The notes beneath the pieces are model-generated. The model had not been told where the DNA came from and made no database searches. It saw nothing but the letters and a program-made list of their open reading frames with translations. Made by a program: the position numbers and the translations under genes. A stretch of DNA of 49,397 nt from Acidimicrobiaceae bacterium (lineage in GTDB: Bacteria; Actinomycetota; Acidimicrobiia; Acidimicrobiales; Bog-793), in the NCBI GenBank assembly GCA_027306925.1, contig DAHUXW010000042.1, forward strand, positions 1 to 49,397, read 5' to 3'. This document shows, in pieces, positions 1-49,397 of this stretch; the first letter of the stretch is position 1, and every line of letters starts with the position of its first letter.

Positions 1-1470
1 CGAGTCGAACGGCACGGCCTGGCCGTCGAAGCGGGCACCGATGCAACGGTCGAACACGGCCTGGGGTGATCCCTTCACGTGCGCCTCGACACCACCGGCC
101 GTCCGGTGCAACGTGGTCATCAGCTTGCGGTCGGGGTCGAAGGGAAAGACGCCCACCCTCGGCGAGCGCGCGGTTTCGGCGGCGAGATCGATCCCCGCTT
201 TGGCCGCGCCGACGAGGATCGCTCCTTCGGTGGTGTCGCCGAGCACGCGCCAACCCTCGTCCTCCAAGGGGGCGAGCAGGCGGGCGTCGCTGCACAGCGC
301 CCCCGTCCGTAGCACGTCGGTCACGGTCGGTTCCAAGTCCTCCACCACTCCCTCGGGGGAGTAGCCGACCCCGCTCACGGCATGGAATCGGCCCGAGGCA
401 TAGACCCGCTGAAGGGTCATCTCAGCCTTGGTGAGCGTCCCGGTCTTGTCGGTGCAGATCACGGTGGTGGACCCGAGCGCCTCGACCGCTGCCAGGCGTC
501 TGATGAGAGCGTGACGGCGCGCCATGCGTCGCACTCCGATGGCGAGCGAGACCGAGAGTGTGGCAGGCAGGCCCTCGGGCACCAGGGCCACCATCACCCC
601 CAGGGCGAATACGAACGACAGAGCCGCGGGGTTGCCCGAGAGCACCCTCAAGGCGAACAGCAGCCCCCCTGCGCCGATGGCGACGGCCGCCACCCGGCGC
701 GCCATGTCGGCTACCTGGCGCTGGAGGGGGCTCTGCTCGGGGGGCAGTGCCGCGGTGAGTCGGTAGATGCGGCCAAACTCGGTCGAAATCCCCGTGTCGA
801 ATACGACCGCTTTGCCCGTGCCGGTGGTGACCGAGGTCCCCATGAACACGGCGTTGCGGGCATCGAGGGGTGAGTTGTGAGGGTCGGCGGGCTCGTCGGT
901 CCGCCACACCGGCTGGCTCTCGCCGGTGAGCGCTGCCATCTCGATCGACAGGGAGTGCCCTTCGATCACCCGGCAATCTGCCGACACGGCGTCGCCGGTC
1001 TCGAGCACGACGACGTCACCGGGGACGAGGTCCTCGGCTCGGGTCTCGGTCAGCTGGCCGGCTCGGAGCACCCTGGCGGTGTGCGGCACCATGGCCTGGA
1101 GCGCTTCGGCGGCACGCTCAGCCGAATGCTCCTGGGCGAAGCCGATCAGCGCGTTCAACACGACGACGCCGAGGATCCCGAACCCGAGCTCAAGGTTGGC
1201 AGCGTTGCGAGGCGATGAGAGGAAGTACGTCAAGAACGTGAGCACCGCCGCGACCACCAGCACGATGGCGAACATGTTGCTGAGCTGGGAGGCCAGCTCC
1301 ATCGCGACAGAACGCCGTCGGGGGTGGGGTAGCGAGTTCGGACCGACCGACGCCCGCCGCCTAGCGGCCTCGGCCTCGTCCAGGCCCTGGCGCGAGCTGC
1401 CAAGCGCGGCCAGAGCCGAGGCGACCTCGAGGGAGCAGATCGCCGCGCCCGTGGGCGGCCCCGGAGGCAC
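1..1470 (-). CDS. P2-type cation-transporting P-type ATPase, N-terminal 490 residues (cut by window edge)
   Basis: ATP-driven cation pump of the inner membrane. Reading the minus strand from a GTG at 1470 gives an open frame to the window edge. It has a cation-ATPase N-terminal domain (about 10-70), actuator motif TGES (182-185), the TM4 motif PEGLP (298-302) typical of P2 Ca2+-type pumps, the phosphorylation site DKTGT with Asp341, and KGSP (466-469) in the nucleotide-binding domain. GGAGG lies 6 nt before the GTG, which decides the start. The C-terminal half (hinge TGD, TM5-10) lies outside the window, so the ion cannot be told; Ca2+, Mg2+ or Na+/K+ remain possible. The class is certain from motifs, the substrate is not. 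Confidence 0.93.
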   Translation of the reverse strand, partial: MPPGPPTGAAICSLEVASALAALGSSRQGLDEAEAARRRASVGPNSLPHPRRRSVAMELASQLSNMFAIVLVVAAVLTFLTYFLSSPRNAANLELGFGILGVVVLNALIGFAQEHSAERAAEALQAMVPHTARVLRAGQLTETRAEDLVPGDVVVLETGDAVSADCRVIEGHSLSIEMAALTGESQPVWRTDEPADPHNSPLDARNAVFMGTSVTTGTGKAVVFDTGISTEFGRIYRLTAALPPEQSPLQRQVADMARRVAAVAIGAGGLLFALRVLSGNPAALSFVFALGVMVALVPEGLPATLSVSLAIGVRRMARRHALIRRLAAVEALGSTTVICTDKTGTLTKAEMTLQRVYASGRFHAVSGVGYSPEGVVEDLEPTVTDVLRTGALCSDARLLAPLEDEGWRVLGDTTEGAILVGAAKAGIDLAAETARSPRVGVFPFDPDRKLMTTLHRTAGGVEAHVKGSPQAVFDRCIGARFDGQAVPFDS

Positions 1471-1889
1471 TCCGCCCCTCCATTCAGCGCCGCCGGACGG
1501 AGCGCCCGAGCGCATCGGGGAGCTCGGGCCGGCGGACCGTGCCGGACGGCTCACGATGCGACCGATTCCGGCTCGACGAAGCCCACGCCACAGGTTCGTC
1601 CGGGGCAGCCCCCTCCGGCCAGGGGCGAAGGTCCCGTCGGCTGTTGGCCCGGGGACACGTTCTCGGGGACGTCGAGTGCCTCTTGCCGTCCTCCGCCCTC
1701 GAGGGGGGACCTGTGACCCGGCCCCGCGTGCACGACGCCGGGCCATCGTGGGTGCGACGAGAGGTCCACCCGGGCGCAGTGCGCCGCGTGTGCCGGTCCG
1801 ACGCTTGTCGCTTGGCAGTCCCGAGGGACCCCGAGAGGATCGTGTCGTCCGCGGCTACGAGCGCCCAGGTCTCGCGCGTGCGCACGCTA

Positions 1890-1931
1890 TCGACGGCTCC
1901 GGGTCGACGGCTCCGGGTCGACGGCGCCGGT
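1890..1931. repeat. 14-bp tandem repeat, three copies
   Basis: The unit TCGACGGCTCCGGG occurs at 1890-1903 and 1904-1917, and with its end changed at 1918-1931. It abuts the end of the ISL3 transposase fragment, where the protein homology stops. Confidence 0.85.
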
Positions 1932-2023
1932 CAGGTACCTCATGAGGTGGCAGCGGTCGAAGACGGTCTCTTGCTCCGCGTCGGCGACGTGGTGGCGCAT
2001 GGACTTGACGTAAGGGTCCCCGT
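1923..2023 (-). pseudogene. ISL3-family transposase fragment
   Basis: A stretch of about 33 codons reads DPYVKSMRHHVADAE, then TVFDRCHLMRYLTGAVD. This matches the pattern of ISL3 DDE transposases around the second catalytic Asp (D-x-F/C-H followed by a helix ending in AVD). No start, no other catalytic residues and no terminal inverted repeats are seen, so this is a relic of a roughly 400-residue protein. It is bordered by a 14-bp tandem repeat on one side and a 5-bp repeat on the other. Family assignment rests on pattern recognition of a short segment only. Confidence 0.6.
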
Positions 2024-2050
2024 TCGCCTCGCCTCGCCTCGCCTCGCCTC
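2024..2050. repeat. TCGCC pentanucleotide repeat, five copies
   Basis: Five perfect TCGCC units run from 2024 to 2048. They sit directly at the upstream edge of the transposase fragment and interrupt its frame. Confidence 0.85.
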
Positions 2051-2320
2051 CGAGGGAGAGACGAGTCCCGACAGGTGGCGGCAGAGCTCGGTGTCGCGCA
2101 TCTCGTCCTTGTCGCGAGAGACCTCCGCGGTGATGTACGAACACCAGTTCGACGAAGTCACCCGCTGAAAAAGCCGGCAGCGCACGATTTGTCGATGTCT
2201 GCCCGCAAGGTTCTGGCGGTCAGGCTTTCGGGTGGCGCACGGCGCACGTGGCCAGGTCGGTGATGGATGGCAAGCTCGTGACCTCCGAGGACGTGCCCCG
2301 ACGAGCAGCCTGTGGCGCCG

Positions 2321-2692
2321 TCAGGAGCGCGGCCTCGCTACGATGCGACACGGGATCTCGGCGTCCTCGTCGATGTGATAGCTGGCGCAGACCCGGTGGT
2401 AGCCGTCGGCGACCCACAGCGGGTCGCCGCGTACCAGCAGGACCGGGGAGAGCTTCGTGCCGGCCTTCACCTTCGCGAGGTCCTTTGCCACCTCGGGGTC
2501 GTCGAGCGGCAAGAGGGGGAGGCCGGCCGCCCGGAGGATGTCCTTGGCCTGGTAGCGCGCGGCGTCGGGGTCGTCCGCAAGCGCCTTGGCGGCCTTTTTC
2601 GCCTCGCTGGGGTCGACCAGGAGGGATAGGTAGCTGCGCGCTGCCGGGTAGTCCTGCGCCTCGGGCTCGTCCTTCCAGTGCTCACTCGCCAT
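2321..2692 (-). CDS. ParB/sulfiredoxin-fold-like small protein (123 aa)
   Basis: Small soluble protein of unknown role. Residues 80-115 (LSPVLLVRGD, then WVADGYHR at 93-100 and a following VCASYH) resemble the core of the ParB/Srx fold, where a G-x-H-R motif binds nucleotide in ParB and Srx; no DNA-binding HTH follows, so a partition role is unlikely. The start at 2692 has GGAGG 8 nt upstream. The start overlaps the end of the aquaporin gene by 11 nt, so the two are probably translationally coupled. Longer in-frame starts up to 2851 lie inside the aquaporin gene and are rejected. Confidence 0.8.
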   Translation of the reverse strand: MASEHWKDEPEAQDYPAARSYLSLLVDPSEAKKAAKALADDPDAARYQAKDILRAAGLPLLPLDDPEVAKDLAKVKAGTKLSPVLLVRGDPLWVADGYHRVCASYHIDEDAEIPCRIVARPRS

Positions 2693-3545
2693 GGCTGCTC
2701 CCTCCTGCTGCTGTTCTTGATGTCCGGGTCTCGGCGAGGTCGTCATCGGGGTCCCCCCCCTGCGCCGCGACGTTGGCGGCGAGGCTCGGAGGTCCGCGCA
2801 GGATCCAGGCGATGCCGACCGCGAGCAGCCCACCGGCGATCGGGCCCGCAACGTACACCCACCAGCTGGCCCAGTTGCCGGACACGAGCTCCGGGCCGAA
2901 CGAGCGAGCCGGGTTCATGGACGCCCCACTGACAGGGGCTGCCCACAATCCGGCGAGGACGATGTAGCCGCCGACCGCGAGCGCGGCGTTTGCGCCCACG
3001 TTGCGCGCACCGGAGGCGGTCCCGAGGATGACGCTCACGAGGCCGACGGTGAGGAGCACCTCGACGATGAGCGCCGTTCTCGAGGAGATCCCCGGGCCCG
3101 GCAATGTCGCGCCGAGATGGCCGACCGTGCCGAAGAGCGCCCGCAGGAGGAGCGATGCAGCCGTGGCTCCGCTCAGCTGGGCGAGGATGTAGCCCGGCAC
3201 CCGGCTCCAAGGGAAGTTGCCCCGGGCGGCGAAGGACAGGGTGACTGCCGGATTGAGGTGGGCTCCGCCCACCATTCCCATGAAGTAGATGATCGCCATC
3301 ACCATGTGGCCCGGTGCGACGACTTGGGCGTCGAGGGGGACCTGGCCGTGGGAGACGGCGTCCACGACCGGGGCACCGGCGGCCACCACGACGAGCAGAA
3401 AGGTGCCGAGCACCTCGGAGAAGAGCCGCCGCCACTCGTGACGCCTCGCGCGCGGATCGCGCACCCAGAGCGGCTCGGCATCGCGCGGTCCCCGGCCGAG
3501 GAGGGTCCCTCGCTCGAGGCCCACCTCTTCCCGGCCGTCGACCAT
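2682..3545 (-). CDS. MIP-family aquaporin / glycerol facilitator (287 aa)
   Basis: Membrane channel for water or small neutral solutes. Six predicted membrane segments with both half-helix signatures: NPAVT at 98-102 and NPARS at 211-215, the arginine after the second NPA being the selectivity-filter Arg. Length is slightly over the usual 230-280 because of a charged N-terminal extension of about 40 residues; a later start is possible, since no clear Shine-Dalgarno precedes 3545. It is the first gene of a two-gene operon with the ParB-like protein. Whether it prefers water or glycerol cannot be settled by eye. Confidence 0.93.
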   Translation of the reverse strand: MVDGREEVGLERGTLLGRGPRDAEPLWVRDPRARRHEWRRLFSEVLGTFLLVVVAAGAPVVDAVSHGQVPLDAQVVAPGHMVMAIIYFMGMVGGAHLNPAVTLSFAARGNFPWSRVPGYILAQLSGATAASLLLRALFGTVGHLGATLPGPGISSRTALIVEVLLTVGLVSVILGTASGARNVGANAALAVGGYIVLAGLWAAPVSGASMNPARSFGPELVSGNWASWWVYVAGPIAGGLLAVGIAWILRGPPSLAANVAAQGGDPDDDLAETRTSRTAAGGSSHGE

Positions 3546-3800
3546 GTCGAGACGCTACGCCCTAATCCGCTCGGTTGCTGGGATTGACGCCTGTGCGGAA
3601 CAACGTCGGGTGCCATCCGGCCGTCGCGCTCGCCGATCGAGAGCGGTCAGGGGCTTTCCGACGGCCTGTGCCCGACAACGACTCCGCACGCGCGACCTCG
3701 GCCCCTGGCCACTGCTTCTCGTCCGCGCGCGCCTCGCCGGCCCGCTTCGCGCCGGCGGGTTCGACGCGTACCCGTGCCCCAGGAGTTCAACAAGAGTCGG

Positions 3801-4649
3801 CTACTCCTTCGCCAGGCGGAACGGGAGGGTGGCGACGGCGACGTCGGTGCGCCGCCGCAACAAGTTGGCGAGGATGACGCCGCGCTGGTTCTGGAGCAGC
3901 TGGTGTCGCCAGCGCCGAGGCTCGACCTCCGGGATGAGGACGAGCACCCGGGCGTGCGCCGCCACCTCAGGCGAGGTGATGAAGGCGACGATCGGCCCGG
4001 CGATGGAGCGATGGGCGGGCTGGAGCGCGACGAGGGGCGCCCCAGGATGCCAGCGCTCCCAGTCGGCGCGAAGCTGTGCCGCCTGGTCGTCCTCGAAGGC
4101 GACACTCGCCGCCACGACCTTGCTGCCGAGAGACGGCGCGGCGCAGCGCGCGTCCTTCCTGAGCCGAGAGACGCGGTTGACGGCGACGACGACGAGGCTC
4201 TCCTCCGCTCGGGGAGCTGCGGGCACCGCGCCGAGGCCGAGCTCGGCGCTCACCTCGGTGTGGTAGGCGTCGATGCGGCGGAAAAGCACCATCAGCGCGG
4301 CGATGGCGAGCACCACCACCCAGGCGCCGGCGGTGACCTTCGAGGCCAAGAAGATCCCCGTCGCCACGGCGGTCATGACCGCCCCGGTCCCGTTCACCGC
4401 CGCTCGCACCCACCAGCGTCGCAGCCGGGCCTTGTGCCAATGGCGTACGAGCCCCGCCTGCGAGAGGGTGAAGCCGGTGAACACCCCGATCGCGAACAGC
4501 GGGATCGGCGCATTGGTGTTGCCGTTGACGGCGACGACGGCCCGGTAGATCGACGAGAAGTCGGCCCGGACCCCCAGCCCGGCCGGTCGCCGGCGGAGCT
4601 CACCGAGGGTCGCCCCGTGCACCTCCGTCGTCGACAAGGTGGCGCGCAC
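3801..4649 (-). pseudogene. APC-family amino acid permease, C-terminal fragment
   Basis: Encodes 282 residues matching only the C-terminal part of the roughly 600-700-residue actinobacterial APC permeases: the last membrane segments (IPLFAIGVFTGFTLSQAG, then a WVVVLAIAALMVLF helix) followed by the cytoplasmic tail ending in a conserved PRRWRHQLLQNQRG block. The first 9-10 membrane helices are missing, and no fragment of them is seen upstream, where unusual inverted repeats lie (4691-4725). The start codon is only the first in-frame one after the break. I call it a truncated remnant; a functional short protein is unlikely because the substrate-binding helices are gone. Confidence 0.8.
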
Positions 4650-5205
4650 GGCGTCGCGGGCCGGGCTCGGGCGGGGAGTTCAACGAATCCACCACGGACG
4701 AAACCGTGGTGCAAGTCACTTGCACTACTCGGACGTGCGCAACGTCGCCTTGCTAGCTGCCGGCTGCTGCTGTTCACTGGCGGCACGGAACGGGTCTGCA
4801 GACGCATAGCGGGTCTGCACAATTGCCTCGGCACCTTCTCGGCCGGCGATCCGCGTAGCGTGGTCGCAGGCGGCGACGTCTGCGATGTGCTCGGTCACGC
4901 GCGTGCACGCGAGGTCGACCGGCGCGGGAGTCATCTCGGTGGGCGATGGGGCCACGACGACCGAGAGACCGTTCGAGTCACGACCTGATCGCTGCTCCCG
5001 CCGGCTTTGCTCGCTCGACGGACCGACGTAGGCGCGTTCGGTGACGATGGATGCGGCGCGACGGAGTGGCAAAGACCGCGGGCGAACACGTGGCCCACGA
5101 GACCGGCGGCGTCGGTGGGTCGCACGGCCTAGGGCATCAGGGGAGCGCGCCAAGCACCTCCGGCGCCGCTTGATCGGTGAAGCCGCCTCACGCGGCTGCC
5201 GGCGA
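4650..5205. other. 556-bp region without a gene
   Basis: Nothing recognisable as protein on either strand. It contains two adjacent dyads at 4691-4725 and otherwise low-complexity GC-rich frames. The missing N-terminal part of the APC permease would be expected here, so a deletion or rearrangement joint probably lies at its left edge. Confidence 0.55.
4691..4725. promoter_or_regulatory. Two adjacent inverted repeats (hairpin plus 17-bp palindrome)
   Basis: ACCACGG (4691-4697) pairs with CCGTGGT (4704-4710) around a 6-nt loop. Directly overlapping its end, GTGCAAGT-C-ACTTGCAC (4709-4725) is a perfect 17-bp palindrome. The second has the size of a TetR/LacI-type operator, but no regulator gene lies next to it. 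It could also be a recombination or attachment site. The structure is certain, the function unknown. Confidence 0.5.
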
Positions 5206-5595
5206 TCAGCCGACGAACGACTTGATCTGGTGGACGAGCTTGTCCTCGATCTCGACGTTCCATGCCGTCTCGGCGATGTCGATCGGGAGGAAGAGGTCGG
5301 AGATGAGCAACGTCTCGAGTGCCGCGACCCCGAGGTGTTGCAGCCACTTGCCGATCCCGATCCGGACCGTGAAGTTGTCGGGATCCCCGGAGAGGACGAT
5401 CGAGAGGGCCCGGTCTGCGTCGACGATGCCCCGCAGGAACCCCCCCTTCTTTGCCTGGATCACCGTGCCGTGATCGCTCGACGGCGAGGACTGGACGGAG
5501 AAGCCGTCCGACTGGAGGTACTCCTCGATCTTGTGCTGCAGCTCGGCGAGGTCGGTGTGCTTTCCTTGGAACAGGTCGACCTTCTCGCCGATCAT
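5206..5595 (-). CDS. Conserved hypothetical protein, 129 aa
   Basis: A small protein with a soluble N-terminal alpha/beta part (AELQHKIEEYLQSDGF) and a segment KKGGFLRGIVDADRALSIVL, followed by a moderately hydrophobic stretch IGKWLQHLGVAALETLLIS and a conserved-looking C-terminus (ETAWNVEIEDKLVHQI). I recall similar unnamed proteins in actinobacteria but can give no function. The start is well supported: GAGGAGGT lies 4-5 nt before the ATG. It stands alone; its nearest same-strand neighbour, the DHA2 exporter, ends 436 bp upstream. Confidence 0.8.
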   Translation of the reverse strand: MIGEKVDLFQGKHTDLAELQHKIEEYLQSDGFSVQSSPSSDHGTVIQAKKGGFLRGIVDADRALSIVLSGDPDNFTVRIGIGKWLQHLGVAALETLLISDLFLPIDIAETAWNVEIEDKLVHQIKSFVG

Positions 5596-6031
5596 GGCAC
5601 CTCCTCGGTCCGGGCTGAGAAGCCCGCTCGAATCGGCCAGGGTCGGCCGGCTCTCCGCCGACCATACCCGACTGCGCGATGCGTCGGAGGTCGGGTCGTC
5701 GTGCTCCTACGGCCTCGGCGGCGCGCGTCGGCACCTCGCGGTCGCAGATGGCCGGGCTGGTCCTCTCCTGCGCCGGCGACCTGACGCGGCGTCGTTGCGC
5801 TCCGGCGCCTTCGACCGGATCGCGCCGTCGGCCAATGCCGAACACCTCGGGAAGGACGATGGCGACAGCCCCGATGTAAGCGAGGGCGACCGTCAGCGAT
5901 CCGGGCGTCGTGGGCCCTCGGATCGCCTCGAGCTCAGCCGAGCACCCCTGGAGAGCCCTCGCCAGTTGCGGTCCGTCTGCCCCCGCCGGCTGAGGACCGT
6001 TCGTCCTTGCCGTCGGCTGTGAGGCGTCCGC
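5596..6031. other. 436-bp region; possible membrane-protein remnant on minus strand
   Basis: No gene with a start is found. On the minus strand the frame after the exporter stop stays open and, around 5840-5960, encodes a segment that looks like a real membrane helix (SLTVALAYIGAVAIVLPEVF followed by basic residues). No ATG or GTG precedes it in frame, so it may be a gene relic or a chance product of high GC. Confidence 0.35.
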
Positions 6032-7543
6032 TCATTCGCGGCGTCTCGCGCCGCCGGCCGGCGTCGCGCGGGTTGCCGAGAGGACGGCAGCGAGTGCCAT
6101 CAGGCCCATGGAGGTATAGAACGCAGCGTGCAGCCCTGACGTGAACGCTTGCGCGTCATCAGGGCGCAGGCTGGTCGAGCCGACGAAGATGGCGAAGGCG
6201 AGATGGCGGCTGATGCTGCGCGACGCGATCAGGATGGCCATGGAGAAGGAGAAGACCATCCCCACGTTGGCGAACGTGCGCAGCATCCCCGACGAGATGC
6301 CGAACGCGGCGGGCGGGGAGGCCTTCATCACCGCAGAGCTGTTGGCGGGGAAGAAGGAGCTCGCTCCGAGGCCGTTGACGACGCTGCCGGCGACCACCAC
6401 CCACAGCCCCGTCGTAAGGGAGAGGTGAGCGTAGATGAAAAGGGCGACAACCTGGACGCCGAGCCCGACAGTGGCCGGAAGCACCGGCTCGAAGCGGTCG
6501 GCCAACCTCCCTGCAACCGGGCCGATCGCCGCGCCGATGAGGTAGCCGGGGATGAGGAGTAAGGAGGCGTGGATGGGCGAGAGGTGCCGGGCCCCCTGGA
6601 GGTACATGATGACGAGGAACAGGACCGCGTAGTTGGCGAGGCCCTGGAACAGTGACGCCAGCAGCGAGGGGGTCATGGCCGGGACGGTGAACAGCGACAG
6701 ATCGAGCATCGGCTCGGCCGCCCGCCGCTCGACAACCACGAACAGCACGATGAGCGCGGCTCCGCCCGCCAGGTAGCCCAGGAGCTCGGCATCGAGAGAC
6801 GTGGTCGCCAGCTTGGTAACCGCCCACAGGACGCCGAAGAGGCCGAGACCCAAGGAGACCATCCCGACGAGGTCCAGCCGGTGGTGCTCCCGTTCCCCAC
6901 GCTCGTGTAGCACTCGAAAGGCCAATCCGACGCCTACGAGCCCGATGGGGACGTTTATCCAGAAGATCCACCGCCACGAGACGTAGGTGACGATGGCTCC
7001 ACCGAGGAGGATCCCGAGCACTGCCCCGAGACTGAACCCGACCCCGTTGTAGCCGTAGGCCTTGCCTCGCTGTTCACGAGGGAACAGGTCGGCGATGATC
7101 GCGCCACTGTTGGCGGTGACGAGCGCCCCGCCCACCCCCTGGAGGAGGCGAAACGCCACGATGGACGCCTCGTCCCACGCCAGCGCGCAAAGCGCAGATC
7201 CCACCATGAAGATCACGAACCCGGCTTCGTACATGCGGATCCGGCCGAACATGTCGCCAAAGCGGCCGACCTGGGTCGCGAGGAGGGTGATGACGAGCAG
7301 ATAACCGATGACGACCCATATGACCGAGTCGAGCACCACGTGCAGCGATCGTTCGATCTCGGGAAGTGCCAGCACGACGATCGTCGTGTCGACGGCCGTG
7401 ATCATCACGCCGATCATCACGACGAGGATCGCAAGGCCGCTGCCGGCCTCGGCGGGAGGCGGGCTCGCCTCGAGGGGCGTCGGCGACGCGGCGGGCGCCT
7501 CGTCGCGGTCGGCTTCCCGGCGGCGTTCCGGTCCTTCGGCCAA
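6032..7543 (-). CDS. DHA2-family MFS drug exporter, EmrB/QacA type (503 aa)
   Basis: Proton-driven multidrug efflux in the membrane. Fourteen predicted helices. Motif A is seen in GRFGDMFGRIRMY, motif C-like GVGFSLGAVLGILLGG in helix 5, and DTTIVVLALPEIERSL in helix 1, which is the D1 motif of 14-TM exporters. A 35-residue Pro/Ala/Glu-rich N-terminal tail precedes helix 1. Length is usual for DHA2. The gene starts 2 nt after the stop of the 132-residue protein upstream and is most likely co-transcribed with it. No membrane-fusion protein partner is present, as expected for an actinobacterium. Substrate unknown. Confidence 0.93.
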   Translation of the reverse strand: MAEGPERRREADRDEAPAASPTPLEASPPPAEAGSGLAILVVMIGVMITAVDTTIVVLALPEIERSLHVVLDSVIWVVIGYLLVITLLATQVGRFGDMFGRIRMYEAGFVIFMVGSALCALAWDEASIVAFRLLQGVGGALVTANSGAIIADLFPREQRGKAYGYNGVGFSLGAVLGILLGGAIVTYVSWRWIFWINVPIGLVGVGLAFRVLHERGEREHHRLDLVGMVSLGLGLFGVLWAVTKLATTSLDAELLGYLAGGAALIVLFVVVERRAAEPMLDLSLFTVPAMTPSLLASLFQGLANYAVLFLVIMYLQGARHLSPIHASLLLIPGYLIGAAIGPVAGRLADRFEPVLPATVGLGVQVVALFIYAHLSLTTGLWVVVAGSVVNGLGASSFFPANSSAVMKASPPAAFGISSGMLRTFANVGMVFSFSMAILIASRSISRHLAFAIFVGSTSLRPDDAQAFTSGLHAAFYTSMGLMALAAVLSATRATPAGGARRRE

Positions 7544-7545
7544 CG

Positions 7546-7944
7546 TCAGCGCGACCCTTCGAGTCGGGAGGCCGCGCCCACCAGCTCGCGCGCGGTGGGT
7601 TGGTCGGCGACGCGGGCAATCGCCTCCGGCGACGCGTCGACATGAAGTAGCGAACCGGCCTGGGCGGCGAAGGTGAGGAGCCTGCCGGGATGGCGAGCGC
7701 AGCGATCGAAGTGCCGCTCGTTCGCCGGCCGGGTGGCCTCGGCGCGAGGTCGCGCAGCGGGAAGGTAGGGCTGCGCCTGGGAGACGGGGAGAACCTGGGC
7801 GACGGTGCCGAACCGTTCGACGAGCACCAGTTGCCCGCTCAGGTCCTGCTGGAAGGGGGCAGCACCGGGCGGCGGAGGCTCGGGGCGCTCGACTCGGCTG
7901 AGGTACTCGGCCGGCTCGTGGCGGGCATGGACGTCGACCTCCAT
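7546..7944 (-). CDS. Small hypothetical protein upstream of MFS exporter (132 aa)
   Basis: Not recognised. A short hydrophilic protein, Pro-rich near residues 20-35, without membrane segments. Two things support it as real: GGAGGT lies 6 nt before the ATG at 7944, and its stop is 2 nt before the start of the exporter, as in a coupled pair. An in-frame longer version reaching 8178 would start inside a molybdenum-hydroxylase relic and is rejected. It may be a regulator or accessory of the exporter, but nothing in the sequence shows this. Confidence 0.5.
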   Translation of the reverse strand: MEVDVHARHEPAEYLSRVERPEPPPPGAAPFQQDLSGQLVLVERFGTVAQVLPVSQAQPYLPAARPRAEATRPANERHFDRCARHPGRLLTFAAQAGSLLHVDASPEAIARVADQPTARELVGAASRLEGSR

Positions 7945-8116
7945 CAGGCCACCTCCGGACCCCTGGTGTGAGCGAAAACCGGCCTCGTCGATCCTGGGTC
8001 GAGCGGAGCCGGACTGACCAGGGGCGAACGACCCCAAAGCCGGGTCCTGACGCGACTTTGACCGGTTCCGTCCGGCATCCAGCATGCGGACGTGGTCACG
8101 CGAGGTGTGGAGTCGG

Positions 8117-8326
8117 TCAGTCCGCCAGGCGGTTTCCCGGCGTGAGGGGAAGGTCGCGCAGGCGACGGCCGGTCGCATCGAAGATGGCGTTGGCGACGGC
8201 CGCGGCCACGGCGATCATCCGGGTCTCACCGGCTCCGGCCGAGGGCAGGTCGGGACGGCGGCAGAGCACCACCTCGATCTCGGGCAGGTCGGCGAACCGG
8301 GGCAGCTCGGGCACCGTCGCCTGAGT
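8117..8326 (-). pseudogene. Molybdenum hydroxylase (xanthine dehydrogenase family) large subunit, C-terminal relic
   Basis: About 65-70 codons encode the typical extreme C-terminus of a molybdopterin-binding large subunit: FADLPEIEVVL, then DLPSAGAGETRMIAVAAAVA and NAIFDATGRRLRDLPLTP, followed by a stop. The family's key Glu (GAGE in this motif) is visible. The remaining 600-700 residues are absent, as are the FAD and 2Fe-2S subunits. It lies in the gap between the divergent exporter operon and the GyrI-like gene. The 5' limit is uncertain because the frame stays open. Confidence 0.72.
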
Positions 8327-8494
8327 GGGAGCCGGTGCCCGGCGTCCCGGCGTCCCGACGTGCCGCTCGTGGTGGAGAGACCGGAGGTGCTGGACTCGTG
8401 GTGGAGCGATCGGAGGTTCCCGGGACCAATGCCCCTACCGGAGTCGTTACCGGCGGTCGATGCTGGTGACAGTCCTAACCGAGGAGGCTTGGTC

Positions 8495-9106
8495 ATGGTC
8501 GCGACGGCCTGCGTGTCGGCCAGCCACGTGCAGCTGTATCGGGCGAAGGTCGGCGCAGCGGAGTTCGTCCAAGTACCTGCCGCTCGATTCCTGATGGTCG
8601 ACGGTCACGGCGACCCGGAGTCGTCCACGGAGGTTACGCAGGCCGTGCAGGCGCTCTACGCGGCCGCCTACACGATCAATTTCGCGCTTCACAAGGAAGG
8701 CGCACCCGACGAGCGGATCGCCCCACTCGAGGGGCTGTGGTGGGGAGGCGAGCCGGCCGATTTCGCCCCGTCGTCAAAGGAGGGCTGGCACTGGAGGATG
8801 ATGATCCGGGTACCCGATGCGGCCACCGACCGGCTGATCGCCGGCGCGCTGGCCGGAGCTGCCTCGAAGAGGCCCGACCTCGCCCTCGACCGGGTCCGCT
8901 GCGAGCAGTTCGCGGAAGGCCTCGCCGCTCAGGTCATGCACGTCGGGCCCTACGCCGAGGAGGGACCCGCCATCGCGGCGCTGCACAGGTACATCGCCGA
9001 GCACGGCTACCGGCGAGTCGGCAGGCACCACGAGATCTACTTCGGCGATCCCCGGCGGGCGAACCCGACACAGCTGAAGACCCTGCTGCGGCAGCCGGCG
9101 GTGTGA
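8495..9106 (+). CDS. GyrI-like small-molecule-binding domain protein (203 aa)
   Basis: Cytosolic single-domain protein of the GyrI-like/effector-binding fold. Visible features: FLMVDGHGDPES near the start of the domain, WHWRMMIRVPD in the middle, and the C-terminal block HVGPYAEEGPAIAALHRYI followed by HHEIYFGDPRRANP, characteristic of this family. Members without a DNA-binding domain bind small hydrophobic or cationic ligands; the ligand here is unknown. The start at 8495 is supported by GAGGAGG 7 nt upstream; the open frame extends back to 8084 only by chance. It stands alone, facing the next MFS gene. Confidence 0.85.
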   Translation: MVATACVSASHVQLYRAKVGAAEFVQVPAARFLMVDGHGDPESSTEVTQAVQALYAAAYTINFALHKEGAPDERIAPLEGLWWGGEPADFAPSSKEGWHWRMMIRVPDAATDRLIAGALAGAASKRPDLALDRVRCEQFAEGLAAQVMHVGPYAEEGPAIAALHRYIAEHGYRRVGRHHEIYFGDPRRANPTQLKTLLRQPAV

Positions 9107-9274
9107 TCGCCGGTCGCCGTCGGCGCGCGTGCCCCCGACCTGCGACCGGAGCCCGAGCCGCACCGTCGCCGTCGCGGCGCGCCACGTCGGCACCATGTCC
9201 CGCCGAGGAGAGCGCCGGGCCCGCCGCGTCGCGCGTCTCGTCGGCGGCGGTGCTCCGCCCGCGAGGTCGGCCGG

Positions 9275-10591
9275 TCAGTCGGGCATTCCGCTCGGCTCCG
9301 TGGGGAGCTCGAGCGGGCTCGCGAGGTCGCGGCGCCCGACGACCGGTGCCTCGGCCCGGCGATTGCGGAGGTGCTCCGGCTCCGGGAGCCGCAGCGCGAC
9401 GAGCGAGGCCGCCGCCAGCCCGAGCACGGCGACGACCGGGCCGGCGAGTGCGAGTGCGCCGAGGCCGATGACCGCGGAGTCGACGAGCGGTCCCCCCGTC
9501 GTGCCGGCGTCGGAGATGCAGCGCCACACCGCGAGGAACGAGGGCCGACCCTCGTTCGGCGCGAGGTCCGCACCGAGCGTCATCACGATGCCCGCGCCCA
9601 TTCCGTTTCCGAGCGCGAGGACGAACGCGGCCGCGAAGAGGGTGGCGAAGCTGGTCGTGATCGGAACGACCAGGTGCCCGACGGAAAGCAGCACGAGCGA
9701 CGGGACGAGGACGGCGCGGCGGCCGAACCGGTCCGAGACGACGCCCGCCGGGTAGAAGAGCGCGAGGTCGACGAGGGACGAGAACGCGTACAGCGCGGCG
9801 GCGCTGTGCGAGCTGAGGCCGAGGTGCGCGGCCCACAACGGGACGATCGCCGCGCGGCTGCCCCGCAGCAGGCTGACGGCAAACGCCGCGGTGCCCGCGA
9901 CGGCGAGCGACCGGCGGTGCGCGGCGACGACGCGCAGCGGTCGGATCGGCGCCGACCGCCCGATCCCGGCGGCGTCGTGCTTGTCACGGGCGAGGGCGAC
10001 CCAGGCGACGCCGACCACCACCGAGACGAGGTCGATCGCGAAGGCGGGGCGCACGTCGGAGCTGCCTGCGATCGCGATGAACGCAAACGGTCCGAGGACG
10101 TTGCCGGCGCGTATGAGCCCGCCGAAGAGCGAGAGCGCCCGTCCCCGTGAGCGCACGGGTGCGGCTCGGCTGAGGTGGGTCATGCGGACGAGGCTCCACA
10201 GCGCCCAGCCCGCCGCCTGGACGAGCACGCCGAACGCGAGCTCGACGACCGACCTCGCGAGGATGCACCCGACGAGGCCGGCCGAGAGCATGGCGGCCGC
10301 GAGAAGGCCCGAGCGATGCTCGCCGAGGCGCGCGACGATCCGCCCGGAGGGCAGGTCGAACAGCAGCGTGCCGAGCCCGTTCAGCGCGACGATCGCCGCG
10401 CCGGTCGCGGTGGAGCCGTGCACCTGGCGGGTCGCGTAGACGAGGATCGGCAGCATGGCGCCCTGACCGGTCGCGATCAGCAGGTTCGGGAGGTACACCT
10501 GCATCCACAGGGGGCGGATGCTCCCCGCCGCATCTCGGGCGTCGACCCGGCCCGCGAACCGGTGGTCGCGCAAATGGTCCCGGTCAGGCAT
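9275..10591 (-). CDS. MFS transporter, 12-TM (438 aa)
   Basis: Secondary transporter with about twelve helices. Motif A-like segments are DLPSGRIVARLGEHRSG between helices 2 and 3 and PAGVVSDRFGRRAVLVPS between helices 8 and 9, showing the duplicated MFS repeat. The start at ATG 10591 (MPDRDHL) is chosen because the longer frame to 10846 is basic and low-complexity. It resembles actinobacterial sugar/drug exporters in the SotB/AraJ style, but the substrate is not predictable. It ends facing the GyrI-like gene and starts back to back with the arylsulfotransferase relic. Confidence 0.88.
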   Translation of the reverse strand: MPDRDHLRDHRFAGRVDARDAAGSIRPLWMQVYLPNLLIATGQGAMLPILVYATRQVHGSTATGAAIVALNGLGTLLFDLPSGRIVARLGEHRSGLLAAAMLSAGLVGCILARSVVELAFGVLVQAAGWALWSLVRMTHLSRAAPVRSRGRALSLFGGLIRAGNVLGPFAFIAIAGSSDVRPAFAIDLVSVVVGVAWVALARDKHDAAGIGRSAPIRPLRVVAAHRRSLAVAGTAAFAVSLLRGSRAAIVPLWAAHLGLSSHSAAALYAFSSLVDLALFYPAGVVSDRFGRRAVLVPSLVLLSVGHLVVPITTSFATLFAAAFVLALGNGMGAGIVMTLGADLAPNEGRPSFLAVWRCISDAGTTGGPLVDSAVIGLGALALAGPVVAVLGLAAASLVALRLPEPEHLRNRRAEAPVVGRRDLASPLELPTEPSGMPD

Positions 10592-10770
10592 CGGCAAGGT
10601 CCTAGCGCACGCGGGACGGCCCGCGCCTGTACGGGAGCCGGACGGGCCGGATGCGACGCGTCTCGTTTTCATCGGGTGGATGCGCCAGGGGCGTGACGAA
10701 CAGGTGCGCCCGCCGCCGCCTTCCACGCCGCCGCCGCCCGCGCGGTCTACCGGAGCGGTCCGCCGGAGCC

Positions 10771-11290
10771 ATGACGCGGCGCCGGGTCCTTCGGTCGGGG
10801 CGCTCGGCGGTGGCCGCGCCCGCGGTCGGACGCGTGCCGTCGCCAAGTGAGCGCCGGTCGCGCGCGACCCGCGTCCCTGCCGTGCACGCCTCGGAGCCTT
10901 CGGTGCTGGCGAGCCGAGCGACGGCTGCGACCGGCAAGATCCAGCGGTTCCGCTCCCGTCCTGACATCGCCCCGGCGGCCGAACGGATCGACATCGACCG
11001 ACCCGGCCAGGACGGCGGCCTGATCCTCATGGACAGCCACGGCGGCGTCGGGGCTCAGGGTCCGATGATCGTCGACGGCACCGGCGAGCTCGTCTGGTTC
11101 CGCACGGTGTCGCCCGATCCGATCCCCCCGAAGCGCGCATTCAACCTCGAGGTGCAGGAGTGGGGGGATGCGGGTCCTCACCTGGTTCGACGGTCCGGTC
11201 GTCGCCGACCACGGCGAGAGCGAGGACGTGATCATGGACGCGTCCTACCGGGAGATCGTGCGGGTGCAGGCAGGGGACGGCTGCCGACTT
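10771..11290 (+). pseudogene. Arylsulfotransferase (ASST) family remnant, frameshifted
   Basis: Frame 1 from an ATG at 10771 gives a basic leader (MTRRRVLRSG) and then the ASST N-terminal pattern: IQRFRSRPDI, then GAQGPMIVDGTGELVWFRTV. Near 11165 the homology jumps to another frame, continuing RVLTWFDGPVVADHGESE and IMDASYREIVRVQAGDG, which are the next conserved ASST blocks. The catalytic domain that should follow is missing. So at least one frameshift and a C-terminal deletion have destroyed a gene of usually 400-550 codons. The membrane cupredoxin gene starts about 120 bp downstream. Confidence 0.72.
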
Positions 11291-11410
11291 CGGCGCCGCG
11301 CGGCGCGCCCCCGACTTCAGGACCTTCGTCCCGGACCAATGGCACTACCTGCCGCGTCCGTCGACGAGGAGCCTTGGAGAGACAGTTCGAGCCACGACAT
11401 TGGAGGCGAT

Positions 11411-12178
11411 ATGACGGCCGCCGACGGACCAGTTCCAGACCGGCATCACCGATCTGCAGGATTCCTTGCGCTCTTCGGCGGCACCGTGCTCGCCGTGGGC
11501 GTGGTCTTCGGCGCCACGGCCGGCGTCGGCTCGATCTGGAGCGCGACGTCTGCCTCCGGAAGCTCCGCGCCGGCGCAGCCGAGCGCGCCGACCGCCTCGA
11601 CGAGCGCGCCGGCGTCGCAGCCGGCCGCGCCGAAGGCGTCCGCGACGTCTGCGACCACGAGCGGGCAGGAGTCGAGCGGTGCGGCGGACGTCGTGGCGAT
11701 CGTGCTCCAGCTCGACGACACGAGCGGCCCGGCCGGGACCATCACCGGCAGGCCCGGGTGGCCCCGGTACTCCCCGTCGTCCATCACGGTCCCGGCAGGC
11801 AAGCAGGTGACGCTCGTGATCACCAACTACGACGACGCGGCGACGCCGTTGACCGCCGCGCTCGCGAGCTACAACCAGGTGCAGGGCGGCACCGAGACGG
11901 TGAACGGTGCGACCGTGACCTCCGTCTCGAACAAGGTGATCGCGCACACATTCACCTCGCCTGAGCTCGGGGTCAATATCCCCGTGCCGCTGGCGAGCGA
12001 CGCGGGGAGCGGTTCGAACAAGACCGTCGTGCCGGCGGTCGTCACCTTCACGTTCACGCCGTCGAAGACGGGCACGTTCACCTGGCAGTGCTTCACGCCG
12101 TGCGGCAGCGGCTCGGACGGCACCGCCGGCCCGATGGCGACGCTCGGGTTCATGAAGGGGACGATCACCGTTGCCTAG
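11411..12178 (+). CDS. Membrane-anchored cupredoxin-domain protein (255 aa)
   Basis: One N-terminal membrane helix (about 17-42), a 50-residue Ala/Ser/Pro linker, then a cupredoxin domain outside the membrane. Candidate copper ligands are His179 (AHTF), Cys227 and Cys231 (CFTPCG) and Met242 or Met248. The C-x3-C spacing equals that of the CuA site of cytochrome oxidase subunit II, but the CuA histidine after the second Cys is not seen, so the site type is open (mononuclear or modified CuA). GGAGG sits 5 nt before the ATG. The gene lies first in a three-gene run converging on the Ehr complex operon, suggesting an electron-transfer role outside the cell membrane. Confidence 0.82.
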   Translation: MTAADGPVPDRHHRSAGFLALFGGTVLAVGVVFGATAGVGSIWSATSASGSSAPAQPSAPTASTSAPASQPAAPKASATSATTSGQESSGAADVVAIVLQLDDTSGPAGTITGRPGWPRYSPSSITVPAGKQVTLVITNYDDAATPLTAALASYNQVQGGTETVNGATVTSVSNKVIAHTFTSPELGVNIPVPLASDAGSGSNKTVVPAVVTFTFTPSKTGTFTWQCFTPCGSGSDGTAGPMATLGFMKGTITVA

Positions 12179-12250
12179 CGCCCACCCCGCCGCGTCGTGC
12201 GGCGCGGCTCCGTCCAAGACCACTCGTGTGCGAGGAAGCGAAGTGCAGCG

Positions 12251-12775
12251 ATGACGATGGATGACCGTTCCGAGTCCCGTTCCCGTCCGGTGTCGGGGTT
12301 CCTCACGCTCCTCGCAGGATTGGTGCTCGGCATCGGCGTGCTGCTCGGGCTCACCGCGGGCGTCGGGGCGATCTGGAGCGGGGTCACCTCGCCGGGGAGC
12401 GCCGCGGAAGGCGCCGGGCAGAGCGCATCCGGCGAGGCGGGAAACGTCGTCGATCTCGTGATCAAGGACGTCGCGACGCCGGAAGGCTCCGAGCCCGCGT
12501 ACGTCGGTCCGAGCGGTGTCGGCGCGTCCGACCTGTTCACCGCGACCGCAGGCGAGCGCGTCACCGTCGTCGTGAAGAACGAGGACGCGATGCCGCACAC
12601 CTTCACGTCCCCGGGTCTCGGGCTCAACGTCTCGATAGGACCCGGCGGAACGACCTCGTTCGTGTTCGTCGCGAAGTCGGCGGGCAGCTACCCGTTCGAC
12701 TGCGCGGTGCCCTGCGGCTCGTGGGTGATGTCCCACACCGGCTACATGCAAGGTGTTGTGAAGGTGGTCGCGTGA
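12251..12775 (+). CDS. Second membrane-anchored cupredoxin, CuA-like ligand set (174 aa)
   Basis: A paralogue of the gene upstream with the same layout: helix at 15-43 (FLTLLAGLVLGIGVLLG, then TAGVGAIWS as in its neighbour), a short linker, and a cupredoxin domain. Ligand candidates are His116 (PHTF), Cys151, Cys155, His162 and Met166, i.e. C-x3-C-x6-H-x3-M. CuA of cytochrome oxidase has C-x3-C-x3-H-x2-M, so the loop here is longer. Its stop overlaps the start of the next gene (TGATG). Starts at 12251 or 12257 are both possible. It could be a mononuclear or binuclear copper electron carrier; no haem-copper oxidase is encoded in the window. Confidence 0.83.
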   Translation: MTMDDRSESRSRPVSGFLTLLAGLVLGIGVLLGLTAGVGAIWSGVTSPGSAAEGAGQSASGEAGNVVDLVIKDVATPEGSEPAYVGPSGVGASDLFTATAGERVTVVVKNEDAMPHTFTSPGLGLNVSIGPGGTTSFVFVAKSAGSYPFDCAVPCGSWVMSHTGYMQGVVKVVA

Positions 12776-13377
12776 TGGGCGTCCGGTCGGCCGACCTGGC
12801 CACCTGGGTGCGCCACGAGCCGAGCACTCGCGGCGAGAGGCTCGACCGCGCTGCGGGCCACCTGCTCGGGTTCGTGGACCGCCTCGGGCAACGCGTCGTC
12901 GAAGGAGGGGACCCCTTCGCCTCCGAGCTCGACGAACGCGTGTGGCGGTGGATCGGCGCGCTAAGCGTCCGGCGCGCGGTCGTCAAGGTGGGCGACGTCG
13001 GGGAGGCGTTCCTCGACCTCCTCGACCGCGTCGGGGCGCGCAGCCGCGCCCGGTTGAACATGCGCGAGTGGTCGGGCCCCGTGAACCGGTTGCCACGCGC
13101 TGCGCTCGTCCCGGTCGCGGCGGCCGCGATCGTGCTCGGGATGCTCGTGTGGGGCGCGTACGAGGCGGGCACGGGTGGCAGCTCGTGGATGACGGACCCC
13201 GGTGCGGCCGCCTCCGAGACGGTGCAGCCGTTGACGGCTCCGGCGACCGCCGCGACGCGCGGGGACGACAGCCCGATGGCGAGCGCCGCGTCGAGGACCG
13301 GCGGCGCCGCTGCGAGCAGCGCGACCGGCGCCACCGGAGCGGTCGGAGCGGTGCGCATGGCGGGCATGTCGCGCTGA
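12775..13377 (+). CDS. Single-pass membrane protein resembling a NuoL/HyfB C-terminal arm (200 aa)
   Basis: No family recognised with confidence. Residues 1-100 are amphipathic and charged; a helix at about 105-128 (AALVPVAAAAIVLGMLVW) is followed by an Ala/Gly/Thr-rich tail. The segment before the helix, SGPVNRLP, resembles the NGSVNRYL that precedes the last helix of the HyfB-like subunit encoded nearby, so it may mimic the lateral-helix end of a NuoL-type subunit. It overlaps the preceding cupredoxin stop by 1 nt and ends 18 nt from the converging stop of the Ehr large subunit. Confidence 0.7.
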   Translation: MGVRSADLATWVRHEPSTRGERLDRAAGHLLGFVDRLGQRVVEGGDPFASELDERVWRWIGALSVRRAVVKVGDVGEAFLDLLDRVGARSRARLNMREWSGPVNRLPRAALVPVAAAAIVLGMLVWGAYEAGTGGSSWMTDPGAAASETVQPLTAPATAATRGDDSPMASAASRTGGAAASSATGATGAVGAVRMAGMSR

Positions 13378-13395
13378 CCGCGACGGGCTCGCCGC

Positions 13396-14904
13396 TCAGA
13401 GGTCGTTACCCGCGTACGAGAGGTTGAAGCTCTTGTTCGCGAGCGGAAAGTCCGGGACGATCGTGTTCGCGAGCGCGACCGGCAGCGCCGGCCAGTTGAA
13501 CCAGGACGGGTCGACGACCTTCACCCGCGTGAGGCGTCCGTCGGCGAGCTCGACACGGTGCACGATCGTGCCCCGCCAGCCCTCGACGACACCCGTTCCG
13601 CCGACCGGGGTCGCCGCGTCGCCCGGCGGGTCCGCCGTGTGCGCTGTCCGACCCCTGGCGCGCGCGCAGAGCTCGCGGACGAGCTCGACCGACGCGGCGA
13701 CCTCGTCGCGCCGCACGAGGAACCGCGAGAGCACGTCGCCTTCGGTGTGCACGACCGTCGCCACGGGAAGCTCGCACATGGGGTGCTCGACGCGTGCGTC
13801 GCCGGGCACGCCGCTCGCGCGGGCCACGACGCCGAGACAGCCGAGCGCCGCCGCGTCGTCGGCCGAGAGGACTGCGGTTCCGGTGAAGCGGTCTCGCACC
13901 GTCGTGTTGCGCAACGCGTTGCGCGCGACCTCGGCAGCGCCCGCGGCGATCGTGTCGAGCTCGGCGAGGTCGGGGAGCGCGCGAAGTCGGACGCCGCCCG
14001 GCGCGATCGCTCCGCGGAGCAGGCGGTGCCCGGTCACTTGCTCGTTCATGCGCAGCATCCGCTCGCGCAGCGCGAGCGCGTGCCCGTTGAGCACCGAGTA
14101 GCCGGCGTCGTTCGCCAGCGCGCCGAGATCGGCGACGTGGTTCGTGATCCGCTCGAGCTCGACGACGAGCGCCCGTAGTCGCTGCGCGTCCTCGCCCACC
14201 TCCCACGACGACGCGTCCTCGACGGCGAGCGCGTACGCGAGCGAGTGGGCGGCGGCGGTGTCACCGGAGATGCGCTCGGCGAGCTCGACCCCGTCCTCGG
14301 CGTGGCGGCCCTCGAAGCACCGTTCGACTCCGCGATGTACGAACCAAAGGCGCGCCTTCAGCTTGAGGATCGTCTCGCCCACGACCGAGAAGCGGAAGTG
14401 GCCCGGTTCGATGATGCCCGCGTGGATCGGTCCGACGGGGATCTCGTACACACCGGTGCCCTCGACCTCGAGGAACGGGTACGGCTCGGAGTCGAGGGCG
14501 AACGGCGGCGGGTCGCCCGCGTCGCGGCGCATCGGGTACCAGCCGGCTGGCCAGTTGGGGTGGCGGACGAGGCGCCGCGGCAACGGGTGGCCGACCGGCA
14601 CGACGCCGAACAGGTCGTGCATCTCGCGCTCGAAGCGGCCGGCCGGGAACGACAGGCCCGCGAGCGTCGGCACCTCGGGCCGCACGGGATCGAGATGCAC
14701 GTGCAGCTCGACTCGCCGCTCGGGCGCCGCTGCGAGGAAGAGGTAGACGCAGCGCAGCGCGCCGCCGTCGTCGTGGCACGCGACGAGTGCGAGGCGGTGC
14801 CCCTCGTCGAGCAGCGCCCGTGACTGCCCAGCCAGCTCGTCGGCGGCGACGACCCGCGCCGCGCGCCGCGATCCGCCGCGCGGATGGCACCGGCCGGTGG
14901 TCAT
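13396..14904 (-). CDS. Fused NuoC/NuoD-like (HyfG-like) large subunit of Ehr complex, no NiFe cysteines (502 aa)
   Basis: Catalytic-position subunit of a membrane complex related to group 4 hydrogenases. Residues 1-125 are a NuoC-like domain (FEREMHDLFGV, then NWPAGWYP); 150-502 are NuoD/HyfG-like (PVGPIHAGIIEPGHFRF, LWFVHRGVE). In true hydrogenases the N-terminal site reads RxCGxC; here 211-216 are RISGDT. The C-terminal site is also without Cys: DPSWFNWPAL at 465-474, followed by VPDFPLANKSFNLSYAGNDL. So no NiFe centre can form, as in published energy-converting hydrogenase related (Ehr) complexes. It is the last gene of the operon, overlapping the preceding stop by 4 nt (ATGA). The much longer open frame to 15897 is a GC artefact. 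Confidence 0.9.
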   Translation of the reverse strand: MTTGRCHPRGGSRRAARVVAADELAGQSRALLDEGHRLALVACHDDGGALRCVYLFLAAAPERRVELHVHLDPVRPEVPTLAGLSFPAGRFEREMHDLFGVVPVGHPLPRRLVRHPNWPAGWYPMRRDAGDPPPFALDSEPYPFLEVEGTGVYEIPVGPIHAGIIEPGHFRFSVVGETILKLKARLWFVHRGVERCFEGRHAEDGVELAERISGDTAAAHSLAYALAVEDASSWEVGEDAQRLRALVVELERITNHVADLGALANDAGYSVLNGHALALRERMLRMNEQVTGHRLLRGAIAPGGVRLRALPDLAELDTIAAGAAEVARNALRNTTVRDRFTGTAVLSADDAAALGCLGVVARASGVPGDARVEHPMCELPVATVVHTEGDVLSRFLVRRDEVAASVELVRELCARARGRTAHTADPPGDAATPVGGTGVVEGWRGTIVHRVELADGRLTRVKVVDPSWFNWPALPVALANTIVPDFPLANKSFNLSYAGNDL

Positions 14905-16373
14905 CGCGCCCCGAGCACGGTCGCCGCGGTCTCGAGCAGGTGCGGGTACGGACCGCCGACGACCCCGAGCACGACGAGCACGGCGACGCCGAGCACGACC
15001 GGCACCGCGACGGGTCGCGTGACCGCGATCGCCGGGCTTCCGGCGCGCGCCGGTCCGAGGAGCATCGCGGCGCCGTGGTTCACGATCGACGCGTACCCGA
15101 CGACGAGCAGGACGAGCGCGACGCCGAGGGCGGGCGCCAGGTGCGCGTCGGCCATGCCGCGCGCGATCGCGAGCTCGCCGCCGAACAGCGCGAACGGCGG
15201 GAGGCCGACCAGCCCGAGAAGCCCGGCCCCGATCGCCGCGCCGAGCAGCGGTGAGCGCGCGGCGATGCCGGTGAGGTCCGCGATCGAGCTCGAGCCGTGC
15301 ACGTGCTGCAGCTCGCCGGCGGAGATGAACAGCACGGCCTTCACGACGCCGTGCGCGGTGACGACGAGCAGCAGCCCCGCGATCGCGAGCCGTGTGCCCG
15401 CGGCCGCCGCGACCGCGATGAGCCCCATCTGCTCGAGGCTCGAGTACGCGAGCAGCCGCTTCAAGTCGCGCTGCGCGACGAGCAGCGACACAGCGACGAG
15501 AAGCGTCGCGAGGCCCGTGACGAGCAGCCAGTCGCGCGCGAATCCGGGGCCGAGCGCCGAGTCCGCCAGGGCGCGCACGCGCAGCACGACGGAGAACGCG
15601 ACCGAGAGGAGCACGCCGCTCATCAGCGCGGACACCGGCGCGGGCGCCTGGCTGTGCGCGTCGGCGAGCCACGTGTGGAACGGTACGAGGCCGGCTTTGG
15701 TGCCGAAGCCCACGAGCATGAGCCCGACCGCGAGGCGTGCCGTCGCAGGGTCGAGGTGGCTCGCGCGCGACGCGAGGACGTCGAGGTCGAGCGCGCTCGT
15801 GGGCGAGGCACCCGCGTGGATCGAGGCGAAGTACAAGATGACGACGCCGAAGAACGCGAGCGTGATCCCGAGCGAGCAGATGACGACGTACTTCCACGTC
15901 GCCTCGAGCGACTGGCGGGTGCGCCGGTGCCCGACGAGGAAGGCGGTCGCGACGGTGGTCGCCTCGACTGCCACCCAGACGACGCCTAGGTTGTCGGCGA
16001 GCACTGCGAGCGACATCGCCGCGAGGAACACCTGCACCAGCACCTCGTACTGGCGCGCGGCGGCGGGGGTCGTCGCGCCGTCCGCGAGCTCCGCGTCCAG
16101 GTAGCCGACGCCGGCGAACGTCGCGAGCGCGCCGACGACGCCGATCACGATCACCATGACCGCCGCGGCCGCGTCGGCGCGCAGCAGGTGCGCGTCGGCG
16201 ACGACGTGGCCGGATCCGACGCGCGCGGCGATCGCGATGCCGGCGGCGAGCACCGCTAGCGACGCGGCGATCCCGGACCAGCCGGAGAGGCTGCGCCGTC
16301 GGGAGACGAGCGCGACTGCGGCGGCCACGAGTGGTGCGCCGACGGGGACGGCGATCAGCGCGGAGACGCTCAC
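14901..16373 (-). CDS. HyfF-like antiporter-type membrane subunit of Ehr complex (490 aa)
   Basis: Member of the NuoL/M/N-Mrp antiporter family, with about 14 helices. It keeps the residues used for ion translocation: Glu in the helix WVAVEATTVATAF, Lys in GFGTKAGLVPFHTWLADAHS, the broken-helix block APAPVSALMSG, Lys in DLKRLLAYSSLEQMG and a late Lys in THGVVKAVLFIS. This suggests it can pump H+ or Na+. GTG start; it overlaps both neighbours by 4 nt (GTGA upstream, ATGA downstream). Length fits hydrogenase-4 subunit F. Confidence 0.9.
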   Translation of the reverse strand: MSVSALIAVPVGAPLVAAAVALVSRRRSLSGWSGIAASLAVLAAGIAIAARVGSGHVVADAHLLRADAAAAVMVIVIGVVGALATFAGVGYLDAELADGATTPAAARQYEVLVQVFLAAMSLAVLADNLGVVWVAVEATTVATAFLVGHRRTRQSLEATWKYVVICSLGITLAFFGVVILYFASIHAGASPTSALDLDVLASRASHLDPATARLAVGLMLVGFGTKAGLVPFHTWLADAHSQAPAPVSALMSGVLLSVAFSVVLRVRALADSALGPGFARDWLLVTGLATLLVAVSLLVAQRDLKRLLAYSSLEQMGLIAVAAAAGTRLAIAGLLLVVTAHGVVKAVLFISAGELQHVHGSSSIADLTGIAARSPLLGAAIGAGLLGLVGLPPFALFGGELAIARGMADAHLAPALGVALVLLVVGYASIVNHGAAMLLGPARAGSPAIAVTRPVAVPVVLGVAVLVVLGVVGGPYPHLLETAATVLGAR

Positions 16374-17032
16374 TCCCGGAGCTCCCGCAGCTCGTCGAGG
16401 TCCGTGCCGCCGAACTTCGCGTGCATCCTCCCGGCTAGCACGCCGAGGATCACGACCGCGAGGAGCACGTCGAGCGACGCGCCGAGCTCGACGACCACCG
16501 GGACGCCGAGCGTCGCGAGGAACGCGACCGCGTCGATGCCGTTGTCGAGCACGAGGAACGCGACGACCTGTGACAGGGCCTTGCGGCGCGTGACGAGGAG
16601 GAAGACGCCGATGAGCACGAGCGCGTAGCCGACCGGGGCGGCGCGCGCCGCGGGCGACGCGTCGAGGCGGACGAGCGGCCGGCTGAGCGCGTAGGCGACG
16701 ATCACGAGCGTCGCGGTGACGAGCAGCGACGCGGTCGTGTTCACGAGCGGGGCGCCCTCGCGTTCGTGCGCGAGCTCTCCGCGAAGGCGTACGGCGATGA
16801 GCTTCGGGAACACGACCGCGCGCAGCGCCACCACGGCGACGCCGACGACGGCGAGCTGGACGTCGCCGCGGCGGATCCCGGAGAGGATCGGGATCGCGCC
16901 GAGCGCTGCGCCCTGCACGGCGAGCAGTCGCGCGGTCGCCTGGAGGTCCCGCCGCCACACGACGAGGACGGCGCTGAGCAGGAGCGCGCCGGCCGCGAGG
17001 TCGACGAGCGTCGCGTACGTGTGGGCGCTCAC
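16370..17032 (-). CDS. HyfE-like (NuoK-related) membrane subunit of Ehr complex (220 aa)
   Basis: Six or seven predicted helices. The C-terminal half (VLIGVFLLVTRRKALSQVV, then LVLDNGIDAVAFL) has the HyfE pattern, in which part of the protein corresponds to NuoK. Its TGA overlaps the GTG of the HyfF-like gene. A 24-nt spacer separates it from the NuoH-like gene upstream, the only non-overlapping joint in the operon. Expected to sit between the NuoH-like and antiporter-like subunits. Confidence 0.85.
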   Translation of the reverse strand: MSAHTYATLVDLAAGALLLSAVLVVWRRDLQATARLLAVQGAALGAIPILSGIRRGDVQLAVVGVAVVALRAVVFPKLIAVRLRGELAHEREGAPLVNTTASLLVTATLVIVAYALSRPLVRLDASPAARAAPVGYALVLIGVFLLVTRRKALSQVVAFLVLDNGIDAVAFLATLGVPVVVELGASLDVLLAVVILGVLAGRMHAKFGGTDLDELRELRE

Positions 17033-17056
17033 GGCCGGGTTCTCACGAGTGTGCGC

Positions 17057-18019
17057 TCACGCGCCGCGCGGCGCGATGAAGTACGCGGCCGTCACGGCGA
17101 GCAGGCCGAGCAGGAACGACCCGGCGAGAAGCTCCGGCACTCGGAACATCCGGACCTTCGCGACGAACACCTCGCCGGCCGCGAGCGCTCCCGCGAGCAG
17201 TGCGGTCTTCGCGGCGATCGCGCCGACGCCGACGACGAGCCCCGCGGCGCCCGCGTGCGCGCCGGCGATACCGATCGGGAGGTAGAGGTTCGCGAGCAGC
17301 CCGACGAGCACGGCGAGCCGCATCGACGCGCCCCATTCGACGAGTGCGAGGCGATGCCCGGAGTACTCGAGGACCATCGCCTCGTGGACCATCGTGAGCT
17401 CGAGGTGCGTCGCGGGGTTGTCGATCGGGAGCCTGCCGGTCTCGGCCGCGATGACGACGACCAGCGCGGCAAACGCGAGGGCGCCGGCCGGCGTGAGCAC
17501 GTCGCCCGGCCGGTGCGCGGTTGCGGTGACGATCGCCGCCAGGTTCGAGGAGTTCGCCCGGATCGATAGCGCGAACACCGCGACGAGGATTGCCGGCTCC
17601 ACGAGCGCCGCGATCGTCGTCTCGCGGCTCGCACCCATCCCACCGAACGGCGTGCCGGTGTCGAGTGCCGCGAGGATCAGCGCGACGGTCGCGATCAGCA
17701 GTAGCCCGACGACGACGAACAGGTCCCCGACGCCGTCCATCGGCGACGCGACGGTCACGGTCGGAACGGTCGCGGCGACGACGAGCATCGTCGCCGCGAT
17801 GAACGCGGGCGCCGTCGCGAACACGACCGTGCTCCCCTCGGGAACGATCGACTGCTTGCGGGCGAGCTTGCGAAGGTCGCGGTAGGGCTGGAGCACGCCG
17901 GAGCCGATCCGGCCCTCGAGGAGCGCGCGGACCTGGCGCATCCAGCCGACGAGCAGCGGGGCGCCGGCTCCGACCGCGGCGACTTGCACGGCCGCGCCGG
18001 CGACTCCGGCTCCCGTCAC
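17057..18019 (-). CDS. NuoH/HyfC-like membrane subunit of Ehr complex (320 aa)
   Basis: Links the peripheral arm to the ion-pumping arm. About eight helices. Conserved NuoH-family signatures: GGMGASRETTIAALVEPAIL in the middle, and ETGRLPIDNPATHLELTMVH, whose Glu/Asp-rich loop lines the quinone-site entrance in complex I. MVLEYSGHRLALVEWG follows, as in HyfC. Starts at a GTG overlapping the previous stop by 4 nt; the longer frame to 18343 is antisense noise. Length matches HyfC (about 315). Confidence 0.92.
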   Translation of the reverse strand: MTGAGVAGAAVQVAAVGAGAPLLVGWMRQVRALLEGRIGSGVLQPYRDLRKLARKQSIVPEGSTVVFATAPAFIAATMLVVAATVPTVTVASPMDGVGDLFVVVGLLLIATVALILAALDTGTPFGGMGASRETTIAALVEPAILVAVFALSIRANSSNLAAIVTATAHRPGDVLTPAGALAFAALVVVIAAETGRLPIDNPATHLELTMVHEAMVLEYSGHRLALVEWGASMRLAVLVGLLANLYLPIGIAGAHAGAAGLVVGVGAIAAKTALLAGALAAGEVFVAKVRMFRVPELLAGSFLLGLLAVTAAYFIAPRGA

Positions 18020-20061
18020 CGCGCGACCGCGATCACGACGATCACCGCCAGCGCTCCGAACGCGAGGTACCGGTTCACGCTCCCGTTGTGCGCCCTTCGG
18101 ACCCACGACGCCCACGTCGCGACCGCGCCGAGCACCGGGCGGTAGCAGCGCGCCTCCACCACGTCGACGATCCGCGAGCGGTAGCGGACCCGGTCGACGA
18201 GGTAGCGGGACTCCTCGACGTGGCTGACCTCGACGTCGACGTCCGGGCGGAGCACGTCGTCGAACACCCGCTGGAGCGGCTCCGCGAACGACGTCGCCGT
18301 GTACTGCATACGCGCCGTGAGGGGCCCTCCGCCGCCCGCCCACAGCGCAGCGCGCCGGTCAGCGGGGCGCCGTGACCGGCCTGCTCGCGCGACCGCGGCG
18401 ACGAGCGCGAGCGCGGCGGCGGCGACCGCGACGGCGACGGCGATCAGACCGGGCGAGATCGAGCCGGCGATGCCCGGCAGCCGGAGCAGGAGACCGAGAT
18501 GCGGCGGCGCGCCGAAGCTCGACCCGGTGTCGAGCAGCACGCGGCGAAGCCCGGGGGCGAGGACCCCGGGCGCGACCGCGAGCACCGTACAGGCGGCGGC
18601 GACGACGGCCATCGGAGCGAGCATCGCCGCAGGGGATTCACGTGCGTCGAACGCAGCAGTGGACCGGGGGCGCGCGAGGAACCCGATCCCGAACGCCTTC
18701 GTCATCGCGGCGACGCCGAGGCCGGTGGTGAGCGCCACGACGCCGACGGCGACGGGCATGACGAGCGCGAGGAGCGTGCCGGAGCTGGGCCGGGAGTGGA
18801 TGAGGCTCTGGACGAGCAGCCACTCGCTCACGAACCCCGCGCCGAGCGGGAGACCTGCGGCGCCGAGTGCCGCGACCGAGAAGGCCCCGGTCGTCGCGGG
18901 CATGCGTCTCGCGAGGCCCCCGAGCAGGTCGAGGTCGCGGAGCCCGGTCGCGAACAGCACGGAGCCGGCCGCCATGAACGCGAGCGACTTGAACGCCGCG
19001 TGCGCGACGACGTGCAGGAGCGCAGCGGTGAGCGCGATCGTCGCGAGGGAGCGCTCGCCGTAGCCGGCGAGCAGCATCGCGGCGCCGAGCGCGAGGGTGA
19101 CGAGCCCCATGTTCTCGGTCGTCGAGTACGCGAGGAGCCGCTTCAGGTCGGTGCTCACCGACGACTGCAGCACGCCGTAGAGGGCGGACGCCGCGCCGGT
19201 CGCGACGAGGACGATCGCCCACCACCTCGGTCCCGGCCCGAGGACTTCGATGTCGATCCGGACGATGCCGTAGACGCCCATCGCGACCATCGCCGCGCTC
19301 ATGAGCGCGGACACCGGGCTCGGCGCCTCGGGGTGCGCGCGGGGCAGCCAGACGTGGAGCGGCACGAGGCCCGCCTTCGCCCCGAATCCGACGAACGTGA
19401 GGACGAAGACCGCGTCGCGGCTCGCGGACGACGCCGACGCGGCTCGACTCGTGAGCGCGACGAGCCCGTCGGCGCGTCCCGACGCGGCGAGCACGACGAG
19501 GCCGACGAGGACCGCGGCGAAGCCGAGATGGGTCATCACCGCGTACCACCGCGCGGCGTCGCGCACCGCGGGCCGGTCGTGGTCGGCGAGGATCGCGACG
19601 AGGGAGGCGACCGCCATGAGCTCCCAGGTCGCGAGGAACGTGGAGACCGAGCCCGCGAGCGGGACGAGCAGCATCGTCGCGACGAACGCGGGGACCGCTG
19701 CGAGCTGCAGCGGGCTGCTACGGCCGTGACGTCCGTAGCCGATGCCGTAGACGCCGGCTGCGGCGGCGACGAGACCGACGACGACCATGAACGCCCCACC
19801 GGTCGCGCCGGCGGCGAGCGTTACGCCCGCGAGCGGTCCGAGCGACCCGACGTGGATCGGCCCGATGCCCCGAACGACCGCGACGACGCCGGTCGCCGCG
19901 CCCGCCGCGCCCAGAGCGGTGGTCGTGACGCCCGCGATCGCCACCGCACCCGGCGCACGCTCGGCGCGGCCGTCCGGCGCGCCCGTCGCGGGACTGTCGC
20001 CGTCCGCGGGTGGCGCGGGACCGACGGGTCGGGCGACGTCCCCGTGCGCGACCCCGGTCAT
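18016..20061 (-). CDS. HyfB-like (NuoL/M-type) antiporter subunit of Ehr complex (681 aa)
   Basis: The largest pump subunit. After a hydrophilic N-terminus (about 40 residues, Pro/Ala/Asp-rich) come about 14-16 helices with the family's key residues: Glu in LATWELMAVASLVA, Lys in GFGAKAGLVPLHVWLPRAHP, the EAPSPVSALMS broken helix, Lys in DLKRLLAYSTTENMG, Lys in AHAAFKSLAFMAAG. The C-terminal 130 residues form a charged amphipathic stretch ending in a last helix (NGSVNRYLAFGALAVIVVI). Both ends overlap neighbours by 4 nt. Length matches hydrogenase-4 component B (about 670). Confidence 0.92.
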   Translation of the reverse strand: MTGVAHGDVARPVGPAPPADGDSPATGAPDGRAERAPGAVAIAGVTTTALGAAGAATGVVAVVRGIGPIHVGSLGPLAGVTLAAGATGGAFMVVVGLVAAAAGVYGIGYGRHGRSSPLQLAAVPAFVATMLLVPLAGSVSTFLATWELMAVASLVAILADHDRPAVRDAARWYAVMTHLGFAAVLVGLVVLAASGRADGLVALTSRAASASSASRDAVFVLTFVGFGAKAGLVPLHVWLPRAHPEAPSPVSALMSAAMVAMGVYGIVRIDIEVLGPGPRWWAIVLVATGAASALYGVLQSSVSTDLKRLLAYSTTENMGLVTLALGAAMLLAGYGERSLATIALTAALLHVVAHAAFKSLAFMAAGSVLFATGLRDLDLLGGLARRMPATTGAFSVAALGAAGLPLGAGFVSEWLLVQSLIHSRPSSGTLLALVMPVAVGVVALTTGLGVAAMTKAFGIGFLARPRSTAAFDARESPAAMLAPMAVVAAACTVLAVAPGVLAPGLRRVLLDTGSSFGAPPHLGLLLRLPGIAGSISPGLIAVAVAVAAAALALVAAVARAGRSRRPADRRAALWAGGGGPLTARMQYTATSFAEPLQRVFDDVLRPDVDVEVSHVEESRYLVDRVRYRSRIVDVVEARCYRPVLGAVATWASWVRRAHNGSVNRYLAFGALAVIVVIAVAR

Positions 20062-20534
20062 CGACCGGTCACGCTCCGCAGGCCGGCGATGATCTCCGCC
20101 GGGTGCGGGGGGCAGCCACGCACCTCGACGTCCGGTGGCACGACCGAGCTCACCGGCCCCACCACTCCGTACGCGCCGGAGAACACGCCACCGTCGCACG
20201 CGCAGTCGCCTACGGCGACGACGGCTCGCGGCTCGGGCGTCGCGTCGACCGTCGTGCGCAGCGCGTCCGCGAGGTTGCGCGTCACGACGCCGGTCACGAG
20301 GAGCGCGTCGGCGTGACGCGGGGAGGCGACGAGGCGGATGCCGTAGCGCTCTGCGTCGTAGACGGGGGAGAAGCAGCCCGTGAGCTCGATCTCGCACCCG
20401 TTGCACGAGCCGGCATCGACGTGGCGCACGTGGAGGGACGTCCGTGAGCCGACGTCGAGCGCAACCCGCGTCGGCGGCTCCGGCGCGTGCTCTGCGATCC
20501 GACCGAGGCGGAGGATCGTGCTCATCAGGCCCAT
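20058..20534 (-). CDS. NuoB/HyfI-like FeS small subunit of Ehr complex (158 aa)
   Basis: Peripheral-arm subunit that holds the terminal 4Fe-4S cluster (N2 in complex I, proximal in hydrogenases). The four ligands are all there: Cys44 and Cys47 (GSCNGCEIEL), Cys111 (GDCACDGG) and Cys141 (RGCPPHP). Thus electron delivery is kept although the partner large subunit has lost its NiFe cysteines. Start 20534 is chosen for AGGAG 5 nt upstream; ATG at 20525 is an alternative. First gene of the operon; its TGA overlaps the ATG of the HyfB-like gene. Confidence 0.92.
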   Translation of the reverse strand: MGLMSTILRLGRIAEHAPEPPTRVALDVGSRTSLHVRHVDAGSCNGCEIELTGCFSPVYDAERYGIRLVASPRHADALLVTGVVTRNLADALRTTVDATPEPRAVVAVGDCACDGGVFSGAYGVVGPVSSVVPPDVEVRGCPPHPAEIIAGLRSVTGR

Positions 20535-20604
20535 CGGCGCTCCTGGTGCGGCGCTCAGGCCGGGTCGAGCGGGTCCACGGTCACGACGAGCGCGGGCCGT
20601 GACG

Positions 20605-20632
20605 AGTTGATAGTTCAATGACTTGATAAGAA
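20605..20632 (-). promoter_or_regulatory. AT-rich promoter/operator candidate before the Ehr operon
   Basis: An AT-rich island stands out from the GC-rich surroundings between the ArsR-like gene and the first operon gene. It holds TTGATA twice in the same orientation (20607-20612 and 20623-20628) and the dyad TTGA-TAGT-TCAA at 20607-20618. Position fits a promoter with an ArsR-type operator. No convincing -35/-10 pair can be fixed by eye. Confidence 0.4.
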
Positions 20633-20708
20633 TAGCGGATTGTCACACAGGGCGCCGCCACGGAGACTCCTCCGGCGGAGCGGACGGTTCCGGCGAGCTG
20701 GGGGAGCG

Positions 20709-21062
20709 TCAGCGCTTCGTCGCGACCGGAGCCGGCGGCTCGCTCTCGAGCTCCGCGAGCATCTCGGCCGACGCCGTGAGCGACGAGGTGAGGATCCGCT
20801 TCGCGACCGCGAGCAGCTCGGAGATCTCGGCGTTCGCCATCGAGTAGAAGACGCTCGACCCCTCCTTGCGGGTCTGCACGAGGTTCGCCCGGCGCAAGAT
20901 CGCGAGCTGCTGGGACAGATGCGACGCCTCGATCCCGACCTCGGGGACGAGCTGGCCCACCGACTGCTCGCCCTCGCTCAGCAGCTCGAGCACGCGGATC
21001 CGCGCCGGATGCCCGAGCGTCTTGAAGAACTCGGCCTTCAGCTGGTAGATGGGCACGGTCAC
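20709..21062 (-). CDS. ArsR/SmtB-family transcriptional regulator (117 aa)
   Basis: Dimeric winged-helix repressor type. Residues 9-90 carry the fold: FFKTLGHPARIRVLELL, then the recognition helix region VGIEASHLSQQLAILRRANL, and a wing KEGSSVFYSM. No CxC metal motif of ArsR or cysteine pair is present; the protein has no cysteine at all, so a metal thiolate sensor is unlikely; another ligand or redox-independent signal is implied. It is encoded 174 bp upstream of the Ehr operon on the same strand with the AT-rich dyad between, so it may control that operon and itself. Confidence 0.88.
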   Translation of the reverse strand: MTVPIYQLKAEFFKTLGHPARIRVLELLSEGEQSVGQLVPEVGIEASHLSQQLAILRRANLVQTRKEGSSVFYSMANAEISELLAVAKRILTSSLTASAEMLAELESEPPAPVATKR

Positions 21063-21163
21063 GGCGGGCTCTCCACTTCCTCGAGCGGCCGCGCGGCGAG
21101 GGGCAGCGAGACCGCAGCCGAGCCTATCCGCAGATTCCGTAGATTTATCATCTCGTCATATTC

Positions 21164-21184
21164 GCACCGCGCACCGCGCACCGC
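21164..21184. repeat. GCACCGC heptamer repeat, three copies
   Basis: Three perfect tandem copies of GCACCGC lie about 100 bp before the ArsR-like start, next to an AT-rich stretch (about 21133-21162) that may hold its promoter. Confidence 0.8.
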
Positions 21185-21270
21185 GCCCGTGCGCGGCACG
21201 CGGCCGACGAGCGCGGCGCCGAGCGCGCGGTCGCTCCCGCCGGCGTGGTTCGCCCGCGCGCGCCGTCGCG

Positions 21271-22107
21271 TCAGGCGTCGCGACGGACGAGCAACACTGC
21301 GCCGGCCACGAGCGCGGCGAGCGCGTACCCACACAGGAGCAGGAAGCCCGGCCACGGCGCGAACGAGCGGATACCCGGGTGGAGCGAGAGCATCGACTGG
21401 CCGATGTGGGCGGGAAGGAAGCGCTCGATGTCGATGCCGATCGACGACGGGAGCGCGGAGACGATGATCGGGAGCACGAGGAGGATCCCGATGAACGCGC
21501 TGATCGCGCCCGCGGTGTGCCGGATGATCGCCGCGAGCCCGAGTGCGAAGAGCCCGAGCGCGCACAGGTACAGACCGCTTCCCGCGACGGCGCGCAGCGC
21601 CCCGGGGCTCCCGATCGTCGTGTGGATCGCGGGCGCGCTGAGCAGGGACTGGCCGAGGAAGTACGCGACGAACGCGACCACCTCGGAGACCGCGAGGGCG
21701 ACCGCGCCGAAGACGGCCGCCTTTGCGACGAGCACGCGCGGGCGCCTCGGCGCGGCGGCGAACGTGGCCCGGATCGTCCCCGTCCCGTACTCGGCGCTCA
21801 TGACGAGCACGCCGAGGATCCCGATGCTGAACTGCCCGAAGAAGACCCCGATGAGACTCGTGCGCGTCGCGTCGAAGCCGACCTGGTTGCTCGCCGTCCA
21901 GTGCGCGCGCGTCTCGGCGGTCGCGAGCGCGCCGAGCCCGATGCCGAGCACGATCGTGATCGCGAGTGTCCACATCGTCGAGCGGACCGTGCGAAGCTTC
22001 GTCCACTCCGACGCGACGAGACCCCGCATCGCGTAGTGCCCCGAGAGAGAGGCCGGTCGTGGCGGCGCCGCACCCGGCGCGCCGGCGCGCACCTCGACCT
22101 CGCTCAT
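21271..22107 (-). CDS. ABC-2 type transporter permease (278 aa)
   Basis: Six predicted helices in the arrangement of exporter permeases that act with a separate ATPase: SEWTKLRTVRSTMWTLAIT before helix 1, MSAEYGTGTIRATFAA in the cytoplasmic coupling loop, typical of actinobacterial lantibiotic/multidrug ABC-2 permeases. The start at 22107 overlaps the ATPase stop by 4 nt, so both are one operon. Substrate unknown. Confidence 0.9.
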   Translation of the reverse strand: MSEVEVRAGAPGAAPPRPASLSGHYAMRGLVASEWTKLRTVRSTMWTLAITIVLGIGLGALATAETRAHWTASNQVGFDATRTSLIGVFFGQFSIGILGVLVMSAEYGTGTIRATFAAAPRRPRVLVAKAAVFGAVALAVSEVVAFVAYFLGQSLLSAPAIHTTIGSPGALRAVAGSGLYLCALGLFALGLAAIIRHTAGAISAFIGILLVLPIIVSALPSSIGIDIERFLPAHIGQSMLSLHPGIRSFAPWPGFLLLCGYALAALVAGAVLLVRRDA

Positions 22108-23045
22108 CCGCCGCCGCTCCCCGCTCGTGCCGCAGGCGGAGTGACGTCCCCGTGGTACTCGACGCTGTCCTCGGTGAGCTCCATGAACGCCTCTTCGAGC
22201 GAGGCGGACTGCGGGGAGAGCTCGTGGAGCGTGACCGGGATGCGCGCCGCGAGCTCGCCGATCGCGGTCGCGTCCGGACCTCGCACCGAGAGCGAGCCGT
22301 CGTCCTCGGACACGGTCGTCGCCCCGTCGCGCTCGAGCGCGTCGCGCAGTGCCGCGATCCCCGGCGAGCGGACGCGCACGAACCGCTGTGAGCTCTGCGA
22401 GATCAGCTCCTCGGTGGAGACCTGGGCGATCAACCGGCCCTTGCCGATGATCACGACCTCGTCGGCCGTGAGGGCCATCTCGCTCATGAGGTGGCTCGAG
22501 ACGAACACGGTGCGGCCCTCGCGGGCGAGGCCCTTCAACAGGTTGCGCACCCAGCGGATGCCGTCGGGGTCGAGCCCGTTCACCGGCTCGTCGAACAACA
22601 GCACCCCGGGGTCGCCGAGCAGGGCGGCCGCGATGCCGAGCCGCTGGCCCATCCCGAGCGAGTACTTGCCGACGCGCTGGCCCGCGACCGAGGTGAGCCC
22701 GACGATCTCGAGCACCTCGTCGACCCGTCGGCGGGCGATCGCGTTCGTCTGTGCGAGCATCCACAGGTGCGCGCGGGCGCTCCGACCCGGGTGGATCGCC
22801 CGCGCCTCGAGCAGCGCGCCGACTTCGTGGAGTGGCCACGGGAGGTCGTGGTAGGGGCGCCCGTTCACGGTCACCCGCCCCTCGTCCGGAGCGTCGAGTC
22901 CCATGACCATGCGCATGGTCGTCGACTTGCCCGAGCCGTTCGGGCCGAGGAAGCCGGTCACGACGCCCGGCCGGACGTCGAATGTGAGCTGGTGGACCGC
23001 GACCTTCGACCCGTAGCGTTTCGTCAGCCCGCGTCCTTCGATCAT
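22104..23045 (-). CDS. ABC transporter ATP-binding protein (313 aa)
   Basis: Exporter ATPase of the DrrA/bacitracin type. Walker A GPNGSGKST, signature YSLGMGQRL in place of LSGGQ (a common variant in this subfamily), Walker B VLLFDEPVNGLD, switch His in VSSHLMSE. A C-terminal domain of about 90 residues follows, as in DrrA-like ATPases. It partners with the permease it overlaps. It is divergently placed to the radical SAM gene with about 170 bp between; drug, lipid or peptide export are all possible. Confidence 0.92.
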   Translation of the reverse strand: MIEGRGLTKRYGSKVAVHQLTFDVRPGVVTGFLGPNGSGKSTTMRMVMGLDAPDEGRVTVNGRPYHDLPWPLHEVGALLEARAIHPGRSARAHLWMLAQTNAIARRRVDEVLEIVGLTSVAGQRVGKYSLGMGQRLGIAAALLGDPGVLLFDEPVNGLDPDGIRWVRNLLKGLAREGRTVFVSSHLMSEMALTADEVVIIGKGRLIAQVSTEELISQSSQRFVRVRSPGIAALRDALERDGATTVSEDDGSLSVRGPDATAIGELAARIPVTLHELSPQSASLEEAFMELTEDSVEYHGDVTPPAARAGSGGG

Positions 23046-23213
23046 CGGCGCGCTCCGGTCTCCAGGTGCTCGGCCACGGTGTCTCCTCCGGTCGCCTGAC
23101 AGGTTCCCACGCGCGGCCGCCGGTGCGCTGCTCGTCGGGTGGGAGCCCCGCGGCACGGGTCGTCGGGACTTCCGACTCTGGTGCGCGCGTCGCCTCGGAC
23201 CGAGACTCGCCCC

Positions 23214-24512
23214 GTGGACCACTCGCCGGCACTCGCTCCGGTCACTTCGACGGTGGACCGGGGCGGTGGTGCCGCGGGCGTGGCCGCGCACCCCTCCGGC
23301 TCGCGCGTCGACCGCCGCCGCTTCGACGACCGGCCGCTGCTCGTGTTCTGGGAGACCACGAAGGCGTGCGACCTCGTCTGCGTGCACTGCCGGGCGTCCG
23401 CGCAGCGCACGCCGGGGCCCGGCGAGCTCTCGAGCCCAGAGGCCCGCGCGCTCGTCGACGAGCTCGCCTCGATCGGGAGCCCGCGCCCGATCCTCGTGCT
23501 GACGGGCGGCGACTGCCTGAAGCGTCCGGACCTGCTCGACGTCGCGGCGCACGCGCAGCTGCGGCGGGTGCCGCTCGCGATCGCGCCGTCCGTGTCACCG
23601 CTCCTCGACGACGTCACGCTCGCCGCGCTGTACGCGCGCGGCGTGCGGACCGCGTCGCTGAGCCTCGACGGGGCGAGCGCTCGCGCCCACGAGCAGGTCC
23701 GCGGGATCCCGGGGCACTTCGTCGCGACGCTCGCCGCGATCGGCACGCTCCGGCGCAACGGGTTCAAGGTCCAGGTGAACACCACGGTGATGGCCTCGAA
23801 CCTCGAGGAGCTCGCCGACGTGGCCGTGCGCTGCCACGACGCCGGCGTCGACGTCTGGGAGGTGTTCTTCCTCGTCGCCACCGGGCGCGGGACGGACGTC
23901 GAGGCGACCAGCGCTGCGCAGAACGAGGACGTGTGCCACTTCCTCGTCGACGCCTCCCGCTACGGCTTCACGGTCCGGACCGTCGAGGCACCGTTCTTCC
24001 GCCGGGTGGCAGCGGAGCGCAGGGCGCAGAGCGCTCGAGCGGGCGACCGAAACCCGGCGGGCACGGGACCCCTCTACGCGCGGCTTCACGCCCGGCTCGA
24101 GCAGGCGCTCGGCCCGCCGGCGCTGCCTGTGCGGGCACCGAGTGCCGCGACGAGAGACGGCAAGGGCGTCGTGTTCGTCGCCGCGGACGGCGGCGTGCAC
24201 CCGTCCGGTTTCCTGCCGGTGCGAGTCGGCGACGTCCGCGACGGCGGCCTCGTCGCGGCGTATCGCGACGCCCCGTTGCTGCGATCGATCCGGAGCGGCG
24301 CGTTCGACGGCCCGTGCGGGCGGTGCGCGTACACGGACCTCTGCGGAGGATCCCGGGCGCGCGCGTTCGCGGCGTCGGGAGATCCGCTCGGCTCCGACCC
24401 CGGGTGCGTGCGGGTCGCGGCCTCGTTCGATTCCTCGCCGTCGCCGACCGACCCACGCCGGCCCGCGGCCGGCACGCCGACGCCGACCACGAGGTCGAAC
24501 GTGAGGGGCTAG
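23214..24512 (+). CDS. Radical SAM/SPASM-domain protein, NirJ/AhbD-like (TIGR04053-like, about 432 aa)
   Basis: Radical SAM enzyme: with the GTG at 23214, the cluster motif is C52-x3-C56-x2-C59 (CDLVCVHC) preceded by WETTKA; LTGGDCLKR follows as the SAM-binding GGE-like motif. The C-terminal SPASM-type cysteines are CGRCAYTDLCGG with SRARAFAASGDPL and DPGC. This ending is the one seen in haem-d1/alternative haem maturases and the related TIGR04053 group. No other haem genes are near, so substrate is unknown. The start is uncertain: GTG codons at 23139, 23214 and 23253 are in frame, and conserved sequence begins about 23325. Confidence 0.85.
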   Translation: MDHSPALAPVTSTVDRGGGAAGVAAHPSGSRVDRRRFDDRPLLVFWETTKACDLVCVHCRASAQRTPGPGELSSPEARALVDELASIGSPRPILVLTGGDCLKRPDLLDVAAHAQLRRVPLAIAPSVSPLLDDVTLAALYARGVRTASLSLDGASARAHEQVRGIPGHFVATLAAIGTLRRNGFKVQVNTTVMASNLEELADVAVRCHDAGVDVWEVFFLVATGRGTDVEATSAAQNEDVCHFLVDASRYGFTVRTVEAPFFRRVAAERRAQSARAGDRNPAGTGPLYARLHARLEQALGPPALPVRAPSAATRDGKGVVFVAADGGVHPSGFLPVRVGDVRDGGLVAAYRDAPLLRSIRSGAFDGPCGRCAYTDLCGGSRARAFAASGDPLGSDPGCVRVAASFDSSPSPTDPRRPAAGTPTPTTRSNVRG

Positions 24513-24554
24513 CGACCCCGGGCCCCAGTCGCCGCCCGACAGCCCGCCGCCGCG

Positions 24555-25109
24555 TCAGGTGCCGGTGTACGCGGAGGCGAACGGCGCCGCGAGGCAGCCG
24601 GGCGCCGACACGCGCAGGACGCCGTGGATCGCGCCGGTCGACGTCGACCCGGTCGTCACCGCGCCGGTGAGCGTGACCGTCACCGTGAGCGGCGCCTTGT
24701 CGGCGCTCCCGAGACGGCGCACGCGGCGGGCGACGTGCTCGGCGAACGCGAAGTTCCCGTGCTGGAGCTCGAGCACGACGCGGGGCAGGCCGACGTACGC
24801 GGCACCGTTCGCGCTGCCGTTGCGGTCGACGCAGTCCACGTAGACGACCGTGTCCTGGGGCTTGCCCGCGACGCCGCTGATGTAGTTGCTCGGGCCCGCG
24901 GCGATGACGCGCGGACCGGCTGCGACGAGGTGCATCCCACCTTGCGGATGGCCGTAGAAGTAGAAGCAGTAGGCGTGACCCACGGTGAGGATCGCGGGTG
25001 ACGCGGCTGCCGCGGCCGACAGCATGAGGAGGCTCGCGCCGGCCCCTCCCGCGGCGGCGAGCACGCGCCGGCGCCGTGACGCTCGAGTCGGTCGGTGGAA
25101 CGCGGTCAT
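24555..25109 (-). CDS. Secreted hypothetical protein (184 aa)
   Basis: Not assigned to a family. A basic N-terminus (RASRRRR) followed by a hydrophobic Ala-rich segment ending AAAAASPA looks like a Sec or possibly Tat signal peptide. The mature part is beta-rich with two widely spaced cysteines (one in YVDCVD, one near the C-terminus in APGCLAA) that could form a disulphide. The start at 25109 follows an AGGGGG stretch. It converges on the radical SAM gene with 42 bp between stops and is divergent to the GH26-like gene. Confidence 0.7.
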   Translation of the reverse strand: MTAFHRPTRASRRRRVLAAAGGAGASLLMLSAAAAASPAILTVGHAYCFYFYGHPQGGMHLVAAGPRVIAAGPSNYISGVAGKPQDTVVYVDCVDRNGSANGAAYVGLPRVVLELQHGNFAFAEHVARRVRRLGSADKAPLTVTVTLTGAVTTGSTSTGAIHGVLRVSAPGCLAAPFASAYTGT

Positions 25110-25336
25110 GGCCAGGGCCCCCTCGCTCGGCGCGCTCGAGCGCGACGGCCGCGATCGTACGCCAGGCGGGCGCCGCCGTCCTTGCGGCGCCGCCGGCGCA
25201 GGCGCGAGCACGCCCGCGCGCGTTGTCGAGTGAGCTCGAATAGCATCGGACAGACCGAGAATCGGTGTCCCGATGGGCAGCGAGGAGGCCGTGACCTGAG
25301 ACCGCACGGGTCGGAGCCGGCGACGGTGGTCCGGCG

Positions 25337-26869
25337 GTGAGGCATCTTCGCGGCGGCGCGGCCCTCGGCCTCGTCGTCCTCGTCGTCGTGTCCGTGGTCA
25401 CACCGGCGCTCGAGCCGGCTGCTCGAAACGTGCCGGCGCGTCGGGTCGCGTCTGCCGGCGGGACGGTCCGCTTCGCCTCGCTCGTCCACCGCGCGACACG
25501 CTGCACCTGGTGGTCGGCGCCGCGGATCGCGCGCTTCGACGTGTCGGTCCGTTGCCGCGACGGGGCCGTGTCGCGCACCGCGCGCTTCGGCGAGAACAGC
25601 TCCGATGTCGAGCGCAGGGTGTCGGTCAGGCTGACGGTGCGCGGCGCTCGCACCTGGTCGCGACGGTGGATCGTCGTGCAAGCGGGACGCCCGCGCCCGC
25701 GCCCGCGGCCGGCGACGCCGCCGACGACGTTCACGCCGCCGACCACGGCTGCGCCGACGACCACCACGTCGGCATCGCCAGCTCCGGTCACGGTCGCACT
25801 CGGCGGCGGCGGCGGCGGTGGTGGTGGCGGCGGCGGAGGGGCGCCGGGCACGACGACGATCTCCACGACGACCTCGACGACCACGTCCACGACGTCCACG
25901 ACCTCGACGACGACACAGCCCCCGGTGGCGGGCGGCGCTGTGACCGCCGGCGACTCGAAGACGCCGTGCATCTACGTCGGCAGCTATCCCTGGCAGCCGG
26001 CGCTCTCCGTCGCCGAGCAGGCGACCGGTCTTGCCTACGACTGCCTCGAGACGTTCGAGACCGGAACGTCGATGTCGTGGTCGGACTGGGAAGATCCATG
26101 GATCACGCAGGCGACCTACGGCTACACGACCTGGGTCGCCGCGGACCCCGCCGAGCGCACGCTCGTGCTCACCCTGGACGTCGTCGCGTCGAGCCAGACC
26201 ACGACCGACTCGTCGTGGCGCGGCCACTGCGCCCAAGGCCAGTTCGCCACGTACGCGACGCAGCTCGCGTCGAACCTCGTCGCGGCGGGACTGGGGAGCT
26301 CGGTCGTCCGGCTCGGCGCCGAGATGAACGGCGCGTGGGAGCCGGACTTCATCGGCACGACGAGCGGCGAGCAGCGCAACTGGGCGCTGTGCTTCGTGAA
26401 GACCGTGCAGTCGATGCAGGCGGTCGCCGGCGCCCACTTCCTCTTCGACTGGAACGTCGTCGCGTGCGGCAACGCGTCGCCCCTCGCGAGCTACTACCCG
26501 GGGAATGCCTACGTCGACATCATCGGTGCCGACGTGTACGACACGGGCTGCCCGATGGCGCCACCCCCCGCGTCCCCGTCGACGTACGACGCGGTCGCCG
26601 CGAACCCCGAGGGCCTCACGGCCGTGTCGCAGTTCGCCGAGGCGCAGGGCAAGCCGATGAGCATCCCCGAGTGGGCGACGAGCGCGACCAGCGGGTCGCC
26701 GCCCGGCTACGGCGACGACCCCTACTTCGTGGCCGGGATCGGCCAGGACGTCACGTCGTCGAGCGACTTCTCGTTCCAGTGCTGGTACGACGCCGGGGAC
26801 AAGGGCATCCTCACGCTGACCTCGGCGAGTCCGCTGTCACTCGGGGCGTACACCGCGGCGTTCGGCTGA
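25337..26869 (+). CDS. Secreted GH26-like glycoside hydrolase with Gly/Thr linker (510 aa)
   Basis: Likely extracellular beta-mannanase-type enzyme. N-terminal signal helix (7-24), a small beta domain to about 115, then low-complexity linkers: Pro/Thr-rich, a run of 13 Gly (156-168) and a Thr/Ser run. The C-terminal TIM-barrel (about 200-510) shows LGAEMNGAWEPDF with Glu329 as probable acid/base and SIPEWA with Glu445 as probable nucleophile, plus FDWNV and ADVYD between them, the GH26 pattern. GTG start. The exact substrate (mannan, xyloglucan, own capsule) cannot be read from sequence. Alone in the locus. Confidence 0.78.
   Translation: MRHLRGGAALGLVVLVVVSVVTPALEPAARNVPARRVASAGGTVRFASLVHRATRCTWWSAPRIARFDVSVRCRDGAVSRTARFGENSSDVERRVSVRLTVRGARTWSRRWIVVQAGRPRPRPRPATPPTTFTPPTTAAPTTTTSASPAPVTVALGGGGGGGGGGGGGAPGTTTISTTTSTTTSTTSTTSTTTQPPVAGGAVTAGDSKTPCIYVGSYPWQPALSVAEQATGLAYDCLETFETGTSMSWSDWEDPWITQATYGYTTWVAADPAERTLVLTLDVVASSQTTTDSSWRGHCAQGQFATYATQLASNLVAAGLGSSVVRLGAEMNGAWEPDFIGTTSGEQRNWALCFVKTVQSMQAVAGAHFLFDWNVVACGNASPLASYYPGNAYVDIIGADVYDTGCPMAPPPASPSTYDAVAANPEGLTAVSQFAEAQGKPMSIPEWATSATSGSPPGYGDDPYFVAGIGQDVTSSSDFSFQCWYDAGDKGILTLTSASPLSLGAYTAAFG
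25802..25840 (+). repeat. GGN-codon microsatellite (13 glycines)
   Basis: Thirteen consecutive glycine codons, mainly GGC with some GGT, inside the GH26-like gene. A pure triplet run, thus prone to in-frame length variation of the linker. Confidence 0.85.
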
Positions 26870-27004
26870 GATCCGAGCGGCCTCGGGCGCGCCGGCTGCG
26901 CGATCGGGCAGGCGTCGGGCACCGCCCGGCTCCTGCCCGGGCTGCGTAGGCTCGCGCGCGACGCGCCGCCGGGCGCGCGTGCCCGGCTTCGGGGGAGACC
27001 GACT

Positions 27005-28822
27005 GTGACCACCGGCTTCACGACGCGCCCGACGCTTCGCGGGACGTTCGCGATGGTGTCGTCCACGCACTGGCTCGCGACCGGCGCGGCCATGGCGGTC
27101 CTCGAGTCGGGCGGGAACGCGTTCGACGCGGCGGTCGCGGCGGGTTTCGTGCTCCACGTCGTCGAACCGCACCTCAACGGGCCGGGTGGCGAGGTGCCCG
27201 CGATCGTCAGCGCGGCCGGCGACGCCGCGCCGCGCGTGCTCGCGGGCCAGGGGCCGGCGCCCGCCGCCGCGACGGCGGCGCACTTTTCGGCGCTCGGCGT
27301 GGACCTCGTGCCGGGGGCGGGGCCACTCGCCGCCGCGGTGCCCGGCGCAGTCGACGCGTGGCTGCTCCTGCTTCGCGACCGGGGGACGCTCGCGTTGCGT
27401 GACGTCCTCGCCTACGCGATCGGGTACGCGGGCGCGGGCCATCCGATCGGCGCGGGCGTGTGCTCGACCGTCCAGGGTGTCGAGGCGCTGTTCCGGGAGG
27501 ACTGGACGACGTCCGCGGCGCTGTGGATGCCCGGCGGCCGGGTGCCACGCGCCGGCGAGCGGTTCGTGAACAAGCGCTGGGCCGAGACCCTGGACCGGCT
27601 CGTGCGCGAGGGCGAGGCCCGCGGGCGCGATCGGGAGTCGACGATCGAGGCCGCCCGCCTCGCGTGGCGCGAGGGGTTCGTCGCCGAAGCGGTCGACGAG
27701 TTCGCGCGTCGCGAGTTCCTCGACTCGAGCGGCGCCCGCCACGCGGGGGTGCTGACCGGCCAGGACATGGCGCGCTTCTCGGCACGGTGGGAGGAGCCGG
27801 TCGTCCTCGAATGGCGCGGCTTCACGATCGCGAAGACCGCGCCGTGGGGACAGGGTCCCGTGCTCCTGCAGAGCCTCGCGCTGCTCGACGCGCTCGGCGG
27901 CGCCGAGGTTCCCGACCCGGGCGACGCGACCGGCGCGCACGCGGTCGTCGAGTGCCTGAAGCTGGCGCTGGCCGATCGCGAGGCCTGGTACGGCGACGTC
28001 GCCGACGTCCCGATCGCGGCGCTGCTGTCCGCCGAGTACCACCGCGAACGGGCGCGGCTCGTCGGCGACGACGCGTCGCATGAGCTGCGCCCCGGGGCGC
28101 CCGGTGGTCGGGAGCCGAGGCTCGCCGACCTCGCACGCCGCGCGTTCGCGGAGCACGGCGCGGCCGGCACGCGACCGGTCCCGACCGGACTTGCCGGCGC
28201 AGGGGAGCCGACCGTCGACCGCCGCGGCGTCACGCGCGGCGACACCGTGCACGTCGACGTCGTGGACCGTTGGGGCAACATGATCTCGGCGACGCCGAGC
28301 GGCGGATGGCTCCAGAGCTCCCCGACGATCCCCGAGCTCGGCTTCTGCCTCGGGAGCCGGCTCCAGATGACGTGGCTCGAGCAGGGCCTGGCGTCCTCGC
28401 TCGTGCCGGGCCGGCGCCCGCGCACGACGCTCTCGCCGACGCTCGTCGTTCGTGCCGGCGAGGCGGTGCTCGCGTGCGGGACGCCCGGTGGCGACCAGCA
28501 GGACCAGTGGCAGCTCGCCTTCCTCCTGCGCCACCTCGGGCTCGGTGCGGACATCCAGGAGGCGATCGACGCCCCGGCCTTCCACACCGAGAGCTTTCCC
28601 TCCTCGTTCCACCCCCGCGACGCGGAACCCGGCAGCTTTTACGTCGAGGAGCGGGTCGGCGAGCCGTTCGTCCTCGCGCTCGAGCGCCGGGGCCACGTCG
28701 TGCGGCGAACCGGAGCGTGGTCGCTCGGCCGGCTCTGCGCGGTCGCGCGCGACCCGGGTACGGGCGTGGTCTCGGCGGGGGCGAACGCGCGCGGCATGAC
28801 GGGGTATGCCGCGGGCCGCTGA
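27005..28822 (+). CDS. ggt: Gamma-glutamyltransferase family protein (605 aa)
   Basis: Ntn-hydrolase that cleaves gamma-glutamyl bonds after self-processing. N-terminal block MVSSTHWLATGAAMAVLESGGNAFDAAVA and VEPHLNGPGGE are classic. The autoprocessing site is GDTVHVDVVD with Thr414 as new N-terminus of the small subunit; most family members read TTH here, so the residue before differs. SPTLVV and CGTPGGDQQ in the small subunit match the family. No clear signal peptide, so it may be cytosolic; acylase or hydrolase activity of a YwrD-like subgroup is an alternative. GTG start after GGGGGAG. Confidence 0.9.
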   Translation: MTTGFTTRPTLRGTFAMVSSTHWLATGAAMAVLESGGNAFDAAVAAGFVLHVVEPHLNGPGGEVPAIVSAAGDAAPRVLAGQGPAPAAATAAHFSALGVDLVPGAGPLAAAVPGAVDAWLLLLRDRGTLALRDVLAYAIGYAGAGHPIGAGVCSTVQGVEALFREDWTTSAALWMPGGRVPRAGERFVNKRWAETLDRLVREGEARGRDRESTIEAARLAWREGFVAEAVDEFARREFLDSSGARHAGVLTGQDMARFSARWEEPVVLEWRGFTIAKTAPWGQGPVLLQSLALLDALGGAEVPDPGDATGAHAVVECLKLALADREAWYGDVADVPIAALLSAEYHRERARLVGDDASHELRPGAPGGREPRLADLARRAFAEHGAAGTRPVPTGLAGAGEPTVDRRGVTRGDTVHVDVVDRWGNMISATPSGGWLQSSPTIPELGFCLGSRLQMTWLEQGLASSLVPGRRPRTTLSPTLVVRAGEAVLACGTPGGDQQDQWQLAFLLRHLGLGADIQEAIDAPAFHTESFPSSFHPRDAEPGSFYVEERVGEPFVLALERRGHVVRRTGAWSLGRLCAVARDPGTGVVSAGANARGMTGYAAGR

Positions 28823-28895
28823 TCCGCCGGGTCGCGAAGATCCGGCGCCCGCGCGACACGACCTCGACTGGTCCGCTGCCTAAGGTTCATCCCCG

Positions 28896-30155
28896 ATGCG
28901 CGGCGACCCCTACTCACGTCTCGGCGGCAGGCGGCAGCAGCGGCGGCGGCGGAACGTCCGGCGGGCGCTTGCAGCGGTCGCGGCTGTCGTCGTGCTCGCG
29001 GTCGTGCTCGCCGGCGTCCAGCTCCTGCGGGCGGCACCGTCGACGGCTGTTCGCCGGATCGCGATGGCCGAGCCCACCTTCCCGCGCGGCTCGTGGTCGC
29101 TTCCGCTCGTGCGCGGCGCCGAGACCGACGTGATGCTCCGGGGCGTCGGCACCGTCGCGGCGAGCCCCGGCGCGCGCGAGATCCCGATCGCGAGCGTGAC
29201 CAAGGTGATGTCCGCGCTCATCGTGCTGAAGGACCACCCCCTGCGCCGCGGCGATCCGGGACCGTCGATCACGATCACCCCCGCCGACGTCGCCACCTAC
29301 CGGCGTGAGCTCGCGGCGCAGGACTCGGTCGTCGCGGTGCGGGCCGGCGAGCGCCTGAGCGAGCGCGACGCGCTCGAGGCGGCGCTCGTTCCCTCCGCCG
29401 ACAACGTGATCCAGCTGCTCGCGGTGTGGGATGCGGGCTCGAACGCCGCCTTTGTCGCGAAGATGAACGCGCAGGCGCGCCGGCTCGGGCTCGTGCACAC
29501 GCACTACGCGGGGCCGAGCGGCGTGAACCCGGCGACCGTGTCGACCGCGTCGGACCAGGCTCGCCTCGCGACGGTCGCGCTCGAGATCCCGGCGTTCGCG
29601 TCGATCGTGTCGCGACCGCAGGTGAGCCTGCCCGTCGCGGGCCTGCAGTACAATGTCGACGCCGACCTCGGCCGGAACGGGATCGTCGGCGTGAAGACCG
29701 GGTGGGTGCCCCAGGGGGGTGCGTCCTTCGTCTTCGCGGCCGACACCAAGGTCGGCTCGCGCGCGGTCCGGCTCGTCGGCTCGATCGTCGGCGACGGCGC
29801 GGTCCCCGCGATCCCGGACGTGCTCGCGCAGGCACGCCGCGTCGTGCGCGCGGCCGACGCCGGGCTCCTCGAGCGGCGCGTCGTCGCCGCCGGGACGCCG
29901 GTGGCCACGCTCGACCCCGGCTACGGAAGTGTGGTGACGGTCGACACGGCCCGAAGCGCGTCGATGCTCGGGTGGCGCGGCGCGCGGCCGGTCGTGTCCG
30001 TCTCGATCGTGCGGCACCTGCGGGCGCCGATCGCCCGGGGCGCGCGCGTCGGCACGTTGTCGGTCGCGCTCGGATCCGAGCGCGTGACCGTCCCGCTCGT
30101 CACCACGGCGCGCCTCGCCGCGCCGTCGCTCGGCTGGCGCCTCACCCGCACCTAG
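28896..30155 (+). CDS. D-alanyl-D-alanine carboxypeptidase, S11 family (419 aa)
   Basis: Penicillin-binding protein that trims peptidoglycan stem peptides outside the membrane. Basic N-terminus and a single helix (about 23-46) anchor or export it. All three active-site motifs are visible: S-x-x-K at Ser100-Lys103 (SVTK), S-x-N at 167-170 in the variant SADN (Ser, Ala, Asp, Asn), and KTG at Lys267 (VKTGW). A beta-rich C-terminal domain follows. The SADN rather than SxN spacing suggests alignment of S-A-D/N; the core is otherwise standard. Monocistronic, converging on the SulP gene. Confidence 0.9.
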   Translation: MRGDPYSRLGGRRQQRRRRNVRRALAAVAAVVVLAVVLAGVQLLRAAPSTAVRRIAMAEPTFPRGSWSLPLVRGAETDVMLRGVGTVAASPGAREIPIASVTKVMSALIVLKDHPLRRGDPGPSITITPADVATYRRELAAQDSVVAVRAGERLSERDALEAALVPSADNVIQLLAVWDAGSNAAFVAKMNAQARRLGLVHTHYAGPSGVNPATVSTASDQARLATVALEIPAFASIVSRPQVSLPVAGLQYNVDADLGRNGIVGVKTGWVPQGGASFVFAADTKVGSRAVRLVGSIVGDGAVPAIPDVLAQARRVVRAADAGLLERRVVAAGTPVATLDPGYGSVVTVDTARSASMLGWRGARPVVSVSIVRHLRAPIARGARVGTLSVALGSERVTVPLVTTARLAAPSLGWRLTRT

Positions 30156-30188
30156 GGACCGCGGGCGGGCGACTCCAGTGCGGCGGTG

Positions 30189-31505
30189 TCACGGGGCGAG
30201 CGCGGTCACGGCCTCGTCGACCGATGAGAACAGGTGCCCCTCCCCGATACGGTCGAGGAGCCCGCTCCGGCGCAGCGACTCGTGCACGTGCGCGCCGGCG
30301 CGCGCCATCGCGAACACGACGTGATCGCGCTCGAGGTCCGCGAGCGCGTCGGCGAGCGCGCGGGCGCCCGTGTAGTCGAGGTCGCTCATTCCGATCGTGT
30401 CGAGCACGACGAGCCGGGCGGATCCGGGCGCCGGGCCGACCGCGCGTGAGAGCTGCGCGCGGAAGTGGACCGCGTTCGCGTACCACAGCGGCGTCGCGAA
30501 GAGCACCGCGAGCACTTCCGGCACCTGTTCGACGTCGCGCTCGCTCGCGAGCGGCACCCAGCTGGTCGTGCCGGGGATCCGCCCGAGGACGTGCATCTGA
30601 GGTCGTGCGCTGAGGCGCGTCCGGTCGAGGATCGCGAGCGCGACCGCGACGGCGATCCCCTGCTCGACACCGACGAGCGCGACGGCGAGCATGGTCACGA
30701 GGACGAGCGCGAGCTCGAAGCGGTCGAAGTGTGCGATCGCGAGGAGGTCGCGCGCTCGGAAGATCCTGCTCGCGACGAAGACGAGGACTGCGGCGAGGGT
30801 CGCGAGCGGGACGTCGGCGAGCAGGCCTGCGGCGGGAACGAGCGCGAGCAGGGCGAGTGCGGCGACGAGTCCCGCGAGCTGGGTTCGCCCCGACGAGGAC
30901 GCGACCAACGCGGTGCGCGGCGGGCTCGCGTCCACGGGGAACGCCCCGACGAGCCCGGCGACGACGCTCCCCGCACCGACGCCGACGAAGTCCCGGCCGA
31001 CGTTGACGTCGTAGCGGCCGAGGTCGGCAAACGCGCGGGTCGTTGCTGCGGACTGGCTCACGACGACGAGCGCGACGACGGTCGCGATCGGGAGCTCGGT
31101 GCGCAACAGGTGCCACGACGCCCCGCGAAGGCCCAGCCGCGGCAGGCCGCCCGCGACGTGCCCGAGCACCGCGACCCCGTGCGCGTGCAGCCCGAGGAGG
31201 CCGACGACGTCCACGTAGCGCGGGGTGCCGCTCGCCGCCACCCGTGCGACGCCGACCGCGAACAGCGGGGCGATCGTGGAGTCCGCGCCGACCGAGAGCT
31301 GCGGGCTCGATCCCAGCGCGGCAAATACGACGGTCCCCACGACGAACGCGTAGTAGCCCGTGATCGGGGGCATCCCGGCGAGCCTGGCGGTCGCGAGCTG
31401 CTCGGGGACCGCGATCGCGAGGAGCGTGAGCGCGGCGAGCAGGTCAGCGGTGAGCCAGGCGCGGCGGTACCCGCGAAGCGAGGTCCAGGTCGCGGGGCGG
31501 CTCAC
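30189..31505 (-). CDS. SulP-family anion transporter with STAS domain and internal deletion (about 438 aa)
   Basis: Sulphate/bicarbonate-type transporter. The N-terminal part (YRRAWLTADLLAALTLLAIAV, then GSSPQLSVGADSTIAPL) and the later core (SQSAATTRAFADLG, then VGRDFVGVGAGSVVAGLVGAFP) are typical, and a STAS domain closes the protein (VVLDTIGMSDLDYTGARALA). Between PRYVDVVGLL and GLHAHGVAVLG, near 31190-31205, the approximately 125 residues that form helices 5-8 in full-length SulP proteins are missing without loss of frame. Transport is doubtful. I prefer the GTG at 31505 (GAGG 6 nt upstream) over the ATG at 31592. Confidence 0.82.
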   Translation of the reverse strand: MSRPATWTSLRGYRRAWLTADLLAALTLLAIAVPEQLATARLAGMPPITGYYAFVVGTVVFAALGSSPQLSVGADSTIAPLFAVGVARVAASGTPRYVDVVGLLGLHAHGVAVLGHVAGGLPRLGLRGASWHLLRTELPIATVVALVVVSQSAATTRAFADLGRYDVNVGRDFVGVGAGSVVAGLVGAFPVDASPPRTALVASSSGRTQLAGLVAALALLALVPAAGLLADVPLATLAAVLVFVASRIFRARDLLAIAHFDRFELALVLVTMLAVALVGVEQGIAVAVALAILDRTRLSARPQMHVLGRIPGTTSWVPLASERDVEQVPEVLAVLFATPLWYANAVHFRAQLSRAVGPAPGSARLVVLDTIGMSDLDYTGARALADALADLERDHVVFAMARAGAHVHESLRRSGLLDRIGEGHLFSSVDEAVTALAP

Positions 31506-31697
31506 GTCGCGCCTCGGGCCCGTGTCACGACCGCGCCGGCTCCGGCGGCCCCGACGCGACCCCACGGCCTTCACGTGACACGCGAGCATCATCGCTCAGC
31601 GCGGCGCGAGACGACCGGCCGCGGCGCCAGCGGGCTCGCTGCCGCACCGGCCGCCGGCGCTGCAGGCATCCCGTGACGCGACCGTAACGTAGTGGTG

Positions 31698-32714
31698 ATG
31701 GAACGCGTCGAGTCCGGTGCACCGAGTGGGGAGGCGGGCGAGAGGGTGCCGGGTGCGCCCTCCGCCGATCTGCGCCGCGATCGCCTCACCGGCCTGACGA
31801 GCCTGGTCGTGCCGGCGTGGGAGACCGCCAAGGCGGCAAACCCGGACGTCGTCGCGCTCGAGCTGCCGCGCGGCACGCGCCCGTGCCCGTTCTGCCCGGA
31901 GCAGATGGACGGCGGAGGGTCTCGTGCGGGCGAGGAGACCGAGCGGGTGGCAGGTCGCGAGCGACACCCGGCGTGGTCCGCGATCGCGCTCCGCAACCGC
32001 TGGCCGCACACGGTCGATCGCGCCGCCGCGGAGGTCGTGGTGCTGAGCGACGTGCACGACACCGACCTCGGCGGGCTCGACCTCGACGAGGCCACCGCGG
32101 CGTTCGCACTCATGCTCGCACGGGCCGAGGCCCAGCGACTCGAGGGGCGGTTCCCGCTGTTGTTCGTCAACCACGGGGTGAACGCGGGCTCCTCCCAGCC
32201 ACACCCGCACGGCCAGGTCATCGGGTTGCCGACCCCCGACCCGGGGAGTCGCGCCGAGGCCCTGGCACTCGCGGGCTCCCGCTGCGTGCTCTGCGAGGGG
32301 GCGTCGGAGGCCCAGCTGGTCGCTCGCGTGCCCGGCGCCGCGATCGTCGTGCCCGACGCGCCGGCGGTCGACTACGACCAGACTGTCGTGCTCGACGAGC
32401 ACGGCGCGCCCTCGCCGCGCGCGATCGCCGCGGGCGTCGGGGTGGCGCTCCGGGCGCTCCGGGCGGTCACGGGACCGGTCGCGTACAACCTGGTCGTCCA
32501 CGAGGTCGGGCACCCGCACGTCCACGTCACGCCGCGCACCGCCTACCACTCGGGCTACGAGCTCGGCGGGATCCGCACCTGCTACGTCGACCCGGCGCTC
32601 GCAGCGGAGCGACTGCGTCGCGCCGCGAGCTCGGACGGGGTCGAGGAACAGGACGAGGGCTCGGAGGACCGCGAGCGGGAGCGTGAGCCCGACCGGAGGA
32701 CCGACGCCGCCTGA
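31698..32714 (+). CDS. galT: Galactose-1-phosphate uridylyltransferase-like protein (338 aa)
   Basis: HIT-superfamily nucleotidyltransferase that would transfer UMP between UDP-glucose and Gal-1-P. CPFCPE near residue 65 is the zinc motif; NHGVNAGSSQ followed by HPHGQ at 169-173 holds the nucleophile His171; a second half-repeat ends in HPHVHVTPR. The C-terminus is a charged Glu/Arg/Asp tail of 25 residues not usual for the family. Three in-frame starts lie within 7 nt (GTG 31692, GTG 31695, ATG 31698). No galK or galE neighbours exist, so a related activity (other sugar-1-phosphate or ADP transfer) is possible. Confidence 0.83.
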   Translation: MERVESGAPSGEAGERVPGAPSADLRRDRLTGLTSLVVPAWETAKAANPDVVALELPRGTRPCPFCPEQMDGGGSRAGEETERVAGRERHPAWSAIALRNRWPHTVDRAAAEVVVLSDVHDTDLGGLDLDEATAAFALMLARAEAQRLEGRFPLLFVNHGVNAGSSQPHPHGQVIGLPTPDPGSRAEALALAGSRCVLCEGASEAQLVARVPGAAIVVPDAPAVDYDQTVVLDEHGAPSPRAIAAGVGVALRALRAVTGPVAYNLVVHEVGHPHVHVTPRTAYHSGYELGGIRTCYVDPALAAERLRRAASSDGVEEQDEGSEDREREREPDRRTDAA

Positions 32715-32844
32715 CGACGCGCGGCGCGTGGCACGGCGACCACGACGTGCGCGGCGCCCGCGGCGGCCCGCGCCGCGGTGCGCGCGCCACGCGGGGAGGA
32801 CCCGGCGACCTTCGCGGCGCGGTGGCGCGAGAGACTCTTCCACC

Positions 32845-33495
32845 GTGCCCGGATCTCGCGTGACCCACCGCATGGCCGCAGCCGAGCTCGCGGGGCGCGA
32901 TCGCGTGCTCGCGGGGCTCGTCGCCTCCGCCGGGCCGCCGAGGCTCGGCCCGCGCGACGAGAGCCACTTCGCGGCACTCGTGCGTTCCGTGGTCTACCAG
33001 CAGCTCGCCGGCGCCGCGGCGGCGGCGATCCACGGGCGCCTCGCCGACGCGCTCGACGGGGAGGTCTCGCCGGGAGCGCTCCGCGCGCTGCCCGACGAGG
33101 CGCTCCGTGGCGCCGGCCTCTCGGCGAACAAGGTGCTCGCGCTGCGCGACCTCGCCGGCAAGGTGCTCGACGGCTCCGTCGAGCTCGCGCCGCTGCGCCT
33201 CGCCCGGGAGACCGACGAGGAGATCGTCGCCCGCCTGTCCACGGTGCGCGGGATCGGGCCGTGGACCGCCCAGATGTTCCTGATGTTCCAGCTGCGCAGG
33301 CTCGACGTGTGGCCGGCCGGCGATCTCGGCGTGCGCCGCGGCTACGGGCTCGCGTGGAACGTGGGGATGCCGGCCGAGCGCGAGCTCCTGCTCCTCGGTG
33401 ACGCGTTCCGGCCGTACCGCTCCGTCGCCGCGTGGTACTGCTGGCGCGCGTGCGAGCTCCTCGCCGGCGCGTCCGGCGGCGCGCTCACGCGATGA
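32845..33495 (+). CDS. AlkA-type DNA-3-methyladenine glycosylase (HhH-GPD, about 216 aa)
   Basis: Base-excision repair enzyme that removes alkylated purines. HhH-GPD fold: SVVYQQLAGAAAAAIHGRL in the N-terminal helices, hairpin TVRGIGPWTAQMFLMF, then the catalytic Asp160 in PAGDLGVRRG. It lacks the extra N-terminal beta domain of E. coli AlkA and thus resembles the shorter MagIII/Mag2 types. The start is uncertain (GTG 32845, GTG 32860, ATG 32872); the open frame back to 32683 is Arg-rich noise overlapping galT. Confidence 0.88.
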   Translation: MPGSRVTHRMAAAELAGRDRVLAGLVASAGPPRLGPRDESHFAALVRSVVYQQLAGAAAAAIHGRLADALDGEVSPGALRALPDEALRGAGLSANKVLALRDLAGKVLDGSVELAPLRLARETDEEIVARLSTVRGIGPWTAQMFLMFQLRRLDVWPAGDLGVRRGYGLAWNVGMPAERELLLLGDAFRPYRSVAAWYCWRACELLAGASGGALTR

Positions 33496-33746
33496 GGCGC
33501 CCGGCGGGTGCGCCCCGGGCCGTGCCTCGAGCGGCCCCGGCAGCGCCGCACCCGGGCGCGAGGGCCCGTGGTCGCTATGATCCGGCGGTTGCAGACAGGT
33601 CGGCGGGTCGTCGAGGTCCACGCGAGTCGACGTGCCAGCGCGAGGCGGTGGGGGAGCCGCCGAAGCCTGGCCGCGACGGTGAGCGGCCGTCCGTGCGCCC
33701 CGCCGGGCACAGGGGATCAAGTGCACTTCTCACCTAGGAGGATTCC

Positions 33747-34670
33747 ATGAACGAGTTGCACGGGAAGTCTCGACGCTCGCGTGTCGTGCCGGTCGTGCTC
33801 GCCGCCGCGGGCACCGCGGCGCTCGTCGTCGGCGGAGGGGCGGGGACGTTCGCGGCGGCGGGCGTGCTGCCGCGGGCCGCGGCGATCCCGCGGCCACCGA
33901 AGAACGCAGCGGTCGCCGCGCTCGTGCCGGCGTCGATCAGGTCGCGCGGCTCGGTGACGGTGGCGATGGACGCGACGTACGCGCCGGACGAGTTCGTCGC
34001 TGCGAACGGCAAGACGATCGTCGGCATGGACGCCGACCTGAACGTTGCGCTCGGCGCCGTCATGGGCGTCAGGTGGGTGGCGACGAACGCGACGTTCGAC
34101 ACGATCATCCCGGGGCTCAAGTCCGGGAAGTTCGACGTCGGCAACTCGTCGTTCACGATCACGGCAGCGCGCGCGAAGGTCTTGAACTTCGTGAGCTACT
34201 TCAAGGCAGGCGAGGCGTACTACGTGAAGGCGTCGAGCTCGCTCAAGCTGCACGGCCTCTCGAGCCTGTGCGGGCTCACGGTCTCGGTCGAGAGCGGCAC
34301 CACGGAGCAGACCGACGCGCAGAGCGCGAACACCTCGTGCAAGAAGGCCGGCAAGAAGGGCGTGAACGTGCTCTCGTTCTCCGACCAGAACGCGGCGAAC
34401 CTCGCGGTCTCGAGCGGGCGCGCGCAGCTCGGGTTCGCTGACTCACAGGTCGCCGGCTACATCGTCCAGCAGTCGCACGGTCAGTTCAAGCTCGACGGGC
34501 CGGCGTTCTCGGTCGCGCCGTACGGGATCGCCTTCCCGAAGAGCTCGGGGCTCGACAAGGCGACGCTCGCGGCGGTCAAGGTGCTCGTGAAGGACGGGAT
34601 CTACGCGAAGATCCTCGCGAAGTGGGGCGTGCAGTCCGGGGCGATCACGACGCCGTCGATCGTCGGCTAG
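33747..34670 (+). CDS. Amino acid ABC transporter substrate-binding protein (307 aa)
   Basis: Periplasm-facing binding protein of the polar amino acid family (SBP_bac_3). A long hydrophobic segment (about 12-48) without a lipobox Cys suggests a secreted or membrane-anchored protein. Domain motifs: [58 protein letters not shown]. The start is clear: AGGAGG 6 nt before ATG. The 251 bp before it hold no gene and probably carry the promoter of this three-gene operon. The ligand cannot be told. Confidence 0.92.
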
Positions 34671-34704
34671 CGGGCGCACGGGGCGAGCGGCGCGGTCGCG
34701 GCCC

Positions 34705-35676
34705 GTGACCGAGGTCGACCACGATCGGCACCGCCCGGAGGAGATCCGGGCGGTGCCCGTGCGCCACCCCGGTCGGTGGGTCGCGACCGCCGCCGTGCTC
34801 GTGCTCGTCGCGATGCTCGTCCACAGCCTGCTGACGAACGCCAACTTCGGGTGGTCGGTCGTCGGGCACTACTTCTTCGCCGCCCCGGTCGTGCGCGGTC
34901 TCGTGCTCACGCTCGAGCTGACGGCCGCGGCGATGCTCATCGGTGTCGTGCTCGGCGTGTGCCTCGCCATCCTGCGTCTCTCGCCGAACCCGATCCTCTC
35001 GAGCTCGGCGTGGTGCTACATCTGGTTCTTCCGCGGCACCCCGGTGTTCGTCCAGATCCTGTTCTGGTACAACATCGCTGCGCTGTTCCCCCACGTCGGT
35101 CTCGGCGCGCCCTTCGGGCCGCAGGTCGTGCGCGGCGACGCGAACACGCTCGTGACGTCCATCGTCGCCGCGATCCTCGCGCTCGGCCTCAACGAGGCCG
35201 CGTACTACGCGGAGATCGTGCGCGCCGGCATCCTCTCGGTCGACCACGGCCAGGTCGAGGCCGCGCAGTCGCTCGGGATGCGGCGGATCCAGCTCATGCG
35301 CAAGGTGGTGCTCCCGCAGGCGATGCGGGTCATCGTCCCGCCGACGGGCAACGAGACGATCTCCATGCTGAAGACCACGTCGCTCGCGAGCGTCGCCGCG
35401 GTGACCGAGCTGCTCTACTCCGCGCAGCAGATCTACGCTCGGACCTACCAGACGATCCCGCTGCTCATCATGGCGAGCATCTGGTACCTGATCCTCACGA
35501 CGGTCCTCACGATCGGCCAGTACTACGTCGAGCGCCACTACGCGCGCGGCACCTCGTACGAGCTCCCGCCGACGCCGCTCCAGCGGATGACGGGAGCGCT
35601 CGCGCACCGCACGGCGCGCCGGCGGGTCGCGGCGGTCGGCGGCGCTGCCCCCGGGCCGCTCCGGGGGCCCGGCTAG
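34705..35676 (+). CDS. Amino acid ABC transporter permease (323 aa)
   Basis: HisM/GlnP-type inner-membrane permease with five to six helices. Recognisable blocks: [16 protein letters not shown] opening the core, [36 protein letters not shown], and the EAA loop [21 protein letters not shown] that contacts the ATPase. A 30-residue charged N-terminal and a 40-residue basic C-terminal extension are longer than usual. Its TAG overlaps the GTG of the ATPase gene by 1 nt. Confidence 0.93.
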
Positions 35677-36440
35677 TGGCCGCGCCGATGGTGCTCGCCG
35701 AGGCCGTGCACAAGCGCTACGGCCACCTCGAGGTCCTGAAGGGGATCAGCCTCGAGGTCGACGCGCGCCAGGTGATGTGCCTGCTGGGCCCGTCGGGCTC
35801 GGGCAAGTCGACGTTCCTGCGCTGCATCAACCATCTCGAGCAGATCAACTCCGGCCGCCTCTGGGTGGACGGAACGCTCGTCGGCTACGCCGAGCGGGGA
35901 GGTCGGCTGCACGAGCTCCCCGAGCGCGAGGTGTGCCGGAGGCGCACCGAGATCGGCATGGTCTTCCAGCGCTTCAACCTCTTCCCGCATCTCACGGTGC
36001 TCGAGAACGTCGTCATGGCCCCCGTCGTCGTGAAGGGCGAGGCTCGTGGCGTCGTCACCGAGCGGGCGCGCCGGCTGCTCGACCGCGTCGGCCTGTCGGC
36101 CAAGGTCGCCGCGTACCCGAACCAGCTCTCCGGCGGGCAGCAGCAGCGCGTCGCGATCGCGCGCGCGCTCGCGATGGAGCCGAAGCTCATGCTGTTCGAC
36201 GAGCCGACGAGCGCGCTCGACCCGGAGCTCGTCGGCGAGGTCCTCGACGTCATGCGCGCGCTCGCCGAGGACGGGATGACCATGGTCGTCGTCACCCACG
36301 AGATCGGCTTCGCGCGCGAGGTCGGGGACACGCTCGTGTTCATGGACGCCGGGGTCGTCGTGGAGGCGGGCCCACCGCGCGACGTCATCGCGAACCCGCA
36401 GCACGAGCGCACGAGGACGTTCCTGTCGAAGGTCCTCTGA
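35676..36440 (+). CDS. Amino acid ABC transporter ATP-binding protein (254 aa)
   Basis: GlnQ/HisP-type ATPase. Walker [11 protein letters not shown]-loop [11 protein letters not shown], signature LSGGQQQR, Walker [13 protein letters not shown], switch His in VVTHEIGFA. Length is normal. GTG at 35676 overlaps the permease stop; ATG at 35688 is an alternative start. Completes a transporter with the two preceding genes; a single permease presumably forms a homodimer. Confidence 0.95.
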
Positions 36441-36490
36441 CCGGAAGCCCCGTGTGCGGCCCGCGACGCGTCCCCGCCTACGATCACGCC

Positions 36491-36973
36491 ATGGAGATCC
36501 GGCCGGCGGCAGCGGGCGACGCGCCCGGGATCCTCGCGCTGAACCTCGAGTCCGAGTGGGCGCTGAGCCCGCTCGACCGGGCCGGCCTCGCCGCGCTCCT
36601 CGACGCCGCGCAGGTCGCGCTCGTCGCCGAGGACCGGGACGACGTCGCGGGGTTCGCGCTCGCGCTCGCGCCGGGCGCCGCGTACGACAGCGCGAACTTC
36701 CGCTGGTTCGACCAGCGCTTCGACTCCTTCCTCTACCTCGATCGCATCGCGGTCGCCGGGACCCACCGCCGGCGGGGTGTCGGAGCGGCCATCTACGAAG
36801 CGATGGAGGAGCACGCACGACGCGCGGGGCGGATGTGTTGCGAGGTGAACCTCGAGCCGCGAAACGACGCCTCGCTCGCGTTCCACGCCGCGCGCGGTTA
36901 CGGCGAGGTCGGCACCCTCGAGCACCCGGGCGGCAAGCGCGTCGTGCTGCTCGTGAAGGAGCTCGCCGGCTGA
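36491..36973 (+). CDS. GNAT-family N-acetyltransferase (160 aa)
   Basis: Acetyl-CoA-dependent acetyltransferase, substrate unknown. The acetyl-CoA site is seen in [23 protein letters not shown] (R/Q-x-x-G-x-G/A pattern RRRGVG), and a later [17 protein letters not shown] forms the typical C-terminal part. Starts at an ATG 50 bp after the ABC operon; may be co-transcribed but without overlap. Confidence 0.88.
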
Positions 36974-37327
36974 CCCGGGCGGTGCCGGGCAGGTGCGCGT
37001 AGCGGCCGCCGGCCCCGCCGGTGGCACGTCGGTTCACGGCCCGCTCCCAGCCGGCTCACGGGGAGCGTTCGCGACGGCCCGCGATGCTCGGGAGGTCGCC
37101 GGCCGGTGGCCCGTCGGACCGGGCCGGACCGCCGGCTCGCGGCCCCGCCCCGGTACGCGGTCGGCTGATCGCACCAGGTCCTGGGCGAGAGGGCGGCGGT
37201 CGCGAGCCGGCGTCCGTGGCGCGACCGCGGCCGTCGCCGCCGCGCGACCGCGGCCGTCGCCGCCGCGCCGGACGAGCCGAGCGGAGGCGTCGATGGCCGA
37301 GACTACGAGTCGCTCCGGGAGCACCTC
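36974..37327. other. 354-bp intergenic region before the two-component genes
   Basis: No convincing gene. A Arg/Pro/Ala-rich frame at 36993-37331 has no family features and is rejected. The region contains a 23-bp perfect tandem duplication (37221-37266) and presumably the promoter of the response regulator gene. Confidence 0.6.
37221..37266. repeat. 23-bp perfect tandem duplication
   Basis: The 23-bp unit beginning GCGACCGCGGCCGTCGCC occurs at 37221-37243 and again, identical, at 37244-37266. It lies 60 bp before the response regulator start. Confidence 0.88.
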
Positions 37328-38017
37328 ATGAGCCAGCGCGTCCTGGTCGTCGATGACGAGCCGTCGATCAGCGACGCGGTCGCGACCGTGCTGCGTTACG
37401 AGGGTTACGAGGTCGAGGTCGCTGCGTCGGGGTACGCGGCGCTCTCGCGGGCCCAGAACGAGCCGTTCGACCTCGTCGTCCTCGACGTCATGCTCCCGGA
37501 CATCGACGGGCTCGAGGTGACGCGGCGGCTCCGCGCCGACGGCGTGCAGGTGCCCGTGCTGTTCCTCACGGCGCGCGGAGAGGTCGACGACCTCGTCGAG
37601 GGGCTAGCGGCCGGAGGCGACGACTACGTCGCGAAGCCGTTCTCGCTCGCGGAGGTCGTCGCGCGCACGAAGGCGCTCCTGCGCCGCTCGCAGACCGGCG
37701 AGGAGGACGGTCGCCTGCGCTTCGCGGACGTCGAGCTCGACGAGCAGACCCACGAGGTGTGGCGAGCCGGCACGCCCGTGAAGCTCACGGCGACCGAGTT
37801 CAACGTGCTCCGGCTGTTCCTGCTGAACCCGCGCCGGGTGCTCTCGAAGGACCAGATCATCGACCACGTCTGGCACTACGACTTCGGTGGCAACCAGAAC
37901 ATCGTCGAGACCTACGTTCGCTACGTCCGCAAGAAGCTCGACGCGCTCGGCCCGCCGCTCATCCACACGATCCGGCTCGTCGGCTACGTGCTGCGCGAGC
38001 CGGAGCAGCAGGGCTAG
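37328..38017 (+). CDS. OmpR/PhoB-family response regulator (229 aa)
   Basis: DNA-binding output of a two-component system. Receiver domain 1-120 with acidic pair Asp9-Asp10, phosphorylated Asp53 (VVLDVMLPD) and Lys103 (KPF). A winged-helix DNA-binding domain covers 130-225 (ELDEQTHEV, then LTATEFNVLRLFLLNP and NIVETYVRYVRKKLD). Sequence is close in style to the actinobacterial TcrX/TrcR group. The kinase gene starts on the base after its stop. Confidence 0.95.
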   Translation: MSQRVLVVDDEPSISDAVATVLRYEGYEVEVAASGYAALSRAQNEPFDLVVLDVMLPDIDGLEVTRRLRADGVQVPVLFLTARGEVDDLVEGLAAGGDDYVAKPFSLAEVVARTKALLRRSQTGEEDGRLRFADVELDEQTHEVWRAGTPVKLTATEFNVLRLFLLNPRRVLSKDQIIDHVWHYDFGGNQNIVETYVRYVRKKLDALGPPLIHTIRLVGYVLREPEQQG

Positions 38018-39613
38018 GTGTCGCTCAGGGCACGGTTGCTCGCGGCCGTCGCGGCCGTCGCGCTCGTCGCGCTCGTCACCGCCGACCTCGTGACGTACGT
38101 CGAGCTGAGGTCCTTCCTCTACCACCAGGTCGACTCCTCGCTCGAGAGCGCCCACGCCGCGATCGACGCAACGCTGCGTCGCGCGGAGCCGCAGTCGGGG
38201 ACGGCGGGCTCGGGCAACGAGCAGAGAGGTTCCGCGTCGGAGCGCACCGCGTCAGCCGCGCCGTCGGGGAGCGCGTTCTGCGCCTCGAACGCCGCGGGTC
38301 TCGCGCCGGGAACCTTCGTCGAGGTGCGCACGGAAACGGGGACGATCGTCGACGGCGACGACTGCCCTGCGTACGAGACCGGCGGCACCGCGTACTCGCC
38401 GGCGCTGCACGCCTCGATCACGGGCTTCGTCCCGAGCGGTCCGTTCCACGAACCCACCGTGTACCTCACCACCCCGTCGACCGCGCACGGCGGCCCAGCG
38501 TTCCGCGTGCGCGTCTCGAAGATCTCGAGCGGTCCGTTCGCAGGGGACGAGCTCGTGCTCGCGAAGCCGCTCGACTCGACGCAGCGCACGCTCGTGCGGC
38601 TGCTCGGCGTCGAGCTCGGCGTGAGCGCGGGAGCGCTCCTCGCCGCGGTGCTCCTCGGCTTCTGGCTCGTCCGCCTGGGGCTGACGCCGCTCCGACGTGT
38701 GGAGACGACGGCGGGAGCGATCGCGCGCGGCGATCTCGAGCACCGCGTCCCCGGCGCCGACGGCCGGACCGAGGTCGGGCGCGTCGCGCTCGCGCTGAAC
38801 TACATGCTCGAGAACATCTCGCAGGCGTTCGCCGAGCGCGACGAGACCGAGGCGCAGTTGCGCGCCTCCGAGGAGCGGCTCCGGCGCTTCGTCGCCGACG
38901 CGTCGCACGAGCTGCGCACGCCGGTCGCCGCGGTGTCCGCGTACGCGCAGCTCTTCGAGCGGAGGGAGGCACTTCCCGATGGCGACCTCGGCCGCATCAT
39001 GCGCGGGATCAGGAACGAGACCGCGCGCATGGGCCAGCTCGTCGAGGACCTCCTCCTCCTCGCTCGCCTCGACGACGGCCGCCCGCTCGCCCGCTCCCGC
39101 GTCGAGCTCGTCGACCTGGTCGCCGGCGCGCTCGAGACCGCGCGTACCGTCGGCCCCGACTGGCCGGTGCGTCTCGTCGCGACCGACGCGGTCGAGGTCG
39201 TCGGTGACGCCACGCGGCTCCGCCAGGTCGTGGACAACCTCCTCGGCAACGTCCGCGCCCACACGCCACCGGGCACGACCGCGACGGTGTCGGTCGGGAG
39301 CGCCGGCGACCTCGCGGTCGTCGAGGTGGCCGACGACGGTCCGGGAATCACCGGCGAGCAGGCTCGCCGGGTCTTCGAGCGCTTCTACCGCGTGGACGCG
39401 TCGCGCGCGCGAGCCCACGGCGGCGCTGGCCTCGGTCTCGCGATCGTCTCGTCCATCGTCGACGCGCACGGCGGCCGCGTCTCCGCACGACCCGGGGACC
39501 CGCGCGGCGCCGTGTTCACGGTCACGCTTCCGCTCGCGCCCGCCGAGGAGGGAGCGCCGGCCGGCGACGAGGACGAGAACGGCGAGCACCCGTCCGGCAC
39601 GCACGTCACGTAG
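38018..39613 (+). CDS. Sensor histidine kinase, HAMP-HisKA-HATPase (531 aa)
   Basis: Membrane sensor partner of the preceding regulator. TM1 at about 7-26, an extracellular sensor domain of about 170 residues with two Cys (CASNAAG and DDCPAY) that may form a disulphide, TM2 at about 200-222, then HAMP, HisKA with His297 in ASHELRTP, and HATPase with N-box DNLLGNVRAH, G1 DDGPGI and G2 GGAGLGLAI. GTG start immediately follows the regulator's TAG. The signal is unknown; the extracellular domain has no family I recognise. Confidence 0.94.
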   Translation: MSLRARLLAAVAAVALVALVTADLVTYVELRSFLYHQVDSSLESAHAAIDATLRRAEPQSGTAGSGNEQRGSASERTASAAPSGSAFCASNAAGLAPGTFVEVRTETGTIVDGDDCPAYETGGTAYSPALHASITGFVPSGPFHEPTVYLTTPSTAHGGPAFRVRVSKISSGPFAGDELVLAKPLDSTQRTLVRLLGVELGVSAGALLAAVLLGFWLVRLGLTPLRRVETTAGAIARGDLEHRVPGADGRTEVGRVALALNYMLENISQAFAERDETEAQLRASEERLRRFVADASHELRTPVAAVSAYAQLFERREALPDGDLGRIMRGIRNETARMGQLVEDLLLLARLDDGRPLARSRVELVDLVAGALETARTVGPDWPVRLVATDAVEVVGDATRLRQVVDNLLGNVRAHTPPGTTATVSVGSAGDLAVVEVADDGPGITGEQARRVFERFYRVDASRARAHGGAGLGLAIVSSIVDAHGGRVSARPGDPRGAVFTVTLPLAPAEEGAPAGDEDENGEHPSGTHVT

Positions 39614-39645
39614 CACCCGGTCGCTCGGGTAGGGTCGCGCCGGTC

Positions 39646-40407
39646 ATGGAGATGCGATTCGACGGCAAGGTCGTGCTCGTCACTGGGGCCTCGGGAGGGA
39701 TCGGTGCGGCGGTCGCCCGTGGGTTCGCCGACGCGGGCGCGACCGTGGTCGTGCACTTCGCGACCGGCGAGGCGTCCGCGCGTTCGGTCGTCGAGTCGCT
39801 CGCCGCGACCGGCGGGGACGCCTTCGCGCTTCACGCGGACCTCACGGACCCCGCCGGCCCGGTGTCGCTCGTCGCGGCGGTCCGCGAGCGGTGCGGGCGC
39901 CTCGACGTTCTCGTGAACAACGCGGGCGGCCAGGTCCGCCGCTCGACCGTGGCCGACACCGACGACGCGCTCTACGACGACCTCGTCGCGTTGAACCTCT
40001 CGAGCGTGTTCCGCGCGTGCCGCGCTGCGATCCCGGTGATCGCGGCGGGCGGCGGCGGGTCGATCGTGAACGTGTCCTCGGTGTCGGCGCGAAACGGCGG
40101 CGGCGGCGGGTCGGTCGTCTACTCCGCGACGAAAGCCGCGGTCTCGACGCTCACGCGCGGGCTCGCGAAGGAGCTCGTGCCTCTGGGGATCCGCGTGAAC
40201 GCGGTCGCCCCGGGCCTGATCGACACGGCGTTCCACGCCGCGACGCCGCGCAGCACCTGGGACGCGGTCGTCACCGGCATCCCGATGGGGCGCGCGGGTC
40301 GGCCGGACGAGATCGTCGGCCCGGTGATGTTCCTCGCGTCCGAGTCGGCCGCGTCGTACGTGAACGGGCAGTCGCTGGAGGTCAACGGCGCGCAGTACTC
40401 GCCGTGA
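39646..40407 (+). CDS. SDR-family NAD(P)-dependent oxidoreductase (253 aa)
   Basis: Classical short-chain dehydrogenase. Cofactor motif TGASGGIG, NNAGG, catalytic Ser in VNVSSVSA, Tyr/Lys in YSATKAA, and PG-motif APGLIDTAFH. Resembles 3-oxoacyl-ACP reductase-like members; substrate not predictable. It is the first of four genes read in the same direction with short gaps, ending at the flavin reductase. Confidence 0.93.
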   Translation: MEMRFDGKVVLVTGASGGIGAAVARGFADAGATVVVHFATGEASARSVVESLAATGGDAFALHADLTDPAGPVSLVAAVRERCGRLDVLVNNAGGQVRRSTVADTDDALYDDLVALNLSSVFRACRAAIPVIAAGGGGSIVNVSSVSARNGGGGGSVVYSATKAAVSTLTRGLAKELVPLGIRVNAVAPGLIDTAFHAATPRSTWDAVVTGIPMGRAGRPDEIVGPVMFLASESAASYVNGQSLEVNGAQYSP

Positions 40408-40450
40408 GCGCCGAGGCACGGATCAGGAACGCGAGCGAGGAGGAGGCGGG

Positions 40451-41386
40451 ATGCGTGTCGTGGTGACGGGAGCGCGCGGCAAGGTCGGGCGCGCCGCGGT
40501 GGGGGCGCTCGTGCAGTCGGGGCACGAGGTCGTGGCGACGGACCTCGTCCGGCCGGCGTTCGAGCGCCCCGATCCGGGCGCTCCCCACTACATCCAGGCG
40601 GACCTCACCGACGCCGGGGACACGCTCGCGGTGGTGCGTGGCGCCGACGCGGTCGTGCACTGCGCGGCGATCCCCGAGCCGACCGGCAACACCGCGCACA
40701 CCGTGTTCCGCACGAACCTCACGATGACGTTCAACTGCGTCGAGGCGGCCGTGCGCTGGGGCGTGAAGCGATTCGTCAACCTCTCCTCGGAGACCGCCCC
40801 CGGGTTCTTCTTCGCCGAGCGCCCGTTCGCGCCCGACTACCTGCCTGTCGACGAGGAGCACCCGTTGCGGCCGCAGGATCCGTACGCGCTGTCGAAGGTC
40901 TTCGGCGAGCAGCTCATGGACGCGGCGGTGCGCCGCAGCGACATCCGCGCGATCAGCGTGCGGCCGTGCTGGGTGCAGTGGGAGGGGAGCATCGAGTGGA
41001 ACCTCGGCCCGCAGGTCCGCGACCGGTCGGTCCGCACGCCCAACGTGCACTCCTACATCGACGTGTACGACCTCGCGGACGCGCTCGTCGCGTGCGTCGA
41101 GTCCGACCTCGAGGGGCACGAGGTCCTGTACATCGCGTCCCCGGACACGGTCGGGAACCACGACTTCGTCGCGCTCGTGCGGGAGGTGTACGGGCTCGAC
41201 GTCCCGATCCGGCCGCTCGAGCGCCCCGACGCGTCCGGGATCAGCTGCGCGAAGGCGGCGCGGCTCATCGGCTACGCGCCGAAGCGGTCGTGGCGCGACT
41301 ACCTCGACCCGGACGGCCACCTCCTCCCCGAGGTCCGCGAGCGGCTTGCCGCGTGGGGCGGCGACGGCCCCCGCTACCACTCGTGA
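40451..41386 (+). CDS. NAD(P)-dependent epimerase/dehydratase, uronate dehydrogenase-like (311 aa)
   Basis: Extended SDR. N-terminal TGARGKVG (GxxGxxG), HCAAIPEPTGN, catalytic LSSETAP and Tyr-x3-Lys in DPYALSKVFGE. The pattern with PEPTGN and VRPCWVQWE resembles uronate/sugar-acid dehydrogenases more than UDP-sugar epimerases. GAGGAGG precedes the ATG. Its stop overlaps the next gene's GTG by 4 nt, tying it to the siderophore-interacting protein. Confidence 0.9.
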   Translation: MRVVVTGARGKVGRAAVGALVQSGHEVVATDLVRPAFERPDPGAPHYIQADLTDAGDTLAVVRGADAVVHCAAIPEPTGNTAHTVFRTNLTMTFNCVEAAVRWGVKRFVNLSSETAPGFFFAERPFAPDYLPVDEEHPLRPQDPYALSKVFGEQLMDAAVRRSDIRAISVRPCWVQWEGSIEWNLGPQVRDRSVRTPNVHSYIDVYDLADALVACVESDLEGHEVLYIASPDTVGNHDFVALVREVYGLDVPIRPLERPDASGISCAKAARLIGYAPKRSWRDYLDPDGHLLPEVRERLAAWGGDGPRYHS

Positions 41387-42177
41387 GCGCCGCGGACAGC
41401 CAGCCGGCGCCCGTCGCCCCGAGCGCGTTTCCACTGGTCGACCCGGCGCGATGGCTGCTCGAGGTCGTGAGCGTGGCCTCCCTCACCCCGGGCGTGACGC
41501 GCGTGCGCGCGCACCTGCTCACGGCGAACGGCACGCCGGGGCCGTTCGCGTACGCGCCCGGGCAGGATCTGACCGTGTCGCTCCCCGCGCCGAGCGGGTC
41601 GACGGTGAGCCGGCGGTACACGGTCGACGGGTACGACGTGGCGAGCGGCGTCGTCGAGCTCGCGGTCGTCGCACACGGCGACGGACCGGGCGCCCGCTGG
41701 CTCGCCGCGGGCACCGCGGGCCGGAGGGTCGAGGCCGTCGGCCCGCGCGGCAAGATCACGCTCGCGGCGGGCGTCTCGACCCACCTGTTCGTCGGCGACG
41801 AAGCGTCGTTCGCGGCCGTCCGCGCGATCGCGGCGGCGGTCCCGGCCGGCGGGCGCGCCCTCGTGCTCGCGGACGTGGCGGGAAGCCACGAGCACCGGGC
41901 GATCACCGTCGGCGACGACGTCGCGCTCGACCTCCGGTGGGTCCACCGGGGGGACGCCCCGGCGGAGTCGCCGGCCCGTGTGCTCGATGCCCTCGACGAG
42001 CTCGACCTGCCGGTGGCCGACACCCATGCGTACGTGTTCGGCGAGGCGCACGTCGTCGCCGCCGCTGCCCGGGCGCTCGTCGCGCACCGGCTCGACGCGT
42101 CGCGGATCTCGGCGAAGCCGTACTGGCGTGCCGGACGGCCCAACGCCGATCGCGGCGAGCCGGACCGCGAGCTGTGA
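41383..42177 (+). CDS. Siderophore-interacting protein, FAD-dependent (264 aa)
   Basis: ViuB/YqjH-type reductase that releases iron from ferric siderophores in the cytosol. An FAD-binding domain with SRRYTVDGYD (R-x-Y-T/S motif), HGDGPGARWLAAG, and a C-terminal NAD(P)-binding-like domain with LFVGDEASFAAVRAI and YVFGEAHVVAAAARAL followed by KPYWRAGRPN, the family's C-terminal signature. Coupled on both sides by GTGA overlaps, downstream to the flavin reductase. No siderophore biosynthesis or uptake genes are near. Confidence 0.92.
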   Translation: MSAADSQPAPVAPSAFPLVDPARWLLEVVSVASLTPGVTRVRAHLLTANGTPGPFAYAPGQDLTVSLPAPSGSTVSRRYTVDGYDVASGVVELAVVAHGDGPGARWLAAGTAGRRVEAVGPRGKITLAAGVSTHLFVGDEASFAAVRAIAAAVPAGGRALVLADVAGSHEHRAITVGDDVALDLRWVHRGDAPAESPARVLDALDELDLPVADTHAYVFGEAHVVAAAARALVAHRLDASRISAKPYWRAGRPNADRGEPDREL

Positions 42178-42695
42178 CGCAGGGCGCGGCGGTGCCGACC
42201 GCGCTCGACGGGCCGGACGGGGAGTCGCTGTTCAAGAGCGTGATGGGCAGGTTCGCTACCGGCGTGACCGTCGTCACCGCGGTCGAGGACGGCGTCCCGG
42301 TGGGCTTTACCTGCCAGAGCTTCGTCTCGCTGTCCATCTCGCCACCGCTCGTCGCGCTCGCTCCGGCGAAGAGCTCGACGAGCTGGCCGCGGATGGTGAC
42401 GGCGGGTGCATTCTGCGTCAACGTGCTCAGCCGGGAGCAGGCGGCGCTCGGGGACGCGTTCGCGGTGTCCGGCGGCGACAAGTTCGCGGGCGTCGCGTGG
42501 CGGAGCGCGGTGACCGGCGCACCGGTGCTCGACGGCGCGCTCGCGTACGTCGACTGCTCGCTCGAGCTCGTGCACGACGCCGGCGACCACGAGCTCGTCG
42601 TCGGTCGCGTCGTCGACCTCGGCGCGACGGACGCGGCACCGCTCGTCTACTACTGCGGGCGCTTCACGGGCCTGGTCGATCCACCCGCGTCCTGA
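42174..42695 (+). CDS. Flavin reductase-like domain protein (173 aa)
   Basis: FMN-binding split-barrel of the flavin reductase family that supplies reduced flavin using NAD(P)H. Family start FKSVMGRFATGVTVVTA, FTCQSFVSLSISPPLVAL and FCVNVLSREQ, later DHELVVGRVVD. Length is usual. GTG overlaps the preceding stop by 4 nt, so it is made with the siderophore-interacting protein, with which it might share a ferric-reduction task; it could alternatively serve a two-component monooxygenase not present here. Confidence 0.93.
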   Translation: MTQGAAVPTALDGPDGESLFKSVMGRFATGVTVVTAVEDGVPVGFTCQSFVSLSISPPLVALAPAKSSTSWPRMVTAGAFCVNVLSREQAALGDAFAVSGGDKFAGVAWRSAVTGAPVLDGALAYVDCSLELVHDAGDHELVVGRVVDLGATDAAPLVYYCGRFTGLVDPPAS

Positions 42696-42767
42696 GCGGC
42701 GCCGTCCGGCGCGCGCCGGGCCGGGCGCGGTGCGCGATCGACGCCTCCAGGTCCCGCGCCGGCGGTC

Positions 42768-44153
42768 GTGAGCGACGTCATGGCAGTCGATGCCGCCTCG
42801 GGACCCGCGACCGCCTTCGACGTGGTCGTCGGTCGGCAGCCGATCTTCGACCGCGACCGGGTCGTCGTCGGCTACGAGCTCCTGTTCCGCCACCTGGACG
42901 ACGAGATGGACCGCGCGGGCGCGGAGCACGGCCTCATGACGGCCGACGTCGTGTTCGGCACCGTGAGCATCGGCGTCGACCGGCTCGTCGGGGACAAGCT
43001 CGCCTTCGTCAACGCGGACCGTGCCATCCTCACCGGCGCCGTGCCGATCGTGCTCCCGCCCGGTCGCACGGTCGTCGAGATCCTCGAGACCGTGCGACCG
43101 GACGACGAGGTGCTCGCCGGTTGCCGCCGCCTCGCGCGACGGGGCTTCGTGCTCGCGCTCGACGACTTCGAGTGGTTCCCGGGTTGCGAACCGCTCCTCG
43201 AGCTCGCGTCCATCGTGAAGCTCGACGTCCTCGCGCTCGGGCTCGACAGGCTCCCGGCGCTCCTCGAGCGGTGCCGCGGGTTCGGCGTCGACCTGCTCGC
43301 CGAAAAGGTCGAGACGCCGGAACAGCTCGACACGTGCCGGGACCTCGGGTTCGACTACTTCCAGGGCTACCTGCTCTCGCGTCCGACGACGGTCTCCGGT
43401 CGGGCGGTCGCGCCGGACGCCGCCGCCCGGATCGAGCTCGTGGCGAAGCTCGCGGGCGGCGAGTGCGACCTGGCCGAGATCGAGGCGATCGTCGAGCGGG
43501 TGCCGGCGGCCGCGCACCAGATCCTCGGGCTCGCCGGAATCGGAGCGGCCGACGGCCTGCGCAGGCCGGTCCGCTCGATCCGTGACGCGCTCGTGCTCGT
43601 CGGCTGGCGCTCGCTCCAGAGCTGGGCGGCGCTTCTCGTGCTCGTCGACCGGGGCGACCCGCGAAGCGAGGGCTCGGTCACCGCGCTCGTGCGCGCCCGC
43701 ATGTGCGAGCTCCTCGCGGTGCGCACCGGGGCCGGCGCGTCGGGAGCCGGCTTCGCAGCCGGAATGGCTTCGACCTTCGACGTGCTGCTCGGCGTGGAGC
43801 TCGGGGCCGTGGTGGACGCGCTCGGCGTCGACGAGGAGCTTCGGATCGCGGCGCTCGGGGGCGACAGCCCCATCGGCCGGATCGTCGCCGACGTGACCGA
43901 TTTCCAGTTCGGGCGGCACGAGCTCGCCTGCCGGTCCGCGGCGAGCCCGCTCGCGCTCCAGCGCGCGTGGGCGGAGGCGATCGACTGGGCCGTCCAGGTC
44001 GTGCCCGGCGCCTGGAGAGCGTCGCCGACCGCCCGTCGCGCGACGCGGCGGTGCCGGGCCACGAGGGCCCGGCACCCGACCGACGGCTCTGCTCGCGGCA
44101 CCCGGCCGCGGGTCAGTTCCCGGCGGCTGCTCCGCAGATCGTCTCGATCATGA
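42768..44153 (+). CDS. EAL-HDOD domain signalling protein, degenerate EAL (461 aa)
   Basis: YuxH-type protein: EAL-like domain (about 17-215) followed by HDOD (220-400). The signature Glu-Ala-Leu is ELL here (VVGYELLFRH), the catalytic DDFG motif is DDFE (ALDDFEWFPG), and the acidic residues are only partly kept (KLDVL, AEKVET), so c-di-GMP hydrolysis is unlikely and a sensing or scaffold role is likely. After about residue 415 comes an Arg/Ser/Thr-rich tail of about 46 residues that runs antisense into the end of the glutamine synthetase gene (41 nt overlap), probably a read-on after loss of the original stop. Confidence 0.87.
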   Translation: MSDVMAVDAASGPATAFDVVVGRQPIFDRDRVVVGYELLFRHLDDEMDRAGAEHGLMTADVVFGTVSIGVDRLVGDKLAFVNADRAILTGAVPIVLPPGRTVVEILETVRPDDEVLAGCRRLARRGFVLALDDFEWFPGCEPLLELASIVKLDVLALGLDRLPALLERCRGFGVDLLAEKVETPEQLDTCRDLGFDYFQGYLLSRPTTVSGRAVAPDAAARIELVAKLAGGECDLAEIEAIVERVPAAAHQILGLAGIGAADGLRRPVRSIRDALVLVGWRSLQSWAALLVLVDRGDPRSEGSVTALVRARMCELLAVRTGAGASGAGFAAGMASTFDVLLGVELGAVVDALGVDEELRIAALGGDSPIGRIVADVTDFQFGRHELACRSAASPLALQRAWAEAIDWAVQVVPGAWRASPTARRATRRCRATRARHPTDGSARGTRPRVSSRRLLRRSSRS

Positions 44154-45117
44154 CCTGCGAAACGAGGTACGGGTCGCAGTTCGCGTTCGGGCGGCGGTCC
44201 TCGAGCCAGCCCTTGCGTGCCTTCTCGACGGCCCAGGGGATCCGGATCGACGCGCCCCGGTCCGAGGCGCCGTAGCTGAACGTGTCCCAACGCGCGGTCT
44301 CGTGCGCGCCGGTGAGGCGCTCCTTGATTCCGTGGCCGTACGCGGCGATGTGCTTGTCGACCTGGGTCCCGAGCGCCTCGCAGCCGGCGACGATCGCGTC
44401 GTATCCCTCGCGCATGGCGCTGGTCGAGAAGTTGGTGTGCGCCCCGGCTCCGTTCCAGTCGCCCGGGACGGGCTTCGCCGCGAAGCTCACCTGGACCTCG
44501 TAGTCCTCGGCGATCCGGCAGAGCAGCCAGCGCGCGGTCCAGATCTGGTCGCCGATGGCCGGCGCGCCGAGGATGCCCACCTGGAACTCCCACTGGCCCT
44601 TCATGACCTCGGCGTTCGTTCCCTCGATGCTTATCCCCGCCTCCATGCAGGCAGTCGTGTGCCGCTCGATGATCTCCCGACCGACGATGTAGTCGCCGCC
44701 GACACCGCAGTAGTAGGGGCCCTGGGGCGCCGGGTAGCCGACTTCGGGCCAGCCGAGCGGCCGCCCGTCCTTGAAGAACGTGTACTCCTGCTCGATGCCG
44801 AACAGCGGCTCCTGGTCGGCGTACTTCTGCGCCGCCGCCACGGCGCCGGACCGGGAGTTCGTCGGGTGCGGCGTGAAGTCCGTGAGCTGCACCTCGCAGA
44901 GCACGAGGACGTTCCTGCCTCCCCGGATCGGGTCGGGGACGATGTAGACGGGCTGCAGCACGCAGTCGGAGTTGCTGCCGGGCGCCTGGTTCGTGCTCGA
45001 GCCGTCGAAGCCCCAGATCCCGGGCTCCCTGCCGTCCTCGACGATCTTGGTCTTGCAGCGCATCAACGGCGTCGGCACCGTACCGTCGATCCAGATGTAC
45101 TCAGCCTGGTAGCTCAC
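44113..45117 (-). CDS. glnII: Glutamine synthetase, type II (eukaryotic type; 334 aa)
   Basis: Makes glutamine from glutamate, ammonia and ATP. The short length and sequence are those of GSII: WGFDGSSTNQAPGSNSD, FGIEQEYTFF with catalytic Glu residues, GPYYCGVGGDY, NGAGAHTNFSTSAM and DRGASIRIP near the end. No adenylylation Tyr loop, so it is probably not controlled by GlnE. GTG start with GGAGTAAG upstream. The 3' end overlaps the EAL-HDOD gene tail to tail. A GSI gene usually also exists elsewhere in such genomes. Confidence 0.95.
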   Translation of the reverse strand: MSYQAEYIWIDGTVPTPLMRCKTKIVEDGREPGIWGFDGSSTNQAPGSNSDCVLQPVYIVPDPIRGGRNVLVLCEVQLTDFTPHPTNSRSGAVAAAQKYADQEPLFGIEQEYTFFKDGRPLGWPEVGYPAPQGPYYCGVGGDYIVGREIIERHTTACMEAGISIEGTNAEVMKGQWEFQVGILGAPAIGDQIWTARWLLCRIAEDYEVQVSFAAKPVPGDWNGAGAHTNFSTSAMREGYDAIVAGCEALGTQVDKHIAAYGHGIKERLTGAHETARWDTFSYGASDRGASIRIPWAVEKARKGWLEDRRPNANCDPYLVSQVMIETICGAAAGN

Positions 45118-45324
45118 GCCTTACTCCTACGCTCTCTCGGTTCGGCTTGGACGTCGACGGGCGCCGACCGACCGGGTGAGCCCGATCGTCGCCAGACGGA
45201 CGCGAGGCGAGGGGCCGCTCGCTCGCTCGGACCGGCCCCCGGCTCGGCGCCAGACTCCCAGCGGCACGTTTCCCGACTGTGTCCGGTTTGTGAACTCCGC
45301 GTGAACCCGCACGCCGCGGGCGCC

Positions 45325-45383
45325 GCTCCGGGGGTTCAGCTTCGCGCGCCGCCGCTGCTCCGGGGGCTCAGCTTCGCGCGCCG
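45325..45383. repeat. 27-bp imperfect direct repeat, 32-bp period
   Basis: Copies at 45325-45351 and 45357-45383 start GCTCCGGGGG and end CAGCTTCGCGCGCCG, differing at one base (T/C). The right copy spans the stop and last codons of the GGDEF gene; the left is a duplicate lying outside it. The short gap between GSII and this repeat (45118-45324) holds no gene and must contain the GSII promoter. Confidence 0.85.
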
Positions 45384-46699
45384 GCGCCGGCTCGTCGCCG
45401 GCGCTTCTCGTCGTACATCGCCGCGTCGGCACGCCGCAGCAGGTCCCGGGTCGAGTCCCCGCGCCTCGCGGCCGCGGCCCCCACGCTCGCGCTGACGGGC
45501 AGGCGGCGGTACGCGCTCAGCTCGGCGATCGCGACCGCGATCCTGCACGCGAGGCCGTGCGCGTCGGACGGGTCGGCGCTGTCGACGAGCACGGCGAACT
45601 CGTCGCCACCGAGGCGACCGACGAGGTCGCCCGGCCGCGTCTTGGACTCGAGCACCTGGGCGATCGCGACGAGCAGCTCGTCACCCACGTCGTGGCCGTG
45701 GGTGTCGTTCACGGCCTTGAAGCCGTCGAGGTCGCAGTAGAGCAGCGCGACGCGCTCGGGCGCGGTGCCGAGCCGGTCCGCGAGCGCCTCCTCGATCTCG
45801 ACGCGGTTGAGCAGCCCGGTGAGCGGGTCGCAGCTCGCGATCCTGCGCAGCTCGGATACGCGGGCGTGGTGCGCGCTCACGTCGACGAGCGTGACGACGG
45901 TCACGGGGACTGCGCCGCGTCCGCCACGCTCGCCGCGCACCGCGAACGTCGCCTCGACGACGCGCTCGGCCGCCGACGGCCGCGGTGGAAGGAGCCGGAA
46001 GCTCGTCGTCACCTCGCCGCCCGCGTCGCGGACCGACTCGAGCGCCTGCTCGACGCGCGAGCGGTCGCGCAGGTCCGCGATCCCGGCGAGCCCCTCGTCG
46101 TCGAGGCGCGCGATCGCGTCGTGGCAGAGGTCGCGCGCCGCGTCGTTCGCGAAGCGCACCGATCCCGTGGGGTCGAGGAGCAGGATCGGCAGCGGCACGG
46201 CACCTGCCAGGCTCTCGAGCTCGCGCTCGACACCCGGGGCGACGGGTGCGTCCGCGGACTCCCGGACGGTAACGACGAAGCCGCGGATGGCCGGATCGTC
46301 GAGGCAGTTCAGCGCGTGCACGTCGTGGAACCGCCACTCGCCCGAGGCGACCCGGAGCCGGACCGCGCCGATCCCCTCCCAGCCGGGTGCGGTCGCGAGG
46401 CCCGCGCGGGCGAAGGCCCGGACGTGCTCCACGTCGCCCGGGTGGCAGTGCTCGAAGATGCTCGATCCGACTCGCTCGGTGCCGAACGCCGTGCCCGCCC
46501 CGCCGAGCAGGGCGGTGATGCACCCGTCGGGCGCGACCGCGAGGACGAGCTCGCCGACGTGCGCCGCGAGCGCGAGGAGTGTGGGCGTGGCCCCCCCGAG
46601 TGGCTGCGTGCCCTCCGGGACGCCATGCCACGCTCCGTCGCTACGGCCGACGGCCATGTCGTGAATCAGATCGGAGGAGAGGGCTTGAGATGACACCAC
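45368..46699 (-). CDS. PAS-GGDEF diguanylate cyclase (443 aa)
   Basis: Makes c-di-GMP. Two N-terminal PAS-like sensory regions (about 40-150 and 165-265; the second with PLPILLLDPTGSVRFAN), then a GGDEF domain (about 280-440). The active site is intact, GGDEF at 364-368, with metal/substrate residues DLDGFKAVNDTHGHDVGD before it. The inhibitory I-site RxxD (Arg355-Asp358) is 5 residues upstream, so product feedback is expected. No membrane helices: a cytosolic sensor. It is likely the active counterpart of the degenerate EAL-HDOD protein encoded 1.2 kb away. Confidence 0.93.
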   Translation of the reverse strand: MVSSQALSSDLIHDMAVGRSDGAWHGVPEGTQPLGGATPTLLALAAHVGELVLAVAPDGCITALLGGAGTAFGTERVGSSIFEHCHPGDVEHVRAFARAGLATAPGWEGIGAVRLRVASGEWRFHDVHALNCLDDPAIRGFVVTVRESADAPVAPGVERELESLAGAVPLPILLLDPTGSVRFANDAARDLCHDAIARLDDEGLAGIADLRDRSRVEQALESVRDAGGEVTTSFRLLPPRPSAAERVVEATFAVRGERGGRGAVPVTVVTLVDVSAHHARVSELRRIASCDPLTGLLNRVEIEEALADRLGTAPERVALLYCDLDGFKAVNDTHGHDVGDELLVAIAQVLESKTRPGDLVGRLGGDEFAVLVDSADPSDAHGLACRIAVAIAELSAYRRLPVSASVGAAAARRGDSTRDLLRRADAAMYDEKRRRRAGAGARS

Positions 46700-46736
46700 C
46701 AGGGCAGAACGATAGCGCGCGTCCCGCCGTCCGGCA

Positions 46737-46764
46737 CGCTCGGTAGTGTGCCGACTACCGAGCG
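46737..46764 (-). terminator. 11-bp perfect hairpin between aldo/keto reductase and GGDEF genes
   Basis: CGCTCGGTAGT (46737-46747) pairs perfectly with ACTACCGAGCG (46754-46764) around a 6-nt loop. It lies after the aldo/keto reductase stop and before the GGDEF start on the same strand. There is no T-run, as is common in high-GC actinobacteria, so a terminator is likely but an operator cannot be excluded. Confidence 0.5.
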
Positions 46765-46831
46765 CACCGTTCCACGCGCGGTCGCCCCGGCAGGCCGTGG
46801 TCGTGGCGACTGGACCGAGATCGCCGGAGTG

Positions 46832-47791
46832 TCAGGCGAGCACCGCGTCGATCCGCTCGAGCACCGCGTCGTCGAGCAGCGCCATGACCTCGAGCGCCCG
46901 CAGGTTCTCGGTGACCTGCTCGCTCGTGCTCGCCCCGGTGATGACCGTCGAGACCCTCGGGTTCACCGCGCACCAGGCGATCGCGAGCTGCGAGAGCGTG
47001 CACCCGAGCTCGTCCGCCACGGACCTGAGCGCCGTGACCTTCGCGTTCGTCGCGGGGTCGGTGAGGTGGTCGCGGAGCCACTCGTAGCCCGGGAGCGCCC
47101 CCCGGGAGCCGGCCGGGATGCCGTCGACGTACTTGCCCGTGAGCACGCCGGACGCGAGCGGGCTCCAGGTCGTGAGGCCGAGGCCGATGTCGTCGTAGAG
47201 CCGCTCGAACTCCGTCTCGACCTTCGCGCGATGGAGCATGTTGTACTGCGGCTGCTCCATGACCGGCTTGTGGAGGTGGTGCCGCTCGGCGATCTCCCAC
47301 GCCGCGCGGACCTCGTCCGCGGACCACTCCGAGGTCCCCCAGTAGAGGGCCTTGCCGGAGCTCACGATGTCGTGCATCGCGTGCACGGTCTCCTCGATCG
47401 GCGTCTCGGGGTCTGCCCGGTGGCAGAAGAGGAGGTCCACCTCGTCGAGCCCGAGCCGGTCGAGCGACGCGTCGATCGCCTGCATGAGGTACTTGCGGTT
47501 CAACGTGTTCTTCATGTTCACGTCGTCGTGGATGCCCCAGAACAGCTTCGTCGACAGGACGTAGGAGTGCCGCGGCCAGCCGAGCTTCGCGATCGCATCA
47601 CCCATGATGCGCTCCGACTCGCCGCCCGCGTAGGACTCCGCGTTGTCGAAGAAGTTCACCCCTGCGTCCCTCGCGACGGACAGGCACCGCTGCGCGAGGT
47701 CGCCGGCGACCTGGGACCCGAACGTCACCCACGAGCCGAGCGACAGCACGCTGACTTTGAGCCCCGATCGACCGAGACGCCGATACTCCAT
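46832..47791 (-). CDS. Aldo/keto reductase, AKR6 (Kv-beta-like) group (319 aa)
   Basis: NADPH-dependent carbonyl reductase with a TIM-barrel. Catalytic tetrad residues are in [14 protein letters not shown] (Asp, Tyr), LSTKLFWG (Lys) and [11 protein letters not shown] (His). The C-terminal cofactor segment [18 protein letters not shown] is typical. The group resembles voltage-gated K+ channel beta subunits and YghZ-type enzymes that reduce small aldehydes. Strong start at ATG 47791 with family N-terminus [14 protein letters not shown]. Divergent to idi. Confidence 0.94.
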
Positions 47792-47917
47792 GGTGTTCCC
47801 CCTCGTCGCGCATCCTGGACCGGTCCGCGGACTGCCGCTCGCGCGGCGCGGGACCGTTTAGCATTCTGGCGGATCGGCGCCAGGCTCCGGACGCGGAGGT
47901 GGTCGGGACGAGGAGCG

Positions 47918-48601
47918 GTGGTCGAGTTGGAGCACGGTGTGGCGGGGTCACGACCCGGGGCGGGCGCGCGCGAGCGGCCGGGGCCCGCCCGGCCTCCGGT
48001 GCGCGACGCCGGCGACGGATCGCCCGTCGGGATCGAACGCCCGATCGTGCTCCTCGTCGACGAGCACGCCGCGATCGTCGGCCAGTCGGGCAAGCTCGAG
48101 GCCCACGAGCCGCCGGGGCTCCTTCACCTCGCGTTCTCCGCGTTCTTGTACCGGAGCGACGGGCGCGTCCTGCTTCAGCGGCGTGCCGCGTCGAAGTACC
48201 ACTTCCCGCTCCACTGGGCGAACGCGTGCTGTAGCCACCCCGGGCCGGGCGAGCAGGTTGTCGAGTCGGCGGAGCGCCGCGTCCTCGAGGAGCTCGGCGT
48301 GTCGTGCGCGCTCCGCCCGGTCGGCGTGTTCGTCTACCGGGCGACGTGCCCGTCGAGCGGCCTCGTCGAGCACGAGCTCGACCACGTGCTCGTCGGCACG
48401 ACGGACGACGAGCCGAGCCCGCAGCCGTCCGAGGTCGCCGAGCTCCGCTGGGTCCTCCCCACCGAGGTCGCGGCCGGGCGGCCGGAGGGCGCGCACGCGC
48501 CGTGGCTGTCCCGGGCGCTCGAGATCGCGGAGGCCGGCCGGCGGTCGGGCGGCGCGGAACTGCCGGGAGCGGCGCGGGCCCCCGGGCGCCGGATACCGTA
48601 G
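47918..48601 (+). CDS. idi: Isopentenyl-diphosphate delta-isomerase, type I (227 aa)
   Basis: Interconverts IPP and DMAPP for isoprenoid synthesis. Nudix-type fold with LHLAFSAFLYRSDGRVLLQRRA, catalytic Cys104 in NACCSHPGPGE (metal-binding His next to it), the Nudix-like AERRVLEELG and the Glu-containing VEHELDHVLVG. The N-terminal 40 residues are low-complexity, so GTG at 47939 or another start further in is possible; 47918 follows GAGGAG closely. Stop is 5 nt before the bioY start. The presence of type I idi fits Actinomycetota. Confidence 0.92.
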   Translation: MVELEHGVAGSRPGAGARERPGPARPPVRDAGDGSPVGIERPIVLLVDEHAAIVGQSGKLEAHEPPGLLHLAFSAFLYRSDGRVLLQRRAASKYHFPLHWANACCSHPGPGEQVVESAERRVLEELGVSCALRPVGVFVYRATCPSSGLVEHELDHVLVGTTDDEPSPQPSEVAELRWVLPTEVAAGRPEGAHAPWLSRALEIAEAGRRSGGAELPGAARAPGRRIP

Positions 48602-48606
48602 GTGCC

Positions 48607-49215
48607 ATGGCGCTCCCGGGCTCGACGACACAGGTGGCGAGCGTCGGCGCGCGGCGCCCGGCGGTGCTCGCGGACCTCGTGCCCGGCGCAGTCGTCCGGG
48701 ACGTGCTCCTCGTCCTCGGGGCGGCCGGGGCCGTCGGTGCCCTCGCCCAGCTCGTCGTGCACCTGCCGTTCACCCCGGTCCCGGTCACGGGCCAGACGCT
48801 CGGCGTCGTCCTCTCGGGGTGCGCGCTCGGCTGGCGCCGCGCCGCGCTCGCCCTCGCGCTCTACCTCGGCGCGGGGCTCGCCGGGGTGCCCTGGTTCGCC
48901 GGGCACACCTCGGGCTGGCAGCAGGCCAACGGCGGCTATCTCGTCGGCTTCGTCGCCGCGGCCGCGCTGTGCGGCTGGCTCGCGGAGCGCGGGGCCGACC
49001 GCACCGTGCTGCGCAGCGTGCCCACGATGGTCGCGGGCGAGATCGTCCTGTACACGATCGCGGTCCCATGGCTCGCGCTCGCACTCCACGTCGACCTCGC
49101 GCGGGCGATCGCGCTCGGGCTCACGCCGTTCCTCGCGGGCGACGCGCTGAAGATGGCGTGTGCGGCCGCGCTGCTCCCTGCGACGTGGCGCGCGGTCGGC
49201 GGCGCCCGCCGCTGA
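48607..49215 (+). CDS. bioY: Biotin transporter BioY (202 aa)
   Basis: S-component of an ECF vitamin transporter. Six helices; family motifs LPFTPVPVTGQTLGVVLSG in the first third and GYLVGFVAAA with PWFAG before it; the conserved late segment FLAGDALKMACAAALLP binds biotin in homologues. Immediately downstream of idi (5 nt), probably co-transcribed. No BioM/BioN energising genes are in the window; it may share an EcfAA'T module or act alone. Confidence 0.94.
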   Translation: MALPGSTTQVASVGARRPAVLADLVPGAVVRDVLLVLGAAGAVGALAQLVVHLPFTPVPVTGQTLGVVLSGCALGWRRAALALALYLGAGLAGVPWFAGHTSGWQQANGGYLVGFVAAAALCGWLAERGADRTVLRSVPTMVAGEIVLYTIAVPWLALALHVDLARAIALGLTPFLAGDALKMACAAALLPATWRAVGGARR

Positions 49216-49397
49216 GCGAGGGTCGCCAGGATCGCGCGGGTGCTTCGGACCGCGCCGCGGTTCTCAGCACCGCCACAGCTTCGCCTGCGGCCGTGCCCAG
49301 CTTGCCCCGCGATACTTCGCGGTCGTGGACGACCGCCGCAGCGCGCCCGACGCGACGCCGGCCGGACCAGGCCCGGGCCGCGCGCGACACCGCCAGT
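49216..49397. other. 182-bp end of window, no supported gene
   Basis: A GTG at 49325 opens a frame to the edge with an Asp/Ala/Pro/Arg-rich start (VDDRRSAPDATPAGPGPG) that could be the N-terminus of a further plus-strand gene, but this is too short to judge. The opposite-strand frame 49121-49390 overlaps bioY and is rejected. Confidence 0.3.

Follow-up and report, generated by a model that had tools for sequence, protein, structure and literature searches.

The window analysed here (49,397 nucleotides, contig DAHUXW010000042.1 of an Acidimicrobiaceae bacterium) encodes an Ehr-type complex whose large subunit lacks every ligand of the NiFe site and holds in its place a polar pocket that is conserved across several phyla, including in relatives whose small subunit has lost its [4Fe-4S] ligands. 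On balance, and with slightly less than even confidence, the complex is read as an Mrp-like pump bearing a head that would be proton-coupled and ligand- or redox-gated, with no obligatory electron conduit. Ehr complexes, for which the key paper is reportedly that of Marreiros et al. from 2013, are widespread (mycobacteria, streptomycetes, Nitrospira, Acidobacteria, Verrucomicrobia and CPR).

The initial annotation had placed a large subunit at positions 13396-14904. These coordinates were correct; the coding strand is the minus strand (ATG at 14904, TGA at 13396, 502 amino acids), the plus strand carrying stops there. The protein is a NuoC/HycE-NuoD fusion with a NuoC-like domain (PF00329) at its N-terminus and a NuoD/NiFe large-subunit domain (PF00346, PF00374) at its C-terminus. 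Its gene is the last of a seven-gene cluster in the order ArsR, NuoB-, HyfB-, NuoH-, HyfE- and HyfF-like, large subunit (Table 1), in which successive complex genes overlap by a few bases except at the NuoH-HyfE junction. The HyfF-like subunit retains the pump residues E137, K226, K305, H341, K345 and E400. Genes were read by ORF and HMM, and NuoEFG and NuoI were absent from the window operon. One operon thus holds Mrp-type antiporter subunits, HyfE, NuoH and a small subunit, together with a large subunit that is homologous to group 4/NuoD and lacks Ni/Fe ligands; the locus belongs to the Ehr-type complexes, a known kind.

Table 1. Genes of the complex and sites within its large subunit (window positions).
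Feature	Coordinates	Strand	Basis or remark
Large subunit, HyfG/HycE/NuoCD-like, 502 aa	13396..14904	-	ORF, domain profiles, AF2, structural match
HyfF/NuoL-M-N-like antiporter subunit	14901..16373	-	GTG start overlaps HyfE stop
HyfE-like membrane subunit	16370..17032	-	Hydrogenase 4 membrane subunit profile, 1.3e-21, under curated cut-off
NuoH/HycD-like membrane anchor	17057..18019	-	Acidic channel residues conserved
HyfB-like antiporter subunit	18016..20061	-	ATG 20061 overlaps NuoB stop
NuoB/HycG-like small subunit	20058..20534	-	Four cluster Cys present
ArsR/SmtB-family regulator, first in cluster, Rv0081 position	20709..21062	-	Domain profiles, neighbourhood
L1 site RISGDT (211-216)	14257..14274	-	Ser213, Thr216 at Cys columns; Gly214 = Tyr87 column
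True L2 site NLSYAGNDL (494-502)	13399..13425	-	Alignment with DPCxxC / DPCYSC
beta1-beta2 loop PIHAGIIEP (159-167)	14404..14430	-	Ile165 = complex I His38 / HycE Asp192; Glu166 = HycE Glu193

Elsewhere in the window, two neighbouring genes with weak to clear cupredoxin-like domains lie on the plus strand (11168-12178 and 12197-12775). Upstream of the ArsR gene, a radical SAM protein (23139-24512, plus strand) and a pair of ABC transporter genes are divergently arranged. The same genome carries an ordinary complex I NuoD on a different contig; contig C71 holds another large subunit, of the NiFe type, and a HycI-type protease is also encoded in the genome. HypA (PF01155) had no match in the genome, a negative that is uninformative because the genome seems to hold another hydrogenase.

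Alignment with NuoD and HycE bore out the initial annotation on its central point: neither Ni/Fe-ligand pair was present, RISGDT stands in place of RxCGxC, and all four NiFe cysteines were missing, as was complex I Tyr87. By phmmer, ERISGDTAAAHS lay opposite DRVCGICGFAHS of HycE and DRMDYISAICN of Aquifex NuoCD, with Ser213 in the column of Cys1, Thr216 in that of Cys2 and Gly214 in that of Tyr87. Two details were revised. The Tyr87 column had been read as Thr; alignments with Aquifex NuoCD and a NuoD put the hydrogenase-like Gly214 there. DPSWFNW (465-471) had been taken for the C-terminal metal motif, but once the protein was aligned with a NuoD and with true hydrogenases, it fell upstream of the L2 motif, opposite AATYSNW/TPSFxN of the latter. 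The sequence at L2 itself, NLSYAGNDL instead of DPCxxC, forms the final nine residues of the protein, with Ser496 and Gly499 at the Cys positions and Asn494 at that of the canopy Asp. Because GPIHAGIIEPGHF lay opposite GPLHPGTHGTIWF, the complex I His38 column, which the initial annotation had not considered, is occupied by Ile165, and the headgroup pair His38/Tyr87 is accordingly Ile165 and Gly214. Cysteine ligands supplied from elsewhere in the chain were not found, none of its seven cysteines being conserved in the family.

Using published HycE residue assignments (PMC9474812), the hydrogenase beta1-beta2 loop Glu was found to be retained (Glu166 for Glu193), Arg444 and Asn494 corresponded to canopy Arg478 and Asp529, and the proton route was represented by His256, Glu401 and Arg362 (His284, Glu437 and Arg395). 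The chain terminates where hydrogenase pro-peptides are cut by the maturation protease in the alignment, so such a protease should be unnecessary. Since the Ni/Fe ligands are missing, H2 chemistry is excluded, and the complex would, judging by its residues, neither make nor oxidise H2; canonical quinone reduction is unlikely. The earlier statement that the pocket is neither that of a hydrogenase nor that of a standard quinone reductase therefore holds for the defining residues. It holds less fully for His and Tyr residues at other positions: three invariant residues, His161, His169 and Tyr497, lie in the site or at its edge, and the sequence would allow quinone binding through residues other than the usual pair.

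An AF2 model built with 86 aligned homologues had a mean pLDDT of 92.4 and a pTM of 0.93, with pLDDT below 50 at residues 160-164 of the beta1-beta2 loop; it superseded an 8-sequence model (mean pLDDT 70.3) of low quality around the pocket. The 502-residue protein has a NuoD/NiFe-large-subunit fold without the metal ligands. Its closest solved structure by VIA-align 2 was E. coli HycE (7z0s_E; Z 46.4, rmsd 2.2, 488 residues, 29% identity), followed by complex I D subunits (Z about 41-42). HycE of E. coli was also the top phmmer match among PDB sequences (E 1.8e-52), ahead of P. furiosus MBH and subunits of complex I. The predicted geometry of the pocket was taken from homologous positions.

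With HycE and HyfG of E. coli formate hydrogenlyase and hydrogenase 4 the window protein has in common the domain fusion, the beta1-beta2 loop Glu and the proton-route residues; unlike them it lacks the NiFe cysteines and a cleavable C-terminal peptide, has Asn for the canopy Asp, and is encoded at a locus where no ferredoxin or FdhF gene is conserved. Complex I NuoD/Nqo4 has the same fold and most of the proton route, whereas the window complex lacks His38, Tyr87 and the NuoEFGI genes, and its small subunit has CxxC where complex I has tandem Cys. P. furiosus MBS resembles it in lacking H38 and Y87 but, of the four Cys in the large subunit, still has two, and it has no beta1-beta2 Glu (PMC7684303); the window protein has that Glu and no Cys in any of the four Cys columns, and so lacks the two large-subunit Cys beside the proximal cluster that mark MBS.

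Conservation was followed in a genome scan of 80 named loci from mycobacteria, Lentzea, Amycolatopsis, Streptomyces, Acidimicrobiales, Acidobacteria, Rokubacteria, Nitrospira and Verrucomicrobia, with one Methanosarcinaceae bin and one Daviesbacteria bin; none of 29 pattern matches was a viral relative. Across 88 aligned large subunits, G214, D215, H161, I165, H169, R244, E249, E251 and R252 were invariant, as were S496 and Y497 where covered. Homologues with a cluster-bearing small subunit had S213 in 71/74, G214 and D215 in 74/74, and S496 and Y497 in 71/71, far beyond chance. The loss of the NiFe site is not decay: about 90 homologues, spread over several phyla, show near-invariant S-G-D in loop 1 and S-Y-x-G-x-D in loop 2. 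Eight otherwise normal members (L034, L038, L039, L046, L047, L054, L057 and L072, reading IGPGHFRF) have Gly in place of Glu166, and several of these belong to Pseudonocardiales.

The window small subunit has C44, C47, C111 and C141 in the hydrogenase-type CxxC spacing, that is, the proximal [4Fe-4S] ligands of group 4 hydrogenases, and nearly all near relatives retain the four. Among about 104 loci (one contig included twice, L082 = L147), 72 had all four Cys (CCCC) and 21 had two or fewer. Targeted searches found the gene in 9/200 Microbacteriaceae genomes and 13/380 genomes of the Daviesbacteria phylum, with the ligand states ACAS, GCAS, CCCS, DDDS, DDDA, TCDD, TEDD, SEGD, TEGD, DCDN and DADN, and returned two CCCC loci whose large subunits were true NiFe types. 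The cysteines were lost in at least three lineages, often with Asp, Glu or Thr in their place: ACAS/GCAS in Agromyces-like actinobacterial genomes; TCDD, TEDD, SEGD, TEGD and DCDN in CPR and two actinobacterial genomes; and DDDS/DEDS in a sister actinobacterial clade. Subunits with 0-2 of the four Cys (L062 4263-4733, L147 6587-7057, L148 1678-2148, L099 4236-4820 and L155-L163) had A/G/S or T/E/D replacements in mostly intact operons, Agromyces-type and most CPR loci being complete, and no second NuoB-like gene was found in the Agromyces and Daviesbacteria genomes at E<=1e-8.

On the large-subunit tree, the state of two or fewer Cys arose by four changes in separate places (110 rows) or by three (57 rows), and a single origin was rejected on the 57-row tree with p-AU about 4e-5, for groups named after the data had been seen. 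The very long branch L163 is unsurely placed. Cryobacterium CCCS/CCCN forms adjoin the ACAS/GCAS group, a placement suggestive of stepwise loss. The DDDS clade has ERVEG where RxCGxC is expected (large subunits L027, L028, L153 and L154; small subunits L173, L174, L153 and L154) and a different gene order, and is for these reasons a sister system and not the same one; it would be a second, more divergent, metal-free-looking system. In the available portions of open-licence publications, loss of NuoB cluster ligands from Ehr complexes was not found; as far as that literature shows, the loss in relatives is new.

For the pocket, 16 cluster-less members with a window-type large subunit were compared. 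G214, D215, E166, E401, R444, N490, K491 and H161 were each present in 16/16, and S496, Y497 and D501 each in 14/14. In the antiporter subunits, K192/H317/K321/E376 and K226/H341/K345 were kept in 20/20; these Lys/Glu/His and the NuoH acidic residues were retained at about equal rates in cluster-less and cluster-bearing members, which was not the case for some HyfE positions. The dN/dS ratio was about 0.04-0.2 for cluster-depleted pairs with measurable dS, several dS values being near saturation or undefined, and by this measure the tested genes of cluster-depleted operons are under purifying selection. The pocket is kept regardless of the cluster, so its job would be independent of cluster electrons, in those lineages at least. 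This is a stronger argument against an electron-acceptor role of the pocket than the large subunit itself provides. It argues as well that redox cofactors are not required for the complex to work, and suggests that electron transfer may be dispensable.

In the preferred reading, two Mrp/NuoL-M-N-like ion-pumping subunits, HyfE and a NuoH anchor would carry a two-protein head made of the NuoB-like and large subunits (Ehr-type, of the Rv0082-Rv0087 kind). The former NiFe site would be a remodelled polar pocket (Ser213-Gly-Asp215, Ser496-Tyr497, Glu166, His169, Asn494 and Lys491), linked to the membrane arm by a retained proton route (Arg444, His256, Glu401 and Arg362), by NuoH acidic residues and by Lys/Glu/His of both antiporter subunits. 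We infer the coupling, the gating and the ligand: the head would act as a conformational module, proton-coupled and ligand- or redox-gated, that drives or gates H+/cation movement, and the single [4Fe-4S] cluster, where present, would modulate or sense and not serve as an obligatory conduit to a pocket substrate. Three points count against this reading. The window and nearly all near relatives keep the four Cys, so in the window branch the cluster is under selection and may carry electrons; ferredoxin motifs lie near two relatives, L169 and L170; and Geobacter Ehr subunits rise on formate, which the authors take as a redox link (PMC7894505). The broader proposal is that this branch of the complex I/group 4 hydrogenase superfamily, having lost NiFe ligands and quinone residues throughout the family, is a non-redox machine, with ligand binding or conformational change driving complex I-like translocators or gates for ions and with the window complex as a one-cluster intermediate. 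It is offered with reserve, as a conjecture somewhat less likely than not.

A redox-driven pump is also conceivable, although we doubt it: a soluble donor or acceptor would dock on the NuoB-like subunit, electrons would pass the one [4Fe-4S] cluster, and pocket redox of a small molecule would be coupled to HyfB/HyfF pumping, the cluster-less relatives being a derived, different system. The four Cys in 72 of about 104 loci, window included, the complex I-like architecture, possible ferredoxins at L169 and L170, where ferredoxin motifs lie nearby, and published FDH-Ehr proposals (PMC6349859) speak for it, but loss of the cluster leaves the pocket unaltered, which is unexpected of an electron-acceptor site, and no redox partner gene is conserved. 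Among clustered neighbours across loci, nothing recurs widely apart from the complex genes, six in number, and ArsR (family in 47 loci); neither a 2[4Fe-4S] ferredoxin nor a formate dehydrogenase nor any further redox partner was conserved beside the operon, and a partner encoded there was rejected. CxxCxxCxxxC matches occur near some loci, several of which look like chance.

Improbable, in our estimate, is a quinone reductase with non-canonical residues, in which His161/His169 and Tyr497 would take the roles of His38 and Tyr87. These residues are invariant or near-invariant, the fold is NuoD-like and the loop residues lie near the site; yet NiFe hydrogenases also have H161 and H169, and Tyr497 equals HycE Tyr532 and occurs in FHL-type enzymes too, so all three are inherited and not quinone-specific, and cluster-less relatives could supply no electrons to a quinone. 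The stepwise loss of ligands, NiFe Cys before cluster Cys, is what a functionless, decaying hydrogenase relict would display, but the near-invariant pocket, the intact operons, the purifying selection, which contradicts a relict, and the reported need for hycP/hycQ for optimal growth of M. tuberculosis (PMC2799521) make that account barely credible.

Ehr complexes with a cysteine-less large subunit are already known, from Nitrospira, Sulfobacillus and CPR among others; the available portions of the papers (PMC6349859, PMC10284858, PMC4378227, PMC7304191) give their function as unknown and describe, as in the window, a group 4-like large subunit without CxxC metal motifs, a small subunit and NuoH-, HyfE- and Mrp-like subunits. 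Those portions report the loss of the NiFe motif and do not mention a conserved replacement pocket. Nitrospira loci of our scan, as distinct from the papers' own sequences, fell in the window clade (e.g., N. moscoviensis L112), and on the large-subunit tree the window protein grouped with Acidiferrimicrobium and mycobacteria. The published gene list of M. tuberculosis Rv0081-Rv0087 (hycD/P/Q/E; PMC6901956) has gene types and order identical to the window's, a comparison made at the level of that list; the order regulator-NuoB-HyfB-NuoH-HyfE-HyfF-large subunit occurs in the window and in M. persicum L035, whose large subunit is 63% identical. The M. tuberculosis version is still annotated as a hydrogenase or formate hydrogenlyase, a name that would mislead should its sequence agree with those of the mycobacterial relatives compared here. 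The replacement pocket supplies exact residues for testing, and whether a complex I-type pump can run or be gated in the absence of electron transfer could be tested directly on the naturally occurring variants that lack cluster ligands. A Cys-bearing actinobacterial group (L015, L018, L020, L021 and L025) with RAC[GA]AC and ELCY[SA]C and without the L1 His has the DFPLxNKSF signature common to the family, and may hold an unusual metal site.
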